Origin: Allorhodopirellula heiligendammensis
Lineage (GTDB): Bacteria; Planctomycetota; Planctomycetia; Pirellulales; Pirellulaceae
Reading direction: 5' to 3'
Assembly: GCF_007860105.1 (NCBI RefSeq)
Contig: NZ_SJPU01000001.1
Coordinates: 558,001 to 622,000 of the forward strand
DNA: 64,000 nt
The notes beneath the pieces were generated by a model, which did not search any database, was not told where the DNA came from, and saw nothing but the letters and a program-made list of their open reading frames with translations. This document shows positions 1-64,000 of this stretch, piece by piece. A program made the translations under genes and the position numbers. Numbering within the stretch: the stretch's first letter is position 1; the number at the start of each line of letters is the position of its first letter.

Positions 1-1
1 A

Positions 2-439
2 GGCGGTGAGCAAGTGTTTCCAATTGTTTGGGACCCGCCGCCTCGATTCCCTGACCGAGACAGTCAATCACCCACGATCGCCCAACTCATCGCTGGGATC
101 GAAAACACCCAGTGTCCACGTTGGATCGTCGATAGATTGTTGGTGCAAGCTGACGAGATCGCCTTGCGGCAAGAGGGTTGGTATCAGGGAACCCGCGAAC
201 AGGGCTACCTTCAGAGGCATTTTCCTCAGCATGATCCAGAACAAGTCATGCACGCAATCGAGTCGCTACAAGAACTGCAGCGGCTGGACATCGGTGATGC
301 GGCCACGATCGCCCATCGCGCAACTTTACTCCAGACACTCGCAGAGGTGCGCAAGCAAGCGGAATTCAATGCTGCCGAATCAGGCCCCCGCTCCGATAAG
401 AACGAGGACCAGACACCTATCCAAGCCGACGATGACTGA
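2..439 (+). CDS. Uncharacterised protein, C-terminal part (cut by window edge)
   Basis: The reading frame is open from the first bases of the window, so the true start lies upstream. An internal GTG at position 14 is the first start-like codon but is not preceded by a convincing ribosome-binding site. About 145 residues are visible. The visible part is hydrophilic and probably helical (IAQLIAGIE, VMHAIESLQELQ, LLQTLAEVRKQAE), with a proline-rich stretch near the beginning and an acidic tail ending in ADDD. There is no signal peptide or membrane segment in this part. I do not recognise the family. The next gene is on the opposite strand and converges with it, leaving under 40 bases between them. 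Confidence 0.6.
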   Translation, partial: GGEQVFPIVWDPPPRFPDRDSQSPTIAQLIAGIENTQCPRWIVDRLLVQADEIALRQEGWYQGTREQGYLQRHFPQHDPEQVMHAIESLQELQRLDIGDAATIAHRATLLQTLAEVRKQAEFNAAESGPRSDKNEDQTPIQADDD

Positions 440-477
440 GCAGACGGGAAAACCGTTCGCCGGTAGAACCAGACTGA

Positions 478-1449
478 CTACGCGAATGCTTTGCGAAGCA
501 TGGCGAGACTTTTGGGGACTGCGGTTTTGTAAGATTCACCGCCTTCAAATTCGAGCGAAATATAACCGCGGTAATCAACATCACGCAAGATCTTGGCGAC
601 ACGATCGTAGTCGATGTCGAGTGAATACCACGTACCGCCACCGTAGTACGTTTTCGCTTGAACGAAGACCGCTTCGGGTGCGAGCTGTGCGTATTGCTCG
701 TACTGGTTCTCCAAAAAATTGCCAGTGTCCAGTGTGGCACGCAGCCACGGTGAATTGACCTTGCCCAGCACCCTCAGAACACCCGCGGCGGTCCGACCGA
801 GCCCCCAGTGATTCTCCAGCCCGAGTACGACGCCGCACTTCTCAGCCGTTGGCAAACATTTCTCGAATCCCTCGCGAACCCAAGCGAATCCATCGTCATC
901 GGTATAACCCTCCAGTTGCGGTTCGATGCCCTTGTTCGCCATCAATTCATCGAAGTCGCCCGATGTGCCCCAGCGGCCGGTATTGACGCGAATGGTTGGA
1001 ATCCCCATCGCGTAAGCCAGCTCGATGCAACGAATCGTGTGCTGGACGTTCTCCTGACGCTGCACAGGATCGGGCGTCACGAATGATTGGTGTGTTGAAA
1101 GCCCACACAAACTCAAGCCCAGTCGGAAGGCGCGTTGCTTGATTCGCTGCAATGTCCCTGGCGATTCGTCTTCCATCTGGACATGCAGGATTTCGACGGC
1201 ATCGAACCCTGCATCTCCCGCCAGATTCACACACTCCTCAATCGATAATTTGCTGTTGTCTTGATACCGCCAATATGAATAGGTCGAGACCGCAATCGGA
1301 TTGGGGTGCCGCTTTCTCGCATCGGCCAATTCGGGTTCGCTGGCATTGGCGACCTGTGGCTGGCTGAGAGAACTAGGCAGCATCGACGCGGTCGCCAAGG
1401 CGGCGGTCGCGCTAGCGAGTTGTCGTCGCGTGAGATGTAAATCGTTCAT
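478..1449 (-). CDS. Sugar phosphate isomerase/epimerase family protein (xylose-isomerase-like TIM barrel), exported
   Basis: The protein has 323 residues. It begins with a twin-arginine-like leader (LTRRQLASATAALATAS), so export by Tat is likely. A TIM barrel of the AP-endonuclease-2/xylose-isomerase type follows. Visible family features are GFDAVEILHVQMED, a possible substrate-loop STHQSF, VVLGLENHWG with a metal-binding Glu, LDTGNF with a metal-binding Asp, and ISLEFEGGES near the end with the last metal-binding Glu. The substrate is unknown; the family isomerises or epimerises sugars and sugar phosphates, and planctomycetes have many secreted members. The ATG at 1449 is preferred over one 12 codons upstream because a GCAGGAAA ribosome-binding site lies just before it and the Tat leader then starts properly. 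It lies 70 bases downstream of the Nramp-like gene on the same strand and may be co-transcribed. Confidence 0.85.
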   Translation of the reverse strand: MNDLHLTRRQLASATAALATASMLPSSLSQPQVANASEPELADARKRHPNPIAVSTYSYWRYQDNSKLSIEECVNLAGDAGFDAVEILHVQMEDESPGTLQRIKQRAFRLGLSLCGLSTHQSFVTPDPVQRQENVQHTIRCIELAYAMGIPTIRVNTGRWGTSGDFDELMANKGIEPQLEGYTDDDGFAWVREGFEKCLPTAEKCGVVLGLENHWGLGRTAAGVLRVLGKVNSPWLRATLDTGNFLENQYEQYAQLAPEAVFVQAKTYYGGGTWYSLDIDYDRVAKILRDVDYRGYISLEFEGGESYKTAVPKSLAMLRKAFA

Positions 1450-1519
1450 CGGTGAATTTCCTGCAAGGCCGCGATAAAAGTTCATAGGACGAGCAAGTGT
1501 ATTGTACCGATCGTCCCGG

Positions 1520-2851
1520 CTAGCGTTGGTCGGTTTCCAGGATTTGGGATGTTGCTGGTGCCGCTTGCATCGTAGTCTTGCTCAGCGTTTCACGGTACTG
1601 TCGGACCTTGCTCGGTATTGACACCAATGCTGTGTTTGCGGCCATTGCTAGCAGTACAACCAGGCCGATTCCTGCGATGGTCTTTGTGACCGGACCGTTG
1701 ACCTGATCTCCCATCACATCCTTACTGCTTGCCAACCAGAGCAAGACGATTGCCACCAGGGGAGCCCCCACGACGGTCACCGCTTGCGCCATGATGATCG
1801 TCGGAGTCCGGTCAAAGTCGAGTACTAACGCAGCCAGAGACACAGTCATTCCGCTTAGCAAGACGAGAGTGGTCATGATGCGTGGCCAGCGGTCATGACT
1901 ACCGCTGCCGAGACCCAAACCGTCCGACGCGATGAAGCCGCCCACCATCGAATTCACGAGAAATGATGAATAGGCTGCACAGAACAAGCCCAGGCAAAAG
2001 ATGACCTTGCAGCTGGTTCCGAAGGTGGGTTCGAGCGCCTCGGCAACTGCCACTGGGTCAGCCAGCGTAACGGGCGAGCCCGTGTACAGTCCGGCGGCAG
2101 CGGTTGACATCAAAATGATCGTAATCAAGGCCATAATGACAGCACCCACTCTCGCATCGAGAATGCCAGTCCTCACCTGCTGCACGTCCCAGCCTTTTTG
2201 CTGGACCAAATATGCTTGGTAAAACGCCCCAGCAATTACAAACGTGGTTCCGATCAATGCCAGCAATGCCAAGTCGATCGTGCCGGCGCTCGGTATGAAA
2301 CCCTTCGCCATCGCGACCGGGTCGGGGCGGAGTACCAATAAATTAATCGCGAAGCTGATCAGCATCACAGCGACGAAAAACATCATCAGCCGCTCCATCA
2401 CCTTGTACAGGTTCTTAAACAAGAACAAGAACATGATCGCGATCGCATTGAAGGTCACCACAAGCGCCACGACCAACGGCTTGGAATCAACAAATGCCTC
2501 GAAAGCTGCGACAACCCCGGTATTGTTACTTGACTGAAATGCCGAACAGATGAAGAAAACGATGAAGCCAACCAAGATTGCCAGCGGGCGGCCTGCTTTG
2601 CGGCGGATCAGGTCGCATGGTGAAACACTCGATACCGCCCCCAGTTTGGCTGCCATCGTCATGTAGACGAGCATGAAAGTAACGGAAACGACGACGACCC
2701 ACAGCATCGAGTAGCGGTAGTTCGCGCCCACGGTGGAACTGGTCATGATGCTGCCCGGACCAATCACCACGCATGCTGTGATCAAGCCCGGACCAATTCG
2801 TCGATACCAGGCTACGGGATGATCGGCGACAGCTTTAGAATTTTCGGACAT
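1520..2851 (-). CDS. Nramp-family membrane transporter homologue with altered metal-site residues
   Basis: The 443-residue protein has about 11 hydrophobic segments and the Nramp fold signature at its N terminus (RRIGPGLITACVVIGPGS). Classical Nramp proteins carry Mn2+/Fe2+ into the cell using Asp and Asn of a DPGN motif in the first helix and Met/His of an MPHN motif in the sixth. Here the first motif reads GPGS (residues 31-34) and the sixth-helix region reads AFYQ (209-212), so all four usual metal ligands are absent. It therefore probably carries something other than Mn2+/Fe2+, or uses another site. The family assignment is firm; the substrate is not known. It is divergent from the epimerase gene at 3025 and upstream of the TIM-barrel gene on the same strand. 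Confidence 0.85.
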   Translation of the reverse strand: MSENSKAVADHPVAWYRRIGPGLITACVVIGPGSIMTSSTVGANYRYSMLWVVVVSVTFMLVYMTMAAKLGAVSSVSPCDLIRRKAGRPLAILVGFIVFFICSAFQSSNNTGVVAAFEAFVDSKPLVVALVVTFNAIAIMFLFLFKNLYKVMERLMMFFVAVMLISFAINLLVLRPDPVAMAKGFIPSAGTIDLALLALIGTTFVIAGAFYQAYLVQQKGWDVQQVRTGILDARVGAVIMALITIILMSTAAAGLYTGSPVTLADPVAVAEALEPTFGTSCKVIFCLGLFCAAYSSFLVNSMVGGFIASDGLGLGSGSHDRWPRIMTTLVLLSGMTVSLAALVLDFDRTPTIIMAQAVTVVGAPLVAIVLLWLASSKDVMGDQVNGPVTKTIAGIGLVVLLAMAANTALVSIPSKVRQYRETLSKTTMQAAPATSQILETDQR

Positions 2852-3024
2852 GCAGATTCATTCGGCAAATGGCGGGGGCGGGCGGCACAGTTCGGCCGTG
2901 GACGGTTAGGATAGTGTTTGAAACAGCTGCCAACAAATAGGTGCGTGACATTGGCGTGAAATATCTTCCATTCAAGCCAACGATGATGTCGTTCAAGTTG
3001 CCGCGGTGATGTAGGATCGACGGC

Positions 3025-4089
3025 GTGATTCAAAACTATCTCCTTCCAAGAAAGCCTCTGATTTTGCATGACTTAATCGAAACCGAATCGCAGCTGGATG
3101 CGTTACTTTCCCAGCCGACCGATGAACTGGTTGAGTTTATGCGTAATCTCGACGGCGACATCATCATCTTGGGGATCGCCGGCAAGATGGGCGTCAGTCT
3201 GGGCCAGTTGGCTGCCGCAGCGATTGAAAAAGCAGCTGTTCCGAAGTGTATCTACGGCGTCGCTCGATTTTCCGATGCTGGCACGCGAGAGCGCTTGGAG
3301 TCCGCCGGAGTCAGGACAATTCAGTGCGATTTGCTGGACCGAGTTGAGATCGCAAAACTTCCTCGGGTACGCAACGTTTTGTTCATGGCGGGGCGTAAGT
3401 TTGGAACGGCAGGCGACGAACCGCTGACCTGGGCCGTCAATACGTTGGCACCTGCGAATATTGCCGACCACTATCGCGATGCCAACATCGTCGCGTTCTC
3501 GACCGGTTGTGTCTACCCACTCGCTCGCGCCGACAGCATGCCCGATGAACGCGTTGCACCGGCGCCAGTCGGCGAGTACGCTCAGTCGTGTTTGGGCCGC
3601 GAACGAGTGTTTCAGTACGCCAGCAACGTGTGGGGAACGCCGGTTTGTCTGTATCGCTTGAATTACGCGATCGACTTGCGTTACGGTGTGTTGCACGATA
3701 TCGCGACGCGGATCTGGCATGATCAGCCTGTCGACAATTCCTCCCCAGCCTTCAATATCATTTGGCAGGGCGATGCCAATCAACAAGCATTGCGCTGTTT
3801 ATCACACTGCACGACCCCGGCAAACATTCTCAACGTGACCGGGCCTGAGACCCTCTTCACCGAGGACGTTGCTCGTCAACTGGGTGAGTTGCTCAAAAAA
3901 CCGGTCCGATTTTCATCAACGCCGGGCGAAACTTCGTACCTAAGCGACAGCTCTCAAGCGGTGAAACTGTTTGGACGTCCATCGGTCACTGCCGAACAAC
4001 TCATCCGCTGGCAAGCTCACTGGATTAAGTCGGGTGGTCGTTCGCTGGGCAAACCAACTCACTTTGAAGTTAGTGACGGAGCATATTGA
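3025..4089 (+). CDS. NAD-dependent epimerase/dehydratase family protein (short-chain dehydrogenase fold)
   Basis: The 354-residue protein has an N-terminal helical extension followed by a Rossmann fold with the glycine-rich motif GIAGKMG after IIIL. The SDR-type active-site strand reads AFSTGCVYPL (Ser and Thr present). The catalytic YxxxK region reads YAQSCLGRE: the Tyr is there but the Lys position is Cys, which would weaken ordinary SDR chemistry unless it is a feature of this subfamily. It starts at GTG; an in-frame TTG 13 codons later is an alternative. It is followed after four bases by a DapA-like lyase gene, and the pair is very likely one operon acting on a sugar-derived compound. 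The actual substrate cannot be read from the sequence. Confidence 0.82.
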   Translation: MIQNYLLPRKPLILHDLIETESQLDALLSQPTDELVEFMRNLDGDIIILGIAGKMGVSLGQLAAAAIEKAAVPKCIYGVARFSDAGTRERLESAGVRTIQCDLLDRVEIAKLPRVRNVLFMAGRKFGTAGDEPLTWAVNTLAPANIADHYRDANIVAFSTGCVYPLARADSMPDERVAPAPVGEYAQSCLGRERVFQYASNVWGTPVCLYRLNYAIDLRYGVLHDIATRIWHDQPVDNSSPAFNIIWQGDANQQALRCLSHCTTPANILNVTGPETLFTEDVARQLGELLKKPVRFSSTPGETSYLSDSSQAVKLFGRPSVTAEQLIRWQAHWIKSGGRSLGKPTHFEVSDGAY

Positions 4090-4093
4090 AACA

Positions 4094-5167
4094 ATGAATG
4101 TTAGCGACCTGCCCGCCGCCATTCGTGCTGCCGTTCGCAGTGGACTGGTTATTCCAGCACAGCCTTTGGCATTGAATGCAGATCGACAGTTCGACCCAAG
4201 GCATCAGACCGCGTTGACGCGCTACTACATCGATGCGGGGGCTGGTGGTATCGCGGTGGGAGTCCATTCGACCCAATTCGCCATCCGTGATCGGGCGATC
4301 GGATTGTTTGAGCCGGTACTGCGACTCGCATCCGAAGTCATGGACGAGTATGCCGGCTCCCAAGACCGAGAACTGTTCAAGGTCGCTGGCGTCTGCGGGA
4401 ACACCTCTCAGGCGATCGGCGAAGCAGAGTTTGCAGTGTCGCAGCGATATCACGCTTGCTTGTTGAGTCTGGCGGCGCAGGCAGATAGCAGCATCGACGA
4501 GCTGCTGACCCATTGCCAGGAAGTGGCTGAGGTCATGCCGCTGATTGGTTTCTATTTACAACCCGCCGTTGGCGGTCGCGTGTTGCCGTATGATTTCTGG
4601 CGTGAGTTCGCAGAAATTGACAACGTGATCGCGATTAAAATGGCTCCCTTCAATCGTTATCAGACGCTGGATGTCGTGCGAGCGGTTTGCGATGCGGGCC
4701 GTGACGAATCCATCACTCTCTACACCGGGAATGACGATAACATCGTCGTGGATCTATTGACTCCATACCGCATCGTCACTCCGCAGGGAATCAAGTCCGT
4801 TCGTATTCGCGGTGGTCTACTCGGGCACTGGAGCGTATGGACTCGTGCGGCAGTCAAGTTGCTCGATGAGATTCATGGCGTGCTCGATCGCGGTGAAGGC
4901 ATTCCGCAGGAGTTGTTGTGCCGTAGTATCGAAGTGACCGATTGCAACGCAGCCTTCTTTGATGCTGCCAACGATTTTGCTGGTTGTATCCCCGGAATTC
5001 ACGAAGTTCTGAGGCGGCAAGGATTGTTGCCGGGGACGTGGTGTTTGAATCCTGCAGAAGTGCTCTCACCAGGCCAGTCTGCAGAAATCGATCGAGTGAT
5101 TGCCGCGTACCCTCATCTGAGCGACGACTCGTTTGTGCGTGAGAATTTAAACCACTGGTTACACTAA
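4094..5167 (+). CDS. Dihydrodipicolinate synthase (DapA) superfamily lyase/aldolase
   Basis: The 357-residue protein is a TIM-barrel aldolase/lyase that forms a Schiff base with its substrate. The Schiff-base lysine is K182 in IAIKMAPFN and the family tyrosine is Y154 in GFYLQPAVGG; an early segment AGAGGIAVGVHSTQ corresponds to the substrate-carboxylate-binding loop region. It is longer than housekeeping DapA (about 290 residues), with a C-terminal extension of some 60 residues. Together with the epimerase-like gene just upstream this suggests catabolism of a sugar acid or a related keto acid rather than lysine synthesis. The ATG at 4094 is chosen because GGAG lies at good spacing, inside the end of the preceding gene; upstream codons in this frame overlap that gene and do not match the family. 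Confidence 0.85.
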   Translation: MNVSDLPAAIRAAVRSGLVIPAQPLALNADRQFDPRHQTALTRYYIDAGAGGIAVGVHSTQFAIRDRAIGLFEPVLRLASEVMDEYAGSQDRELFKVAGVCGNTSQAIGEAEFAVSQRYHACLLSLAAQADSSIDELLTHCQEVAEVMPLIGFYLQPAVGGRVLPYDFWREFAEIDNVIAIKMAPFNRYQTLDVVRAVCDAGRDESITLYTGNDDNIVVDLLTPYRIVTPQGIKSVRIRGGLLGHWSVWTRAAVKLLDEIHGVLDRGEGIPQELLCRSIEVTDCNAAFFDAANDFAGCIPGIHEVLRRQGLLPGTWCLNPAEVLSPGQSAEIDRVIAAYPHLSDDSFVRENLNHWLH

Positions 5168-5579
5168 GCAGGGACAGCAACACACGGCTTCGTGCCTTCT
5201 CTTTCTACCCCAGTCTACTCAGCAGCGGTTGTGTTTTAGACTGTCGGTCGACGTAACAGTCTTTGGCCAGAACGAATGGGATTTGCCAGTCGATTGCACG
5301 GAGTAGTTTGGGGCATTGGATGCCGCCTATCGATCGGGGCGGACGCTCGACAGGTGTCGTTGTCCATCAAAATTTCTAAGCGATAGGTTTCGTCATCGAG
5401 TTTGCCCCTGGACACTTAAGATCTGTTACGACTGCGCGCTGAAATGTGAGCGAAACGTCAAACGCAGCATCGGATAGCCCTTGGGGAGAGGCGGTTCGTT
5501 ATAACTATGCCTCTGCTCGGATGTGCAAACGGTCCGCGGTTCCACCCAATCTGTTCCCATTTTCGAAAAGGCTGATTCT
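5168..5579. other. Intergenic region, no gene seen
   Basis: About 410 bases separate the DapA-like gene from the DUF2314 gene. No credible coding sequence, terminator hairpin or RNA gene was recognised. The promoter for the downstream gene should lie here, but no clear -35/-10 pair stood out. Confidence 0.5.
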
Positions 5580-6911
5580 ATGAAACCTCCTTTGCAAAAA
5601 CCTCGATTTGGGTTGGCTTGGACCAGCCTGTGGGCCGTAGTGATCGGCGGACTGTTGCTCGGCGTCGGCGTGATTAGCGGCACCGAACCGACGCTCATCG
5701 TGATCGGAAGCCTCTTCCTACTGATCGGAATCTTAATTTGGCAGGAGGTCAGCATTGGCCTGTGGGCGGGGTTCCTGGCTTTTGGCGTCATGGCCGTGCT
5801 ACACGCCACTCGTATGTTGGGTGATTTTCACTGGCGTTTTCTCGTCTACTGTTTGGCATTCGCCCAACTTAGCTATGAATCCTTTCAGGGGCTTAGGCAA
5901 CTGCGAGATGCCGAAACGTCTGGTCACGCATACTCACGATCGAAGACCCCATTGAATGCGGACAATGACGATCCCGAGAAAGACGAGCCAATGATCTCGC
6001 TGGTGTTGCTGCAGCGAAAACAGAAGTATCTGGAAGACATCATCTTAGCAAAACTTGTCGAAGCGGCTTGGGGAGGCGACTACTCCGGTGCAAGTGGTTC
6101 GGAGGCAGGCGATCCCGAAAACGAGGAGAGTCCGTCAGGCGATGGATTTGTGGTCGGCGAGAGTCCATTGTTCATAATCAAATCGCCAACTGGCATGTAT
6201 TTGGTCCACAATATGGATGCGGACTACTGGGAGCATAAGGCGGAGGTGGTCGAAGCAATCGGCGAACTCCGATTGCGCAAAGCGGTGGCAGACCACCATG
6301 CCTGGCTATCCGTCGATTTACTGACTCCAGGCGATGAACGCCCTGATATGAACGCGGCGTATTTAACGGTAGCCCGCCTGCTCGTGGCGCTGGCCGACGA
6401 AGACACTCTGGCCGTCGTCCGGCCTGAATCGATGGACATCAACGTATGGTCAGACGAGATGGCCGACCGATTGCTGACGCCAGGCGCATATGAAGAACTC
6501 TCGCAACAAGACAACGCGCCAGTGATTCCGATTGCCGACGATGATCCTGCGATGCAAGCGGCGGTCGCGACAGCACGACACCGATGGCCTGAGTTTGTTG
6601 CCGCGTTTCAACGGAGTGGAGGATCACCGACTGTAGAAGATGATTCAAAATTCGTGGTCAAAGCACGTATCACCGAGGGAGGCTCAACCGAATTCATTTG
6701 GGTCAATGTGATTGGGCTCGAACCCAAGTACGTGCACGGCAGGCTCGCTAACGACCCCATCGACCTCGGTGATCTTGAACTCGGCAGCCAAGTCGAATTT
6801 CCAATCGCAGATGTTTGCGATTGGTGTTACTTCGACAACGACGAGCCCGTCGGCTTGTTCAGCCTCGAGGCGATTCGCCTGAGTCAGCAAGCCGACGAGG
6901 CGACGAATTGA
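5580..6911 (+). CDS. Membrane-anchored DUF2314 domain protein
   Basis: The protein has 443 residues. Residues about 10-110 hold three or four hydrophobic segments (SLWAVVIGGLLLGVGVI, TLIVIGSLFLLIGILIW, GFLAFGVMAVLHATRM). A cytoplasmic-looking acidic linker follows, then a middle region of unknown fold, and a C-terminal DUF2314 domain (about 335-440) with the typical DDDPAMQAAVATAR opening, a FIWVNVIGLEPKYVHG strand and the DWCYFDNDEPVGLFSL end. DUF2314 has no established function. The ATG at 5580 is preferred over a codon 19 triplets upstream because AAGG lies at suitable spacing and the first membrane segment then follows directly. It converges with the PIG-L deacetylase gene. Confidence 0.8.
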   Translation: MKPPLQKPRFGLAWTSLWAVVIGGLLLGVGVISGTEPTLIVIGSLFLLIGILIWQEVSIGLWAGFLAFGVMAVLHATRMLGDFHWRFLVYCLAFAQLSYESFQGLRQLRDAETSGHAYSRSKTPLNADNDDPEKDEPMISLVLLQRKQKYLEDIILAKLVEAAWGGDYSGASGSEAGDPENEESPSGDGFVVGESPLFIIKSPTGMYLVHNMDADYWEHKAEVVEAIGELRLRKAVADHHAWLSVDLLTPGDERPDMNAAYLTVARLLVALADEDTLAVVRPESMDINVWSDEMADRLLTPGAYEELSQQDNAPVIPIADDDPAMQAAVATARHRWPEFVAAFQRSGGSPTVEDDSKFVVKARITEGGSTEFIWVNVIGLEPKYVHGRLANDPIDLGDLELGSQVEFPIADVCDWCYFDNDEPVGLFSLEAIRLSQQADEATN

Positions 6912-6960
6912 AGCCAATTGAATTGCGATCTGTCGTTCTGCCGTACCGTCCGCCTCTCCG

Positions 6961-7878
6961 CTATTTCGAATGAGCTTGAGAGAAGAATGGGAAGAGGCGT
7001 TTGATGTCTTCCTCAGTCGGCTGGTGACCATATTCGCAAATCTCGAACACTTCAGCATACTTGACCGCGTTTCCGTCTTCTTCCCCATACCAACGGACGA
7101 GCGCATTGCGATACGAATCCGCTTCGTTTCCGGACCGAGCTTGCCACGTTTTTGTCACTTCAGCCAGCCGCAAGTCTCTCATTCGAGCCGGCGGAGCTTC
7201 GGCTGCGATTTCTGCGTTGCCAAGTGCACCGCCGTCAAACACTTGTGACTCCAGTTCAGCGATCGCGTTGACTTTCGTTTCGAACACGGCGTCAATCGAG
7301 ACCGCAATATCGGGCGTGAATGGGTATGGCTTTTTAAACCGGTCGCTTGCATACAGGAAGACTGGATTCTTCTTCAGAGGCGGTGTGTCGGGACAGAAGA
7401 AAGGAACGGTGACCATAAACGAAGCATCCTGCACCAGGACGCCGACGTAGCGATGGTCGGGATGGTAATCCCACGGTCGGTGAGCAATCACTACATCAGC
7501 ATTCCATTCACGGATTAGTCGCGTGATCGCGCGACGGTTCTCCAGCGTCGGCATCAACTCGCCGTCGTGGATGTCCATGACCTCCGATGTCGTCCCCAGA
7601 ATCTCAGAGGCCTTGCGAACTTCTTCCGCACGACGTTTCGCAAGTGCGCCCCCGGACATCGCCCAATGGCCGATGTCCCCATTGGTTACTGAAACCAATT
7701 TCACATGATGGCCAAGTTTTGACCACATCGCACCGCAGCCACCCGCACGATATTCGGCATCGTCAGGATGTGCACCGAATACAATGATTCGCAATTTACC
7801 GTCATCTGCGGCATTGTCGCCAGCGACGACGGAGGCAACGAGCGTGAGGGCTGTGACGACCACGAGTAGAAAACGCAT
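6961..7878 (-). CDS. PIG-L (LmbE-like) family deacetylase, secreted
   Basis: The 305-residue protein has an N-terminal signal peptide (MRFLLVVVTALTLVASVVAG). The mature domain carries the PIG-L zinc site: GAHPDDAEYRAGG near residue 35 (His, Asp, Asp) and HPDHR further on. The family uses zinc to remove N-acetyl groups from amino sugars such as GlcNAc derivatives. A periplasmic or extracellular enzyme acting on a polysaccharide or glycoconjugate is the natural reading. A decayed oxidoreductase fragment and a beta-helix protein lie upstream on the same strand; all three families occur in planctomycete carbohydrate loci, so the set may once have been one glycan-degradation cluster. Confidence 0.88.
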   Translation of the reverse strand: MRFLLVVVTALTLVASVVAGDNAADDGKLRIIVFGAHPDDAEYRAGGCGAMWSKLGHHVKLVSVTNGDIGHWAMSGGALAKRRAEEVRKASEILGTTSEVMDIHDGELMPTLENRRAITRLIREWNADVVIAHRPWDYHPDHRYVGVLVQDASFMVTVPFFCPDTPPLKKNPVFLYASDRFKKPYPFTPDIAVSIDAVFETKVNAIAELESQVFDGGALGNAEIAAEAPPARMRDLRLAEVTKTWQARSGNEADSYRNALVRWYGEEDGNAVKYAEVFEICEYGHQPTEEDIKRLFPFFSQAHSK

Positions 7879-7961
7879 ACTGAATCTCTCCTGAAAGGGA
7901 ATTGAGTCTGTCGGTGAGTTGTGCTGCTTTTAGTGGGGTGTTCCGCTGGTCCACCACTGGA

Positions 7962-8228
7962 TCAGCGGGAGGATCGGCGACTTTTTCGCGAGCGCTGCGC
8001 ACCAGCGACCGGCTTGTCGATGAAAATGGGCATGCCTGCTTTCAACACGGCTAAGACCTGTTCGAGGTGCGGTCGGTCGTCGTTGGTCTTCAGCAAAACC
8101 ATTTCGACGCGCTCGAGAAGTGTATCCATTGAATCAGTTATCTCGACACCAAGTTCGTTCATCTCCGCAGTGTATTCCGAACAGCGAAAAGTGAATTTCA
8201 AGATCCGCTCGATCCGTCCTCGCGACAC
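7962..8228 (-). pseudogene. Remnant of a Gfo/Idh/MocA-type oxidoreductase
   Basis: This fragment of about 88 codons contains a recognisable internal piece of the planctomycete Gfo/Idh/MocA family: EYTAEMNELGVEITDS, VEMVLLKTNDDRPHLEQ and LKAGMPIFIDKPVAG, the end of the NAD-binding domain with the conserved DKP. The N-terminal nucleotide-binding motif is missing, a stop follows the upstream codons within ten triplets, and after DKPVAG the sequence turns into a basic non-homologous tail (AQRSRKSRRSSR) as after a frameshift. The whole C-terminal substrate domain is gone, since the PIG-L gene begins about 80 bases further on. A full-length relative has over 400 residues. I read it as a deletion remnant; a functional small protein is unlikely. 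Confidence 0.65.
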
Positions 8229-8255
8229 CGCAATTGTTGGAGGTGGCGAGCAAGA

Positions 8256-9728
8256 TCAGTCAGCCGTGACATTTGTTGTAACGTCAGATATTTGGAGATC
8301 GTATCCCAACAGGTTATTCGCGAGTTGGTTTTCTTGCCCGCCCACAACGCGGATCGATGCAGCATGTTCGGCCTCCTCGTCAAGGTGGCCAATGAGGCAA
8401 TCGGAGACACGACTTCGGGACACGTTGTCTAGCAAGATGCCACAGTTCCCACAGTCGAGGATCGTACAGTTGGCGATATTAAAGTGACGGCTGTTCCGGA
8501 TCACCATTGCCGCCGCTCCGGTTCCGACACCATCGATATGGTTTGCGCTGATGGTGCAGCCATCACATCGTTCAAACGTGATCGCGAGTTTTGCCGAGGA
8601 AGCATCTCCATACAAGTAGCGTGGATTGCGATCGAAGACATTACCTGACATCACGATACTTCGCGAGTCGGCCACCTGCACATTCGCTGTGTACCCTTTC
8701 CAGATGGTGTTTCCAGTTATCGCTACGCCACGCGCGTTTTTAATATCAATGTTGTACTGCACATCGGACAGAATATTATTGGCGATGGTGATGTTGCCGT
8801 GGCGACGCTCTGGTGTGAATTCCTGCGGATTTGAATTCGCGTCGATGCGAATATTTGCAGAATTGGGAGCGTCGTGGGTGTGTTGGATCGTGCACCCGAC
8901 AATGGCAACTTCACCGATTGAGCCTTCCCCGGAGACCAATAGCACGTTGGCGGCCGGCTGCGATCCTTGGCCGCCCATGTTGCCTTCGATGTCACAGGTA
9001 CCGATGTGGACGTTCCGGACATCGCCTCCGCGAATCACGACTCCGCCCTGTTCGTTGTAACTGATATGGCATCCGACGATATTGGATTGATGCAAGTTGA
9101 CGTTGTCATAGAACACACCCACGCCACGATTCTCGTAGAGATGGCAGTCTGATAGCACGACGTTGCGGTTGCGATTGACGAGATGGATGCCATGCAATGC
9201 TCTCCGGACAACCACGCGAGATACCGTCAATTGCATTGTGCCGTCGGCTTCGATCCCACAGGCATGCTCGTGCGCACCGACAATCTCAATTCCGTCAATC
9301 ATCGGGGTGCGCTGGTTTTCCCAAACGTTGTCTTGGACAGTGTGGGGCGCTGCGGTACCGCCGTGGGTACCGACGATTCGAAAGGCCGGTCCCGCGCCCG
9401 CCATGATGACCTGCGGCGTTCCATCGCCGACCAGTGAGGTTGGCCCGACAAGCTCAAGATCAACGACAACCGGCCGCGTGATGCGATACTTTCCTTTGGG
9501 AAAATGGATTGAACCGACCCGTGAATCAACAGCACGTTGGATCGCAGCAGTGTCGTCAGCCACGCCGTCGCCGATGGCACCGAAACCACGAACGGTCTGT
9601 TTATCTGAAGGGCGTTCTTGCTGGGCAGGTTGTTGAGCGTTCGCAACACCCCCGAGGTTCACCTGGAGCATTGCGAAGACGAGCAAGAGTAACGATCGAT
9701 CTCGCAATGTTGTCCGTATATTGATCAT
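8256..9728 (-). CDS. Secreted right-handed parallel beta-helix protein (pectate-lyase-3 superfamily)
   Basis: The 490-residue protein has a signal peptide (SLLLLVFAMLQVNLGGVANAQ). The mature part opens with the Pectate_lyase_3 signature VRGFGAIGDGVADDTAAIQ (residues about 46-64), followed by FPKGKYRITRPV. The rest is a series of short strands rich in Asn, Gly and Ile (for example VVLSDCHLYENRGVGVFYDN, TFERCDGCTISANHIDGVG), typical of a right-handed beta-helix with about a dozen coils. Such proteins are polysaccharide lyases, hydrolases or binding proteins acting outside the cell; no catalytic motif is certain here. It ends 27 bases before the oxidoreductase remnant. Confidence 0.85.
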   Translation of the reverse strand: MINIRTTLRDRSLLLLVFAMLQVNLGGVANAQQPAQQERPSDKQTVRGFGAIGDGVADDTAAIQRAVDSRVGSIHFPKGKYRITRPVVVDLELVGPTSLVGDGTPQVIMAGAGPAFRIVGTHGGTAAPHTVQDNVWENQRTPMIDGIEIVGAHEHACGIEADGTMQLTVSRVVVRRALHGIHLVNRNRNVVLSDCHLYENRGVGVFYDNVNLHQSNIVGCHISYNEQGGVVIRGGDVRNVHIGTCDIEGNMGGQGSQPAANVLLVSGEGSIGEVAIVGCTIQHTHDAPNSANIRIDANSNPQEFTPERRHGNITIANNILSDVQYNIDIKNARGVAITGNTIWKGYTANVQVADSRSIVMSGNVFDRNPRYLYGDASSAKLAITFERCDGCTISANHIDGVGTGAAAMVIRNSRHFNIANCTILDCGNCGILLDNVSRSRVSDCLIGHLDEEAEHAASIRVVGGQENQLANNLLGYDLQISDVTTNVTAD

Positions 9729-10226
9729 GCAATCGTTTCGATTTCGATGAAGAGCGTCAATCTGAACTTGGTTGAGCGGAGGTAACCTTTACCCAGCGCA
9801 CCGTTTTGACCCAGTGACGGAATTGTACATCGATCGTCGGTGGTCGGTGGGAACCGCCGTTGGGTCAGCGAACGCTGACAAAGGTTGGCGGTCGTGCGGA
9901 CTGTGCCGGTTGTTTGGCCCGGTGGCAAGCTAGTGCGACATTTTCGGGCAAGCTGACTTTGGGGAAGCGGCCGAGTTTGACGAAACCTTCTTGTGTCGAG
10001 GCAGTGGTGGCACCAAGCCGCTGCCCGACGAGTCGCGTCCGAGTTGTGTATCCCTCCCGCACAGTCGGCAACGCACGTGCCATGATCCGTCGGTCGACGG
10101 ATCGCTGGCGGCGGCCTGAGTCTCGAGTTCACCCCCCTCCGAGCTGACTCAGGCCGCCGCCGACATTTTGAGCACACTGACGGTCCCTTTGCATGCACAC
10201 CGCCGACGGGCGGATGGAAACTAACT
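9729..10226. other. Intergenic region with a long inverted repeat; weak small reading frame on the minus strand
   Basis: About 500 bases lie between the divergent beta-helix and RNase-H-like genes. The clearest element is a perfect 16-bp inverted repeat (10107-10161, annotated separately). A 72-codon minus-strand frame at 9865-10083, starting MARALPTVREGYTT, has protein-like composition but no ribosome-binding site and no recognised family, so I do not call it a gene. The region may hold a dispersed repeat element or a structured RNA. Confidence 0.4.
10107..10161. repeat. Perfect 16-bp GC-rich inverted repeat with a 23-nt loop
   Basis: The left arm at 10107-10122 (ggcggcggcctgagtc) and the right arm at 10146-10161 are exact reverse complements. 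The 23-base loop contains a run of six C. There is no T-tract on either side, so it is not a standard intrinsic terminator. It could be a REP-like element, a hairpin in the leader of the downstream gene (start 10227), or the end of a small mobile element. Confidence 0.7.
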
Positions 10227-10952
10227 ATGGCTCAGCACTCCATTAACATCGCGTCCGATTCGTTAGCATTCGATCGTCTGCAGTTCGCCGAGCGAGCGGT
10301 TGCTCGGGCGCTGCAGCCTGATCTCGATACTGCCTCGGCACCGGCGCCGAATTTGTCTTCATTGCTGCTGGTCGTCTCTGCCCAGAGCAGTAATTTAGAT
10401 GATGGACGCTGGCAGTTCGCCATCGAGACCGCGGGCGGCGAGCCTATTTTGGAGGCAGAGGACTACGAGCGGGGCGATCTCAACCGCTTAACCCTATTAG
10501 CGGCAGTTCGCGGTCTGGAGGCCATTGACGGACCTTCGGGTGTCACGTTACTGAGTCACAATCGCTACCTGATCCGCTCCCTGACAGATTCATTGCCGCG
10601 TTGGCGGCGGAGTGATTTCGTGTGGGATCATTTTGGGCGGCGGGTGGAGGTGCAGCATGCTGATTTGTGGCGACGGATCGACTCTGCCCTCTGTATCCAT
10701 GAAGTTCAAGCTTGTTTGCTTACGGCGAGAATGGTCAGCCGTCCGGACGCGGTCGCCCCGCAGAACAGTCTAACCGTCGCGTCGCCGGGGTCGCTTGCCG
10801 GTGGCCGAGTACCCCATCGAATCGATTCGCCTCATGAAGCGCCACCGGCACCGCACAGCGGCAATCGTCTGCGTGACTGGCTCTTGCAGTCAGCGGTCGA
10901 TACCAGTCACCGGGCGCATCGAATCGCCATGATCGGTCAATCGGGACCCTAG
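10227..10952 (+). CDS. RNase-H-fold protein with degenerate active site
   Basis: The 241-residue protein is soluble, with no signal peptide. Residues about 45-165 follow the RNase HI topology: LLLVVSAQS, then WQFAIETAGGEPILEAED, then NRLTLLAAVRGLEAI and VTLLSHNRYLIRSL, then FVWDHFGRRVEVQHADLWRRI. In active RNase HI the second block carries a catalytic Glu and the third a catalytic Asp (SDSxY). Here those positions are Thr (NRLTL) and His (LSHNRY), so nuclease activity is doubtful. The last 75 residues are proline-rich and probably disordered. It lies 72 bases upstream of glgB on the same strand. A nucleic-acid-binding or scaffold role is possible; none is shown. Confidence 0.65.
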   Translation: MAQHSINIASDSLAFDRLQFAERAVARALQPDLDTASAPAPNLSSLLLVVSAQSSNLDDGRWQFAIETAGGEPILEAEDYERGDLNRLTLLAAVRGLEAIDGPSGVTLLSHNRYLIRSLTDSLPRWRRSDFVWDHFGRRVEVQHADLWRRIDSALCIHEVQACLLTARMVSRPDAVAPQNSLTVASPGSLAGGRVPHRIDSPHEAPPAPHSGNRLRDWLLQSAVDTSHRAHRIAMIGQSGP

Positions 10953-11024
10953 CCTCATTTTTTTATTCGATATCAATTCCAAACCAATTCCGGTCACCCA
11001 TCACTTTCGGTTCGCACGCTCGTT

Positions 11025-13229
11025 ATGAATACGCAACTCACTCTCTCGAGTATCCAATCGCTCCTAGACGGTAGCATCGGCGATCCCAGCAGTTTGCTTG
11101 GTAGGCACTCGGTCGACTATCGTGGTACTCCCGCGACCGCGATTCGCATGTTTCAGCCCGAAGCCCATTCGATCTTCTTGATTGACTCGGCTTCTGGAAT
11201 GAAGCGTCCCATGCGGCGTTTGCACCCCGAGGGCGTGTTCGAGGCCATCTTAGATGAAACTCCTGAGAGCAACTACAAAGTCGAAATGATTGACAGACAA
11301 GGCAATACGACCGAAACAGCCGACCCGTACGCAACAGCGAGTTTGTTGAGCGATTTCGATCGGTACCTCATCGGCCAAGGGCGGCACCATCGGATCTATG
11401 AACGTCTGGGAGCCCAATTGCGCACCGTTAACGGCGTGCCCGGTGTGAACTTCGCGGTGTGGGCACCGAACGCCCGAGCCGTGCAGGTGGTCGGAGACTT
11501 TAATGGCTGGGATGGGCGTCAGCATGCCGCGCGCCAGCTGCCCCATCTCGGGATTTGGGAAATCTTTGTGCCCGCCGCCCGCGTGGGCCAGCGATATAAG
11601 TTTCGTATCCACAATCAGCACGGTCACTGGATGGATAAATGCGATCCCATGGCATTTGCCTCGGAACTACCGCCGCTGACCGCAAATATCATTACAGATA
11701 TCAACTCGTATCAGTGGAGCGACAGTGATTGGATGAACCGTCGCAGTCACTTCGAACCGCTGCACGCGCCCATGAACGTCTACGAAGTTCATTTGGGTAG
11801 CTGGCAGAAAGGTGCTGGTCGTACGAATGGATGGTTGGACTACCGTGATCTGGCGCGACGATTGGCGGATTACTGCATCCGGATGAACTTCACTCACGTC
11901 GAGTTGATGCCGATCAGCGAGCATCCCTACTCAGGCTCATGGGGCTATCAAAGCGTGGGTTACTATGCTCCGACAAGTCGTCATGGAAAACCCGAAGACT
12001 TCATGTTTTTCGTAGATCATTTGCATCAACATGGCATTGGCGTCATCGTCGATTGGGTGCCGGCGCACTTTCCCAAAGACGATCATGGGCTGCGTCGGTT
12101 TGATGGCTCGCCTCTGTATGAGCACGCCGACCCGCGTCAAGGCGAGCATCCCGACTGGGGGACGATGATCTTTAACTTCGGTCGCAACGAGGTCAAGAAC
12201 TTCCTCATTGCGAACGCGGTTTTCTGGCTCGATAAGTATCACATCGATGGGCTCCGTGTCGATGCGGTGGCGTCGATGTTGTACCTCGACTATAGCCGTA
12301 ATGACGGCGAGTGGGTGCCCAATCGCTACGGCGGACGCGAGAACCTCGAGTCAATCGATTTTCTGCGTGAGTTCAATGATGCTGTGCACGAAAACTTCCC
12401 AGGCGTGGTAACCGCGGCAGAGGAATCGACTGCTTGGCCAGGCGTTTCCAAGCCGACCAGCGATGGCGGGTTAGGGTTCACGTACAAGTGGAACATGGGA
12501 TGGATGAACGACACGCTCCGGTACATGCGCAACGAGCCGATCCATCGCCAGTATCACCAGAACGAGCTCACCTTTAGCTTGATCTATGCGTTCACAGAAA
12601 ACTTCATGTTGCCGCTCTCACACGATGAAGTGGTGCATGGCAAGGGTTCGTTGATCAGCCAAATGCCCGGTGATATCTGGCAGAAATTCGCCAACTTGCG
12701 TTTGCTCTATTCGTACATGTGGACGCATCCTGGCAAGAAACTCTTGTTCATGGGCGGCGAATTGGCGCAGTGGAACGAGTGGAACGAAGACGATGGACCG
12801 CAGTGGCTGTTATTGGATTTCGCGACCCACCGAGGCATCCAGCAGCTCATCTCGGATCTGAATCTTCTCGTGAACGAGAACCCTGCTCTGCACCATTTCG
12901 ATTTTGGTCCAGAAGGATTCGAGTGGGTCGATTGCCAGAACGCGAAGGACAGTACGCTGGTCTATCTGCGCAAAGGCGACGCCGGTCATGCCCCGCTGCT
13001 GGTTTGCTGTAATTTCACACCAGTCGTCCGAGAAGGTTATCCTGTTGGGGTGCCTGAGTCGGGGTTCTGGAAAGAGGTTTTCAATAGTGATAGCGAAGCA
13101 TACGGTGGCAGTAACGTGGGCAACTATCCCGGTTGCCAGACCCGCGGGATCGGACATCACGAACGCCCCGATAGCATTGCCGTCACATTACCGCCACTGG
13201 GCACGACGATCTTCCGACTTGAACAGTGA
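11025..13229 (+). CDS. glgB: 1,4-alpha-glucan branching enzyme (copy 1)
   Basis: The 734-residue GH13 enzyme introduces alpha-1,6 branches into glycogen by cutting an alpha-1,4 chain and transferring it. Domains in order are an N1 beta-sandwich (about 1-105), CBM48 (about 125-215, [20 protein letters not shown]), a catalytic barrel and a C-terminal beta domain. The nucleophile is D413 in [10 protein letters not shown], the acid/base Glu lies in AEEST (466-467), and the third acidic residue is D534 in [11 protein letters not shown]. The length matches full-size bacterial GlgB (about 730). The stop overlaps the GTG of the next gene, so the two are translationally coupled. A second branching enzyme lies at 36975. 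No other glycogen gene is adjacent. Confidence 0.96.
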   Translation: MNTQLTLSSIQSLLDGSIGDPSSLLGRHSVDYRGTPATAIRMFQPEAHSIFLIDSASGMKRPMRRLHPEGVFEAILDETPESNYKVEMIDRQGNTTETADPYATASLLSDFDRYLIGQGRHHRIYERLGAQLRTVNGVPGVNFAVWAPNARAVQVVGDFNGWDGRQHAARQLPHLGIWEIFVPAARVGQRYKFRIHNQHGHWMDKCDPMAFASELPPLTANIITDINSYQWSDSDWMNRRSHFEPLHAPMNVYEVHLGSWQKGAGRTNGWLDYRDLARRLADYCIRMNFTHVELMPISEHPYSGSWGYQSVGYYAPTSRHGKPEDFMFFVDHLHQHGIGVIVDWVPAHFPKDDHGLRRFDGSPLYEHADPRQGEHPDWGTMIFNFGRNEVKNFLIANAVFWLDKYHIDGLRVDAVASMLYLDYSRNDGEWVPNRYGGRENLESIDFLREFNDAVHENFPGVVTAAEESTAWPGVSKPTSDGGLGFTYKWNMGWMNDTLRYMRNEPIHRQYHQNELTFSLIYAFTENFMLPLSHDEVVHGKGSLISQMPGDIWQKFANLRLLYSYMWTHPGKKLLFMGGELAQWNEWNEDDGPQWLLLDFATHRGIQQLISDLNLLVNENPALHHFDFGPEGFEWVDCQNAKDSTLVYLRKGDAGHAPLLVCCNFTPVVREGYPVGVPESGFWKEVFNSDSEAYGGSNVGNYPGCQTRGIGHHERPDSIAVTLPPLGTTIFRLEQ

Positions 13230-14161
13230 GCCTCATGCTCGATAACGCTGAATACGTCGAACAGGCCTACCTCTTCGACCTCGTGCGTGAACGCATCGCG
13301 GTCGGGACACCAATGCAGGAACTGCTCGCTCAACTCAGGCACGAGTTGCTCGCCACGACGCGGTTACCGATGGCGATCGAGTACATGCTGACGGAACTGC
13401 GGCACTCGGGCTTGATGGGCGACGCGATGTCACGGCTAGGGCATTATTTTTCCTCGTTTCAAACATTCCTGATTCGAGAATCAGAACGAGAAACCGGGCG
13501 TTTTTCGATCCATCTGGCGTTACAGGTGTTACAGGCCGACGCGAAATTGCGTGCTGACTACACCGCGCGGCTCGAGTCCATTGACACGGCTGGCAATTTA
13601 GGGGAGTCGTTCCAGGTTGTACCTCGTGGTGGAGTACTGACAGCGGATGGTATGGCGCAGCGCGCTCGCAGCGGCTTTTTCTTTTTCCAGTTTGAAGTTC
13701 TGTCACGCAATCGCCTCGGCTATGACGCCGGACTCACCGCGATGAGCAGTGACCCTATTTACAATGCGGACTGGGCGAAATGGTTGCTGAACCTTCGCGC
13801 CAATGTGGGGCTGGTCGACTTGGCTGACCTGCTGTTCTTGGCCAGCGATGAGTATCGACGCCGGCTCAGCGCCGAAGGGTTAGACCTTGAGGGCAAAGGC
13901 CCGTTTCTGTTCGGTGAGAAGGAGGGGCGGATCGCGTTGGCGAACCGCCGCAAGGATCCCGTCTACCTGTTTGGTGCGATGCAGCGGCATTTGGGGTATC
14001 CGCCGGTTCCACGTCCCGTGCATGTCGAAACGGATCGCGACACGATCCCCGCAATGCTCCGGCGCATCGAACGGCTGGAATCACGGATCAAGCTCATGGA
14101 ACAGGAACAGCGTCAAGAATTCGACTTGAGCAAGTTCTACAAGAAACCTGACATGGATTGA
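13226..14161 (+). CDS. Conserved-type protein of unknown function, coupled to glgB
   Basis: The 311-residue soluble protein starts at a GTG overlapping the glgB stop by four bases (GTGA); an ATG three codons later is an alternative. The N-terminal half is alpha-helical (YLFDLVRERI, MQELLAQLRHELL, AMSRLGHYFSSFQTFLI). A middle region contains aromatic patches (SGFFFFQFEVLS) and LLNLRANVGLVDLADLLFLASDEYRRR. The C terminus is a short coiled coil (MLRRIERLESRIKLMEQEQRQ). There is no signal peptide or membrane segment. I do not recognise the family. The tight coupling suggests a role in glycogen metabolism or in controlling GlgB, but this is inference from position only. Confidence 0.8.
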   Translation: MSLMLDNAEYVEQAYLFDLVRERIAVGTPMQELLAQLRHELLATTRLPMAIEYMLTELRHSGLMGDAMSRLGHYFSSFQTFLIRESERETGRFSIHLALQVLQADAKLRADYTARLESIDTAGNLGESFQVVPRGGVLTADGMAQRARSGFFFFQFEVLSRNRLGYDAGLTAMSSDPIYNADWAKWLLNLRANVGLVDLADLLFLASDEYRRRLSAEGLDLEGKGPFLFGEKEGRIALANRRKDPVYLFGAMQRHLGYPPVPRPVHVETDRDTIPAMLRRIERLESRIKLMEQEQRQEFDLSKFYKKPDMD

Positions 14162-14306
14162 GCCGCGGTGAGTCAGCATCGTTTTCTGTCTTGCCATCGT
14201 CGCCAGACGGTAAAAGGAACGCGGGCGACTTTCAATTCCACGCTCGGGCGAGCTTCGCGACCAGGGCGAGTCAACTACCATCGACATCGAGCAAGCTATC
14301 GAGGTT

Positions 14307-16637
14307 CTATTCGTAAAGTAAGTATTCCTGCCGTGAGGCTCGAAACGCTGAGACACCGTCGAGTGATTTCATCCACGTCGTCATGCCATCGTTGCCACTG
14401 GTGATGCTGTGGAAAACGGCGTCGTTGCCGAGCAGGCGATTGAGATTTTTAGTCTGCCAATCATGCGGGAAAAGGTCTTGGAGACTCGTCGCGATTTCGA
14501 TCCCCACGCGAACCGATTCAAGTTGCTGGAGGTTCGTTACGACGATGTTCACACCCTCACAAGCCTGACCGCTGTATCGGCTGGAGTCGGGTGTGAACTC
14601 GATGGGTACAAATCTTACACCTGGGAGCTCGCGACCATTGAGCTGGCGTGCGAGTTCGCGTCCATCGATCCAGGGGGCTCCCACGACTTCAAAGGGTGTG
14701 TCCGTTCCTCGACCCACCGAGAGATTGGTCATCTCCAGCAGCCCGATACCGGGATACAGGAAGGCTGCGACGAGACTGCGCATGTTGGGTGAGGGATTGA
14801 TCCATGTCAGGTTCGTTCGATCCCAGCTGTCGTTCCGCCGCCAACCCTGGCAGCGGATCACTTCTAGATCGAGCTCGAGGTTCTGTTCCGCCTTGATCAG
14901 CTGAGCGATCTCGCCGATCGTCATACCGTGCCGAACAGGCAGACGAAGGTACCCAACGAACGACTCTTTGCCTGGATCGAGCATGGGCCCGGTGACCACC
15001 AGGCCGCCCAGTGGATTGGGGCGATCGAGAACAACAAACCGCTTGTTGGCCTCACTAGCCGCCTGCATCGCTTCACCCATGGTCGAAATGTAGGTATAGA
15101 ACCGGGTCCCAATGTCCTGGATATCGAAGACGAGCGTATCGATCTCCGCGAGCATCGCGGGTGTCGGACGGCGAGTGGACCCGTAGAGACTAAACACCTG
15201 CAGGCCAGTCTCCGCGTCGCGGGTATCTGCGATCTTCGATTGGTCGAGCTTTCCAGCAATTCCATGTTCGGGACTGAATAATGCTGTCAGCGAGACGCCG
15301 GGAGCCGATTGCAGGATTGCCGTGGTGCTCTCGCCATCGGTACTGCAACCTGTGTGATTGGTGATCAGACCGACACGTTGATCAGCCAGTGCTCGGAAAC
15401 CTTCTGAGCGGAGCACATCGATCCCCAGACGTACTTCGTGTGTCACCGGTCGAGGTTCGTCGACAATCGAGCTTGCCACGACGTTCAAAATATGACCGGC
15501 GAGATGGTTCACGCTTCCGTTTCCGTCGGGATGAACACGGTTGCTGAGAAAGATAAAAAACAGGTCGAGTTCTGGATCGATCCAGAGAACGGTACCAGTG
15601 AATCCGCCGTGCCCGTAGGCACTCATCGAGAGCAGGTCACCGCGGTTGCTGGAGTAGGGTGTTTGTTTGTCCCAACCGAGTCCGCGTGTACCCGACGAGA
15701 CGCGGTATGCAGCGGTCATCTTTCGAACGGTGGCAGGTGCCAGGACGCGGATTTTCTTGTCTTCGAAATGAAGTGTTCCCTGTCCTAACATCATTTGCGA
15801 ATAGCTAGCGAGATCCTTGGCAGTCGAAAAAAGTCCCGCATGTCCTGCAACGCCGTTGAGCGCGTACGCTCGCGGGTCGTGAACCTCCCCTCGCATCCAA
15901 TCTCCGTCACGCTGCTGCGTTGGTGCGGTACGGAGTTTAATATCGTCCGAGGGGTTGTAGCCGGTTTCGTCCATTAATAACGGGGCAAACGTTGTCGCGC
16001 GCGAAAACTCGTGGATGTTTTTGCCGGTAACTTCCTCAACTAATTTCGCTAGGACGATGAAGTTGACGTCTGAATAGCGAAAACGCTTGCCAACTGGACC
16101 GGTTAACTTGAGTTGACAAATGCGCTCCCACGCCGTGTCAGGACCATCCAGGTAGTCAGCGAGCGCATTGTCGGGAATCAATCCACTCTGGTGCAGTAAC
16201 AGATCCTGGATCGTGATCTCGTCTTTGCCGTGCGGGGCGAACTCCGGAAGGAAACGGGTAACTCGATCGTTGAGCAAAAAGTGCCCGTCTTCGACAAGTT
16301 TCATGATAGCTGTCGCCGTCGATACCGGTTTGGTCAATGATGCCAGATCAAAGACAGTGTCGACAGTCATCTTTTCAGGATCATCGCCGACGAATCGATG
16401 CCCAAACGCCTCGAGATACGCGATCTTTCCATGGCGGCCAACACATACGACGCCGCCGGGCAGGTTGCCGCGCTCAATCCCGGCAATCATCAGCGGTTGA
16501 ATCTCTGCTAAACGATCCGCTCGCATACCTACCGATTCCGGTTTGGCGATGGGCAGGTGTTCGGCAATCACGCGATTGATGGGCGACATCAAACCAAAAA
16601 CGAGAACCAAAGTTGCTACTTTCTTCATCTGCATCAT
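14307..16637 (-). CDS. Serine hydrolase (beta-lactamase fold) fused to a NamZ-like DUF1343 domain, secreted
   Basis: The 776-residue protein has a signal peptide (KKVATLVLVFGLMSPINRVIA). Domain 1 (about 28-390) is a class C beta-lactamase/penicillin-binding fold with SLTK (100-103), YSDVN (188-192) and HGGFTG (343-348). Domain 2 (about 405-776) is DUF1343, the fold of NamZ, an exo-lyase-type hydrolase releasing N-acetylmuramic acid: LITNHTGCSTDG, FSPEHGIAGK, FDIQDIGTRFYTY, LDRPNPLGG and WINPSPNMRS are visible. The fusion suggests periplasmic turnover of peptidoglycan or muropeptides. The ATG at 16637 overlaps the stop of the isochorismatase gene (ATGA), a strong argument for this start; codons upstream in frame lie within that gene. 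Confidence 0.9.
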   Translation of the reverse strand: MMQMKKVATLVLVFGLMSPINRVIAEHLPIAKPESVGMRADRLAEIQPLMIAGIERGNLPGGVVCVGRHGKIAYLEAFGHRFVGDDPEKMTVDTVFDLASLTKPVSTATAIMKLVEDGHFLLNDRVTRFLPEFAPHGKDEITIQDLLLHQSGLIPDNALADYLDGPDTAWERICQLKLTGPVGKRFRYSDVNFIVLAKLVEEVTGKNIHEFSRATTFAPLLMDETGYNPSDDIKLRTAPTQQRDGDWMRGEVHDPRAYALNGVAGHAGLFSTAKDLASYSQMMLGQGTLHFEDKKIRVLAPATVRKMTAAYRVSSGTRGLGWDKQTPYSSNRGDLLSMSAYGHGGFTGTVLWIDPELDLFFIFLSNRVHPDGNGSVNHLAGHILNVVASSIVDEPRPVTHEVRLGIDVLRSEGFRALADQRVGLITNHTGCSTDGESTTAILQSAPGVSLTALFSPEHGIAGKLDQSKIADTRDAETGLQVFSLYGSTRRPTPAMLAEIDTLVFDIQDIGTRFYTYISTMGEAMQAASEANKRFVVLDRPNPLGGLVVTGPMLDPGKESFVGYLRLPVRHGMTIGEIAQLIKAEQNLELDLEVIRCQGWRRNDSWDRTNLTWINPSPNMRSLVAAFLYPGIGLLEMTNLSVGRGTDTPFEVVGAPWIDGRELARQLNGRELPGVRFVPIEFTPDSSRYSGQACEGVNIVVTNLQQLESVRVGIEIATSLQDLFPHDWQTKNLNRLLGNDAVFHSITSGNDGMTTWMKSLDGVSAFRASRQEYLLYE

Positions 16638-17380
16638 GTTGCCTCTGTAACTGGAATCAAACGCTCGACGGTGCCGATTGTATCGCGTAGTGTCATCACG
16701 CGCGCGTATCGATCGCGCAGCGTCGCCAATGAGGCCTCGTGGAGTTCGGGGGTAACGGTCGCGCAACAGTCTTCGACCAAAGTCACCAGATAACCCAGGT
16801 CGCACGCATCACGCACGGTAGTTTCGACGCACTCGTTCGTGTAGACCCCCACAATGTACAGAGCCTCGATCCCCATATTGTTGAGGACGTAATGCAAGTT
16901 GGTTGATGAAAACACCCCGCTGGCCGTCTTGTTGATCACAATTTCGTCCCGCTGCGGTTTGGGAGCTACTTGTTCTAGAAAGTCGGCATCACGCGATCCG
17001 GGGGCGGCCAGCAGGTTCAGACGCTTATGCCCTTTGCTGCGGTCACGTCCATCCTGCGTCAAAGCCTGGATGCGCGTGTGGATGACTTCTAAGTCATGTG
17101 AGCGAAAGACGTCTTGCAGTTCGCGCACGCCCGGAAGAACTGTTTTCTCAAGTCGATCGAAATAGTAGGCTTGCCCCTCTGCCGATACGCCGCCTTGATC
17201 GGGGGTCGCGAATACTCCATGTCCTGGTGCCGCATCGAGGTACTGCAGGTCGATGCACAACAGAGCGGCGTTGCGGGAGATCAGCAGTTCGCGATGTTGG
17301 GCGATGTCAATCACAGAATCGTGATAAACATTGCGTAATGGATCGATCGAGTTGCTTGTGGGGGGATTGGATTGGATCAT
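16634..17380 (-). CDS. Isochorismatase-family cysteine hydrolase
   Basis: The 248-residue cytoplasmic protein has the catalytic triad pattern of the family: Asp in ALLCIDLQYLDA, Lys in EIVINKTASGVFSSTNL, and Cys in VGVYTNECVETTVRDACD after the usual hydrophobic strand. Family members hydrolyse isochorismate, nicotinamide, N-carbamoyl compounds or similar amides. The substrate cannot be assigned; coupling to a serine hydrolase/NamZ gene hints at an amide-containing wall or amino-sugar metabolite. The ATG at 17380 gives the usual family length with AGG about 10 bases upstream; a longer frame starting 61 codons earlier lacks homology. Confidence 0.87.
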   Translation of the reverse strand: MIQSNPPTSNSIDPLRNVYHDSVIDIAQHRELLISRNAALLCIDLQYLDAAPGHGVFATPDQGGVSAEGQAYYFDRLEKTVLPGVRELQDVFRSHDLEVIHTRIQALTQDGRDRSKGHKRLNLLAAPGSRDADFLEQVAPKPQRDEIVINKTASGVFSSTNLHYVLNNMGIEALYIVGVYTNECVETTVRDACDLGYLVTLVEDCCATVTPELHEASLATLRDRYARVMTLRDTIGTVERLIPVTEAT

Positions 17381-17884
17381 GGGTGACGCCTGCTTGAATG
17401 AGTAGTCTGATCGAGGGGCAATCTTTGCCGCGCGCCGCTGATGAACAGCCGCTTGAATCAACCAAGAACTGCAACCGGTCAGTCGGGCGTCCAATTGCCA
17501 AAGACGCCGCACGCCATCGGCACGATTACCGAACGCGAACGTATTGCCCTCACGCGGATTCAACCGTCAGCGGCAGACGCCGACCTGTTCGACATCAGGT
17601 TAGCAGTTGTGTTGGCATCCGGCCACAATGCTTCTGTGAGCGAAATATCAGCGAATCGACATCAATTATTAACACAGTTGTGACCCCAAACTTAACAAAT
17701 CCGCCAAGTCCATGAAGTCTCGATGAAGACCTCTGTTTTCACGCTCGAAAGCACTAGGCGGGTTTGCGGGCAGTTGCTCGAATCAGCACATCGGACGATG
17801 CATCGTCGAATCGTTCGACACGATGTTTGGAACGCTTTCCAGCCACGTGCAAATCAGTCTCTTACATTTTGCAGAGGAGAATCG
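17381..17884. other. Intergenic region, no firm gene
   Basis: About 500 bases lie between two divergent genes. A plus-strand frame of 80 codons at 17441-17683 has protein-like composition in its second half (IGTITERERIALTRIQ, DIRLAVVLASGHNASV) but no ribosome-binding site and no recognised family. It may be a remnant or chance. An AT-rich patch near 17650-17700 is a likely promoter area for the DUF1559 gene. Confidence 0.35.
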
Positions 17885-18958
17885 ATGACGACAAATATTA
17901 GAGGGGCATGTTTGCCAGCGACACGATTGTTGAGTCGCCGACGTGCATTCACATTGGTGGAATTACTCGTGGTGATCGCGATCATTGGGGTCTTGGTCGG
18001 ATTACTGTTGCCTGCCGTACAGGCTGCCCGTGAAGCGGCTCGCAGGATGCAATGTTCCAATAAACTGAAGCAGATGGGGCTGGCATCACTGAATTTCGAA
18101 AGTGCCTACAATAAACTGCCAGAGGGCCCCATCGACGGTGACCGGGAAGCAGTCGAGTATCCGAGCGAAGCTCCTACGACAGCGGGCAATCCAAAAGACG
18201 ACGTGTGTTGTCGAGCGTCTACCCGCAGAGGATGGAGTGCTCAATACAAAATTCTGCCTTTCATGGAAGGCAACAATATCTATGAACTCGGCCGCGATGA
18301 CCCTCCATTCTGGGCCACGCAATCGGGAAATGGCAATGAAAATGTGGTTGCCCAGCAGCTCGTGCCAGGATTCTATTGCCCATCCCGGCGGTCACCCAAG
18401 GGCTACGGTAGTGCCTTTTACGGGCGCACGGACTACGCAGGTAGTGCTGGATTCTACCACGGTCGACCGGATTCCGTGATCGATTTCATCCCCGAGGCTC
18501 CGCTCGGTGCTCCCGCCGAAGGAACACGCACCGCTCCGAATGGTGGACTGGCACGTCAACGTGGCGGAGCCATCGTTTGGCCAGGCCTCGGAGATAAGCG
18601 AACCCTCGCCGATATCACCGATGGCACCTCCATGTCGCTCCTGTTCTCCGAGAAGGCGTTGCATCCCTCTCAGCATGGTTTGGACGGTGGTGACAATGAA
18701 CGGTGGAATAATGCTGGCTGGGACGAATGTGTGGTCCGTTGGCACTTCCCACCCCGCGCTGACCAAGAAACCTATGCCCCCGAGGAGGGCGGATCAACAA
18801 ACTGGAATCGCTACTTCGGCGCCGCTCACATGGGCGGACTCAACGCCGGATTCTGCGATGGATCCGTTCGATTCTATTCATTCTCAGTCGATGCGACTGT
18901 GTGGAAACAATTGTGTCTGATTAATGATGGCGAAGTCATCGACGAAGGAAAACTATAA
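17885..18958 (+). CDS. DUF1559 domain protein with type IV pilin-like leader
   Basis: The 357-residue protein has the classic planctomycete architecture: a prepilin-like leader and hydrophobic helix ([20 protein letters not shown], about residues 20-39), then [20 protein letters not shown], then the DUF1559 (SBP_bac_10) domain ending in [17 protein letters not shown]. These proteins are thought to be pseudopilin-like surface or secretion-associated proteins; exact roles are unknown. The ATG at 17885 follows a strong AGAGGAGA ribosome-binding site. Codons further upstream in frame are open but do not resemble the family. The stop overlaps the ATG of a small lipoprotein by one base (TAATG). Confidence 0.93.
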
Positions 18959-19128
18959 TGCGAAGTTTGCAAGTGAAGTACAAGATGTGTTTGTTGTTGG
19001 TGGTGATGGGATGCAGTATGCAGTGCGGCTGTGGTGGGCCACCGCCCCCACCACCCATTGACGCTGCGATGGAAGCGGAAAGTCAAAAACATGATGAAGA
19101 AGTGAGAGAGCAGGAATCGGGCATGTAG
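18958..19128 (+). CDS. Small putative lipoprotein coupled to the DUF1559 gene
   Basis: This is a 56-residue product: a short basic N terminus ([10 protein letters not shown]), a hydrophobic core (CLLLVVMG) and a Cys at residue 19 in VVMGC that fits a lipobox, though further Cys residues nearby (23, 25) make the exact site uncertain. A run of six prolines and an acidic, charged tail (EAESQKHDEEVREQE) follow. The start overlaps the previous stop by one base, so translation is coupled. A rho-independent terminator follows 35 bases later, closing a two-gene operon. The function is unknown; tiny lipoproteins after DUF1559 genes suggest a partner or anchor. Confidence 0.75.
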   Translation: MRSLQVKYKMCLLLVVMGCSMQCGCGGPPPPPPIDAAMEAESQKHDEEVREQESGM

Positions 19129-19163
19129 CCCTGCCTGACACCAGTACCTTATATGTTTTCACG

Positions 19164-19193
19164 ACGCCACCTCTGAGGAGGTGGCGTTATTTG
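19164..19193 (+). terminator. Intrinsic terminator after the DUF1559/lipoprotein operon
   Basis: There is a perfect 10-bp stem (acgccacctc / gaggtggcgt) with a 4-base loop (tgag), followed by a modest T-rich stretch (tatttg). It lies 35 bases after the small lipoprotein stop codon. Confidence 0.8.
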
Positions 19194-19238
19194 CATCCAC
19201 GCGGTGGATAGACAGTCAACTTGATAATAGAGATAGCA

Positions 19239-20084
19239 ATGCGCATAAGACAAAAAAAATGGTCAGCTCTCGTGGCACTCTCAATGGTACCGAGCCTGGG
19301 GCTACTCGGATGCGACTCGTCACCTGCGATCGATCGATCGCGAATGCATATCCATCAACCCGCTCGAATAGAGGGTTCGCCCGACGTTCCCGAGTACTCC
19401 GTCTGGCGGCCGTTTTTTAAAACCGATGCTGGGAATGTATCTTCAGGAACCACCGTCGGGACGGCGTTCTTAGCCCAGCCCTACGCCGAAGGGAAGACTT
19501 ATCTCGTGACGGCAGCCCACCTGTACGGAACCGCAACCGGGTTGAGTCGTGATATTCGACCTAGCGAATGGGCGTCAGCGATTCAGTCGACGCATGTCGG
19601 CGATGCCTTTGGAGCGACTGACGCTATCAAAGCAGTCGGTGCTCCGCTCACACCGGTCGACGCAGATTCTGAACAACAGAGGTGGGTCGATCTCGATATC
19701 ATCGCACTCAACACGGGACCGAATCTGAACGGGAATGCGTTCAAGTTCTCCAATGAGTCCGTCCACACTGGGCAACGCCTGTGGCTGGTGACGGCGCTCT
19801 TTGCCGGCGCATCAGCGAGTCAAAAGTGCCATGCTGTCACCGTGAACACGGTTGACCCATCCGGTTCGATCTCTTATACGTTCGAAAACGCGAAAATCTC
19901 CTTTCGAGCGACTGAAGGGGCTCCTCTGCTGTTCGACTCCGGAGCGATCGCGGGCATCCACCTGCGCGGCCGCGAAGCGCAACCCAATGAAGGTTCCCCG
20001 GCAGGCAACCCCACGGGATCGGGATTGAATAGCGAAGCCCTGAGATCGGCACTGATGGAGCTGTCTGCGACTCAGGGAGGATGA
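19239..20084 (+). CDS. Putative lipoprotein with a degenerate trypsin-like protease fold
   Basis: The 281-residue protein has a basic N terminus, a hydrophobic stretch and a lipobox-like LGLLGC, so it is probably a lipoprotein. The mature part resembles a chymotrypsin-fold protease: GTAFLAQ and TYLVTAAHLYG carry the catalytic His, and VDLDIIALN the Asp. The usual serine motif GDSGGP corresponds to ATEGAPLLFDSGAIAGIHLRG, where the Ser position is Glu. Proteolysis is therefore doubtful; it may bind substrates or peptides. The ATG at 19239 is chosen over a TTG six codons upstream. It lies just downstream of the terminator of the previous operon, so it probably has its own promoter. Confidence 0.75.
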   Translation: MRIRQKKWSALVALSMVPSLGLLGCDSSPAIDRSRMHIHQPARIEGSPDVPEYSVWRPFFKTDAGNVSSGTTVGTAFLAQPYAEGKTYLVTAAHLYGTATGLSRDIRPSEWASAIQSTHVGDAFGATDAIKAVGAPLTPVDADSEQQRWVDLDIIALNTGPNLNGNAFKFSNESVHTGQRLWLVTALFAGASASQKCHAVTVNTVDPSGSISYTFENAKISFRATEGAPLLFDSGAIAGIHLRGREAQPNEGSPAGNPTGSGLNSEALRSALMELSATQGG

Positions 20085-20154
20085 GGCTGTGTAGTGGCGG
20101 TTGGCGACTCAACTGCGTGCGATCGTCCGCTACGCAGTCTTCGGGGGTGCAAAG

Positions 20155-21048
20155 CTAGAAGACTGACTCAACAAACATGTCGTCAGGTAGTGGTTTTCTC
20201 TCGTAATGATCGTGTCGTTCACGCGGCGGCATTTCTACTGCTGCGTTTTCGGTCTCCTGATATGGGATCTGCTTCAGCAGGTGTCCGATGCAGTTGAGCC
20301 GAGCCCGTTTCTTGTTATCCGCTTCAACAATCCACCACCGCGAGAATGGCAGGTTGGACTTCTGCAGCATCACCTCTTTCGCTTCAGTATATTGCTCCCA
20401 GCGACGCCGCGACTCAAGGTCCATTGGGCTGAGTTTCCATTGCTTGAGAGGGTCGCTGATTCGGCACTGAAACCGAAATTGTTGCTCCTCGTCGGAAATG
20501 GAAAACCAGTATTTGACCAGATGGATTCCCGAGTCGACGAGCATTTGTTCAAAGCTTGGTACGTCGCGAAAGAAGGCTTCGTATTCATCCTGGGTGCAGA
20601 AGCCCATCACACGCTCGACCCCCGCCCGATTGTACCAACTGCGATCGAAGAGCACGATTTCCCCGGCGGCGGGAAGATGAGGAACGTAACGTTGGAAATA
20701 CCACTGGGTTTTTTCTCGCTCCGACGGCGCCGTCAGAGCAACCACGCGGCAAACTCGCGGATTGAGCCGCTGTGTGATCCGCTTGATCGCGCCACCCTTT
20801 CCAGCGGCATCTCGACCCTCGAAGACGACAGCAACCTTGGCACCCGTTTCGACGACCCAGGCCTGCAATTTGATCAACTCTTGCTGTAATTGCAGGAGAT
20901 GCCGAAAATAGTTTCGCCGGGTCAATTCGCGGTCCTCCTGCGAATTTGGATCGCGATCCGAGATCGCTTCCTCTAGTTCTGCCTCAAACTCCTCATCGAT
21001 GGAGTCAAGGATTTCTTCACGGATTCTCAACAGATCTGATTCGTTCAT
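20155..21048 (-). CDS. ppk2: Polyphosphate kinase 2 family protein
   Basis: The 297-residue protein contains the PPK2 P-loop kinase domain: Walker A GRDAAGKGGAIKRI, RDAAGKGG-type phosphate loop, lid region TAPSEREKTQWYFQRY, Walker B VLFDRSWYNRAGVE, and the KYWFSISDEEQQFRF segment. PPK2 enzymes use polyphosphate to phosphorylate nucleoside mono- or diphosphates (or the reverse). Length and motifs fit the one-domain class (about 270-300 residues). The N-terminal 70 residues are acidic and helical. The ATG at 21048 is chosen; a TTG eight codons earlier is possible. The gene lies near other phosphate-related genes (23.6-30.6 kb) but is separated from them by an oppositely oriented regulator and a peptidase. 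Confidence 0.93.
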   Translation of the reverse strand: MNESDLLRIREEILDSIDEEFEAELEEAISDRDPNSQEDRELTRRNYFRHLLQLQQELIKLQAWVVETGAKVAVVFEGRDAAGKGGAIKRITQRLNPRVCRVVALTAPSEREKTQWYFQRYVPHLPAAGEIVLFDRSWYNRAGVERVMGFCTQDEYEAFFRDVPSFEQMLVDSGIHLVKYWFSISDEEQQFRFQCRISDPLKQWKLSPMDLESRRRWEQYTEAKEVMLQKSNLPFSRWWIVEADNKKRARLNCIGHLLKQIPYQETENAAVEMPPRERHDHYERKPLPDDMFVESVF

Positions 21049-21610
21049 GGCGGTGATTCGTGGTCGTTCCAAATTGACGCTCGCTACTGAAATCGATGGC
21101 AGGCGACTGATTCATATCATTCCATCGGGGGCGATTCAAAACAGTCAGTCACTGGCAGCAAGCATAGATAGAACCGGTCGGTCGCATACATGCATTGCGA
21201 TGCAGTTTAAAAAACTTCACGCCAACTTCATCTGTCGATTTGGATTGGGCTGGATGCCCGTATGGTCGCGAAGCTCATCTGGAATTTTGTGACTGAAGGC
21301 AGAACTCAGCAATGGTCCCTACAGAGCTGGGCCGGAGAACGTTCCAGCATTGATGCAAAGCGATTCATTCACAGTGCAGTGGTGCCGCCCCCTCCGCATC
21401 GGTCGGCTCCATTTGTGGTTCGGTCCGCGAGCAAATCGAACCCTATTTGAGCAGCAGGGCCTGTCGGGCGAGGTCGCTAGTTTCGCCTGTGAGCGGGGCA
21501 CCCAGGCAGTTTCAAGGTCGAAACCAAATTTCCCAAGATTCACAAAGTCATGCATTGACTGCCAATGTCATACGGCGTATGCTGGTTTGTATGTGAGGCA
21601 GAGAGAGATC
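21049..21610. other. Intergenic region with a promoter for the ribbon-helix-helix gene
   Basis: This region of 560 bases lies between divergent ppk2 and the small regulator gene. Apart from the promoter/palindrome at 21555-21583 no gene or RNA was recognised. Reading frames in the region lack family features. Confidence 0.5.
21555..21583 (+). promoter_or_regulatory. Sigma-70-type promoter with an overlapping palindrome
   Basis: A -35 element TTGACT (21555-21560) and a -10 element TATGCT (21578-21583) are spaced by exactly 17 bases. The sequence catacggcgtatg (21569-21581), an inverted repeat of catac around ggc, overlaps the -10 box, a natural operator position. It lies about 28 bases upstream of the ribbon-helix-helix gene and could be an autoregulatory site. 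Confidence 0.6.
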
Positions 21611-21796
21611 ATGACAAAATCCAAAGAAAAGTCGAAAGCCAACAAGAAACTCACCGAGAGGATCAACTTGCGCGTTTCGGAGAAAGAGCTGGCGTTGCTG
21701 GAGTCGGCGTGTAGCGCGGACGAGCGGTCGCTGAGCAATTGGGCCAGGCGTGTGCTCGTGCAAGAAGCTCGTCGGCAACTTTCGGAGGATTCTTGA
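21611..21796 (+). CDS. Small ribbon-helix-helix-like DNA-binding protein
   Basis: The 61-residue protein has a lysine-rich N-terminal arm (KSKEKSKANKKL) followed by a ribbon-helix-helix pattern: strand ERINLRVSEKE, helix LALLESACSADE, and helix RSLSNWARRVLVQEARR. This matches CopG/Arc-like and DUF1778-like antitoxin or regulator domains. No toxin gene (for example a GNAT toxin) follows. Instead a 41-residue lysine-rich protein gene lies 109 bases downstream. The start follows GAGAGAG and a good promoter. It probably binds DNA as a dimer; its target may include its own promoter palindrome. Confidence 0.72.
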   Translation: MTKSKEKSKANKKLTERINLRVSEKELALLESACSADERSLSNWARRVLVQEARRQLSEDS

Positions 21797-21905
21797 TATG
21801 GGTATCGATTGCTGAACCTGAGTAGTATCGTCGGAGGGGTGTTCTCGCCGGCGCAAACGAGGTCGTTCGCATCCGCGTACGGCAAACCATTGAAGGAGAC
21901 GAGAC

Positions 21906-22031
21906 ATGGCTGGTAAAAAAGGCAAGAAAAGCAAAAGTAAAAAAGGCAAGAAAGCCAAGGACCTGAAGGGCAAGAAGTCCAAGGGTAAGAAGAGCAAGGG
22001 CAAAAAAGGCAAGAAGGGCAAGAAGAAATAG
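21906..22031 (+). CDS. 41-residue lysine-rich, histone-H1-tail-like protein
   Basis: The product has 41 residues, of which 24 are lysine and most others glycine or serine, with only one acidic residue. It is built of repeats such as GKKSK and GKKGKK. A strong ribbon-binding site (GAAGGAG, about 8 bases upstream of the ATG) and a clear intrinsic terminator just after the stop show that it is a real gene. The composition resembles the C-terminal tail of histone H1 and the bacterial histone-like KGK proteins, so it probably binds DNA, RNA or polyphosphate by charge. The family is otherwise unknown to me. It may be co-expressed with the upstream ribbon-helix-helix gene. Confidence 0.8.
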   Translation: MAGKKGKKSKSKKGKKAKDLKGKKSKGKKSKGKKGKKGKKK

Positions 22032-22066
22032 TTCTTCCTCCGCGTAGCCAGATTGATTTTGGCTTG

Positions 22067-22108
22067 AAAGGGCTGTCGAAACAGTTTGTTTGGACAGCCT
22101 TTTTTTTA
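22067..22108 (+). terminator. Intrinsic terminator after the lysine-rich protein gene
   Basis: The stem ggctgtc (22071-22077) pairs with gacagcc (22093-22099) and is extended by A-T pairs; it is followed by a run of T residues to 22107. It lies about 40 bases after the stop codon of the lysine-rich gene. Confidence 0.85.
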
Positions 22109-22182
22109 TGCGCATTCATCGAACGCAAAATGGCGTGCTAATTCGGGCGGGCGATGAGGGGGCTCAGGGTGCCCCGGGGTCG

Positions 22183-23445
22183 CTACTCTTGCTCACCGCA
22201 CCCGCGAAAGATGAGCGCGTGCGCAGCGCTGGGCTGGAGTGCGTCGAGCCAGAGGCTGACATCGCGATCCCTATAGCCGAGCATTGTCGTGGCGAAGTCG
22301 GCGTCGGTGATGCATTGACCATAGTGAATGAGCGACGCACTGCCCTCATCGGTGTATTCGCAGGCATGAGGATCGTGCATCTCGATGCTGCCGCGGATAG
22401 TGTCGCGAACGTAATCGAGCCACTGTTGTGATCGCAATTCTGGACTGCCGATCAGCCGCCAGAACGCGTCGAGTACCCGCTCCGGCTCTGCGCTCGTTTG
22501 CGTGACGAGGCCAGCATAACCGCCATCAGGATAGGTCGTGCTGATGAAATCAGGTGAATATGCCAGTCGTTCATCTTCGCGAACCAGGCGATTCAGTGGT
22601 GATCCCAGGTCACCAGCGGAAAACACGTGTTCGAGAAAATCCCACTGCAGCCGCGCAGTGATGCCCTCGCACAGCGGTCCAATGGGGAACAGCAAGTAGA
22701 CGACGGAATCCGCGTGCGAGGTATGGATGGTTGTCGTCTGTCCCGCCTGCCAGGTCGGCAATGGACCATAGTTGGCCGGGCACCTGCGTTCGGAAAGGGG
22801 ATGGTCAGGCATTTGTTCCATACACCCACCGACAACCTCGAGCAATTGTTGGCGTTCGATGTCGCCCGCCAGAAACAGCACTGAGCGGTTGCGTGAGTAT
22901 CCCGATGCATGGGCGTGACGCAGTTGATTGGCATCAATGGCTCGCAATTGTTTGGCGGTACCGAGTTGATCGTGACCGAGCGGATGCCCAGGCCATAGCA
23001 GACCTGGCAATCGGCACAGCGAGTGATGATATGGATCAGAATGCCATTCGCCGATCTCCTGCAGGATGACTTCGCGTTCAGCTTCGATATCGTCAATCCG
23101 CAACAGTGGTTGGCCCACCATATCAGCGAGTACCTCCAGCGCGTCCGCCCACACGCGTTTAGGAACGTTGGCGCTGAACGAGGTATGCGTGGATCCCGTT
23201 TCTGCATCACTGTCCCCACCGTGGCGTACCAATCGAGCTTCCGTGTCTCGATACCCGCCCGGAAACTTGTGAGTTCCCCGAGAGGGAATGTGCTCAAACC
23301 AGTGATAGACGCCGTGACCTCCGGCTTGGTCATCGTCGGCACTGCCGACGAACACGAGCCAGTTCATCGAAACGGTGTTGACCGGCAGACGCTGGAAATA
23401 GATTGGGACCCCATTCGGTCCCGTGATCAATTCAAAGTCAATCAT
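22183..23445 (-). CDS. M16-family zinc peptidase (insulinase-like)
   Basis: The 420-residue protein has the inverted zinc motif HxxEH in GVYHWFEHIPSRGT and the distal metal-binding Glu in EAEREVILQEIGEWH, about 75 residues later. The N-terminal M16 domain is followed by a substrate-binding-like second half (from about residue 210), as in single-chain bacterial M16B peptidases of about 420 residues. There is no signal peptide, so it is probably cytoplasmic and degrades peptides. The ATG at 23445 is preferred over a TTG nine codons upstream because the sequence MIDFELITGPNGVPI fits the family start. It is divergent from the plcP-like gene, sharing a 220-base promoter region. Confidence 0.9.
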   Translation of the reverse strand: MIDFELITGPNGVPIYFQRLPVNTVSMNWLVFVGSADDDQAGGHGVYHWFEHIPSRGTHKFPGGYRDTEARLVRHGGDSDAETGSTHTSFSANVPKRVWADALEVLADMVGQPLLRIDDIEAEREVILQEIGEWHSDPYHHSLCRLPGLLWPGHPLGHDQLGTAKQLRAIDANQLRHAHASGYSRNRSVLFLAGDIERQQLLEVVGGCMEQMPDHPLSERRCPANYGPLPTWQAGQTTTIHTSHADSVVYLLFPIGPLCEGITARLQWDFLEHVFSAGDLGSPLNRLVREDERLAYSPDFISTTYPDGGYAGLVTQTSAEPERVLDAFWRLIGSPELRSQQWLDYVRDTIRGSIEMHDPHACEYTDEGSASLIHYGQCITDADFATTMLGYRDRDVSLWLDALQPSAAHALIFRGCGEQE

Positions 23446-23532
23446 GATTGCAGAAAGCACTCGTGTGGACAAAAGGTGAGCGGCTGAGTGTGGGCGTTCC
23501 AGTTCCGTGCAGCCAAGCTGGGTCGAAGGTGC

Positions 23533-23550
23533 CTGTGAAAAAACTGTCCG
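23533..23550 (+). promoter_or_regulatory. Candidate Pho box upstream of the plcP-btaAB genes
   Basis: The sequence CTGTGAAAAAACTGTCCG holds two CTGT heptamers separated by the 4-base A-rich spacer AAAA, giving the 11-bp period of the PhoB-binding Pho box. It lies about 119 bases before the start of the plcP-like gene. The first heptamer (CTGTGAA) and the second (CTGTCCG) each match the CTGTCAT consensus only in part. Confidence 0.5.
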
Positions 23551-23668
23551 AATTCATCGAACCTATTGGCTGAGTTAACAGAAACGACATCATCGAGTGC
23601 TAAAGTCACTTTCAGTGAAGAAGCCAATTGCTTGTTACTTTGAATACAGGACCAAGGGCGTGACTGAC

Positions 23669-24529
23669 ATGGAGATTCGGCCAGTACGTACCCTTCTGGT
23701 CAGCGACGTGCATCTGGGGTGTAAGCACTCCAGAGCGAAGGAGTTTTTGGAGTTCCTGCAAGGCTTCGCACCCGACAAACTATACATTGTCGGCGACTTT
23801 ATCGACACCTGGAAAATCAACTCCGGCTGGCACTGGTCGACGGCTTGCGACGATACGATATCGCATCTGCTCATGCTCGCAGAGCGAGGAGCACAGGTGT
23901 TTTACGTTCCCGGCAATCATGATGCATTTCTGCGGAACCCCATGTTTCGCATGGCCCTGCCACCTGAGTTCAGGCAACTTCAGATTGCGAATGAATTTGT
24001 GTTCGAAACACTCAGGGGCTGGCGATTCCTGGTTACCCATGGCGATCTATTCGATTGTTTTGAAACGCAAGCACAATGGGTCTCGAAAGGGAGCTCTGTG
24101 TTCTACGACGCCTGCTTAAGCGTCAATTGGTGGGCCCATCGCTGGATGATGAATCAGAGCCGGAATCCGTACGGAGCTTGCGCACTGCTTAAGAATCGAG
24201 TCAAGCGTGGCATCCGATTTATTAGCCAGTACGAATCAAAAATCATGCATCACGCTCGTCAGCAGTCATGTGAGGGCGTCGTTTGTGGACATATCCATAC
24301 ACCGGGAATCCGCTACTCCGACTCGATGCTGTACTGCAACACCGGAGATTGGGTGGAAAATTGTACGGGCCTCATTGAGGACCATGACGGTGAAATTCGC
24401 TTGGTCTCTCGCTATGCCGAGGAGCAGGTGCTCTCGCTCCCCCGGCTTGAAGGACGTGCCAATGGACGGCGTTTGAACGCGTCGCAGCGACTTCCTCAGC
24501 ACGTCGGCGAAAAAGACTTTGCAGCTTAA
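23669..24529 (+). CDS. plcP: PlcP-like metallophosphoesterase (phospholipase C for lipid remodelling; LpxH-type fold)
   Basis: The 286-residue protein carries all calcineurin-type metal motifs in order: SDVHLG (near residue 12), VGDFIDTW, VPGNHDAF, VTHGDLFD and CGHIHTPG. The longer conserved stretches (IVGDFIDTWKINSGWHW, GDWVENCTGLIEDHDG) resemble PlcP of alphaproteobacteria, which removes the head group of phosphatidyl lipids under phosphate starvation, more than LpxH. The context supports this: btaA and btaB follow 41 bases downstream on the same strand, and a Pho-box-like repeat lies upstream. LpxH-like UDP-diacylglucosamine hydrolase activity remains an alternative. The ATG at 23669 starts the protein at MEIRPVRTLLVSD; longer in-frame extensions lack similarity. 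Confidence 0.82.
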   Translation: MEIRPVRTLLVSDVHLGCKHSRAKEFLEFLQGFAPDKLYIVGDFIDTWKINSGWHWSTACDDTISHLLMLAERGAQVFYVPGNHDAFLRNPMFRMALPPEFRQLQIANEFVFETLRGWRFLVTHGDLFDCFETQAQWVSKGSSVFYDACLSVNWWAHRWMMNQSRNPYGACALLKNRVKRGIRFISQYESKIMHHARQQSCEGVVCGHIHTPGIRYSDSMLYCNTGDWVENCTGLIEDHDGEIRLVSRYAEEQVLSLPRLEGRANGRRLNASQRLPQHVGEKDFAA

Positions 24530-24570
24530 GTTGACACTTCTTTGGTTTCCCTAGTTTGAACTGATAATCG

Positions 24571-25803
24571 ATGATTACTCAATGGATCGGACGAAGATGC
24601 TTCTCAGCCGTGCATCAACGAAACCTGGTTTACAACACCTGTTGGGAAGACCCCCGGCTGGATCGTCAGGCCCTCAATCTCGGTGAGAGCGACAATGTGC
24701 TGGTGATCACCTCAGCGGGCTGCAATGCATTGGACTATGCCCTCGATGGGCCCCAGAATGTGTTTGCCGTTGATATGAATCCATTGCAGAATGCTTTGCT
24801 CGAATTGAAGATGGCGGCCATCAGCGCGTTGTCATTCAGTGAGTTTTTCACCGTGTTTGGTGAAGGCGGGAACCCCGATTGGCGATCGATGTACTTCGAT
24901 GCAGTGCGAGGTCGACTCGATGAAAAATACCAAGATATTTGGGACAAACGCTTGGATTTCTTTGAAAAGAGTCACCGTCGAGGCAGCTTTTACTTTCGCG
25001 GTACCTCTGGCTTGTTTGCTTGGATTATCAATGCTTACATGGATCGCATGCCAGGACTACGCGATGCCGTGCTCGATATGTTGGAGGCACCGTCGGTCGA
25101 GCACCAACAGGAGATATTCGTGACCAGAGGCGTCAGTGAACTGCTCTGGAGTAAACCGCTGCGTTGGGCGTTGCGGCGCGAGTCGACGATGGCGATGCTC
25201 GGTGTTCCACGCAGTCAGCGAGACCAGATCCAGCGAGGGTACCCAGGAGGAATTACTGGCTTTATTCAAGATCGGATCGAGAGCGTGTTCAGGAATGTAT
25301 CGCTCCGCGACAATTATTTCTGGCGAGTTTATTTGACAGGCCAGTACTCAAGCACCTGTTGCCCAGAATACCTCAAGCCAGCAAATTTTATGCTGCTCAA
25401 AAATGGATTGGCGGAGCGGATCTCGACCCACACGACCACGGTGGAGGGATTTTTAAATCGCTCAGAATGTGAGGTCTCGCGGTTTGTGTTACTCGATCAT
25501 ATGGATTGGCTCTACGATCGCTATCCAGAAAAGTTGGCCGCCGAATGGCAGAGTATATTTGATCGCGCGGCGGAAAACTCTCGCATTCTGTGGCGAAGTG
25601 CAGCTCTCGAAGTGGACTTCGTCGATCCACTGCGAATCAAGGTAGATGGATTGCAAGTCGCCCTGGGGGAAGTTCTTCATTATCAATCTGAGCTAGCCGA
25701 GCAGCTGCACCAGCGCGACCGCGTCAATACCTATGGCAGTTTCTATATCACCGACCTGCACAAGCATGCAGCCAGTACTGGTGCTAAGGGAGTCGCCGCG
25801 TGA
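24571..25803 (+). CDS. btaA: BtaA-like S-adenosylmethionine:diacylglycerol 3-amino-3-carboxypropyltransferase (DUF3419)
   Basis: The 410-residue protein belongs to DUF3419. It opens with LVYNTCWEDPRLDRQAL and a Rossmann-like SAM site VLVITSAGCNALDYAL followed by VFAVDMNPLQNALLELK. BtaA transfers the 3-amino-3-carboxypropyl group of S-adenosylmethionine to diacylglycerol, forming diacylglyceryl homoserine, the first step to the betaine lipid DGTS. The length matches Rhodobacter-type BtaA (about 400-415). Its stop overlaps the GTG start of the methyltransferase gene by four bases (GTGA). The product is expected to act at the inner face of the cytoplasmic membrane. Confidence 0.9.
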   Translation: MITQWIGRRCFSAVHQRNLVYNTCWEDPRLDRQALNLGESDNVLVITSAGCNALDYALDGPQNVFAVDMNPLQNALLELKMAAISALSFSEFFTVFGEGGNPDWRSMYFDAVRGRLDEKYQDIWDKRLDFFEKSHRRGSFYFRGTSGLFAWIINAYMDRMPGLRDAVLDMLEAPSVEHQQEIFVTRGVSELLWSKPLRWALRRESTMAMLGVPRSQRDQIQRGYPGGITGFIQDRIESVFRNVSLRDNYFWRVYLTGQYSSTCCPEYLKPANFMLLKNGLAERISTHTTTVEGFLNRSECEVSRFVLLDHMDWLYDRYPEKLAAEWQSIFDRAAENSRILWRSAALEVDFVDPLRIKVDGLQVALGEVLHYQSELAEQLHQRDRVNTYGSFYITDLHKHAASTGAKGVAA

Positions 25804-26666
25804 GCATCACTTCACCCAGAATTAAACTAAGTGAGGACTTAAAGGTGCTTTGGCATTTGCTGTTACGCCCGGTACGTGGGCACACCCATGCCGAGCGATT
25901 AGAAAGCTTTTATCGTGGTCAGGCAGACAGCTATGACTCCTTCCGCTCGCGATTACTTCACGGGCGCGAACGGCTGATCGGCAGCCTTGAGTTTCCCGAT
26001 GATGGTGTGTGGGTAGACATGGGTGCGGGAACGGGCGAAAACGTTGTTTTTGCAGGCGATTCGGTGTCTCGCCTGAGAGCGATTCACCTCGTTGATCTCG
26101 CACCGTCGCTCCTCGAGGTCGCCCAACGGAGAATGCAAGAGCGCGCTATCACGCAAGCCAGAGTGCATCTGTGCGACGCTACCCAATTCGAGCTGCCGCC
26201 CGCGAGTGTTGATGTGATTACGTTTTCATACTCGCTGACGATGATCCCAGACTGGTTCGAGGCGATCTTGGTCGCCCAACGTCTGTTGAAGCCTGGTGGA
26301 ACGATCGCAGTGGTTGATTTTACGGTTTCGAGAAAGTTCGCATCAGCGCCGCAGCGTCAGCACCATTGGTGCCAACGCACTTTCTGGACACACTGGTTTG
26401 CCTTCGACAATGTGTTTTTGACCCCTGACCATCTCGCGATGCTGACTCGCTTGTTCCAAACAGAACGATTGGAGCAATCATCAGGAAGGGTGCCCTACCT
26501 GCCGTTGCTGAGAGCTCCGTTTTATCTCTTTGCGGGGCGAAAATCACGGCAGCGTTGCGACCCAAGCAGCAGTGAAAATCACGTTTTTTCCCGGGATTCC
26601 ACGTATGAATTCGCCTCCCAGTCTAGTGGGGATTGTCAGTTGCGACCGGGACGGGGAACAGTGTGA
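25800..26666 (+). CDS. btaB: BtaB-like S-adenosylmethionine-dependent N-methyltransferase
   Basis: The 288-residue class I methyltransferase has the SAM motif WVDMGAGTGENVVFAGD, the acidic turn HLVDLAPSLLEVA and the motif VDVITFSYSLTMIPDW. BtaB methylates diacylglyceryl homoserine three times to give DGTS. The identification rests on the gene fusion-like coupling to btaA (GTGA overlap) plus the similarity to BtaB of this opening (HAERLESFYRGQADSYD). Length exceeds typical BtaB (about 210) because of an N-terminal extension and a C-terminal tail of about 40 residues of low conservation. It ends 99 bases before pstS, on the same strand. Confidence 0.87.
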   Translation: MSITSPRIKLSEDLKVLWHLLLRPVRGHTHAERLESFYRGQADSYDSFRSRLLHGRERLIGSLEFPDDGVWVDMGAGTGENVVFAGDSVSRLRAIHLVDLAPSLLEVAQRRMQERAITQARVHLCDATQFELPPASVDVITFSYSLTMIPDWFEAILVAQRLLKPGGTIAVVDFTVSRKFASAPQRQHHWCQRTFWTHWFAFDNVFLTPDHLAMLTRLFQTERLEQSSGRVPYLPLLRAPFYLFAGRKSRQRCDPSSSENHVFSRDSTYEFASQSSGDCQLRPGRGTV

Positions 26667-26765
26667 ATATTTCGTTAAGGAAGGTTCCCACGGGCAGTAG
26701 CTCAAACTACAAGTAAGAACCTGAATTTCAAATCATCCAGTGGCACGTAACCAAAGAGGCCCTTT

Positions 26766-27842
26766 GTGCTCAAGTCGGTATCGATTCTTAATACGCTACT
26801 CGGATTGGCAATGGTTGCTGGTTGCGGCCCGTCACGCTCGTCGGATAGCTCCGGTGCAACGGGAGATACCTCTCATGTGAAACTACAGGGTTCTGGGGCG
26901 AGTTTCCCTGCGCCCCTCTACGGTCACTGGTTCAAACAGTTTAGCTCAGAGACGCCGGGCGTCAGGGTTGACTATCAAGCAAAGGGCAGTGGCGGTGGTA
27001 TTAAGGACTTCATTGAGCATACCGTCGATTTTGCGGCCAGTGACGCTGCGATGAATGACGACGAGATATCTCAGGTCGATGCGGGCGTAGTGCTACTGCC
27101 ATTGACTGCCGGTAGCGTGGTGCTGGCCTACAATTTACCGAGCCTTGAGCAGCCACTGAAGTTGTCTCGTGAAGCATACAGCAAAATTTTTCTCGGCGAG
27201 ATCGCCCGCTGGAACGATCCTGTGATCGCGGAGATGAATGAGGGCGCCGATCTGCCTGACTTGCCGGTCACAGTGGTTGTTCGAGCCGACAGTAGCGGGA
27301 CGACCTATGTTTTTACAAATCACCTATCAGCCATCAGTAAGGGATTTGCGAGCGGGCCTGGAACTGGAAAGAGCGTGAGTTGGCCCGAGAGTGACAAGTT
27401 CATTGCTGCACCTAAAAACGATGGTGTGACGGCGACGATCATGCAGACACCCGGCGCCATTGGTTATGTCGAGTTCGGATTTGCGGCCCAGGCTAAGCTG
27501 CCAATGGCAGGGCTTGAGAACCAATCGGGTAAGGTGATTGCGCCGACCCTTGAGAATGCCGCAGCAGCGCTCGCTACCGTTGCGATGCCAGAGGACATGC
27601 GGGCGTGGTTGCCCGATCCGGTCGGCGAACAGGCATACCCGATCGTCAGTTACACATGGCTGCTCTGCTATCAAAAGTATGATGATGAGAACAAGGCTCA
27701 GGCACTCAAAGATTTGGTTCGTTGGTGCCTGACGACAGGGCAGAGTTCCGCTCCCGAGATGGGATACGTGGCACTCCCGCCAAACGTCATCGAATCCGTG
27801 CAAGCGAAACTCGATTCCATTCATTCGAATAAAGTGAACTGA
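26766..27842 (+). CDS. pstS: Phosphate ABC transporter substrate-binding lipoprotein PstS
   Basis: The 358-residue protein starts at GTG after AGAGG, with a lipoprotein signal ending LAMVAGC. Phosphate-binding loops are visible: GSGASFPAPLYGHWF, KGSGGGIKDF, VDFAASDAAM and RADSSGTTYVF. It binds inorganic phosphate outside the cytoplasmic membrane and delivers it to PstCA. Length (about 340 in mature form) fits PstS of the SphX/PstS type. The stop overlaps the pstC start by one base (TGATG). Confidence 0.95.
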   Translation: MLKSVSILNTLLGLAMVAGCGPSRSSDSSGATGDTSHVKLQGSGASFPAPLYGHWFKQFSSETPGVRVDYQAKGSGGGIKDFIEHTVDFAASDAAMNDDEISQVDAGVVLLPLTAGSVVLAYNLPSLEQPLKLSREAYSKIFLGEIARWNDPVIAEMNEGADLPDLPVTVVVRADSSGTTYVFTNHLSAISKGFASGPGTGKSVSWPESDKFIAAPKNDGVTATIMQTPGAIGYVEFGFAAQAKLPMAGLENQSGKVIAPTLENAAAALATVAMPEDMRAWLPDPVGEQAYPIVSYTWLLCYQKYDDENKAQALKDLVRWCLTTGQSSAPEMGYVALPPNVIESVQAKLDSIHSNKVN

Positions 27843-28816
27843 TGTCTAAGTCCGCCGAGTGGGAGTCGCGAGCGTCGGTGTCGACGGCTCCCACCAAGTT
27901 TGATGTCGCGAATGATCGCGTGTTCCGCCAGTTTACTCGTATCTTTGCATGGCTCACCGTTGCACTGGTCTTTTTCATTGTCTACGAAGTCGCTGGAAAA
28001 GCGTTGCCCGCGATCCGCGAGCATGGGCTGTCGTTTCTGACGTCGACTACCTGGAATTTGCAGAAGGGCCAATTCGGTGTGTTACCAGAGATATGGGGAA
28101 CTCTCTATAGTTCGATCTTGGCACTGCTGATTGGTGGATTTTTTGGTGTTTCGATTGCAATCTTCTTAACGCAAAACTTTTTGCCTTCCAAGGTCGAGTG
28201 GGTATTTAAGAACATCGTCGAGTTATTGGCAGCAATCCCCAGCGTGGTTTATGGCCTATGGGGAATCTTTGTCGTCATCCCGATGATCCGGCCTGTGGCG
28301 AACTGGCTCCATAGTCACCTGGGCTGGTGCCCACTGTTTGGCACTTCGCTCTCAGGTCCGGGCATGCTACCGGCGGCGTTGGTGTTGTCCATCATGATTT
28401 TACCCACGGTAACAGCGATCTCGCGTGGATCCTTGAGCAACGTGCCCAGCAAGCTGAAGGAGGCCGCCTACGGACTGGGGGCAACTCGGTGGGAAGCGAT
28501 CTTCGGAGTCATCTTGCCCACGGCGTCGAAGGGGATTTTCGGTGCTCTCGTTCTGGGATTCGGCCGCGCTCTAGGAGAGACGATGGCCTTGGCGATGTTG
28601 GTTGGCAACTCCAACCAGATGAGCGTTTCGCTGTTCTCTCCCGGGAACACGCTTGCCGCCCTCTTGGCAAACCATTTTCCTGAGGCGACTGCATTGGAAG
28701 AGCCGGTGCTGATGTATGCCGCCCTCGTTCTGCTGGCGATCACGTTGGCCGTCAACATCTGTGGTGCTGTCGTGCTCAATCGAGCATCTGCTCGCCTAAC
28801 GGGAGTGGCTCACTGA
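27842..28816 (+). CDS. pstC: Phosphate ABC transporter permease PstC
   Basis: The 324-residue membrane protein has about six transmembrane segments and the permease EAA-type loop KLKEAAYGLGATRWEAIFGVILP followed by GRALGETMALAMLVGN (both split across the cytoplasmic loop contacting PstB). A cytoplasmic N-terminal tail of about 30 residues precedes the first helix. PstC forms the phosphate channel with PstA. It overlaps both neighbours by one base (TGATG junctions), consistent with a single pst transcript. Confidence 0.94.
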   Translation: MSKSAEWESRASVSTAPTKFDVANDRVFRQFTRIFAWLTVALVFFIVYEVAGKALPAIREHGLSFLTSTTWNLQKGQFGVLPEIWGTLYSSILALLIGGFFGVSIAIFLTQNFLPSKVEWVFKNIVELLAAIPSVVYGLWGIFVVIPMIRPVANWLHSHLGWCPLFGTSLSGPGMLPAALVLSIMILPTVTAISRGSLSNVPSKLKEAAYGLGATRWEAIFGVILPTASKGIFGALVLGFGRALGETMALAMLVGNSNQMSVSLFSPGNTLAALLANHFPEATALEEPVLMYAALVLLAITLAVNICGAVVLNRASARLTGVAH

Positions 28817-29730
28817 TGACACCCGATGAAATCACGACCGAGTTCGCTGAGATTGATTTTCCGAAACTCGATCGGTCGCTACGTCATCCACGCACCATGA
28901 TCAGTGCGGCGCTGAGTATAGGGGCGTTTCTGGCGACGGTCGTGGCATGCGTCCCATTGTTGAGTGTGCTCGTCATGCTGGTGTATCGAGGTGGCAAGAA
29001 ATTGTCGCTGGAACTGTTTACGGAGTTGCCGCCGACCGGGTTTGAATCCGGCGGCGGATTCGGCAATGCGATCGTCGGAACCATCGTGATCGTGGCAATC
29101 GCAGCGGTCATCTCCATCCCCAGCGGTGTCTTGACTGCCATCTTTCTAGCTGAGTTTGGTGCGGGGTCTAAAACAGCGTCGGTCGCTCGGTTTTGCGCCA
29201 AAACGTTGACTGGTCTGCCATCGATTTTGGCCGGTGTGTTCGCGTATGCCGCCGTTGTCGTAGCGACAGGAACGTATTCTGCTCCGGCAGGCGGGGTCGC
29301 GTTGTCGCTGTTGATGCTGCCGACGATTATTTTGACCGCCGAAGAGGCGATGCGAATGGTACCCACGAAGATGAAAGAAGCCGCCATCGGCATGGGGTGC
29401 ACGCCAACCCAGGTGGCTTGGAAAATTGTATTGCCAACTGCGCTGCCCGGCATTTTAACGGGTGTGATGTTGGCGATCGCGCGAGCCGCTGGTGAGACCG
29501 CACCGCTGTTATTCACAGCACTTTTCAGTAACTACTGGATCTTTGAAGATGGGCAATCGCAAGTGATGGAGCCGACCGCATCCCTCGCCGTGTTTATCTA
29601 CAACTTTTCCGGAATGCCGTTTGAGAACCAGATTGAGATGGCATGGGCGGCATCACTGATCTTGGTGCTGATGGTTCTGACGACCAATATCACCGGACAA
29701 ATTATTTCACATAAGACAAAACTAACCTAA
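28816..29730 (+). CDS. pstA: Phosphate ABC transporter permease PstA
   Basis: The 304-residue membrane protein has six predicted helices and the PstA coupling loop KMKEAAIGMGCTPTQVAWKI followed by ARAAGETAPLLFTA. It starts with the ATG that overlaps the pstC stop and has a 35-residue cytoplasmic N terminus. Together with PstC it makes the phosphate-conducting pore. The pstB gene starts 23 bases after it, preceded by TTGGAGA. Confidence 0.94.
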   Translation: MTPDEITTEFAEIDFPKLDRSLRHPRTMISAALSIGAFLATVVACVPLLSVLVMLVYRGGKKLSLELFTELPPTGFESGGGFGNAIVGTIVIVAIAAVISIPSGVLTAIFLAEFGAGSKTASVARFCAKTLTGLPSILAGVFAYAAVVVATGTYSAPAGGVALSLLMLPTIILTAEEAMRMVPTKMKEAAIGMGCTPTQVAWKIVLPTALPGILTGVMLAIARAAGETAPLLFTALFSNYWIFEDGQSQVMEPTASLAVFIYNFSGMPFENQIEMAWAASLILVLMVLTTNITGQIISHKTKLT

Positions 29731-29753
29731 CGTAGAAATTTGGAGAATCCAAC

Positions 29754-30578
29754 ATGATTGCGACACCGAGCGATGAAGTGGAAGACTTGTTGGCCAATGG
29801 AGATGGCGACCTGCTATTGGATTGTAGGATCCGAAATCTTTACTATGGATCGTTTCGGGCGGTGCGTGATAGCCACATCCCAATCCATCGAGGGTCCGTA
29901 ACAGCCTTTATCGGTCCATCCGGCTGCGGTAAGAGCAGTGCGCTCCGTTGCCTGAATCGTATGAACGATCTGGTGCGCGGTTTTCGCTTCGACGGGCACG
30001 TTCACTTTCGAGGCAAGGACATTTACCACGCGCATATTGATCCGGTTGCCGTACGACGGTACATCGGCATGGTTTTTCAACAGCCCAATCCGTTTGCCAT
30101 GAGCATTTTCAATAACGTCGCCTTTGGTTTGCGCTTAAATCGCTATCGAGGCGATATTGGCGAGAAGGTCGAAGAGGCTCTTCGTGGGGCGGCTCTTTGG
30201 GAAGAGGTCAAGGACAAGCTGAAAAATAGCGGCCTCTCCCTCTCCGGCGGACAGCAGCAACGACTCTGTATCGCTCGGGCGATCGCGACCGAACCCGAAG
30301 TCCTGCTGATGGATGAGCCCTGCTCGGCCCTCGATCCAATTGCCACTCGGCGGATCGAGGAGCTCATCAGTGAGCTTACTGAGAAGTACACGATTGCAAT
30401 CGTCACCCACAATCTGCAACAGGCCAAACGTGTGGCAAACAATACTGCCTTCATGTACGTCGATACCAGTGAAGGCGGCCGGACAGGTTATCTCGTAGAG
30501 TTCGGAGAGACACAAGAACTCTTCGATTCACCGCAGGAGGATGCCACCAAGCGTTACATCCAAGGCGAATTCAGTTAG
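29754..30578 (+). CDS. pstB: Phosphate ABC transporter ATP-binding protein PstB
   Basis: The 274-residue ATPase has Walker [21 protein letters not shown]-loop [13 protein letters not shown], the signature [16 protein letters not shown], Walker [14 protein letters not shown] and the H-loop [15 protein letters not shown]. These are the textbook PstB features. It energises phosphate import through PstCA. No phoU follows; the next gene is on the opposite strand and converges. PhoU or the PhoR/PhoB pair must be elsewhere if present. Confidence 0.96.
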
Positions 30579-30717
30579 TGTTCAGCACACGATGATTGGT
30601 AGGTGTTTGTAAGTTTTCACCCCGTTACCGCGAGAAGTTTCCCCGGACGGAGCCATCTGGCTACGTATGTCGACCGACGGCTCAGCTCGTCAGGAGATCG
30701 CCCCAAACGGCAGTTCG

Positions 30718-33540
30718 TTAGCAGGATTGGCTACTGTCAGCCAGGTGCATCCCATTGCGCCGTGGTGTTTCATCAAGGGGCAGGAACGCAATCTGCCGTT
30801 GAAGTGATGGTTTCGTGGTAGTATCCGTTTGGATCTCTTCGGCATTCTGCCACCATCGCTCATTGCCAAGTTCGAACAAGATCTCGCGTCCTGCAGTGGG
30901 GTCAATGTCCGAATTCGAGGCAAGGTTCCATGCATGAAACAGCAGCGATGCAAAGTTCTTGTTATTGAAATCGGGTTTGTTCGCCGGTGGAGTGAGCAGA
31001 TAGAGACCTTGCCGGGAACGAGTCATCGCGACGTACAGTAAGCAGAGGGCCTCTGTAATGCGGGAGGTGATATTGGCACCGAAGTTTTTTTGCCACCGTT
31101 CCGGCAGGTAGTGCCATTGTTTTTCACTGACGCTGCGGCTCATGCCGACCGGCGGAGCGCCCAGATCGGGCAGGTCGGCAATGCATTGGGGCGATTGGCC
31201 GATTAGATCCTTGTGCAGTTCAGGCAGGAACACAGCATCGAATTCCAGACCTTTGGATTGATGGACCGTCATCACGCGCACCGCCGCTGCTCGCGGGCGC
31301 GGGACCCGTTTCGAGTTGACCAGATCAACAAAATCTCGCAGACGCGATCGAGCGGTATGGCGATACAACGTAGCCAGTTCAACGAGTTGGTTCAGTCGTC
31401 CACACTCGCGGTCGTCACAGGCAGTTCGCAATGCCTCGGTGAGAAACAGCACTGTGGCGGGTAACCCGAGGTTCTCGAGCATACAACGCAGTTGATTCGC
31501 TGCCGCATCAGGAGCGTCATCGTTTGCGAGCGGCAAGCAGTTCGCTAGCGGTGAGTGCGAGATGTGGAACCGCCAGCGGCCGTCGCCGGGATGCTCCACC
31601 ATCATCAGTGCCGAAAGCACCCACCGCACAGCGACGGAATCTGAAAGGGGATTGCCGCCTTCTGCGCTGACGTCGACCCCGCGTGATTCCAGGTGATCGA
31701 TGAGCATCGCCACGGTCGCATTGGTCCGTGTCAGAACACCAATGGTTAACTGTGGTGCCTGCCGATGCAGGTCTTCAATTTGATTAGCGGCTTCGACGAG
31801 TAGTGCATCGGTGATTTCCTTGGCGGTTGGTTTGACCGGTTTAGCCTTTGGCACATCCGCGTTTTCCTTAGGCGCAATCAGCGGTCCGGTCATGAACCGT
31901 ACGAAACCGGGTAATGATCTGGCTGCGGTATGTTTGGGGAACTTTGTTGCGAAGGTTTGTAGCGCGGTCGCCTCATAACAGCCTTTCTCTGCAGGATCAT
32001 TGTTCGCCGGTGTCTCAGCGAGGGGATGCCGAGTCAAGTTCTGGAAGGCATCGGTAACGGCATCGAGTACGATCGCAGAACTGCGAAAGCTTTTGTCCTG
32101 TGAACTCGATACGATCCCATCAATATTGGAATCAACCGCATCAAAGATTTCAGCGACGCCACCGCGCCAGCCGTAAATCGCCTGTTTCGTATCGCCCACA
32201 CAGAAAAATGAATGGCTGCGACGCGAATCGATCGGACTCTGGCTTCCGGTGGTAACGCCATCTGGACTCGCATCAGACTTCACCGTGGACTGAGCGAGTA
32301 CTTTGAGCACCTGCCACTGCACCGGAGCGGTGTCTTGGAACTCATCGAGGAGAAGATGGTTGATGTTGGCATCGAGCCGCCGCTGGATCGTTTCTGCATC
32401 GAGACTACGAAAAATGCCAGCCAGTCGAACAGCGATATCATCGAAGGCAAATGCACGTTGGGATTGCTTGACTTCGGAAATCGCTTCTTCGTAGTGCACC
32501 GCAACTCCACCTGTGGCTTGGTTCTGGCTCCTTAACAACGAAAGGGCTTCGCATTGGACAGACTGATACAAAACGTCAAAGCCGGAATCGATCTCTGCGG
32601 GAAATTTACTTCGCCCGTACTTAACTTCCTCATCGAGTCGACGCGATTTGTGAATGTTTTTAAGCAGAGTTTGTTCAATGAGCGGTGCTAGGTCACGCGC
32701 GTCGAGATGATCCGCCATCTTCTCGAGCAGTTCTCGCAAAGACTTCTGCGGTGGAGATGCCATGCGAAAAGATCCCGCCGTCGCGGTGATCAATTTTGAT
32801 TCCGGGCGTGTCGGTACCTGGATCAAGTCCCATACATCCACGCCGGCCTGCCGGGCCATCGCGTACGTCGTTTCCACAACGGTAATCAGCTCGCGGGCGA
32901 TATTTCGTTTGACGTCGCCGCGGCCAAGCATCGAAATCAGAGTTTCGATCTCGGCGGGTTTGAGGGTGTCGATCATGTTGCCAACGGCGACCTGCCGCAG
33001 CCAGACCTCTTCGACATCGTCGGTCAATCGCCACCCCGGAGGAAGCTCCAGTTCAAATGGTAGCGCACGAGCGAGTTGCGAAAACAGACTGTCGAGTGTG
33101 CAGATTCGCAGCCGGTGAATATTCCGGAGCAACCGATGAAATAGGTCACCACAAACGTGCCTGGGAAGTCCCGGCAATCCGACCTGGTCGCGTAACGCCG
33201 TTAGCGCCTCTGGTTTTGTGGGATCGGCGGCTTGGCCGAGCGTCACTAGTACCCGCGTCAAAATTTCCCCTGCGGCTTTGCGGGTAAATGTGGTCGCCAG
33301 CACGGTCTCGGGAGGTGCGCCGGTCAGCAGTATTTTCAGTAATCGGGCGGTCAACTGGTAGGTCTTGCCAGTACCCGCTGAGGCGCGCACAAGCGTGGGT
33401 TCAAATGCGCCTCGTAATAACTCGGGAGTGAGCAGGTCCTGGCCGAGCAGCAGTTCGTCAAACGCATCGTCTGGACGCGTTTCGCCGTGCTCTATACTCA
33501 CGAGTTCCGCATTGGCGACGTCCGTTCTGGAATTGTTCAT
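30718..33540 (-). CDS. AddA/RecB-like UvrD-family helicase without the C-terminal nuclease domain
   Basis: The 940-residue SF1 helicase has motif I ASAGTGKT (53-60), motif Ia TFTRKAAGEI, motif II LLDEFQDTAPVQW, motif III VGDTKQAIYGWRGG, motif V TVHQSKGLEFDAVFL and motif VI LYVAMTRSRQGLYLL. AddA proteins run to about 1,200 residues with a RecB-type nuclease at the end; here the sequence stops about 80 residues after motif VI with no DYKT-like motif. It would unwind DNA ends and load strands during double-strand-break repair. It overlaps the upstream AddB-like gene by four bases (ATGA), forming a two-subunit complex. Confidence 0.9.
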   Translation of the reverse strand: MNNSRTDVANAELVSIEHGETRPDDAFDELLLGQDLLTPELLRGAFEPTLVRASAGTGKTYQLTARLLKILLTGAPPETVLATTFTRKAAGEILTRVLVTLGQAADPTKPEALTALRDQVGLPGLPRHVCGDLFHRLLRNIHRLRICTLDSLFSQLARALPFELELPPGWRLTDDVEEVWLRQVAVGNMIDTLKPAEIETLISMLGRGDVKRNIARELITVVETTYAMARQAGVDVWDLIQVPTRPESKLITATAGSFRMASPPQKSLRELLEKMADHLDARDLAPLIEQTLLKNIHKSRRLDEEVKYGRSKFPAEIDSGFDVLYQSVQCEALSLLRSQNQATGGVAVHYEEAISEVKQSQRAFAFDDIAVRLAGIFRSLDAETIQRRLDANINHLLLDEFQDTAPVQWQVLKVLAQSTVKSDASPDGVTTGSQSPIDSRRSHSFFCVGDTKQAIYGWRGGVAEIFDAVDSNIDGIVSSSQDKSFRSSAIVLDAVTDAFQNLTRHPLAETPANNDPAEKGCYEATALQTFATKFPKHTAARSLPGFVRFMTGPLIAPKENADVPKAKPVKPTAKEITDALLVEAANQIEDLHRQAPQLTIGVLTRTNATVAMLIDHLESRGVDVSAEGGNPLSDSVAVRWVLSALMMVEHPGDGRWRFHISHSPLANCLPLANDDAPDAAANQLRCMLENLGLPATVLFLTEALRTACDDRECGRLNQLVELATLYRHTARSRLRDFVDLVNSKRVPRPRAAAVRVMTVHQSKGLEFDAVFLPELHKDLIGQSPQCIADLPDLGAPPVGMSRSVSEKQWHYLPERWQKNFGANITSRITEALCLLYVAMTRSRQGLYLLTPPANKPDFNNKNFASLLFHAWNLASNSDIDPTAGREILFELGNERWWQNAEEIQTDTTTKPSLQRQIAFLPLDETPRRNGMHLADSSQSC

Positions 33541-36515
33541 GGTGACTCCTCGCTCGCTTGATTGTCGTCGTCGGCCGGCATCGTATTGAGTGCCTCGTTG
33601 AACATCATTTCATAGTCGTCAAATTCCACACCGGCCGGATTCGGCTCAAACTGACACGATCGGATCTGCCTCACGCAGTGATGGATCAGCTCGTCGGCTT
33701 GGTCAAACTGCGCCTGGGTGAAGCTGGCGAGATTAATTTTGGTCTCGGTATCCTTCTCGGCGACGTTGAAATATCCCAGTTCAACATCAGCAGGATCAGC
33801 CTCGATGCCCAGGTCAGGGATGAACCGACGATAGAGCGGCAACTGTAAGTCCACCCACTGCGTCGAGCCATCGGGCAACTTCTTAAGATGCTTTTTTTCT
33901 GGCAGGTGCCCGTGAGTTTTATAGTCGAGGATGGCCCATCGATCGAGTTCCGGATGATAGTCGATACGGTCAAATCGCCCTCGCAGTCCAGTGAACTTGC
34001 CATCGATTAAGATTCCAGTTGGACGCTTGGGACGCTTTGTCTTGCGGTCAAAGTCGAGCTCGTCAACGGATGCTTCGACTTTGTGAATCCGCCATCCCTG
34101 CGCGATCCTTTCGGCTTGACGCAACGCCACTGTCTGCAAGCGACGTTCGGCTTGCCGAACCTGCAACTGAACCGTCGATGCGGTATTGTCGCCATATCGC
34201 TCGGCCGCATAACGATGCAATTGGGCAACGAGCTCGGCGGCGATTTTGTCTGGATCGGCTTCGTCCTTGGCACTGCTCTCGCCGAAATTCTCGAGTGCAC
34301 CGTGCACAAGATCGCCGAATTGGTTCGCAGCAAGTTCGAGTGATCCATCATCCAACGGCCTCAGTTTCAGGACGTATCGCAAATAGAATCGATAGGGACA
34401 GGCGAGGTAGGCCGAGAACGCCGTCACACTCAAGGTCTCGATCGTGCGACCGGGTTGCGGTGGCGGTGGGCGGAAGTAACCCATCGTGTCATGTCCGCTT
34501 CGCTCGGACGCAGCAGCGCTGTTTGGTGGAACGATTTGGACGGACTCCCGAGGCTCGGTCAATATCCGGCAAACGCGGCGGGCGGCATCATCGGCAGAGG
34601 ACGCAGCCAGCAGACGGCTCGGTGGTGTTGGGGATCCGTCCGCGGAATGCGTCCCGACGAGAAACCGAACGTCTTTGCGAATGCTAAGCATTTGATGCAT
34701 GGCATGCACGTCTCGGGCATAACGTCGATCGTTGATTCGTTGGCTAAGGGTTGACTGTAGCGAAGACGGTACATAGGGATCCGATGATGCAGCCTCGGGG
34801 ACGAAGGGATGGTTCAGTCCACAAACCACCATTGCCGGGGCGTCATCGAGGGCCAAGTCGAGCCAGCCCAGAATCTCGATCTTATCGGGGGCGGGCGTGT
34901 CGGCAAGTGAAATTTCGCCAACGCGTCCGGCAATCAGCTCGAGGGCCGCGAGGGAATCAATGGCGGGATCGAGTGCCTCACTCACGTTCTCGAAATCCCC
35001 CAGTCGCGCAAGGGTGCTCGTGAGGGCCGGTGACGTCAGGTCGCCCGTCGCGTGGCCTGTCACGTCGCTCTCAGTCTCGGCGGCGTAAGCACGAGTGAGT
35101 ACCTCGGCGACCGCCTTGCTCCACTGCCGAATCGTGCGGGCGGGACGATTCAAGGGGGTCAGCCAGTCCTCAACAGCACCGAGGATGGCTTCTGCCGTGA
35201 CCGTTTCGGTACGCGTGGCGGGGAGGGGAAGGTCAACGCTGCGCGGGAACGCCTCGGACATCAATTGGTCCAACGTCGTCAGCCAACCGGCAGGGTCATG
35301 AGGTCGTTGTCGCTCGCTCGTAGTGGCACTGAAATGGCGATCGATCAAAGTGTACACCGCGGCATGCCGAACGAGTGCGGCGAGGGATCGCCACGTTCGA
35401 CGTTGGCGGTAGGTTGCGAGCAGGTCCAGCAATCTTCCGACCGAGGTTTCAGCGACGGTCCAACCGACGTGCCGGTAGGTGGGCACGCGTAGCAACCGGC
35501 ATTGATTCTCGATTGGTTCCGTCTGCGAGCGGTCAGTCACTCCAATGGTAATGGCGTCGACGCTGTGTCGGCTGCCGAAATCAGCCAGCGACTCAACCAC
35601 CGCCTGCGATTGGTCGTCGACGGGACCGGTGGCGATCAGCTGCTCATCGCGAATCGGCAACTTGTGGTCCTTCCAACGCTCGGGCAGGAGGCAACCGATC
35701 TCATCAAAATGATCAGCCAATGACGGTGGCGCGGCAATCAGTGCCGTCACTGGCGTGTCGACCTGGCTTAACATCGCCTTGACCATTTCAGAGAGGTCCG
35801 TTGCGCCAACTAGCACGATGGGGCGCAAGGCGCGGCATTCGCGTTGAGCGATTTTTTCAATCGCGGCACCATTGGGGTCACATCGCTGTGCAGCCTCCAG
35901 CTCATGGCGGTACCTTTTCATGGCATCGACTAGGAACTCCCAGCGGCGCCGATCGGCGCCGGATTCGGCCTTCTCTAGCACGCTCTCGAAGGTGCTGTTC
36001 TCTGCTGCGATTGTAGTCCATAACCGTCGTGTGGTGGCCGCTAAGTCCAACCAGGGCGTTGTCGCATCCGGCTCTGGCGGTGTCGGTACGAGTGTCTTCA
36101 AGGCTGCGGGATCGGATGCGGATAACACGCGAGCCCAGGCAAGAATTTGTTCGAAGTCGGTGGCCCACTCGGCCGGTCGCCGATACAACAGGCTGGGAAG
36201 CCGTCCGACGAGATTGAAGCGAGGAGGACGATACTCGCGGCCACTGGCATGGGCGGCGAACTGCAACTTCTCTCGCAACCGAGATAACGCCCGGCTCGAC
36301 GGTAATACGACGTCGAGAGAACTCAGGTCCAGTGGTGCGGGAGCCACTGATTCTGGCTGTTCGAGCAGCCACTTTGCTGCGAGTTGGATGAGCGGTCGAT
36401 CCCAGCCGCAGAACACCCGCTCGCAGATTGCGCCGTGAGCAACCGGTCGCCCTGATCTGCGTGTCGTCGCTGCCGTTTTATCTACCAATTCCTGATTCTC
36501 CTCAGCCAACTGCAA
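33537..36515 (-). CDS. AddB-like PD-(D/E)XK nuclease subunit
   Basis: The 992-residue protein has a long N-terminal region related to an inactivated helicase (no Walker A can be seen) and a C-terminal PD-(D/E)XK nuclease: TAFSAYLACPYRFYLRYVL, FGDLVHGALENFGES, GLRGRFDRIDYHPE and WAILDYKTHGHLPE, then DLQLPLYRRF. In classical AddB a cluster of four cysteines holds 4Fe-4S around the nuclease. Here only one Cys sits in the first position and the C-terminal C-x2-C-x5-C group is missing. The start is a TTG with weak support, so the true N terminus may be slightly shorter. It is the only nuclease of the pair with the AddA-like helicase. Confidence 0.87.
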   Translation of the reverse strand: MQLAEENQELVDKTAATTRRSGRPVAHGAICERVFCGWDRPLIQLAAKWLLEQPESVAPAPLDLSSLDVVLPSSRALSRLREKLQFAAHASGREYRPPRFNLVGRLPSLLYRRPAEWATDFEQILAWARVLSASDPAALKTLVPTPPEPDATTPWLDLAATTRRLWTTIAAENSTFESVLEKAESGADRRRWEFLVDAMKRYRHELEAAQRCDPNGAAIEKIAQRECRALRPIVLVGATDLSEMVKAMLSQVDTPVTALIAAPPSLADHFDEIGCLLPERWKDHKLPIRDEQLIATGPVDDQSQAVVESLADFGSRHSVDAITIGVTDRSQTEPIENQCRLLRVPTYRHVGWTVAETSVGRLLDLLATYRQRRTWRSLAALVRHAAVYTLIDRHFSATTSERQRPHDPAGWLTTLDQLMSEAFPRSVDLPLPATRTETVTAEAILGAVEDWLTPLNRPARTIRQWSKAVAEVLTRAYAAETESDVTGHATGDLTSPALTSTLARLGDFENVSEALDPAIDSLAALELIAGRVGEISLADTPAPDKIEILGWLDLALDDAPAMVVCGLNHPFVPEAASSDPYVPSSLQSTLSQRINDRRYARDVHAMHQMLSIRKDVRFLVGTHSADGSPTPPSRLLAASSADDAARRVCRILTEPRESVQIVPPNSAAASERSGHDTMGYFRPPPPQPGRTIETLSVTAFSAYLACPYRFYLRYVLKLRPLDDGSLELAANQFGDLVHGALENFGESSAKDEADPDKIAAELVAQLHRYAAERYGDNTASTVQLQVRQAERRLQTVALRQAERIAQGWRIHKVEASVDELDFDRKTKRPKRPTGILIDGKFTGLRGRFDRIDYHPELDRWAILDYKTHGHLPEKKHLKKLPDGSTQWVDLQLPLYRRFIPDLGIEADPADVELGYFNVAEKDTETKINLASFTQAQFDQADELIHHCVRQIRSCQFEPNPAGVEFDDYEMMFNEALNTMPADDDNQASEESP

Positions 36516-36974
36516 TCATCCCTATGGCGACAGTGCCAGAGGGCCACGGTATTTGATGGCCACGGTGCCAGGTGGCATCCTGCCCAATCGCCACAGTGTA
36601 CGAAGACAAGCCTTCTGGAGAACCCACCGCGCTCAACGGCGGCAGACGTTTTCGCGTTTTCACTCAGCGATGGGCGATGCAATCTCGTCAGCACGATTTC
36701 GGTATCTCATTTGCGGCGAAGGTCTGAGAAGTGAGCTGTTTCCAAGAGGTGAGCTGTGACGCCGAGGTTCGCGTGACGAACCGAGATGAGGCAGCTACGA
36801 AGCGCCAAGCGACAGTCGCTTGCAGTATTTTTCGCCAATTGAGATCGAACGGGCGAAAACGCCAGTTTGCGGCGATCTGGCCGTCGGAGGGCTGATCACA
36901 CAGTGGCATCCTCGCGCGGTAAACTTGCCCATATCAACATGCTTGATTCCTATTCACCAACGGTGTAAATCCTG
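36516..36974. other. Intergenic region with short direct repeats
   Basis: This is a region of about 460 bases between divergent addB-like and glgB genes. A 16-base direct repeat, ATGGCGACAGTGCCAG at 36524-36539 and a copy with two mismatches at 36556-36571, occurs 32 bases apart, with short inverted pieces around it. No gene was recognised. The function is unknown; similar repeats could be REP-like sequences. Confidence 0.45.
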
Positions 36975-38963
36975 ATGAAATCGCCCGATTCCCAATCAAC
37001 CGACGCAAAATCGACAGCGACTCCAGCAGAGGGTAGCCAGCAGGATCGGGCGAATTCTGCCGTGGGACAGCCTGGCGGCGCACCGTCGGTCGTCAATCGG
37101 CCGGAAGTATCGCCAGTTGCCGCGGAACCCCGCAACGAGCGCTACGATTGGCTCGGTGCTCATTTAGAAACGCGCGACGGTGTGGCTGGAGCCCGGTTTG
37201 CCGTGTGGGCACCCAACGCGACCGAGGTCAGCGTGTTAACTGATGGAAATGGCTGGCAGGCAGGTCGCGATTGGCTGCAAGGAAGTGACTCGGGCGTATG
37301 GAGCGGGTTCATTGCAGGCGCGACCGAGGGAACTCGGTACAAATACGCAATCAAGACAAAATCAGGAGCCGTGCTCGATAAAGCGGATCCATTTGCGTTC
37401 GCCGCCGAGCATCCACCCGCGACGGCCTCGATTATCCACAATCTTGACCAATACCAGTGGAATGACGGCGATTGGATGAACCGCCGCGGGCAGGTCAACT
37501 GGCTGCAGCAACCCGTTTCGGTCTACGAGGTGCAACTCTCCTCATGGAAACGTCCGTGGGATGGCCGCCGCTACCACAGCTACCGCGAACTCGCCACGAT
37601 GCTGGTCGATTACGTCAAAGAGCTAGGCTACACACACATCGAACTGATGCCGATTACGGAATTCCCATTTGACGGCTCGTGGGGATATCAGGTGACCAGC
37701 TATTTCGCCCCCACAAGTCGATTCGGCGGTCCCGATGAGTTCCGGTACTTTGTCGATCACTGCCACCGCAACGGCATCGGCGTGATTGTGGACTGGGTTC
37801 CGGCGCACTTCCCATACGACGCTCATGGCTTGGCCCACTTCGACGGTACGGGCTTGTACGAACACAGCGATCCGCGTCAAGGTTTCCATCCGGACTGGAA
37901 CACGCACATTTTCAACTATGGACGCCAGGAAGTCCGCGAGTTCTTGCATTCCAGCGCCCGGTTTTGGTGCAAGGAATATCACATTGATGGACTGCGCGTC
38001 GACGCTGTCGCGTCAATGTTGTATCTGGACTATTCGCGAGAAGCCGGTGAGTGGGTGCCTAACCAGTTTGGCGGCAATGAGAATCTCGAAGCAATTGAAT
38101 TTTTGAAGCATTTTAACACTCACTTGCACGCGGATTTTCCAGGCGTTTTGACGATTGCGGAAGAATCGACTTCGTTCGGTGGCGTCTCCCGGCCCGTCTA
38201 CACTGGCGGACTTGGGTTCGGGATGAAGTGGGACATGGGTTGGATGCACGACACTCTGGAGTACATCAAGCGAGACCCAATCTACCGCAAGTACCACCAA
38301 GGTGAATTGTCGTTTCGTTCGGTGTATCAGTTCAGCGAAAACTTCATGTTGCCGCTGTCGCATGATGAAGTGGTCCACGGCAAAGGATCGCTGCTGTCGC
38401 GGATGCCCGGCGATCAATGGCAGCGGTTTGCGAATTTGCGTTTGCTCTATGGATACCAGTACGCTTCACCAGGCAAGAAGCTACTGTTCATGGGTTGCGA
38501 ATTCGGACAATCGTCCGAGTGGAACGCGGAGAGCCAGTTGGACTGGTCGCTGCTGCAGTTTGACGTTCATGATGGTATCAAACGATTCATTGGTGATTTG
38601 AATCGGATCTACAAAGACTACCCGGCGCTGTACGAACTGGATTGCGATCCGGCTGGCTTCTCGTGGATCGCGGCAGATGATGCCGACAAGAGCATCTTCA
38701 CATTCTGCCGATTTGCCAGTGACGGCGGTGCAGTCGTGGTGGTGCTCAACTTCACCCCGGCGCCTCATGTGGGATATCGGATCGGCGTCCCCCAAGCGGG
38801 CACCTACACGGAGATTCTTAACAGCGACTCGGAACTTTACGGGGGCAGTAATGTCGGGAATCTCGGAAAGATCACGAGTAACGACGTGGCCGCCCACGGG
38901 CGTGAGCAGAGTTTGAAGCTCAATATTCCACCGCTCGCTATCGTAATGTTAGCGGTGACCTGA
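36975..38963 (+). CDS. glgB: 1,4-alpha-glucan branching enzyme (copy 2)
   Basis: The 662-residue GH13 enzyme has a Ser/Pro/Ala-rich, probably disordered N-terminal stretch (about 1-55), then CBM48 ([16 protein letters not shown], about 70-160) and the catalytic barrel with D343 in [10 protein letters not shown], Glu in AEEST (396-397) and D464 in [11 protein letters not shown]. Spacing between catalytic residues (53 and 68) is identical to copy 1 at 11025. It lacks the N1 domain of copy 1. The two are clear paralogues from an old duplication; no other glycogen gene is adjacent to either. Stop at 38963 is followed within 75 bases by a DUF1559 pseudogene. Confidence 0.96.
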
Positions 38964-39034
38964 GGCAGGATCGTGCGAGCGGTCCATGTCAGTCAAATTC
39001 GACTGGCCCCATCATGCGTTCAAACAGATGCACG

Positions 39035-39856
39035 TTGCCTGTTGTGTAAGCGGCTCGAGAAGCTGCTCGCCGCTGCTCCTGCTCGAACAAACTGGCGCAG
39101 TTGGGACTTGCAGTTCATAATTTCGAGTTTTCGATGGAGCACCTGCCCTCTGGATCCATCAACCCAACCGGACCGGTTTTGAACGAACCCGTCGGACAGG
39201 ATGTCGGCTATCTGGTGCAGTTGTGCCCTTACATCGAACAGCAAGGTATCGCCAATCATTTTGATATCTCGTTGGGAACCTATGACGCCGCCAACGCACC
39301 AGCCCGGAAGCAGACCATCGCCACGTTCATTTGTCCGTCATCACCTTACGCCCCCAACACGGAGGGCACCTCTGGCCTGACGAATTATGCGGGCTGCTAT
39401 CACCATACCGAGGCCCCGATCGACACGAACAACACGGGATTGATGTTTCTGAACAGCCATGTGCGATATGGAGAAATCACTGACGGCAGCTCTCACACGA
39501 TCTTGATCGGTGAGATGCTGCCACAGCTCGATAGCTTGGGGTGGGCTTCGGGAACGCGAGCATCGCTGCGCAACACCGGCTGGTTTGCGGGCAAATCGAT
39601 GACGCCCGGTGCCACGGATATCGCACCCTATCCACGACCGAGACTCGCTGGCAGCGGTCCGGTCTTGACCGCATCAAGCGAAGATCGGATGGCAGACATT
39701 GAATTTGTCGGTGGCTTTGACAGCTACCATGCAGGGGGCGCCCAGTTTTGTTTCGCCGACGGCTCGATTCGATTTTTGAGTCTATCCGTCGATCCCGCCC
39801 TCTACCAGAAACTCGGCAATCGGGCAGATGGAGCGATGATGGGGACGGAATATTAG
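39035..39856 (+). pseudogene. DUF1559 gene with lost leader and an internal stop
   Basis: In one frame the sequence reads LPVV, stop (TAA at 39047-39049), [26 protein letters not shown], then a good DUF1559 domain to the end (FVGGFDSYHAGGAQF and CFADGSIRFLSLS). The stop sits where the family has [13 protein letters not shown], i.e. a CAA to TAA change at the Gln. Upstream of LPVV the [13 protein letters not shown] prepilin leader is absent. The remaining frame from an ATG at 39101 would encode 251 residues without a leader, which could not be exported or processed as the family requires. I read it as a pseudogene; a sequencing error would not restore the missing leader. Confidence 0.75.
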
Positions 39857-40029
39857 TTCGATTTTAGCCTGGCTCCCCATTCCCCCAAGCCTGCCCTGGC
39901 GGTGGAATCGGAAAATTCCGTAGATTCCACTCAACCCTCACCATCGGCATAACCGATGGACAGAGAACAGCCCCCCGCGATTGCATGGGGCCGAGCAATC
40001 CTGCAAACAGACAAGAAGGACTTTGTCCA

Positions 40030-41166
40030 ATGCGACTGGCCTGGCTAACACAACTCAAGTCTCTCCACATCGTTCGTGCTGGCGTGCTCATCGCTGGTAG
40101 TTCAGTATGCTTTCAACCGCTCTCGGCAGAGATTCCCTGGCGTGACCAGTTAACGGCGGCTCACGCCGAGGCCAAGGCTCAAAACAAGCCGTTACTCCTC
40201 CATTTCTACACCGATAACTGTGTCTGGTGCGATAAACTCGAAGCCGGTGCGTTTCAGTCTCCGGAAGTCGAGGCGGCTGTCGCAAACGGCTTTGTGCCGG
40301 TCAAGATTCATGCGAGCGAGTCACGTGACCTGGCGAAAATGTTCAAGGTGACCAAGTTCCCGATGGACGTCGTGGTCACACCGGAGGGTGAGACTCTGGC
40401 TCATACGGTCAGTCCCCAGGAGCCAGCCAAGTACATCGCAATGTTGACGCAGGCGAGCAGCAAAATGCCCGCACCGGCCGCCTTTTCGCCGGAGATGTAC
40501 CCGAACAATTCGAATACACCGGCTGCTGGGATGCAAATTGCAGGCGCTGAGCATCTTGACGTGGAGTTGCCCAACCTGCCCAAGAGCGACATTGATAGCC
40601 GGCCGGTTGACGAGGTCGCCGCGACGCCGGCTATGCAGTCCACCTCTGAATCGTCCGTGGGGAAACCTGCCGCAGAGATGCCAGGTGGCGGCATCGCTAG
40701 TCTCGCATCAGCGCGAATGAAAACCGAAACACCAGCGACTGCAGACCCCCAGACCGCGTTGGATGCGGAATTGGATGCATCACCGAAACTTGCGATGGAG
40801 GGTTTCTGTGCCGTCACGGTGATTGATGAAGATCAGTGGATCGAAGGCAATCCCAAGTTCGGTGTCGTGCATCTAGGCAAGTTATATCTATTCAGCTCGA
40901 CAGAGAAGATGGATGTTTTTCTCGCCGACCCGATGCGTTACACGCCGGTTCTCAATGAAATCGACGTTGTCCGATTCTTCGAAGAACGCAGGATTGTCCC
41001 CGGCCAGCGACGATTTGGCATGCGAGATCCGATCCATCAGCGAATGTTTTTCTTCGCCGATGAAGCGTCCATGAATCACTTCCACGACGAGTTCGAACGC
41101 TACACAGACGCGGCGATCGAGGTCATGAATCAAGCCGTCGCTGACGCCAATCCGGACACACTGTGA
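40030..41166 (+). CDS. Secreted thioredoxin-like protein with a C-terminal YHS-like domain
   Basis: The 378-residue protein has a signal peptide (HIVRAGVLIAGSSVCF), a thioredoxin fold with a CVWC active site (LLLHFYTDNCVWCDKLE, about residues 55-70) and cis-proline region VTKFPMDVVV. A low-complexity linker of about 110 residues, rich in Ala/Pro/Ser/Glu, leads to a C-terminal domain (about 250-370) with FCAVTVIDEDQWI and LYLFSSTEKMDVFLADPMRYTPV, which resembles YHS-type metal-binding domains. The pattern suggests thiol-disulphide or metal-related work outside the cytoplasm. AAGGA before the ATG at 40030 supports the start. Confidence 0.82.
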   Translation: MRLAWLTQLKSLHIVRAGVLIAGSSVCFQPLSAEIPWRDQLTAAHAEAKAQNKPLLLHFYTDNCVWCDKLEAGAFQSPEVEAAVANGFVPVKIHASESRDLAKMFKVTKFPMDVVVTPEGETLAHTVSPQEPAKYIAMLTQASSKMPAPAAFSPEMYPNNSNTPAAGMQIAGAEHLDVELPNLPKSDIDSRPVDEVAATPAMQSTSESSVGKPAAEMPGGGIASLASARMKTETPATADPQTALDAELDASPKLAMEGFCAVTVIDEDQWIEGNPKFGVVHLGKLYLFSSTEKMDVFLADPMRYTPVLNEIDVVRFFEERRIVPGQRRFGMRDPIHQRMFFFADEASMNHFHDEFERYTDAAIEVMNQAVADANPDTL

Positions 41167-41286
41167 TGGTGATCACCAACAGCCTTCTGCCTGGAATCTT
41201 CGCTGCGATCCCGCGGTGAAGAGAGTGGATCGAACGTTGTTGAGTGCGAGTAGAGTATCAAGGCGAGCGTTGGAATACGCAGGTTT

Positions 41287-43389
41287 CTAGGCCTTAGCGG
41301 CTTCCAGGGACGTCGAGCGTGGGCTCAGGTGCACGATTAGGATTCCTGTCAACAGGCAACCACCAGCGATCACCAACCACAGTGGCGGCAGGTGACGGTT
41401 GCCCTCGATCTCCGCTCCGAGGAACGTAAGTTTGTCGTGGTAGCGTCCCACGAGTTCGAGCGAACCGTTGTGAAGAAAATGCATCAGCATGCCGGGCAGC
41501 ACGCTACCGCTGCGATAGGCGACCCATCCCAGTGCGATACCTAGGAGCGTGGTCGGCAGAAAACGTTCGATCAATAGTGTACTGCCCACAAACACATGAA
41601 ACAGGCCGAACAGCACTGCTGTGGTCATGATTGTGGGCCAGGGCCGCAAGACACTGCGGAAGGCAGAGAAAAGATATCCGCGGAAACAGAGTTCTTCGAT
41701 GACTGCGGGAGCGAGCGCCAACGTCGAGAGTAATAGCACCGGCGAGATTGTTTTCCATTTCTCAAGCACTCCGCGGGTGCGTTCAAGTTGCTCTTCGTTT
41801 AATAGAGCCAGCTTCCACTGATCGGCCAGCACAAGCGCCTCATAGGCGAACGCCCAGGCGCCGAGCGACATTACGGCCGCCCCGATGTAGAACCCGATGT
41901 TGGATTGGTTCAAACGATACGTCGACGCGAGACGGTGTTTACCAAGGAGGGTTGCAGCGAGGGGAATCAATCCGAACGTGGCGATTAGAGAGACGGCGTT
42001 CAGTGTCAGCTGCAGTGGCACATTGATCTCACTGCCCTGCCGACCAATCCATTGCATCAACGAGTTTGAAACGACAAACGAGGCAGGTAATAGCAGGGCG
42101 ATTACCATGCCCGCTTCACCCACGCTTGGTCGTGTGGTGGCGAGTTCGGGACGTCGAAACAGTGATCCGATGGAACGATCGCTGGTGCGGTTGACTGCAT
42201 CGCTACCAAACAGCTTGGCCGCGATCGCCAGCGCGCCAGCTGCGTAGCAAAGCGTGGAGACCACCGCGACCGTCGCCCCGAGTGGATGAACGTCGCCAGC
42301 TAAAATCTCTCGCGCTAGCAACACGATGTTCAGCAGCGGAGCAACCGCGAGCGGACCTGTTAGATTGATGCCGGGCATCAAGGACAGCATCGCGGGGGCG
42401 AGGGCGAGGAGCATGACCGGAATCAAGTACGCCTGGGCTTCCTTGAACGATCGAGCGAAGCTGGTCAGCGAAAGCAACACCGCCGCAAAGAAGGCGCTGA
42501 AGAGAACGAGCAATAAGAAGATGTAGCCCATCTCTTGGAAGCCTAGTCCGCCACCTTCACCCACCAGGATCGACATCAGCCCGGTCAGCGTCAATGTGAC
42601 GAACATTGCGCCCAAATTGGCGACCGCTGTCAGCAACGCCACGCTCACCACGGCGATGTATTTCGCCAACAACAGCCACCATCGCGGTACGGGAGAGGCC
42701 ATCAACGCTTCCATCGTCCCACGCTCGCGTTCGCCTGCAGTCAAATCGATCGCGGGATAAACGGCTCCGGTAATGGTCATGAGGACCAAGACCAAAGGGA
42801 TGATCGACGCCAACACGTTGCCGCTCTGTGGCTCACCAATCTCCGTTGTTGTCACTTCGAACGGAGTGAACTCTGGCAGAACATCTTTCATGATGCGCTC
42901 GGCATCTTGCATTCTGAGCCAGTGCAAACGCTCGATTAAAATACGTCGAGCCGATTGGCTGGCTTGATCTCCGGCAAAGGCAGTCACCTCGATTGCTGAG
43001 GGTTCACCGTCAGTGATGGTCAGTTCTGCCGCGACGTCGAGCTCATTGGCGAGCAGAGACTGGTTTGGATCCCCATCGGGCGTGACGACGACGTTGAAAT
43101 CTGCCAGTGCGCCGCCGCTAGCCTGCAGGATCGACTCCGGCGGGTGACTGCGCTGATCGAGGAGCAACGATTGCAGCCATTCGCTCTCTTGTTCGCTGCC
43201 TACGCCGACGACAAAACCATTTGTACCGGGCCCGGCAGACGAAATTAAAAACCGATTCATCGCCATGCTCAGCAGCGGATAGACGAGCAACGGCATCATG
43301 ACGAGCGTCAGAATGGTGCGGCGATCGCGCAGCGTTTCACGTAGCTCTTTGCGGCTGAGTCGAGCCAGTCGAGACCAGGAGAGGTTCAC
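41287..43389 (-). CDS. ABC transporter permease (NatB type) fused to a CPBP-family intramembrane protease
   Basis: The 700-residue membrane protein begins as an ABC-2 permease of the NatB kind ([20 protein letters not shown], a large extracytoplasmic loop at about 50-185, then several helices). From about residue 540 it carries a CPBP glutamic-type protease domain with EELCFR near 566, FGLFHV and MHFLHN. The fusion of a Na+-type export permease with a CPBP domain is known in other bacteria and may provide immunity or processing of a membrane substrate. It follows the ATPase gene with a 4-base overlap (ATGA). The transported substrate is unknown. Confidence 0.9.
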
Positions 43390-44141
43390 GTAGCAGTTTC
43401 AATCGGGGAGGAGGAGTGATTCATGAGGTCATCGAACATCTCGACGAGATGGTTCCGCCCAGTCACGCGGCGCAGTTCGGAAAGATTGCCCTCGTATTGC
43501 ATTCTGCCGCGGTGCAATAATCCAAAGCGGTCACACAATCGCTCAGCTTCATCGAGCCGGTGAGTGCACACCACGACCGCTTTGCCTTCTTGGCGGAGGT
43601 GGGAAATGTACCGGAAAATAGTCTGCACGCCCACGACATCGAGTCCACGGGTGGGTTCGTCGAGCAACATGACGGGCGGATCATGAATCAACCCCCGCAC
43701 CAAAGTCACCCGCTGCCGTTGACCCGTCGAGAGCGTCCCCGCCCGCCGATCCAGCAGTCCTTGGATATCCATGACCTCTGCAAGGGTCCGTAAACGTTCG
43801 CTAGCGTGATTGGGATCCACTCCATACAAATCGGCGAAATACAGGAGCATCTCACGCACACTCAGCCACGGGTACACGCCATCGCTGGCAGAGACAAACC
43901 CGAGCTTCGCTTTCGCAGTAAATGGATCGGTCGACGTAGGAATCCCCGCGACTTCCGCATCTCCGCTGTCCGGTGCGATCAACCCCAATACCATTCTGAG
44001 TGTGGTTGTTTTTCCTGCTCCGTTGGGGCCGAGCAGACCAAAGACCTCTCCAGGGGCGACCGCGAAGGACAAGTCGTCGACGGCACAGACGGTCTCGTTT
44101 TCGGCCACAAATCGCTTCGTCAACCCGTGAATTTGCAGCAT
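43386..44141 (-). CDS. ABC transporter ATP-binding protein (NatA type)
   Basis: The 251-residue ATPase has Walker [14 protein letters not shown], a signature [18 protein letters not shown] (with T for the second G), Walker [13 protein letters not shown] and H-loop [13 protein letters not shown]. It drives the NatB-type permease encoded next. The start at 44141 ([11 protein letters not shown]) matches the family; a longer frame to 44315 lacks similarity. The bases just before this ATG are pyrimidine-rich and show no Shine-Dalgarno sequence, so initiation may be weak or leaderless. Confidence 0.9.
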
Positions 44142-44396
44142 GAGGAGGTTTTCAGTGGTCGCGCGGAACTGACGGAGTGCAGAGGAACCCCACCCTACGC
44201 AGCGGCGAGGAGAAAGGATCGCCACTGCTGTGCGGATACGATTCCAATCCGCATAACCGTTACAGCTCATGGGCTTCGTCGTCGAGGCGACGCGTTTCCT
44301 GGAACGGTCACGCAATCGCGATTATCCTCGAGGTATTCATTTTACTAGCCAGTGTTCGTTGAGCTGGTATCCGCCCACACCACCGGAGCATCGTCC

Positions 44397-45428
44397 ATGA
44401 GCCACGCAGCGTTTTCTCGTCGCCACTGGTTGGCCGCATCGAGCGGCTTGCTCGCCGCCGCCGCACTCCGTTCGCCCAACGCCTGCGCGCAGGTAGTCGC
44501 TGGCCCCGCCGAACCGGCAGCCGAGCCGGACGGTGGCGACTCGTCAGCGCCGACCTACGGCGAAGCAAAGTCCTTCGACTGGCAGTTCGGAATGAAGCTC
44601 AGCACGCCGGTTACATTTACCGCCGGGCTGGGCACCTTTCCCATTCCGATGGACTGGCCCGAACAAACCGTCACGCTGGCCAGTCGGGACGTGTCGGGGC
44701 CAGTCACTCAGTTGCAGACGCGAGATCTGCAGGGTGGTGCGCGGCAAGCTGTTGTGGGAATCGCCCGCATGACGGCCCATCAATCGCTCGACGTGCTGCT
44801 GAATGTGCGGATTGATAAACGAAACATTATTGCACCGACGCAAACCGATTCCCTGGTAATCCCCAAACGCGTCCCGCGTGAAATGCGTGCGTACCTGGGG
44901 AATAGTCCGATGATTGATGCCACTCATGGCAAGATTCGATTGCTCTCACGAGAACTCGCCGCCGAGGCGGTAGATGATACGTCCGCATGGCAAACGGTTC
45001 GACGTATCTACGATCGCGTACGCGAGCAAGTCACCTACACTGAGGGACCGATTCGTAACGCGTCGGACGCACTTCAAGATGGCAAGGGTGATTGCGAAGA
45101 CATGACGAGCTTGTTCGTGGCTCTGTGCCGAAACGCCAATATTCCCGCGAGAATGGTCTGGATCCCAGGGCACTGCTACCCTGAGTTTTATCTGGAGGAA
45201 CAGGCCGGCGGGGAAGCCTCGGGGCACTGGTATCCTTGCCAAGCTGCGGGGACTGAGCAGTTTGGCGAGATGCAGGAGGATCGTCCGATTCTGCAGAAAG
45301 GTGATCGCTTCAAAATTCCCGAGCAGCGACAAATCGTTCGCTACGTGAGCGAGTATTTCCGCTGCGACCGGTCCGGCCAAGCGTCTCCGAGTGTGAAATT
45401 TGTCAGCGAGATGCAGCACTCCGATTGA
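44397..45428 (+). CDS. Exported transglutaminase-like protein
   Basis: The 343-residue protein starts with a twin-arginine-like leader (FSRRHWLAASSGLLAAAAL). The transglutaminase core shows the catalytic Cys in GKGDCEDMTSLFVALCR and the His in WIPGHCYPEFYL. The third triad residue, usually Asp in a WxPxD segment, seems to be replaced in WYPCQAAG, so activity is uncertain. Such exported proteins may be peptidases or amidases. The ATG at 44397 is preferred because it starts the Tat leader directly; frame extension upstream has no signal. It is divergent from the ABC genes. Confidence 0.82.
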   Translation: MSHAAFSRRHWLAASSGLLAAAALRSPNACAQVVAGPAEPAAEPDGGDSSAPTYGEAKSFDWQFGMKLSTPVTFTAGLGTFPIPMDWPEQTVTLASRDVSGPVTQLQTRDLQGGARQAVVGIARMTAHQSLDVLLNVRIDKRNIIAPTQTDSLVIPKRVPREMRAYLGNSPMIDATHGKIRLLSRELAAEAVDDTSAWQTVRRIYDRVREQVTYTEGPIRNASDALQDGKGDCEDMTSLFVALCRNANIPARMVWIPGHCYPEFYLEEQAGGEASGHWYPCQAAGTEQFGEMQEDRPILQKGDRFKIPEQRQIVRYVSEYFRCDRSGQASPSVKFVSEMQHSD

Positions 45429-45622
45429 GTCGATTAGCTCCCGTTTCGACGCCCGCGGGCCGTCAACCAGGCATCCTAGCCGGCCGCTCTGATGGAAATC
45501 GGTGAACTGATCTTGCATTTCAGCATGCCGAATCGCTATCGCTGAACACAAGCATCCCCGTAGCGGCGGGTGCTGTTGTCGCTTTGGCACCATTTCCTTC
45601 TCATCACAACGGAAGCCGCACG

Positions 45623-47686
45623 ATGCGTCGGTCCCCGCTGTTCAGTTTTCCTAATTCTCGCCACTATTCGCAGACCCGCAGTGCTTGTCGCTGGATGCTG
45701 ATGGTCGCAGCTGCGCTGCCGATGAGTCCAGGATTGGCCCAGTCTACTGGTTCGCAATCCGGTGGTTCCGCTGAAAACTCGACGGTGTCCGACCCCTATC
45801 TCGTGTTTGTCGCAGATGCGTCAGCTCACCTTCGTTGTGGTCCCGGGGGTGATTATTACCGCACCGATCCGTTGCGGCATGGTCAGGAACTCGAAGTGTA
45901 TGTCGAGTACGCCGATGGTTGGTTGGGCGTACGCCCCACCTCCGACAGCTTTTGCTGGATTCCCGCTGATGCGGTGAGCCTCATCGACACAAATAAAAAC
46001 AAGACTTCAGGACAGCAGGCTGACGCGATTGATGCGGAGGTCATCGAGGACAAAACCAAAGCCTGGATTGGCACGAACCTCGGGCGTGCCCGCCGCTCGC
46101 TGTGGCAAGTCCAGCTCGGTGAAGGTGAAACCGTCACGATCTTGGGCCGCAGTGAGCGTGATGGTCCCGATGGGCCTCAGGCCTGGTATCGCATTGTGCC
46201 GCCGTCGGGCGAGTTTCGGTGGATTCACCGTGATCAGGTTGTCACGACAGCGGAAGAACTGATTGCGGGTTTGAAACCCTCGTCTGTCGAAGTTGCGACA
46301 TCGGAGAAATCGATTGAGTTCTTGCCAGCGGGCCCGAATTCGGTCGCTGGCAAGACATCTGAGACGGAGCGACTCAAAGAAATTGCCAGTATTCGTCGGC
46401 TCGAAGAGATCGAGAAACACATTGATGAACGTCAGCGAAGTCGATTCGATCGCGTGCGGCAAGATGAGTCCGGCAGCGAGTTAGTTGAGGCGGGGAACGC
46501 GCCGCATGGAGATCCGCACAATCATCACCTGCGCAGTTTTTCTCAGCGTGTGACTGACGGTTTGGCAACCCTGATCAACGGGCAATCACCTGGCTTGAGC
46601 GAGTTGGAACCTCTCACTGGGCGCTCTAGCCGTCGCTCGGCGGAATTGATCCCGATCGAAAATCGCGTCGCCGCATTGGAGCCAGGGCCCCCCACGGAAG
46701 CTCCCATCGCCGCGTCATTGGAAACTCCACCGGCGTCTTCCCTGGCGAGTGCAGCACCTGCCATCGGAGCCACCCCCACGCAAGTCGCTGCGGTGGGATC
46801 GGGACTTGCCAGCCCTGGAGAGGGCAACCCAGTTGCGGACGCCAAGACAGTCGCTGCGACGGCGCACCCCGAGTTTCGCTCAAGCGAATCGCAAGTCGCG
46901 ATCATGTCTTCGCCTCGACTTGTCGCCAGTTCAGAGACTTCGGCATGGGCGCCGCCAGCCTTCGCAGGACAGAACCTGCAGCCAGCCAAATTGCGAACCA
47001 TCACTTCGGCACAGCTCGAAGGCGTTCAGCAGTCCGTTGCGACCTCAACTCCTGAATCATTACCGATGATCATGTCGTCACTGATGGCCAGAGGCGCGTC
47101 GGCACCCGAGATCCGAATTGTCGCGGATGCTGCGCAGCGATTTTCAATGAACGAGCTCGCACAGCGAGCTCGAGACTACGAGGCGCTCGCCCGACGCCGA
47201 GATGGGGATACACTCGTCGCGACAACCACGATGTCAAACTCGCATGCATTTGCTGCGGCACCCACAATCCCAACGCCCATGCCCACCCCGTCGCCAACGT
47301 TCGTCGCTGACAGTTCCTTTGTCGCACGTGCCAATGTTGCACAGATATCCGGGGGACCATCGCCAATCATGCCGACATCCCATACCGGCGATCCAGCGAA
47401 CTCCAGTCCTCGCGTCGCGCCGTCGGCCAGCATGCCTAACGCCGCTCCGCCAGCGGCCGAGCAAACGGGCGTCCTCGTTGAAGTTTACTCGGCGGACCCG
47501 AGTCGCCCACCTTATGCGATCACCGACCGAGGTGGGCGTACGCTAGCGTATGTGACGCCTGCCCCCGGCGTTGAAATCCGTAATCACCTCGGCAGCGAAG
47601 TTCGTGTTCGAGGCGAGACGGGGTATCTCCAAGGTCTTGATACTCCCCATCTGCTCGCTACCCAAGCCGAACGGTTGCTTCGCTAG
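45623..47686 (+). CDS. Secreted SH3-domain protein with a low-complexity middle region
   Basis: The 687-residue protein has a signal peptide (CRWMLMVAAALPMSPGLAQ). A bacterial SH3 domain follows (YLVFVADASAHLRCGPGGDYY to DSFCWIPADAVSL). A second SH3-like unit ends FRWIHRDQV, and a third lies at the C terminus (VEIRNHLGSEVRVRGETGYLQG). The 350 residues between the second and third unit are Ala/Pro/Ser-rich and probably disordered. SH3 domains of this kind bind cell-wall or surface ligands. The function is unknown. It lies 195 bases downstream of the transglutaminase gene on the same strand. Confidence 0.78.
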   Translation: MRRSPLFSFPNSRHYSQTRSACRWMLMVAAALPMSPGLAQSTGSQSGGSAENSTVSDPYLVFVADASAHLRCGPGGDYYRTDPLRHGQELEVYVEYADGWLGVRPTSDSFCWIPADAVSLIDTNKNKTSGQQADAIDAEVIEDKTKAWIGTNLGRARRSLWQVQLGEGETVTILGRSERDGPDGPQAWYRIVPPSGEFRWIHRDQVVTTAEELIAGLKPSSVEVATSEKSIEFLPAGPNSVAGKTSETERLKEIASIRRLEEIEKHIDERQRSRFDRVRQDESGSELVEAGNAPHGDPHNHHLRSFSQRVTDGLATLINGQSPGLSELEPLTGRSSRRSAELIPIENRVAALEPGPPTEAPIAASLETPPASSLASAAPAIGATPTQVAAVGSGLASPGEGNPVADAKTVAATAHPEFRSSESQVAIMSSPRLVASSETSAWAPPAFAGQNLQPAKLRTITSAQLEGVQQSVATSTPESLPMIMSSLMARGASAPEIRIVADAAQRFSMNELAQRARDYEALARRRDGDTLVATTTMSNSHAFAAAPTIPTPMPTPSPTFVADSSFVARANVAQISGGPSPIMPTSHTGDPANSSPRVAPSASMPNAAPPAAEQTGVLVEVYSADPSRPPYAITDRGGRTLAYVTPAPGVEIRNHLGSEVRVRGETGYLQGLDTPHLLATQAERLLR

Positions 47687-47864
47687 GTAATTGGCTGGTC
47701 CCGCCAAGATGCTGCGATCGAGTGAAAGAACACGGTGTTCATCATTGAGATGGAGAGTGTGAGGTCTGCGATGATATTGTCGCGACCTCTGTACCGCTGT
47801 TGAACTGACGGGACAACCGCTATCATCAATTGCTCCGAATTCTCTCACTTGAAGATTGATTCTC

Positions 47865-48281
47865 ATGGCAGTTGAAATCACAGCGGTTTACCAGGGGCAG
47901 CTTCGTTGTCAGGCTACCCATGGTCCTAGCGGTCAGCAGTTCTCCACAGACGCGCCGACCGACAATGGTGGTCGTGGCGAAGCCTTTTCACCAAGCGACT
48001 TGGTCGCGACGGCGTTGGGGACTTGTGTGATGACCATCATGGGAATCGTCGCTGCACGTCACGAGGTGGATTTGACGGGCACACAGGTGCATGTCACCAA
48101 GGAAATGGTGCAGTCGCCGATACGGCGAATCGGAAGCTTGAAGACGATCGTCACATTCCCCGCGACCCTCGACTTGGATGAGGCGATGCGTGATCGATTG
48201 ACATCGGCGGCCCGGCAATGTCCTGTCCATCAGAGCTTGCATCCCGACATTGATGCTCCGATCGAATTCGAAATTGCTTGA
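47865..48281 (+). CDS. OsmC/Ohr-family protein
   Basis: The 138-residue protein has the two conserved cysteines of the OsmC family in LGTCVMTIMGIVA and RQCPVHQSL, plus the substrate-pocket motif EAFSPSDLVA. Family members detoxify organic hydroperoxides with these cysteines. Length is typical (about 140). An ATG at 47865 is preferred over a start three codons earlier. Confidence 0.9.
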   Translation: MAVEITAVYQGQLRCQATHGPSGQQFSTDAPTDNGGRGEAFSPSDLVATALGTCVMTIMGIVAARHEVDLTGTQVHVTKEMVQSPIRRIGSLKTIVTFPATLDLDEAMRDRLTSAARQCPVHQSLHPDIDAPIEFEIA

Positions 48282-48430
48282 TCGGCTGATCTGTCCAAGC
48301 GATTTCACAAGAAATTCCCCGTCTCTAGGCTGGTTAGCCGGAGGCCTGCCGATCATACTGAACGGTCGTTTCGTGCGCGCTCTGCAGCTCTGTTTCTCAC
48401 GTATTACCCACCATCCCTAAGTTTCGCCCC

Positions 48431-49888
48431 ATGAAATCGTCCGACATCGTGATTACCGGCGTTGGCATGGTGTCGTCAATTGGTGTGGGCCGGGAAGCGT
48501 TTACTCAGTCCTTATTGGGTGGTGTCAGCGGAGTGCGGCGGTACGACGAACAGGCATGCTCCGCGAGCGAGGATATCGTTCTCCAGTATCGCTGCGAGGA
48601 TGGTGAGCCCGTTCTTGTCCAAGAAACCGCAGTCGTAGCGGGCTTGGTCGATTTCGATGCTAAGCAGTTCGTTACGCCACGCAAAGCGCTGAAAGTAATG
48701 TCGCGGGAGATTCAGACTGCCTACGCGGCGTCGCAGTTGGCTGTGCTCGATGCCGGACTGCAGCCTTACTTGCCAGCGCAAGCGGCGGCGGTCGAGCAGC
48801 GCATCAAACATTCTCAATCAGAGCCTGCTGAACAGCGACCGGGCTATACCGAGCACGGCAAAATTTACAGTGACCGGATCGGAACGGTCTTTGGCAGCGA
48901 ATTATTATACGGTCCGCCTCTGGAGTTGAGCGAAGCGTATGCGGACAGTGTCAATGCCGAGGGTGAGTTTGACGCGAGCGAATTTGGCAATTCCGCGATG
49001 CGGCATATCACGCCGCTGTGGCTGTTGAAATATTTGCCGAACATGCCTGCGTGTCATTACAGCATCGTGCTCAACGCTCACGGCCCCAACAATTCCATCA
49101 CTGTCGGTGACGCATCTGGAGCGGCAGCATTGATTGAAGCATGTGGGTATTTGCACCGCGAGATCGCCGATTTCTTAATTGTTAGCGCCAGTGGTACTCG
49201 GCTCAATGCAACGCGTGCCTCATTTACTGAGGACCAGCCTTTGGCCACGGTGGTTGATCCCATTTCGCGGACTAGCCGACCGCACGCGATTGACGCCGAT
49301 GGGCTCGTGCGCGGCGAAGGTGCTGGCGGTTTGGTGCTAGAGCGAGCCGACACCGCTGCGGCGCGAGGCGCCAAGCCGATCGCTCGGGTCATCGGGTTCG
49401 CCTCTCGTTTTATTGGATCGCCAGCATTTATGTCCGGTGATCGAACATCTGACATTCGACCCGACGCCGGCCGTGGGTCTACCCACGCCATCATCGCCGC
49501 CATCCGCGGAGCATTGGACGCCGCAGAAATGCAAGCCGAAGACATCGGTGCGGTTGTCGGCCACGCTGCGGGCGACCCCGTGCTGGATGCTTGCGAGCGA
49601 GCAGCATTGGAAGATGTTGTCCCCGATGCTGCAGTCGTCTTGCCCGCCTCGCTGCTGGGGCATACCGGAGCCGCCAGCGGTATGATGGGCTTGTTGGCAG
49701 CATGTGTGATGCTCCAAACGGGAAAAATCCCGCCGGTGCCGCACGCGGAAGCCTGCGTCGCTGACGGCTCATCCAATTCGCATCCACTCAACGTGAGCGA
49801 TCAAATTCGAGATCTGGTTAAGCGGGTCGTGTTGGTGATCTCGCACACCTCGCCCGGCCACGCGACAGCCGTCATTCTGGCAGGCTAG
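48431..49888 (+). CDS. Beta-ketoacyl-ACP synthase-like protein with Asp in place of the catalytic Cys
   Basis: The 485-residue protein has the thiolase/KAS fold: VITGVGMVSSIGVGREAF at the N terminus and GLVRGEGAGGLVLERAD in the middle. In active KAS the nucleophile motif is TACxSG; here the aligned segment is TVGDASGAA, with D227 at the Cys. Both His positions seem kept (VGHAAGDP and LLGHTGAASG). It may work as a chain-length-factor-like partner or as a decarboxylase, as other Cys-less KS proteins do. It is convergent with the fatty-acid cluster at 49.9-55.6 kb, whose FabF could be its partner. Confidence 0.78.
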   Translation: MKSSDIVITGVGMVSSIGVGREAFTQSLLGGVSGVRRYDEQACSASEDIVLQYRCEDGEPVLVQETAVVAGLVDFDAKQFVTPRKALKVMSREIQTAYAASQLAVLDAGLQPYLPAQAAAVEQRIKHSQSEPAEQRPGYTEHGKIYSDRIGTVFGSELLYGPPLELSEAYADSVNAEGEFDASEFGNSAMRHITPLWLLKYLPNMPACHYSIVLNAHGPNNSITVGDASGAAALIEACGYLHREIADFLIVSASGTRLNATRASFTEDQPLATVVDPISRTSRPHAIDADGLVRGEGAGGLVLERADTAAARGAKPIARVIGFASRFIGSPAFMSGDRTSDIRPDAGRGSTHAIIAAIRGALDAAEMQAEDIGAVVGHAAGDPVLDACERAALEDVVPDAAVVLPASLLGHTGAASGMMGLLAACVMLQTGKIPPVPHAEACVADGSSNSHPLNVSDQIRDLVKRVVLVISHTSPGHATAVILAG

Positions 49889-49957
49889 TGATCTTCAGCG
49901 TCAGCCGACTGCTGCTCGATTTGGCATGGTGCGGGTTTTGCAGTCTGACGACGGCAG

Positions 49958-51106
49958 TTACATCTGGTTGGCAATCGGTTTCGAATACAGTCGATAGGTT
50001 TTGTCGAGCGTCGACCCTGACGCATCGAGGATCGACCTCATTGCGGCGTTGGTTTTTAAAATCCACGACATCTCGCAGTGCGTCGCGCCGCGATTGAGGC
50101 TCGCCGTGCGGCATCGATCGATCATCGAGAATGCGATCGCGGCGCCGGTGCGAGTGTTTTGGTACTTCTTGGAGATACCCATCAGTGGCACCCGCACTGA
50201 ATGACATGGCGTGCATCGGATGCGGTAGAGCATCCGCAGCCAGCCGAACGGGAAAAGCTTGCCATTGAGATCGGCGATCACTTCGTTCAGATTGGGAATG
50301 ACAACAATAAAACCAACGACCTCGCCGGCTACCTCCGCCAGCACCACGGCATCTGTCGAGAACAGTCGTCGGATCAGTGTTGCGAGATCATCAACTTCAC
50401 CCTGCGTCATCGGGATATGCCCCCAATTGTCTGCCCATGAGTCATTGAACATCGTCAGCAGTAGGGCAAGTTCGGATTCGAGATTCCGTCTGTCGACGTT
50501 GCGGAGGCGAATGTCGGTGTTGCGAGCGGCCAACTTCAGAACTTTGGCAATCCGCTCTGGGTACGGCTGAGTGATGTCTAGATGATATGCATAAACATCC
50601 ATCACTTGGTGCAAACCGGCGTCCTCAAACAACCTTTGATAGTAGCGCGGATTGTGTGTCATGAACACGTAGGGCGGGCGATGATACCCATCGACAAGCA
50701 ATCCAGCCTCGTCGTGGATCGAAAAATTGAACGGGCCGACCATTCGGTTCATTCCGCCCTCCGCGAGCCACTGGGCGGCTGCATCAAATAATGCCTCGGC
50801 AGTCTCCGCAGAATCGTTGCTTTCAAAAAAACCAAAATGCCCTTCACCCGCTTCGTGGTGCTGCTGTGCGAGCTGACAGATTTGAGCTGAGATCCGTCCG
50901 ACCACCAGGCCGTCGCTCTCTGCCAGAAACAAGGCCGCACTGGCATGCTGGAAGTAAGGGTTCTGTTTCGGGTCTAGTCGCGTGCGAACCTCGGCGAGCA
51001 GTGGCGGCACCCAATGTGGATCTTCACCGTAGATGGACCACGGGAGCTGCAGAAAGTCATGCAGGTCTCGGCGGGTTTCGACGCGACGAGTCGTCAGATG
51101 CGGCAT
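49958..51106 (-). CDS. GNAT-type N-acyltransferase-like protein
   Basis: The 382-residue protein resembles a widespread bacterial GNAT-like family: LPWSIYGEDPHWVPPLLAEV at the N terminus, FFESNDSAETAEALFDAA and MNRMVGPFNFSIHDEAGLLVDG in the middle, and a second GNAT-like half with VVLAEVAGEVVGFIVVIPNL. There is no signal peptide. It probably transfers an acyl group to an amine or alcohol; the substrate is unknown. It lies downstream of the fabF gene on the same strand after a 240-base gap, so it may belong to the lipid-synthesis cluster. A possible acyl-ACP donor is suggested only by this position. Confidence 0.72.
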   Translation of the reverse strand: MPHLTTRRVETRRDLHDFLQLPWSIYGEDPHWVPPLLAEVRTRLDPKQNPYFQHASAALFLAESDGLVVGRISAQICQLAQQHHEAGEGHFGFFESNDSAETAEALFDAAAQWLAEGGMNRMVGPFNFSIHDEAGLLVDGYHRPPYVFMTHNPRYYQRLFEDAGLHQVMDVYAYHLDITQPYPERIAKVLKLAARNTDIRLRNVDRRNLESELALLLTMFNDSWADNWGHIPMTQGEVDDLATLIRRLFSTDAVVLAEVAGEVVGFIVVIPNLNEVIADLNGKLFPFGWLRMLYRIRCTPCHSVRVPLMGISKKYQNTRTGAAIAFSMIDRCRTASLNRGATHCEMSWILKTNAAMRSILDASGSTLDKTYRLYSKPIANQM

Positions 51107-51348
51107 ACGTCAACAAGCCTCGGCAGCAACCATCAACTCACAGCTGCCAAGGCGGGTGAACCGAAAAAGTTTCAAAGGGTAAAATGATCCTGTACCTGGT
51201 CGGCAAGCCACTGTATCTTGCCAACCTGGATCACGCGCGATGGGTGAAGTTGTTCGCCTCGCCGTCGCTTCGAGTAAGTGAGTCAAAAGCCGCTGAAGAT
51301 ACTCAGCATGTGGAATGCATGCCGATCGTCAACCTGCAGAACCGTATG

Positions 51349-52638
51349 CTAGCCGTTGAAGCGGCTGAGGCACAGCGTCACGTTCTGGCCGCCAAAACCA
51401 AAACTATTGTTGAGCGAGTAATTCAGCTCCGCTTCACGCGCTTGATTAGGAACGTAGTCCAGGTCGCAGTCTGGATCCGGGTTCTCGTAGTTGATTGTCG
51501 GAGGCAGAACACCGTCACGCATCGCCATTAGGCACACGATCATTTCTGTCACGCCGGCGGCGGCGATCAGGTGCCCCATCATGCTCTTCGTGCTGCTGAC
51601 GGGAGTAGTCGCAGCGAGCTCACCAAATACTTCGTGACAGGCCTTTGATTCAACGCGGTCGTTGACTTTGGTGCTGGTGCCGTGTGCGTTAACATAATCA
51701 ATGTCAGCGGGGGTCAACCCTGCATCCGCGATCGCCATCCGCATGGCCGCGATACCACCATGGCCGTCCGGTGGAATATCGGTAATGCGGTACGCATCTG
51801 CGGTGGTGCCGTACCCGGCAACTTCGCCATAAATCGTCGCACCCCGCTTCTTGGCCGCTTCCAGTTCTTCCAGAATCACCATGGCGGCGCCCTCACCGAG
51901 GACGAAGCCATTACGCCCGGCGTCGAAGGGGCGGCTGGCCTTGGTGGGCTCATCGTTACTCTCTGACAGTGCTGTCAGCAGATTGAATCCCGTCACACCG
52001 AATGGGTGGATCATGCTGTGCGTGCCACCTGCCAACATCACATCGGCCTCACCGCGACGAATGATTTCGGTCGCCTCACCAACAGCCTGGCTACTGGCTG
52101 CACAAGCGGTCAAGCAATTAAAATTGGGGCCTTGGGCATTAAAACGTGTGGCGAGGTGAGCGGCCGGCATATTGGGCTCTTGCTCAAGTTCTTTGGCGGG
52201 ATCGAGCAGGTCAATGCCAGCGGCGATGAACCGTTTGACATCGTAGGTGCCTGTCGAAAGCGCGGCGACCATCATGCGGCTGAACGTGCCGAAATCTTGG
52301 TTGCCCTCACCGCTGCCCAGGTACACACCCATCCTGGTAGGATCGGTGACCGAATCGAGGACGCCACTGTCGGCGACCGCTTGGGAGGCCGCGGCGATCG
52401 CGAACTGAGTGTGTCGACCCCGACGGACGTGCTTGTCGCCGTCTGGAACGGTTTTGGTTATGTCCCAGTTCTTGATTTCCGCGCTGATTCGCGTGGGGAA
52501 TCCGGTCGCATCAAATAACGTCGTGGGCGCGACGCCACTGCGACTTTCTTTCAGACCAGACCAGACCGTTGTGACATCCCAACCCATGGGGTTGATCATT
52601 CCGATCCCAGTAACGACGACTCGGCGACGCGGCGACAT
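51349..52638 (-). CDS. fabF: Beta-ketoacyl-ACP synthase II (FabF type)
   Basis: The 429-residue enzyme has the full KAS triad: C179 in CLTACAASSQ, H319 in YVNAHGTSTK and H356 in MMGHLIAAAG. It condenses malonyl-ACP with an acyl chain. The length matches FabF (about 413) with small extensions. It follows the FabZ-like gene by six bases and lies in a cluster with FabZ, an ACP and an aminotransferase, so it probably serves a dedicated fatty-acid or polyketide-like product rather than housekeeping synthesis. Confidence 0.94.
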   Translation of the reverse strand: MSPRRRVVVTGIGMINPMGWDVTTVWSGLKESRSGVAPTTLFDATGFPTRISAEIKNWDITKTVPDGDKHVRRGRHTQFAIAAASQAVADSGVLDSVTDPTRMGVYLGSGEGNQDFGTFSRMMVAALSTGTYDVKRFIAAGIDLLDPAKELEQEPNMPAAHLATRFNAQGPNFNCLTACAASSQAVGEATEIIRRGEADVMLAGGTHSMIHPFGVTGFNLLTALSESNDEPTKASRPFDAGRNGFVLGEGAAMVILEELEAAKKRGATIYGEVAGYGTTADAYRITDIPPDGHGGIAAMRMAIADAGLTPADIDYVNAHGTSTKVNDRVESKACHEVFGELAATTPVSSTKSMMGHLIAAAGVTEMIVCLMAMRDGVLPPTINYENPDPDCDLDYVPNQAREAELNYSLNNSFGFGGQNVTLCLSRFNG

Positions 52639-52644
52639 GGACGC

Positions 52645-53151
52645 TCAAAGATTCTTGTAGTAAGGAACAGGATTGCCATCGGCGGTGACTGCAACGTGAA
52701 AGAAATTCATCAGTCGCAGCATCGTCCGCAGGTCTCCCGGGTTGAATAGCGGACCATCCACAAGATGCCCCTCTTCTAAAAATGCGAACATCAAGTCCGC
52801 TTCGGCTTGCAATTCGCCATTGCAATGGCTTGTGCCGCTGACGACGGCACCCAGTGTCTGGGTACGGCCTAACGTTACATGGTAGTCTAGTTTGTCGCCG
52901 GGCTTCGCAGGCGCGTAGTACTTGACCTTGCCGACCTTCGCCAACACGACACGTTTGGTGAATCCGAAATGCTCGTGAACGAGAATCCCGCCCACCTGTG
53001 CCAAGCCTTCAATGATCAATGTCGGGGGCAGCACGGGGTACCCAATGCTGTAGCCATCGAGTACCTCCTCATCGAGCGCAACATTCTTGATGCCACGCGC
53101 ATGAGAACCACTGACAAATTCCGTGAACCGATCTACCCAAAACCAACGCAT
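52645..53151 (-). CDS. FabZ-like hot-dog protein lacking the catalytic His
   Basis: The 168-residue protein has the hot-dog fold of FabA/FabZ: DGYSIGYPVLPPTLIIEGLAQVGG. The catalytic Glu is kept (E48) but the His of the GHFP motif is Tyr (Y34, in GYSI), so dehydration by the usual mechanism is unlikely. It may bind an acyl-ACP, help the true FabZ next door, or use different chemistry. The start (MRWFWVDRF) lies two bases after the ACP stop codon. It is immediately upstream of fabF. Confidence 0.8.
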   Translation of the reverse strand: MRWFWVDRFTEFVSGSHARGIKNVALDEEVLDGYSIGYPVLPPTLIIEGLAQVGGILVHEHFGFTKRVVLAKVGKVKYYAPAKPGDKLDYHVTLGRTQTLGAVVSGTSHCNGELQAEADLMFAFLEEGHLVDGPLFNPGDLRTMLRLMNFFHVAVTADGNPVPYYKNL

Positions 53152-53153
53152 GA

Positions 53154-53543
53154 TTACGCATTGACCTTGCTGTTGACGTAGCTGCACAGGTCACCGACGG
53201 TGAGCAGATTGCCGAAGTCTTGAACCCGTGGGTTTTGCTCGAACTTGGACAGGTCTGCCCAGGGCATGCGGGACTTCAACTCGGTCATGCCTTCCGGAGT
53301 CACCACACCATCTTGAACGTATTGACTGTTGGTCAAAATGTCCTCGGGTGAGAGCTCTTCGCGAGGGATCTGGATATTGAAAGACTTTTCAAGTTTGAAA
53401 ACGATATCGAGAAAGTCAATCGATTCTGCACCGAGGTCACCGACGAGGGTCGCGTCGCGAGTGGTTTCGTCTTCGTCTACACCGAGGGCGTCGACCAAGG
53501 CGGCCTGAACCTTCTCAAAAATTTCGTCTTGATCAAGCGACAT
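53154..53543 (-). CDS. Acyl carrier protein, unusually long
   Basis: The 129-residue protein has the phosphopantetheine attachment motif GAESIDFLDIVFKLEKSF with S41 as the modified serine (canonical DSL is ESI here). A normal ACP has about 78 residues; this one carries extra segments (about residues 66-105, including LTNSQYVQDGVVTPEGM) between helices II/III and the end. It carries the growing acyl chain for the neighbouring FabF and FabZ proteins. A dedicated, not housekeeping, ACP is likely given its size and context. Confidence 0.9.
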   Translation of the reverse strand: MSLDQDEIFEKVQAALVDALGVDEDETTRDATLVGDLGAESIDFLDIVFKLEKSFNIQIPREELSPEDILTNSQYVQDGVVTPEGMTELKSRMPWADLSKFEQNPRVQDFGNLLTVGDLCSYVNSKVNA

Positions 53544-53582
53544 CGTGTATTCCTATTTTGGGATGAACTGTAAGAGGTAGAA

Positions 53583-54107
53583 TTAGGGGGTCGTCGTCGG
53601 TGCTGCGTTCTCGCCTGGCTGCTTCAGGGCAGCGACACAAGGACAATCACCATAGAGTTGAAAAAACTGCTCGTCTGCAAGCCGTTTGAGCTCGCTGTCG
53701 GTATCAAGATGATCGGGGTCGCCACTAGAGCAGCTTTCCAAAATCAGTCGCGCCGCTACCGTGATGCGGTCGCCTTTTCGAGCCACCGCTTTCACGGTCG
53801 TCGTCGCTCCGTCAACCTTGAAAATCTCCGCTTCCACTGTGAGCGTTTCACCTGGTGAAAGGAAGTCGCCAAATTTGACGTTCCGCACCTCTCGTAGCAA
53901 GACCAAGGCTTCGTCAAAACCGGGCGTCGTGCGAATCAACCACACCGATGCCTGATGAAGTGCCTCGAGCATCATGACTCCCGGCATGACCGGAAAACGA
54001 GGAAAGTGATCCCCCAGATACTCTTCGTCGGCGTCCAATGTGCGTTCGCCGACCAGCCGATGGCCGGGTTCGAGCAGGGAGATGCGATCAAGCTGACTGT
54101 ATTTCAT
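53583..54107 (-). CDS. fabZ: 3-hydroxyacyl-ACP dehydratase (FabZ type)
   Basis: The 174-residue protein has the full active-site motif GDHFPRFPVMPGVMMLEALHQA with H34 and E48. It removes water from 3-hydroxyacyl-ACP. The C-terminal 40 residues after ARLILESC are Pro/Asp-rich and probably disordered. It lies 39 bases upstream of the ACP gene in the same direction. Its partner FabZ-like protein, in the same cluster, shares the length and the Glu position but lacks the His. Confidence 0.92.
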   Translation of the reverse strand: MKYSQLDRISLLEPGHRLVGERTLDADEEYLGDHFPRFPVMPGVMMLEALHQASVWLIRTTPGFDEALVLLREVRNVKFGDFLSPGETLTVEAEIFKVDGATTTVKAVARKGDRITVAARLILESCSSGDPDHLDTDSELKRLADEQFFQLYGDCPCVAALKQPGENAAPTTTP

Positions 54108-54200
54108 GTGCGAATAATAGTGACCTACCGAAAACCCCTCAACCGGAGATACACCCCAGAAATCAGAGAGTGCCTGTAATTCTAGGCCTTTTTTTCGGTG

Positions 54201-55616
54201 TCAGCTCAATTTCGCTTTCATTTGGGTCAATCCTTGGTCTAACAACTCGATCGCAGTGTCGATATGCGCGTTTGTCGTGATTGTCGGTGGCGGCAGGAAT
54301 CGGATACGCGTGGGCGCGGCACCGCAGAGAAACCCGAGTAAACCGACGTCAAAGAGCAGCCCCATCAGCATTTTAGCCTGCTCCAGGGAGCCATCTCCAG
54401 GTGTGAAGACCATCATCATGCCCTCGCCGTAAGGACCTCCGATTAACCCCTCGTGTTTCTGGGCCAGCTTCTCCATTGCGGCGGCGAAGTATTGGTGGCG
54501 ACGGGCATTTCCGCCCTCGTCGCCGAAACAGCCTGATGATTCGAGCAGGTCGAGCGTCTTCAGTCCCGCTCGAATGGCGGCTGTCGAGCCCGTGAAGGTT
54601 TGGCTGATGATGGGAGCGGTGGGGTGAAACTCTTTGCGATACAACGTCGCACAGACTTGCGTGATCTTCCCAATCGTGACAATGTCCGCGAACTCATCGA
54701 GGCCGTAGTGTTGGAATGCAAACGGGCGACTGGTTCTCGAAAACGATTGGATTTCGTCGAAAATAATGGGGATCCCCGCCGCCCTCAAGGGCCTGCACAA
54801 TGCTGCAAAGAAATCATGGCTGCCGGGGTAGTAGCCACCTTCACCGGCGATGGGCTCCGCCCAAAACGCGGCATATTGCTTCGGATTCCTCGCCAATAGT
54901 TTCTTGAGTGTGTCCGTGGCGCGTTTCGTCGACCCAGCGGGATCATGGGGATCCAAGAATGGCAGATAGTCGACATTGATCGCCGTTGGGATGCCATCGC
55001 GATAAGCTGGGCGGTCAGTCACCGCCGCCATCGCGATCGAGCGACCGGCGAAGGCGTTGTCAAAGGCAATCACGCGGCTGGCGGGTTGCGCATGGTGAAA
55101 CGCCAGTTTCAGTGCGTTCTCGTTCGCCATCGCACCGCTGGTCGATAAGATCGCGTGAGCGAGCGCCGCGCCCGACTCACAGGCGAGTGTTGTCAAACGG
55201 CTGAGCATCTGCACGCTGGGCACATTTTGCTGCAAATTACCCTGCATGACGGTGTCTTCCAACGCCGCATCCACGCTCGCCGCAACCATGTCAGGATGTG
55301 AGTGACCGCAACCGTGGACACCGATCCCACCAATGAAATCCAGCTTCACACTGCCGTCGGCGAGTTCGACGTAGGGACCATTACCCATTCCCGAGGAGAA
55401 GTAAGGCCAAATGGGTGGGGCGCCGCGATCACGCGTGTAATCTGCGATGATGGATTGATAATGCTCCCCGCGTTCAGCCTGCGGTGGCGATACAGAATCA
55501 ATTTTCGCAGCGTGGTCGCTCACCGCCGCCGCGATCAGGCGTTTTGCCTCAATGATTCGCGGGTCGTCTTGAAGTGATTCGGCGTGCAGCGGGGATGGGG
55601 TGGTGGAAACGGGCAT
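54201..55616 (-). CDS. Class III PLP-dependent aminotransferase
   Basis: The 471-residue enzyme has the fold-type I class III features: FSSGMGNGPYVELADGS, STSGAMANENALKLA, WAEPIAGEGGYYPG, D287 in IIFDEIQSFSRT and K317 in DIVTIGKITQ, the PLP Schiff-base lysine, plus TFTGSTAAIRAG. It transfers amino groups, probably between an omega-amino compound and a keto acid. It is the first gene of the same-strand run that leads to fabZ, ACP and fabF, with 93 bases before fabZ. It could feed an aminated starter unit or acyl product; this is inference. Confidence 0.9.
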   Translation of the reverse strand: MPVSTTPSPLHAESLQDDPRIIEAKRLIAAAVSDHAAKIDSVSPPQAERGEHYQSIIADYTRDRGAPPIWPYFSSGMGNGPYVELADGSVKLDFIGGIGVHGCGHSHPDMVAASVDAALEDTVMQGNLQQNVPSVQMLSRLTTLACESGAALAHAILSTSGAMANENALKLAFHHAQPASRVIAFDNAFAGRSIAMAAVTDRPAYRDGIPTAINVDYLPFLDPHDPAGSTKRATDTLKKLLARNPKQYAAFWAEPIAGEGGYYPGSHDFFAALCRPLRAAGIPIIFDEIQSFSRTSRPFAFQHYGLDEFADIVTIGKITQVCATLYRKEFHPTAPIISQTFTGSTAAIRAGLKTLDLLESSGCFGDEGGNARRHQYFAAAMEKLAQKHEGLIGGPYGEGMMMVFTPGDGSLEQAKMLMGLLFDVGLLGFLCGAAPTRIRFLPPPTITTNAHIDTAIELLDQGLTQMKAKLS

Positions 55617-55816
55617 GAATCTTGATGGATGGCTAGAAAGAATGACAGGGACGACATAACGAGCGACAAGGCCATCGTCAGGTTCAATGTCAAGTTTTAC
55701 AATCTGTGGCCTGTCGCGAAATGCTGTCAGGCTTCAGGATCCGGTCAGGCCGAAGCGATTGAAAACCGATGAGCTCACTCGGCATCCGATTCGCTTTGCC
55801 GGCAGACACCGCTTTC

Positions 55817-56248
55817 TCACTCGCGTTCGCCCAGCAACCGTGCGACGGCATCGAGGAGGCGGTCCATGGGGAATGGTTTGCGAATGTATTCGCTCACCCC
55901 GAGCAATTCGGCGTAGGCCTGGTGACGGCTGCCTTCGTTGCCAGTGATCATGACCACGGGTAGCGGCAGGTCGAGATCGCGGCGGAGCTTCTCAAGTACG
56001 AGGAAACCGCTGCGTTTGGGCATCATCATGTCCAAAATCATCAGATTCGGGTTCTCCCGCTCTGCGAGCGCCAAACCTTGATTGCCATCTCGGGCCACGA
56101 CCACTTCGTATCCTGCGGACTCCAATGCGTAACTAACCGTCTCGACAATTTCTACGTCGTCATCGACCAACAGCACTTTCCTGCCCGATGGTTTTGGTTC
56201 ATCCGGTTGGGGTGCCGATGCGGTTTGCTGATCGATCGATGCATTCAT
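55817..56248 (-). CDS. Single-domain response regulator (CheY-like)
   Basis: The 143-residue protein consists of a receiver domain after a short disordered N terminus: KVLLVDDDVEIVE with the acidic pocket, MILDMMMPKRSG with the phospho-acceptor Asp, VVMITGNEGS with the Thr and YIRKPFPMDRLL with the Lys. There is no output domain. It lies 21 bases after the alpha/beta-hydrolase gene on the same strand. It may serve signalling relay or protein-protein control; the partner kinase is not in the window. Confidence 0.92.
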   Translation of the reverse strand: MNASIDQQTASAPQPDEPKPSGRKVLLVDDDVEIVETVSYALESAGYEVVVARDGNQGLALAERENPNLMILDMMMPKRSGFLVLEKLRRDLDLPLPVVMITGNEGSRHQAYAELLGVSEYIRKPFPMDRLLDAVARLLGERE

Positions 56249-56269
56249 CTTGTGGCTTCAAAAAAGGGG

Positions 56270-57124
56270 TCAATTCGACGAGAAACCCACCATCGTTCGG
56301 TCGGCATCGTCCAGCACCGCATCGCCCACGCAGGTCGCGTCGGGTCTCGGCGAGATGATCTTATCAAAACACCAGCGGTCGATGTCCTTCAACGCCGCAG
56401 TATTCATGACATCATCGTCTCGATACTGGCGAATTTCAACCTGAGCACGGATCATCTGCGCCATGGCGATGTCTCGCACCAAAGCTTGCGGTTCGTCGTC
56501 CACGCCATTGATGGCTTGCAGCCAGAGCATTGGCAACTGACGGGCGCGTAACTGTTTGAAGTCAGAGATCGTCCCCTGAGAATTGGGGAACTGGCCTCCC
56601 GCCCGAATCACACCGGCGAACCGATCGCTGTGCCGCATCGCAACTTGACAGGCCATCGTCGCGCCACTGCCGTAACCGGCCAGGATGATCCGGTCGGGAT
56701 GAATGGAGTAGGATGACTGGGCTTGTTCAACGGCATTGCATACGATCTCGCATGCTTTTGCCGTCGCGTTCGGTCCCCGCGACCAATCGAATCCGAATCC
56801 GCGAACATCCGTAGCGCGGGTTGCCCGCACACCGATGCCGACATAGTTGCGTGTACTAATGTGCGGCATCACCTGCTCAATCTGCCGCTCGTTATGGCCT
56901 GATGAGTGCAGCCACACGAGCAGCGGATACTGGTAGCCCGCTTGGTAGTGCAACGGTGCAAGCATTTGCACACTGCTGCGGAGATTGCTGATATTCGGCG
57001 GCGCTAACATGTTATCGCTGCTCGCAGACGGATCGCTCACCTGGGTGCTGCTATCGGGCGCTTCGTCGCAATGTGTCTCGGTTTGTGGTCTCGATATCCA
57101 ACGTCGTGAAAACGAACCACTCAT
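56270..57124 (-). CDS. Alpha/beta-hydrolase (esterase/phospholipase type)
   Basis: The 284-residue protein has an alpha/beta-hydrolase core: YPLLVWLHSSGHNERQ with the oxyanion-hole region, DRIILAGYGSGATMACQVA with the nucleophile Ser in GYGSG, FAGVIRAGGQFPN, and LPMLWLQAINGVDDEPQ where the Asp would lie. The first 50 residues are of low complexity and likely disordered. Reaction and substrate are unknown; the fold fits esterases of the polyhydroxybutyrate-depolymerase/phospholipase group. The ATG at 57124 is preferred over a TTG nine codons upstream. Confidence 0.8.
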   Translation of the reverse strand: MSGSFSRRWISRPQTETHCDEAPDSSTQVSDPSASSDNMLAPPNISNLRSSVQMLAPLHYQAGYQYPLLVWLHSSGHNERQIEQVMPHISTRNYVGIGVRATRATDVRGFGFDWSRGPNATAKACEIVCNAVEQAQSSYSIHPDRIILAGYGSGATMACQVAMRHSDRFAGVIRAGGQFPNSQGTISDFKQLRARQLPMLWLQAINGVDDEPQALVRDIAMAQMIRAQVEIRQYRDDDVMNTAALKDIDRWCFDKIISPRPDATCVGDAVLDDADRTMVGFSSN

Positions 57125-57542
57125 CGGAAGGCCTTGTTGCAGAGTAAACAAAGCAGCCGAGAATCCGACACCGTCGGCCCCTCAACCGCGAAGGTGAGAC
57201 GACGTGAAGGCTAGTTCCTCAGCTACCCTGTTGTCAACTCCGAATCGAAACTCTCCTGCGTGGGGAGCGCGCTGCGCCACCCTGTGCGAACAGCAAAAAA
57301 AACGCGTGCCCTTGAGGTATGCACGTTGTCACAGATCTCGCGAGGGAGCGGACAGAGCGGAACCTTTCCGAGCAATTGATTTCACCGCCTCCGCGGGCGC
57401 CCAGGCGAGCAGAGGACGACCAGGCATCGGGCCGCGTCGGGAGGCCCGACCGCTTATACGCCTCGGTTCACGACATTAACGGCGTCGGTGACGCGTTTCC
57501 GCTGCGAGTCGAGTGAAGCTCTCGACATGTTGCGATGGGCGA
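57125..57542. other. Intergenic region, no gene seen
   Basis: About 420 bases lie upstream of the hydrolase gene and downstream of the sigma-factor operon. A short inverted repeat cgggcc / ggcccg (57428-57448) with a 9-base loop could help end the operon that reads towards it from 57543. Reading frames here are not protein-like. Confidence 0.4.
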
Positions 57543-59042
57543 TCACCAATCGAACACTTCCCTGCCTGCGATCGTTAGCAAGCCGCGTAGTCGCTCGTTG
57601 GTCATGTCGGCTTTCTTGAGCGTATGCACGGCGCCGTCAAAGGCGAGCACGATGACTTCGTCGCGATCGCCAAAAAAGCTACCGATGAGATCGTTTTCAT
57701 CGAGTTGCCACACTTCAGGCTGCGTCCATGGCACGGCTTGGTCGATCGGCGCGATTGCCACTGCAATCGTATTGCTGGTTCCGTCTGTGATCTCTCGGAA
57801 GTGTGGTTTCTCATGTGTACCGTCCCACATTGATCCTTTGATCGCGGGCAGACGGATCGCCGTCATTCCTGCTTCGGCAACAGAACTTTGGAAACCAGCG
57901 ACAATGGTATGTGTGAATTCCTGATTCGCCTCCGAGTCCCAAGTTTGGTGCTTGTCAATCTCTTCGTAAATTCGTTGCTCGCCCGTGAACGGAGCCGTCG
58001 ACACACGCCAGCTCAATAGCTCGTCGCCGCTGGCGTTCGTTGTCGCCGGCAGAGGAAAGTGCTTGTACGCAGAATGGTAATTGTGCAGTCCGATGCCGAT
58101 CTGCTTCATCCTGTTGATCATTGTCTGCGTTCGGGTTTCCTGGCGAGAGTGGTCGACCTGCCCAGACACCTCGTCGAGGATGATCAATGCGATGCTCGCA
58201 GCAGGTGGCGGCTGGGACTCGATCATCACGGCGCGGTCGTCTGCCGCGACACGCAGTGCTGATTTCCACGGACCGCGTGCCTCCGTCAACGCATTCACCT
58301 GTTCGATAAGACGCTGCACAGCTTCGTCGCTGGTGGCCTGCAGCGCGATTTTGAGCGCCGCCTGCGGAGGCAGTGACCACTGAACATCAATCATCTCGAT
58401 GTCTTGGACGAGTTGCTGTGGCGAGATGGCAATCGGCAACCATCCAGCGGGTAGAGTCTGCGGCCATAACGCGATTAAATCGTCTCGCGATTCCGGTGGC
58501 AGACTGATCACGAATTGATGGTCGAGCTGCCGATTGGCGAGCGGCGAAGCAAAACGCTCTGTTGTCTGAATGGTCCCCGATGCAATGCGTTCAATGTCAC
58601 GGCCAAAGGTGGCCCAAACAGAATTCACTTTCATGTCGCTGGCAATAACTCCAAAGAGCGATTCCCAAACTTTTGACAACACCTTCCGCAGCGTCTCCGA
58701 GTTTTCCGTAGCTGCTTGCACCACGGGCATGCCACTCAAAATGTCACTTGTTCGCCATGAAACGAAGAGGCGATCAGTGCCTGACTGTCGTAGCGCATCA
58801 ATCTGTTTCTTCACGTCAGTGAAAGCGGCGTTGATCTCTTGGTCGGTAGCACCGTCAAAGTGCGATTGCTTCACCCAGCGTTCCAATTCAACACAGTCAA
58901 TCTTGGTCAGATCGATCTCGAGCACCGCAACGGTTGACTTGCTCAGCGTGAGCGAATCGGGCGGATCGGCGCTCACGTTGTGTAGATTGGGTGGTGCCTG
59001 CGAGATGAGCACGAGCGCAATTAGCATTGTATGTCGGATCAT
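57543..59042 (-). CDS. Secreted protein with a C-terminal DUF1559 domain but no pilin leader
   Basis: The 499-residue protein has an ordinary signal peptide (MLIALVLISQAP). The first 310 residues are of unknown fold (VAVLEIDLTKIDCVELERWV, LFVSWRTSDILSG). The end is a DUF1559-like domain starting RMKQIGIGLHNYHSAYKHFP, with FREITDGTSNTIAVA and VIVLAFDGAVHTL. In normal DUF1559 proteins this domain follows a prepilin helix; here it does not. It is the last gene of an operon with an ECF sigma factor, a membrane protein and another secreted protein, and starts 4 bases after the latter. Confidence 0.82.
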   Translation of the reverse strand: MIRHTMLIALVLISQAPPNLHNVSADPPDSLTLSKSTVAVLEIDLTKIDCVELERWVKQSHFDGATDQEINAAFTDVKKQIDALRQSGTDRLFVSWRTSDILSGMPVVQAATENSETLRKVLSKVWESLFGVIASDMKVNSVWATFGRDIERIASGTIQTTERFASPLANRQLDHQFVISLPPESRDDLIALWPQTLPAGWLPIAISPQQLVQDIEMIDVQWSLPPQAALKIALQATSDEAVQRLIEQVNALTEARGPWKSALRVAADDRAVMIESQPPPAASIALIILDEVSGQVDHSRQETRTQTMINRMKQIGIGLHNYHSAYKHFPLPATTNASGDELLSWRVSTAPFTGEQRIYEEIDKHQTWDSEANQEFTHTIVAGFQSSVAEAGMTAIRLPAIKGSMWDGTHEKPHFREITDGTSNTIAVAIAPIDQAVPWTQPEVWQLDENDLIGSFFGDRDEVIVLAFDGAVHTLKKADMTNERLRGLLTIAGREVFDW

Positions 59043-59046
59043 GAGT

Positions 59047-60522
59047 TCACTCCGTCAGTTCGAGAGGAAGGTTGGTTGCGTTGTCCCCGTGATGACGCTC
59101 CGCCCGAGTGAGGTTGGCCGTTCGAGGTGTTAGCAATTCGTAGCCAAAGGGCTCGTTCGAAAACGCATCGGGCCAGGCGGGCAGCGTGAGTTCGTCGAAT
59201 GACTCCGGCAATCTATCATGCTGCGCCGCGAAGTCGCGGATGGCTTGGATCGTCGCATTGCGAGCAATGGATTGTTTGAAACGGTATTCCGCACGGCATG
59301 CTGCGTCGGTAGCCGGAAGGATCAAATTCATGACAATGGCGGCTGGGTTGAATTCCTCTTCTGAGATTCGCCTCATCTCGTCTTCACTTCGGCTGGAATT
59401 CTGCAGACGGATCGACTCGGGCAACCACGTCCATTTGAGAATGTTCGATGCGTTACGATCCACTTCGATCGCAAAGGCACGCAACACGCACTCACTATCG
59501 GAGAGTTCGTCGACGCGATCGCCCCATCTGGTTTCTCGTCGCAGGTATTCTCTCGATTGTTCGGCGGTCGCGATCACAATTAAACCGGCCTTGAGCAGTG
59601 ACATTGATGGCGTCTCGCTGTCGCTTTTTCGGAAGCTCATTGATCGCAGTTCGCTGTAGGATCGGATGATTTCGCGAAGTTTCGCTCGCGCCGCAACCTC
59701 GCCGATGGGCGCGTCTGGATTCTTTGCGAGTCCTGGTGCGAGATTCGGTATCACTTGCACCTCCTGATCGATCGCGCCGCGAGTATCCAGTAATCCTTCA
59801 GGCAATGCGGCGAGTGCCCAGTAAAAGTTAGGGCAGTTTTCGATGGATGACGCCTCTTCAATCGCCTCCAAAGTGATACCGGCAATCATCATCCCTACCA
59901 GCCGACTGATAAGGAGATTGCCGGCACGACCTGACATCTCAGAAAGTCGAAACATCGTCTGCATCGTCCGGGTGAAATCCTCCCAGCGACCTGAATGCAT
60001 CTCCAGCTTGGCCCGCAACCGCAACAGTCTGGCCAGCGTGCGGGACTCTTGGACCTCCGGAAGCAACAAGGCATAAATTTCCTCAAGAGACTGCGAAGCG
60101 TCCACGATCGGATAATCGATCAGCATGCAATCGGTCGCACGCTCCAACTCAGCGAGCGAATCGCTGTAGTGCGACAGGAATTCGTCGATCTCTTCCCCAT
60201 GCTCCGGTTTCCAGTCCGACTCGAACCAGCGGTCGTAGCGTTCGGGCGTTAATTCAACGTCACGATTGCGTAGTCGGGTGGTCGTGGACATCAACACCGC
60301 ACGCGAAAAGAACGGCATCGCGTTGGTTTGCTTTTGCACATGAAGTGGTGGCCAAAATTGATATCGCAGCGCCGACTGGGGCTCCGCTGCTGGGCTGATC
60401 ACCAGCGTGTGAACAAACGAGTCATCCGTTTCGCGTTGGCTAACGGTGACCTGCGCCCGTCCAGCAGTTACCCCAGCGATCACCAGCAGTCCGGCAACGA
60501 TTGGTGTTAAAACTCGATTCAT
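59047..60522 (-). CDS. Secreted protein of unknown function
   Basis: The 491-residue protein has a signal peptide (VLTPIVAGLLVIAGVTAGRAQ). The mature part is helical, with ARLLRLRAKLEMHSGRWEDF, LISRLVGMMIAGITLEAIEEA and a conserved-looking end (QAIRDFAAQHDRLPESFDEL and DAFSNEPFGYELLTPR). I do not recognise the domain. The final segment resembles the terminal region of pseudopilin-like or DUF1559-related secreted proteins. It overlaps the upstream anti-sigma-like gene by four bases (ATGA) and is part of the sigma-factor operon. Confidence 0.82.
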   Translation of the reverse strand: MNRVLTPIVAGLLVIAGVTAGRAQVTVSQRETDDSFVHTLVISPAAEPQSALRYQFWPPLHVQKQTNAMPFFSRAVLMSTTTRLRNRDVELTPERYDRWFESDWKPEHGEEIDEFLSHYSDSLAELERATDCMLIDYPIVDASQSLEEIYALLLPEVQESRTLARLLRLRAKLEMHSGRWEDFTRTMQTMFRLSEMSGRAGNLLISRLVGMMIAGITLEAIEEASSIENCPNFYWALAALPEGLLDTRGAIDQEVQVIPNLAPGLAKNPDAPIGEVAARAKLREIIRSYSELRSMSFRKSDSETPSMSLLKAGLIVIATAEQSREYLRRETRWGDRVDELSDSECVLRAFAIEVDRNASNILKWTWLPESIRLQNSSRSEDEMRRISEEEFNPAAIVMNLILPATDAACRAEYRFKQSIARNATIQAIRDFAAQHDRLPESFDELTLPAWPDAFSNEPFGYELLTPRTANLTRAERHHGDNATNLPLELTE

Positions 60523-61148
60523 AGTGAATCCTCCCAGTTGAGATAGTCCATGCGAGTGAGCGTTGAAACGAAAGTTTCGCTGCTGCCAGCGTCGGCGGTG
60601 TCATTCCTGTTGACTGGCGCCGCGATCGACAGGCCATAGGCGTTCAATTCACGTTGCTCCCAGGAATCCTGCAGCCCAGTCGTGAGGATTGCGGCTCGCG
60701 ACTGGGGTGCACTATCCGGTATGGTGAAACCAGTCGGCGGTTGATTGTTGTGGATCGCTCTGTACTCCTCGTCATGACTGCGATGCGCTGTACTGCTGCG
60801 ATCCGCTGTACTGCTGCGATCCTCTGTACTGCTGCGATCCTCTGTACTGCTGCGATCCTCTGTACGGATCGTGAAGTGATCAGCGACTATTCCGCGATTC
60901 TCTGCGATGGTTGGGCGGATCCCATACCCCGCAGCAAATGCCGCAGTAAGGCAGGCGGCGATCGCCGCGACGATCGCCAACGAGTGCGAAGCTCCTCGCT
61001 TCGATTGCTCCGGCACGTCACTGTTGGACGATGCCGCCGCATACCCCATCTCATAGAAAGCGACACGTGGATCTGTAGTTCCCGTTTGCGGTTTCAACTG
61101 CGAGAGTTGTGTGAGGAATGCTCGCTCACTCGAGTTATCGTGTGACAT
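60519..61148 (-). CDS. Single-pass membrane protein, putative anti-sigma factor, with a six-residue tandem repeat
   Basis: The 209-residue protein has a cytoplasmic N terminus (about 55 residues), one transmembrane helix (LAIVAAIAACLTAAFAAGYG) and an outer part. The outer part contains five tandem copies of a six-residue unit, TEDRSS changing to TADRSS and TAHRSH, encoded by 18-bp DNA repeats near 60780-60868. The start overlaps the sigma-factor gene by 14 bases. Position and topology suggest an anti-sigma factor holding the ECF sigma factor at the membrane, but no zinc-binding anti-sigma motif (HxxxCxxC) is visible. Confidence 0.72.
   Translation of the reverse strand: MSHDNSSERAFLTQLSQLKPQTGTTDPRVAFYEMGYAAASSNSDVPEQSKRGASHSLAIVAAIAACLTAAFAAGYGIRPTIAENRGIVADHFTIRTEDRSSTEDRSSTEDRSSTADRSSTAHRSHDEEYRAIHNNQPPTGFTIPDSAPQSRAAILTTGLQDSWEQRELNAYGLSIAAPVNRNDTADAGSSETFVSTLTRMDYLNWEDSL
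60780..60868. repeat. 18-bp in-frame tandem repeat
   Basis: About five units close to ctctgtactgctgcgatc lie side by side inside the anti-sigma-like gene. The first copies have cg where later ones have ct. On the coding strand they give the TEDRSS unit. Near-perfect copies imply recent expansion by slippage, and the copy number probably varies between strains. Confidence 0.85.
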
Positions 61149-61659
61149 CGCTGGCCCTTCGAAGTTGATTGCTGAGCACGTTGAGTGCGAGGTGGTAGTG
61201 TCGGTGTGCCGAGCTACTGGAGACGTCCAGCACATCGGCGATGGTGTCAAATGTCATTTCGCCCCACACTCTCATGGTGATGATTTGGCGGGACAGTTCA
61301 TCCAGCGTTTCCATGGCTTGTGAAAGCTGGTCCGCATCGACGTCGGCGGTGGTGTCTGGCTCGCGAAACCATCGTTGCTCGCCATGGGCAGCCTCTCGAC
61401 GTTGCCGCCGCGATTCTGCCCGCATGCTGTCGAGGATCCGGTTGCGAGTCACTCGAACTAACCATCCCATGACATCGCGGGGTTCGATCGACTGTTTGGA
61501 TAGCTCGATGAATGCATCCTGGACGGCATCTTCGAGGAGCGGGAAAGCCACACTGCCATCGATCGATCGTGCAATCAGCAGCAATCTCGCGTGGTGGGCG
61601 TCCCAGATCTCGCAAAGCCGGTTTGGATTCACTTCCGTTGATTCTCGCTGGCGGTTCAA
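61135..61659 (-). CDS. ECF-type sigma-70 family RNA polymerase sigma factor
   Basis: The 174-residue protein has the two-domain ECF layout: region 2 with LEDAVQDAFIELSKQ and VMGWLVRVTRNRILDSMR, then region 4 with LDELSRQIITMRVWGEMTFDTIADVL and SSSSAHRHYHLALNVL as the helix-turn-helix. It redirects RNA polymerase to a small set of promoters. It heads an operon with an anti-sigma-like membrane protein and two secreted proteins, a common arrangement for planctomycete cell-surface control. Confidence 0.93.
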   Translation of the reverse strand: MNRQRESTEVNPNRLCEIWDAHHARLLLIARSIDGSVAFPLLEDAVQDAFIELSKQSIEPRDVMGWLVRVTRNRILDSMRAESRRQRREAAHGEQRWFREPDTTADVDADQLSQAMETLDELSRQIITMRVWGEMTFDTIADVLDVSSSSAHRHYHLALNVLSNQLRRASDVTR

Positions 61660-62073
61660 ATGCGTTCGTTCTGTACCAAGGACGACGAAGCCGCCAGTTT
61701 ATCCCAGAAAAATGAGTGGCCTTTGACGCGGCCGCCCGGCCTGTCTATAATTCCAGCATCACGGGGTAAATTGCCAACAGCGGCGGTTGTCCCGCGTTCT
61801 TCGGTCCCGGAGATGTTTGTGGACGACCGATTGTGCTCGAGCGAGCAGGATCGGGAGGCTCTGCATTCGATCTACCCGCTTTCGCCGAGGTTGTTCGCTA
61901 ATTCTAAAACGCTGTATCGATGAGGTCGCCCTAGGCTGCTCGAACGAGTATGTCGGTGGCTACGTCGAACTGATAGCGTCTTGATGCGGACGACATCCAA
62001 ATCATTCCTAGTCGATGATTTTGGTTCACACTTTCATGTTCGAAATACCCAACCAATCTGCGGGACAAATGTC
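61660..62073. other. Intergenic region between the divergent sigma-factor and Tat genes
   Basis: This region of about 410 bases should hold both promoters. Open frames within it (for example 61660-61923) lack a ribosome-binding site and protein-like features. No RNA gene or terminator was recognised. Confidence 0.45.
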
Positions 62074-62301
62074 ATGTTGACCACTCTCACCTCTCCGGCC
62101 TTGCTGCTCGGTTTTATCGGGGGCATGCCCGGCACCTCGGAGTTATTGATCATTCTCTTCATCGCCTTATTGCTCTTTGGTGGCTCCAAGCTGCCCTCAT
62201 TGATGAGGAACTTGGGCAAGAGTGCGAACGAGTTCAAGCGGGGCATGGCTGAATCGACGGACGACGTTGACGAGTCGGAAAAGCTGCACGAAAAGGTCTG
62301 A
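62074..62301 (+). CDS. tatA: Twin-arginine translocase subunit TatA/TatE
   Basis: The 75-residue protein has a short N-terminal stretch, a transmembrane helix in MPGTSELLIILFIALLLFG, the hinge GGSKLPSL and an amphipathic helix MRNLGKSANEFKRGM, then an acidic tail. This is the TatA family layout. It helps to move folded proteins with twin-arginine signals across the membrane. The ATG at 62074 follows no strong Shine-Dalgarno site, but longer frames add residues unlike the family. It is followed after one base by a TatB-like gene. Confidence 0.9.
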   Translation: MLTTLTSPALLLGFIGGMPGTSELLIILFIALLLFGGSKLPSLMRNLGKSANEFKRGMAESTDDVDESEKLHEKV

Positions 62302-62302
62302 G

Positions 62303-62587
62303 ATGTTTGGTCTCAGTTTTTTCGAGATGTCCGTCATAGGGATCATTGCGGTCGTCCTATTTGGTGGCAACCTGCCCGAGGTGGCGAGGAAGTTCGGCCA
62401 TTCGTACAGCCAGTTGCGGCGCAGCTTGCACGACGTGCAGCAGCAATTCCGCGAGGCGCAGCGAGATGTTGATCGTGCAATGGCGGTCGATAACCAGTCG
62501 AAATCGAACGCCAAAGCCGGGAGTTACGATGAGGACGAAGATGACACGCCCGAACCCTCCGCACCCAAGTTCACACCGCCAAGCTGA
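62303..62587 (+). CDS. Twin-arginine translocase TatA/TatB-family protein
   Basis: The 94-residue protein has a transmembrane segment MSVIGIIAVVLFGG preceded by a short N terminus, the hinge GGNLPEVARKFG and an amphipathic/coiled-coil helix YSQLRRSLHDVQQQFREAQRDVDRAM, then an acidic, proline-rich tail. The Phe-Gly-x-x-x-Phe start and long helix fit TatB or a second TatA. The ATG lies one base after the tatA stop. A tatC gene is not present in the window. Confidence 0.85.
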   Translation: MFGLSFFEMSVIGIIAVVLFGGNLPEVARKFGHSYSQLRRSLHDVQQQFREAQRDVDRAMAVDNQSKSNAKAGSYDEDEDDTPEPSAPKFTPPS

Positions 62588-62595
62588 GCAGTAGT

Positions 62596-62613
62596 ACGGG
62601 ACCGTAGTCCCGT
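62596..62613. repeat. Short hairpin GGGAC-type inverted repeat
   Basis: A perfect 7-bp stem acgggac / gtcccgt with a cgta loop lies just after the Tat genes. A second copy of the same core (gggac, then gtccc) appears near 62694-62708 (gggacaatggtccc). It could be a terminator without a T-tract or a small dispersed repeat. Confidence 0.5.
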
Positions 62614-62725
62614 CGGAGGCCCCGTTTCGTTCAATCGTTTCCTCACGGCTCGCTGGAAACCCAATTGCTCGCTGGGGGGCTGAATGGCTTGCTCGGGACA
62701 ATGGTCCCAGGCTACGAGTTAACCT

Positions 62726-63235
62726 ATGTCGTCTTCCCCACTTCCGTTTCGCATCGGCCTCGGTTACGACTCCCATCGACTGGAGCGGGGGGGGCCGCTA
62801 CGGATCGGTGGTATCGACATTGGCGATGACGGGCCGGGGTATTTTCATGCGATCGGACACAGTGATGCCGATGTGTTGCTCCACGCGGTAACCGACGCGT
62901 TAGTCGGGGCCATCGCAGCGGCGGATATTGGCCGTTTGTTTCCCGATGACGCGGAAATTAATCGAGACCGCGATAGTGCGGAGTTCGTTACCGCGGCGCT
63001 GACGAAGGTTAGCGAGGCCGGATATCAAGTGGGCAATCTCGACGCCGTCATTCTGGCTCAGCAGCCAAAGATGGCACCGCATATCGATACCATGCGGCAG
63101 CGGATCGCAAGCCTGCTCGGGTGCCCGCTTGATGCGATCGGGCTGAAGGCGAAGACCGGCGAAGGTGTCGACGCGGTGGGGCGCAGTGAGGCGATTGCCG
63201 CGCGGGTCGTCGTGATGCTGCTACGGGCAGATTAG
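62726..63235 (+). CDS. ispF: 2-C-methyl-D-erythritol 2,4-cyclodiphosphate synthase
   Basis: The 169-residue protein has the IspF hallmarks: GLGYDSHRLERGGPLRIGG (metal-binding Asp and His), IGHSDADVLLHAVTDALVG (second His and HSD motif), IGRLFPDD and KAKTGEGVDAVGRSEAIAA. The enzyme makes the cyclic diphosphate intermediate of the MEP isoprenoid pathway in the cytoplasm. Length fits the family (about 160). The start codon follows AACC rather than a strong ribosome-binding site. Confidence 0.97.
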   Translation: MSSSPLPFRIGLGYDSHRLERGGPLRIGGIDIGDDGPGYFHAIGHSDADVLLHAVTDALVGAIAAADIGRLFPDDAEINRDRDSAEFVTAALTKVSEAGYQVGNLDAVILAQQPKMAPHIDTMRQRIASLLGCPLDAIGLKAKTGEGVDAVGRSEAIAARVVVMLLRAD

Positions 63236-63353
63236 CCGAGTCCCCTGGAATTCAATCTGCCCGCTGCTCGCCCGTGTATCCGGAGCGACTGAATCTGTTT
63301 ATGCTAGCAATCGCACGAGGTAAGTTAGCCCCATCAAACGCTCGAGGGTTGTT

Positions 63354-64000
63354 TTGAAAGATATTTGGATTGGCTTCGATCTAGGCGGCACGAAGATGCT
63401 GGCCGTTGCATTCGACAGCGACATGAACCCCGTCGCTCGTCGGCGCCGGAAGACTCGCGGCAGCGACGCGGGCATTGCACGGATCGTCTCCACGATCAAA
63501 AAAATGCTTGACGAGAGTGAAATTGATCCAAAGCGTGTTGCTGGGATTGGCATCGGATGTCCCGGCCCGATCGACCTCGACGCTGGACGCCTACTTTCGT
63601 CCCCCAATCTTGGCTGGGACACCGTTGATGTGCGGGAAGTGCTCAGCAAACAGTTCGATTGTCCAGTCGCGGTTGTCAATGACGTGGATGCCGGCGTGTA
63701 CGGTGAATATCTTTTTGGTGCCGCGGAAGGCAGTCGCTGTGTTGTAGGAATCTTCCCGGGGACTGGGATCGGGGGCGGGTGCGTTTACGAAGGCAAGATT
63801 CTGCACGGTGCAGGCATCTCCTGCATGGAGATCGGGCACACCCGAATTAGCTCGGGCGTCCGCTGCAGTGGTGGAGAAATTCCGGGCACCCTCGAGACGG
63901 AGGCGAGCCGCCTGGCGATCGCGTCGGAGGCAGCCAAGCTAGCCTATCGTGGCGAAGCCCCCGCGCTCTTTAAAGACGCTGGTACTGATCTCTCGTCGAT
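63354..64000 (+). CDS. ROK-family sugar kinase/regulator (partial, runs off the window)
   Basis: About 215 residues are visible, starting at TTG (63354) after GAGG. An ATP-binding motif GFDLGGTKMLAV is followed by IGIGCPGPIDLDAGRL, VVNDVDAGVYGEYLFGA and VGIFPGTGIGGGCVYEGK. These are the ROK/glucokinase features with the catalytic Asp in NDVDAG. The usual zinc motif CxCGxxGC is degenerate here: RCSGGEIPG. It probably phosphorylates a sugar. The end is beyond the window. Confidence 0.88.
   Translation, partial: MKDIWIGFDLGGTKMLAVAFDSDMNPVARRRRKTRGSDAGIARIVSTIKKMLDESEIDPKRVAGIGIGCPGPIDLDAGRLLSSPNLGWDTVDVREVLSKQFDCPVAVVNDVDAGVYGEYLFGAAEGSRCVVGIFPGTGIGGGCVYEGKILHGAGISCMEIGHTRISSGVRCSGGEIPGTLETEASRLAIASEAAKLAYRGEAPALFKDAGTDLSS

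Follow-up and report, generated by a model that had tools for sequence, protein, structure and literature searches.

Two adjacent units with predicted Pho boxes, plcP-btaA-btaB and pstSCAB, in a planctomycete of the family Pirellulaceae

The window analysed here, a 64-kb stretch of planctomycete DNA, carries at 23.6–30.6 kb, all on one strand, the genes plcP-btaA-btaB followed by pstS-pstC-pstA-pstB. The question is whether this is one locus in which membrane remodelling and phosphate uptake evolved as a unit, as a sequence-only reading of the window had supposed, or a pair of units that have come to lie side by side.

Gene content and the identity of the phosphoesterase

The identity and order of the genes, established here by computation, agree with that reading: all seven lie at the positions it gave, with plcP separated from btaA by 41 nt, btaA and btaB overlapping by 4 nt, and a gap of 99 nt between btaB and pstS. 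The btaA gene (24571..25803, plus strand, as are all genes below) codes for an SAM:diacylglycerol 3-amino-3-carboxypropyl transferase of the DUF3419 family, as indicated by the BtaA tree and by a PF11899 match of 378 bits against a cut-off of 28.2, spanning positions 7–383 of 385 and thus the full length. The btaB gene (25800..26666) encodes a SAM methyltransferase, predicted to act as the N-methyltransferase of the betaine-lipid headgroup; this assignment is based on matches to methyltransferase families, with no BtaB-specific model among its Pfam and NCBIfam matches, and on the pairing with btaA, downstream of which btaB is found in most relatives' loci. All four PstSCAB subunits exceed their equivalog cut-offs, namely the phosphate-binding lipoprotein PstS (26766..27842; TIGR00975, 372.7 bits, cut-off 205), the permeases PstC (27842..28816; TIGR02138, 311.9 bits, cut-off 196.45) and PstA (28816..29730; TIGR00974, 262.4 bits, cut-off 193.45), and the ATPase PstB (29754..30578; TIGR00972, 364.8 bits, cut-off 343.2).

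The product of plcP (23669..24529, 286 aa) matches Pfam Metallophos (E 7.8e-13) and is a calcineurin-like metallophosphoesterase with a complete metal site, the motifs DxH, GDxxD, GNHD, HGD and GHxH being invariant among 24 aligned proteins. The longest open reading frame (23597–24529) opens at a GTG at 23597; the true start is probably the ATG at 23669, since the conserved protein opens there and a promoter element, described below, overlaps the part upstream. Several observations support a PlcP-type enzyme rather than LpxH, in line with the sequence-only reading, which had proposed a phylogeny to separate the two. The protein scores below both curated LpxH cut-offs (PRK05340, 51 vs 134 bits; TIGR01854, 41.4 vs 190.35) and has a C-terminal NTGDWxE motif which E. 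coli LpxH does not possess. In a tree of 69 rows, it clusters with PlcP-like proteins whose loci carry bta or glycosyltransferase genes; like the other trees in this work it is a quick search, its single LpxH row stands on a very long branch, and its rows exclude experimentally characterised PlcP. A gene for the synthesis of a non-phosphorus lipid, btaA, directly adjoins plcP. Among 80 loci from named genomes, all retrieved via PlcP, BtaA is located within 4 kb of plcP in 14, a glycosyltransferase without BtaA in 60 (the glycosyltransferase queries being drawn from such plcP neighbours) and neither in six.

The predicted Pho box of plcP and its distribution among relatives

A predicted Pho box with a -10-like TAAAGT, the candidate promoter of plcP-btaA-btaB, is located at 23574..23606 (plus strand). 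It is of the TTAAC type and consists of two half-sites, the second of which is degenerate, followed by the -10-like element; the direct repeats at an 11-bp period near a promoter that characterise Pho boxes are thus present. The box was first spotted by eye in upstream regions, the window's own among them; the scoring matrices were built solely from relatives' plcP promoters, the window being in neither, except that L275 and L277, which supply two of the 14 sites, were found with a matrix that had included it. With the 33-base relatives-only matrix this site takes first place in the window (23.6, the next site scoring 8.3), and with the 18-base matrix second place; with the window kept out of the training set, its p value is about 0.0013 per 420 nt.

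The box is conserved, as computed over 16 loci with the plcP-btaA-btaB triad (L110 and L115 were omitted, the latter coming from the same genome as L165): 13 of them reach p 0.003 or better, and L082, L083 and L104 have weak sites. It is also present at plcP in two genomes of the same genus, L275 and L277, where plcP is separate from btaAB. A generic half-site test with TTMAC pairs at spacings 4–8 gave a score of at least 8 of 10 at the 11-bp period in 14 of the 16 triad loci; the other spacings reached 8 of 10 in 10–12 of the 16, and only the mean stands out (8.44 in triad loci vs 7.44 in btaA-only loci and 7.27 in random pieces).

An E. coli-like Pho-box match, CTGTGAAAAAACTGTCCG, agrees with the consensus at 14 of 18 positions (23533..23550, plus strand). 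It was rejected as the operative box and is probably a chance match: the 64-kb window has two matches of this quality, counting both strands, and the stretches preceding plcP that were scanned in relatives have no 14/18 match. The start given for the locus by the sequence-only reading, 23533, coincides with this match; the conserved element starts 41 nt further on.

The family was sampled with 149 genomes, from which 89 btaA loci were retrieved with flanks of up to 7 kb, shorter at contig ends; six strong BtaA matches (G014, G050, G052, G073, G094 and G095) were left without flanks. The triad occurs in 14 of the 89 loci, and this recurrence makes the adjacency of plcP, btaA and btaB more than chance. 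Other planctomycetes carry the triad as well; their named loci were entered via PlcP and so give no measure of how often, beyond the family, btaAB occurs without plcP. No plcP was detected in the retrieved stretch for 72 of the 89 loci, some of these absences being possibly due to missing sequence, as several contigs end close to btaA. Of 75 loci in which no plcP precedes btaA, only two have the box above the 99% null.

These two counts would fit a betaine lipid made constitutively by btaAB, the phosphoesterase having another substrate such as a nucleotide-sugar lipid, as in LpxH. For the window this is very unlikely given the failed LpxH cut-offs, the PlcP-type motif, and the conservation of both arrangement and box with btaAB. 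For the family, it may tentatively be proposed, as a possibility we consider doubtful, that a Pho-controlled plcP-btaA-btaB is ancestral in Planctomycetota and that one large Pirellulaceae clade has lost plcP and the Pho box and makes betaine lipid constitutively, independently of phosphate; if true, DGTS, once an emergency substitute, would there have become a permanent membrane component.

The surroundings of the locus were compared in ten relatives searched in an island-boundary test. All ten have addA, beside which seven retrieved regions show, of the other window genes, only addB and, in two of them, a 31–36% match to one more; the G045 contig stops 0.4 kb from addA and is uninformative on its neighbours. 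The M16 protease gene left of plcP is present in one of the ten.

The btaB-pstS junction and the regulators

The pst unit has a predicted Pho box of its own, CTTAACGAAATATTCACA (26662..26679, minus strand), which overlaps the btaB stop codon and, scored with the 18-base relatives-only matrix, outranks every other site in the window (19.7). Accessory pst loci of relatives were picked by a 300-bit line, which is arbitrary; scores run on just below it. The best site upstream of pstS lies in the same inverted orientation in 11 of the 12 loci so obtained, and in nine it exceeds the 95% null. The plcP-promoter matrix recognises nine of these 12 pstS promoters, which belong to genes outside its training; sites are weak in the accessory loci L147, L152 and L154 and in the main-type loci L158 and L161.

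In an alignment of 16 BtaB proteins, that of the window has an extra C-terminal tail of 40 residues after FAGRK (26544..26663, plus strand), which has a counterpart in none of the 15 relatives and ends within the Pho box of the pst unit. This tail probably marks a rearrangement junction with the pst cassette. From synteny and the tail we infer that the pst unit was joined to the 3′ end of btaB by rearrangement in this lineage: pstS, pstC or pstA lies beside btaA in none of the 89 relatives' loci, and plcP, btaA or btaB beside none of the 12 accessory pst loci retrieved.

A single operon, transcribed from plcP-btaAB through pstSCAB and with remodelling and uptake having evolved together, would agree with the common strand and the 99-nt gap, in which no terminator-like site is listed; read-through is possible. 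It is nevertheless unlikely, as the junction Pho box shares its position and orientation with accessory pst loci, the two sets of genes are neighbours in none of the relatives' loci retrieved, and the BtaB tail suggests a junction. The supposition of one evolved unit is not supported; because of the separate Pho box of pst, the 0/89 adjacency and the tail, the locus most likely comprises separately promoted Pho units, recently juxtaposed, and an old pst-bta operon is not favoured.

The probable regulators are encoded elsewhere in the genome, where PhoR-like, PhoU and PhoB-like genes surround the main pst genes about 109–117 kb upstream of plcP; the PhoB and PhoR candidates score under their curated cut-offs (237 vs 296 bits and 294 vs 334 bits). 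The relatives-only matrix finds the promoter of this phoR-pstSCAB-phoU-phoB region: within the 19 kb around the main pst genes, the highest-scoring site lies 80 nt upstream of pstS. The PhoB model has 50 matches in the genome which, besides the pst-linked candidate, include four more at full length and one in two pieces, so the box could belong to another regulator of the OmpR/PhoB family. This is improbable, since a similar site precedes both the genome's own phoB-linked pstS and the relatives' accessory pst operons, and the form of the box resembles known Pho boxes.

Genome-wide pattern searches gave no clean regulon. The exact TTAACN6TTAAC is useless as a regulon finder, with no site in the whole genome (N5 spacing, one site; N7, three). 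The relaxed pattern STTAACRNRATNTTMACA was drawn up once the pst site of the window was known and is hence circular for that site. It has two exact sites, at the pst junction and inside an open reading frame on C3; with up to two mismatches it has 19 sites, many inside mechanical open reading frames, vs 11 for the reversed control. No comparable box was found at the genome's second plcP (L273), third pst (L144) or second DUF3419 cluster (L122).

It is quite likely that the locus consists of two adjacent Pho-regulated transcription units, the first leading to DGTS and the second being pstSCAB. Judging from the protein families and published homologous systems, the PhoR-PhoB pair from the main pst region would activate both units when phosphate is scarce, PhoB presumably binding at the boxes. 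PlcP would then strip the phosphate-bearing headgroup from phospholipids to give diacylglycerol, BtaA would move the 3-amino-3-carboxypropyl group of SAM onto it, and BtaB would add three methyl groups, yielding the phosphate-free betaine lipid DGTS, while the accessory PstSCAB would import phosphate.

Comparison with known systems

No publication on planctomycete PlcP or DGTS remodelling was found among the matches listed, most subscription journals being outside the search, nor was a Pho-box model for Planctomycetota in print among them; Planctomycetes are also absent from a 2023 list of phyla with betaine lipids known to its authors (PMC10667739). The claim that no planctomycete example has been published is thus largely fair, except that planctomycete BtaA sequences, of the same family and phylum as the window's BtaA, stand in a published Bta tree concerned with BtaA evolution (PMC10685587), and the gene order has been described in Phaeobacter and further marine bacteria (PMC4796936). 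What is new is the regulation, in the form of predicted Pho boxes; the gene set and order are the published type 1 arrangement, here in Planctomycetota, and pst is next door to bta only here among the genomes compared. At the level of genes and predicted regulation, phosphate-responsive betaine-lipid remodelling is thereby extended to Planctomycetota, for which a testable Pho-box model is offered together with natural contrasts, namely the triad with a box, plcP separate from btaAB, and btaAB lacking both plcP and the box in its vicinity.

In alphaproteobacteria, PhoB controls PlcP and DGTS synthesis (PMC3972451). The plcP-agt systems of Pelagibacter and Methylosinus, in which PlcP yields diacylglycerol for glycolipid remodelling under phosphate limitation, have a glycosyltransferase where the window has BtaAB, the proposed role of PlcP being alike (PMC4796936, PMC9239053). 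The window's box resembles the cyanobacterial SphR box CTTAACCT, which precedes pst genes, in its TTAAC-type 8-bp direct repeats with a 3-bp linker (PMC1906773), but in planctomycetes G(C/A)TANNCT comes 7 nt behind the pair upstream of plcP. The order plcP-btaA-btaB is also found in Puniceibacterium (L228, Rhodobacterales), with identities of about 30% for BtaA and 37% for PlcP. The closest described system is the type 1 cluster of Phaeobacter sp. MED193, a plcP deletion mutant of which has no DGTS; it is like the present locus in gene content and order and in the putative Pho boxes reported for plcP clusters of Phaeobacter and other marine bacteria, and differs in belonging to another phylum and in the pst cassette that adjoins the genes here (PMC4796936).

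The locus and its phosphoesterase

The Allorhodopirellula heiligendammensis genome measures 7.18 Mb, and the window comes from a contig of 2.75 Mb. The gene order plcP-btaA-btaB-pstSCAB proposed by the sequence-only reading, together with its strands and gaps, was borne out by ORF positions and family assignments. For plcP, the ATG at 23669 is a likelier start codon than the GTG at 23597: conservation of the protein sets in at the ATG, and the stretch before it is occupied by the promoter element. An M16 protease and a nearby gene (22183-23472 and 20155-21072) are shared with the relative G028 (79% and 69% identity), and searches of nine further relatives did not find the protease; horizontal acquisition is possible.

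The phosphoesterase is of the PlcP type and not LpxH, as had been read from the sequence, since it fails curated LpxH models with 51 bits (cut-off 134) and 41.4 bits (cut-off 190.35). Among solved LpxH structures the best match is limited to residues 9-135 (E 8.6e-08), and the alignment with E. coli LpxH extends over 130 positions. Matches to plasmid-borne PlcP-like proteins take in most of the protein, with coverage of at least 80% in 29 of 30 records. The window protein shares with the PlcP-like group a C-terminal NTGDWxE motif that is absent from E. coli LpxH. In a 69-row phylogeny, a kind of check that the earlier reading had proposed, the protein falls inside a planctomycete group whose members adjoin bta or glycosyltransferase genes or stand alone; as LpxH is a single row on a very long branch there and the PlcP rows include no experimentally characterised PlcP, the assignment leans mainly on cut-offs, motif and context.

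A second PlcP-like gene is located on contig C2 of the same genome (L273:7396-8292), with neither a bta or glycosyltransferase neighbour seen nor a comparable Pho box found. The PlcP of the triad in another family member (G130:C9:166639-167451) is divergent, listed with one in-frame TGA and possibly decaying.

Predicted Pho boxes and the junction with pst

Upstream of plcP in relatives there is an element with fixed spacing, GTTAACA-N5-TNAACA-N7-G(C/A)TANNCT, which was first noticed on visual inspection of sequences that included the window; the window was thereafter excluded from the matrices. In leave-one-out scoring, p per 420 nt was 0.003 or better at 13 of 16 loci and about 0.0013 for the window, while L082, L083 and L104 had weak boxes at p 0.027-0.047. 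When the window is scanned on its two strands with the 14-site relatives' matrix, the top site is 23574 (23.6), followed by 26647 (8.3) and a third site scoring 5.1; the 18-base half-site pair alone ranks 26662 (19.7) ahead of 23574 (12.9), the next being 11.8.

Within the 19 kb of this genome's main pst region (phoR-pstS-pstC-pstA-pstB-phoU-phoB), the highest-scoring site (19.2, next 3.7) lies 80 nt upstream of pstS. Applied to 12 accessory pstS promoters, the plcP-promoter matrix exceeds the 95% null at nine, and at 11 of the 12 loci the top site is inverted as it is in the window. For main-type pst loci, p was below 0.05 in four of the six tested, including L157 (0.049), whose site faces the other way and lies at the edge of the sequence scanned, and not in L161 (0.060) or L158 (0.161). 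Genome-wide pattern scans of A. heiligendammensis gave no clean Pho regulon. At L147, L148, L150 and L151 a conserved gene (cluster c99, about 560-625 aa) lies upstream of accessory pstS and is transcribed divergently from it, with TTAAC-type sites between the two.

PstC is matched three times in this genome at E 1e-40 or better, and scores above 300 bits are reached by the window's match and in 12 other sampled genomes. Two of the same genus, G091 and G141, have this locus elsewhere, with no bta seen beside it. The side-by-side placement of bta and pst, from which the sequence-only reading proposed a coupling, occurs in one genome of this sample. The region upstream of the window pst is similar by eye to that of stand-alone loci (e.g. 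L145-L147). BtaB extends 40 residues past its conserved end; none of the 15 BtaB proteins aligned with it has such an extension, and its stop codon falls within the predicted pst Pho box. The simplest reading is that a rearrangement fused the btaB 3′ end to a pst promoter. Beside addA in relatives, no other window gene was found except addB and weak matches.

Distribution and ancestry of the triad

BtaA was found in 106 of 149 Pirellulaceae genomes. Among 89 fetched strong-BtaA loci, some on contigs that end early, plcP is upstream of btaA in 14 (G115 among them), downstream of btaB in three and not detected in 72. None of the 89 showed pstS, pstC or pstA, the PstB rows being low-scoring ABC ATPases. 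The same triad order occurs in Botrimarina, a Planctomicrobium MAG, Rhodopirellula and the alphaproteobacterium Puniceibacterium. Across 80 named loci, BtaA lies within 4 kb of plcP in 14, a glycosyltransferase without BtaA is present in 60, and neither in six.

The BtaA tree has 102 rows, 30 with adjoining plcP (12 of them named, including four outgroup rows). An ancestral triad with plcP lost in one clade is favoured, since most plcP-less rows cluster in one 72-row clade (69 without plcP) and the pattern can be explained by three changes of state, the named loci having been selected by PlcP.

In two same-genus genomes, plcP (L275, L277) and btaAB (L076, L097) are apart, with a Pho box at plcP and none above the 99% null at btaA. 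Such genomes offer a natural test of whether DGTS depends on Pho control. More generally, the split between Pho-linked and Pho-free btaAB is one of the two more interesting leads. The other is a three-part membrane protein of 618-699 aa after btaB in several relatives (L163:9862-11871, L109:4303-6177, L120:3462-5318), which occurs in 10 of the 149 genomes, once as a fragment, and was not found in A. heiligendammensis. Its C-terminal part is a weak PEMT match below cut-off, its N-terminal part seems to resemble Mpo1 (one of six proteins gave E 0.38), and family searches of the relatives' proteins assigned none to the middle; it is a candidate betaine-lipid or acyl-chain modifier.

A second, distant DUF3419 protein (92 bits) of A. 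heiligendammensis is encoded at the end of contig C3 (L122:5362-9921), in a five-gene cluster with a fatty-acid desaturase, a PAP2_3-type membrane protein, a protein without Pfam match and a haem-oxygenase-like protein, which possibly makes another aminocarboxypropyl lipid. Comparable low-scoring DUF3419 proteins occur in G033, G040 and G131.

Proposed function and known systems

When phosphate is short, PhoB would bind both predicted boxes, PlcP would cut phospholipids to diacylglycerol, BtaA and BtaB would make DGTS, and the accessory Pst would import phosphate. This is the most likely action of the triad and accessory pst under low phosphate, judging by gene families and published systems as described in the available text of PMC4796936 and PMC3972451.

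A literature search, with most subscription journals outside its scope, found neither PlcP-DGTS remodelling nor a Pho box reported for Planctomycetota. The earlier statement that no published planctomycete example was known agrees with this search as regards the remodelling, and not as regards BtaA itself, which is in print (PMC10685587, available part). A 2023 paper, in its accessible portion, leaves Planctomycetes out of the known producers of betaine lipids and gives a field correlation of betaine lipids with them (PMC10667739). The plcP-btaA-btaB system is of a known kind, here in Planctomycetota, and the form of its predicted box fits the 11-bp direct repeats of published Pho boxes and is similar to the CTTAACCT type of cyanobacteria, as far as the accessible sections of PMC4415409 and PMC1906773 describe them.
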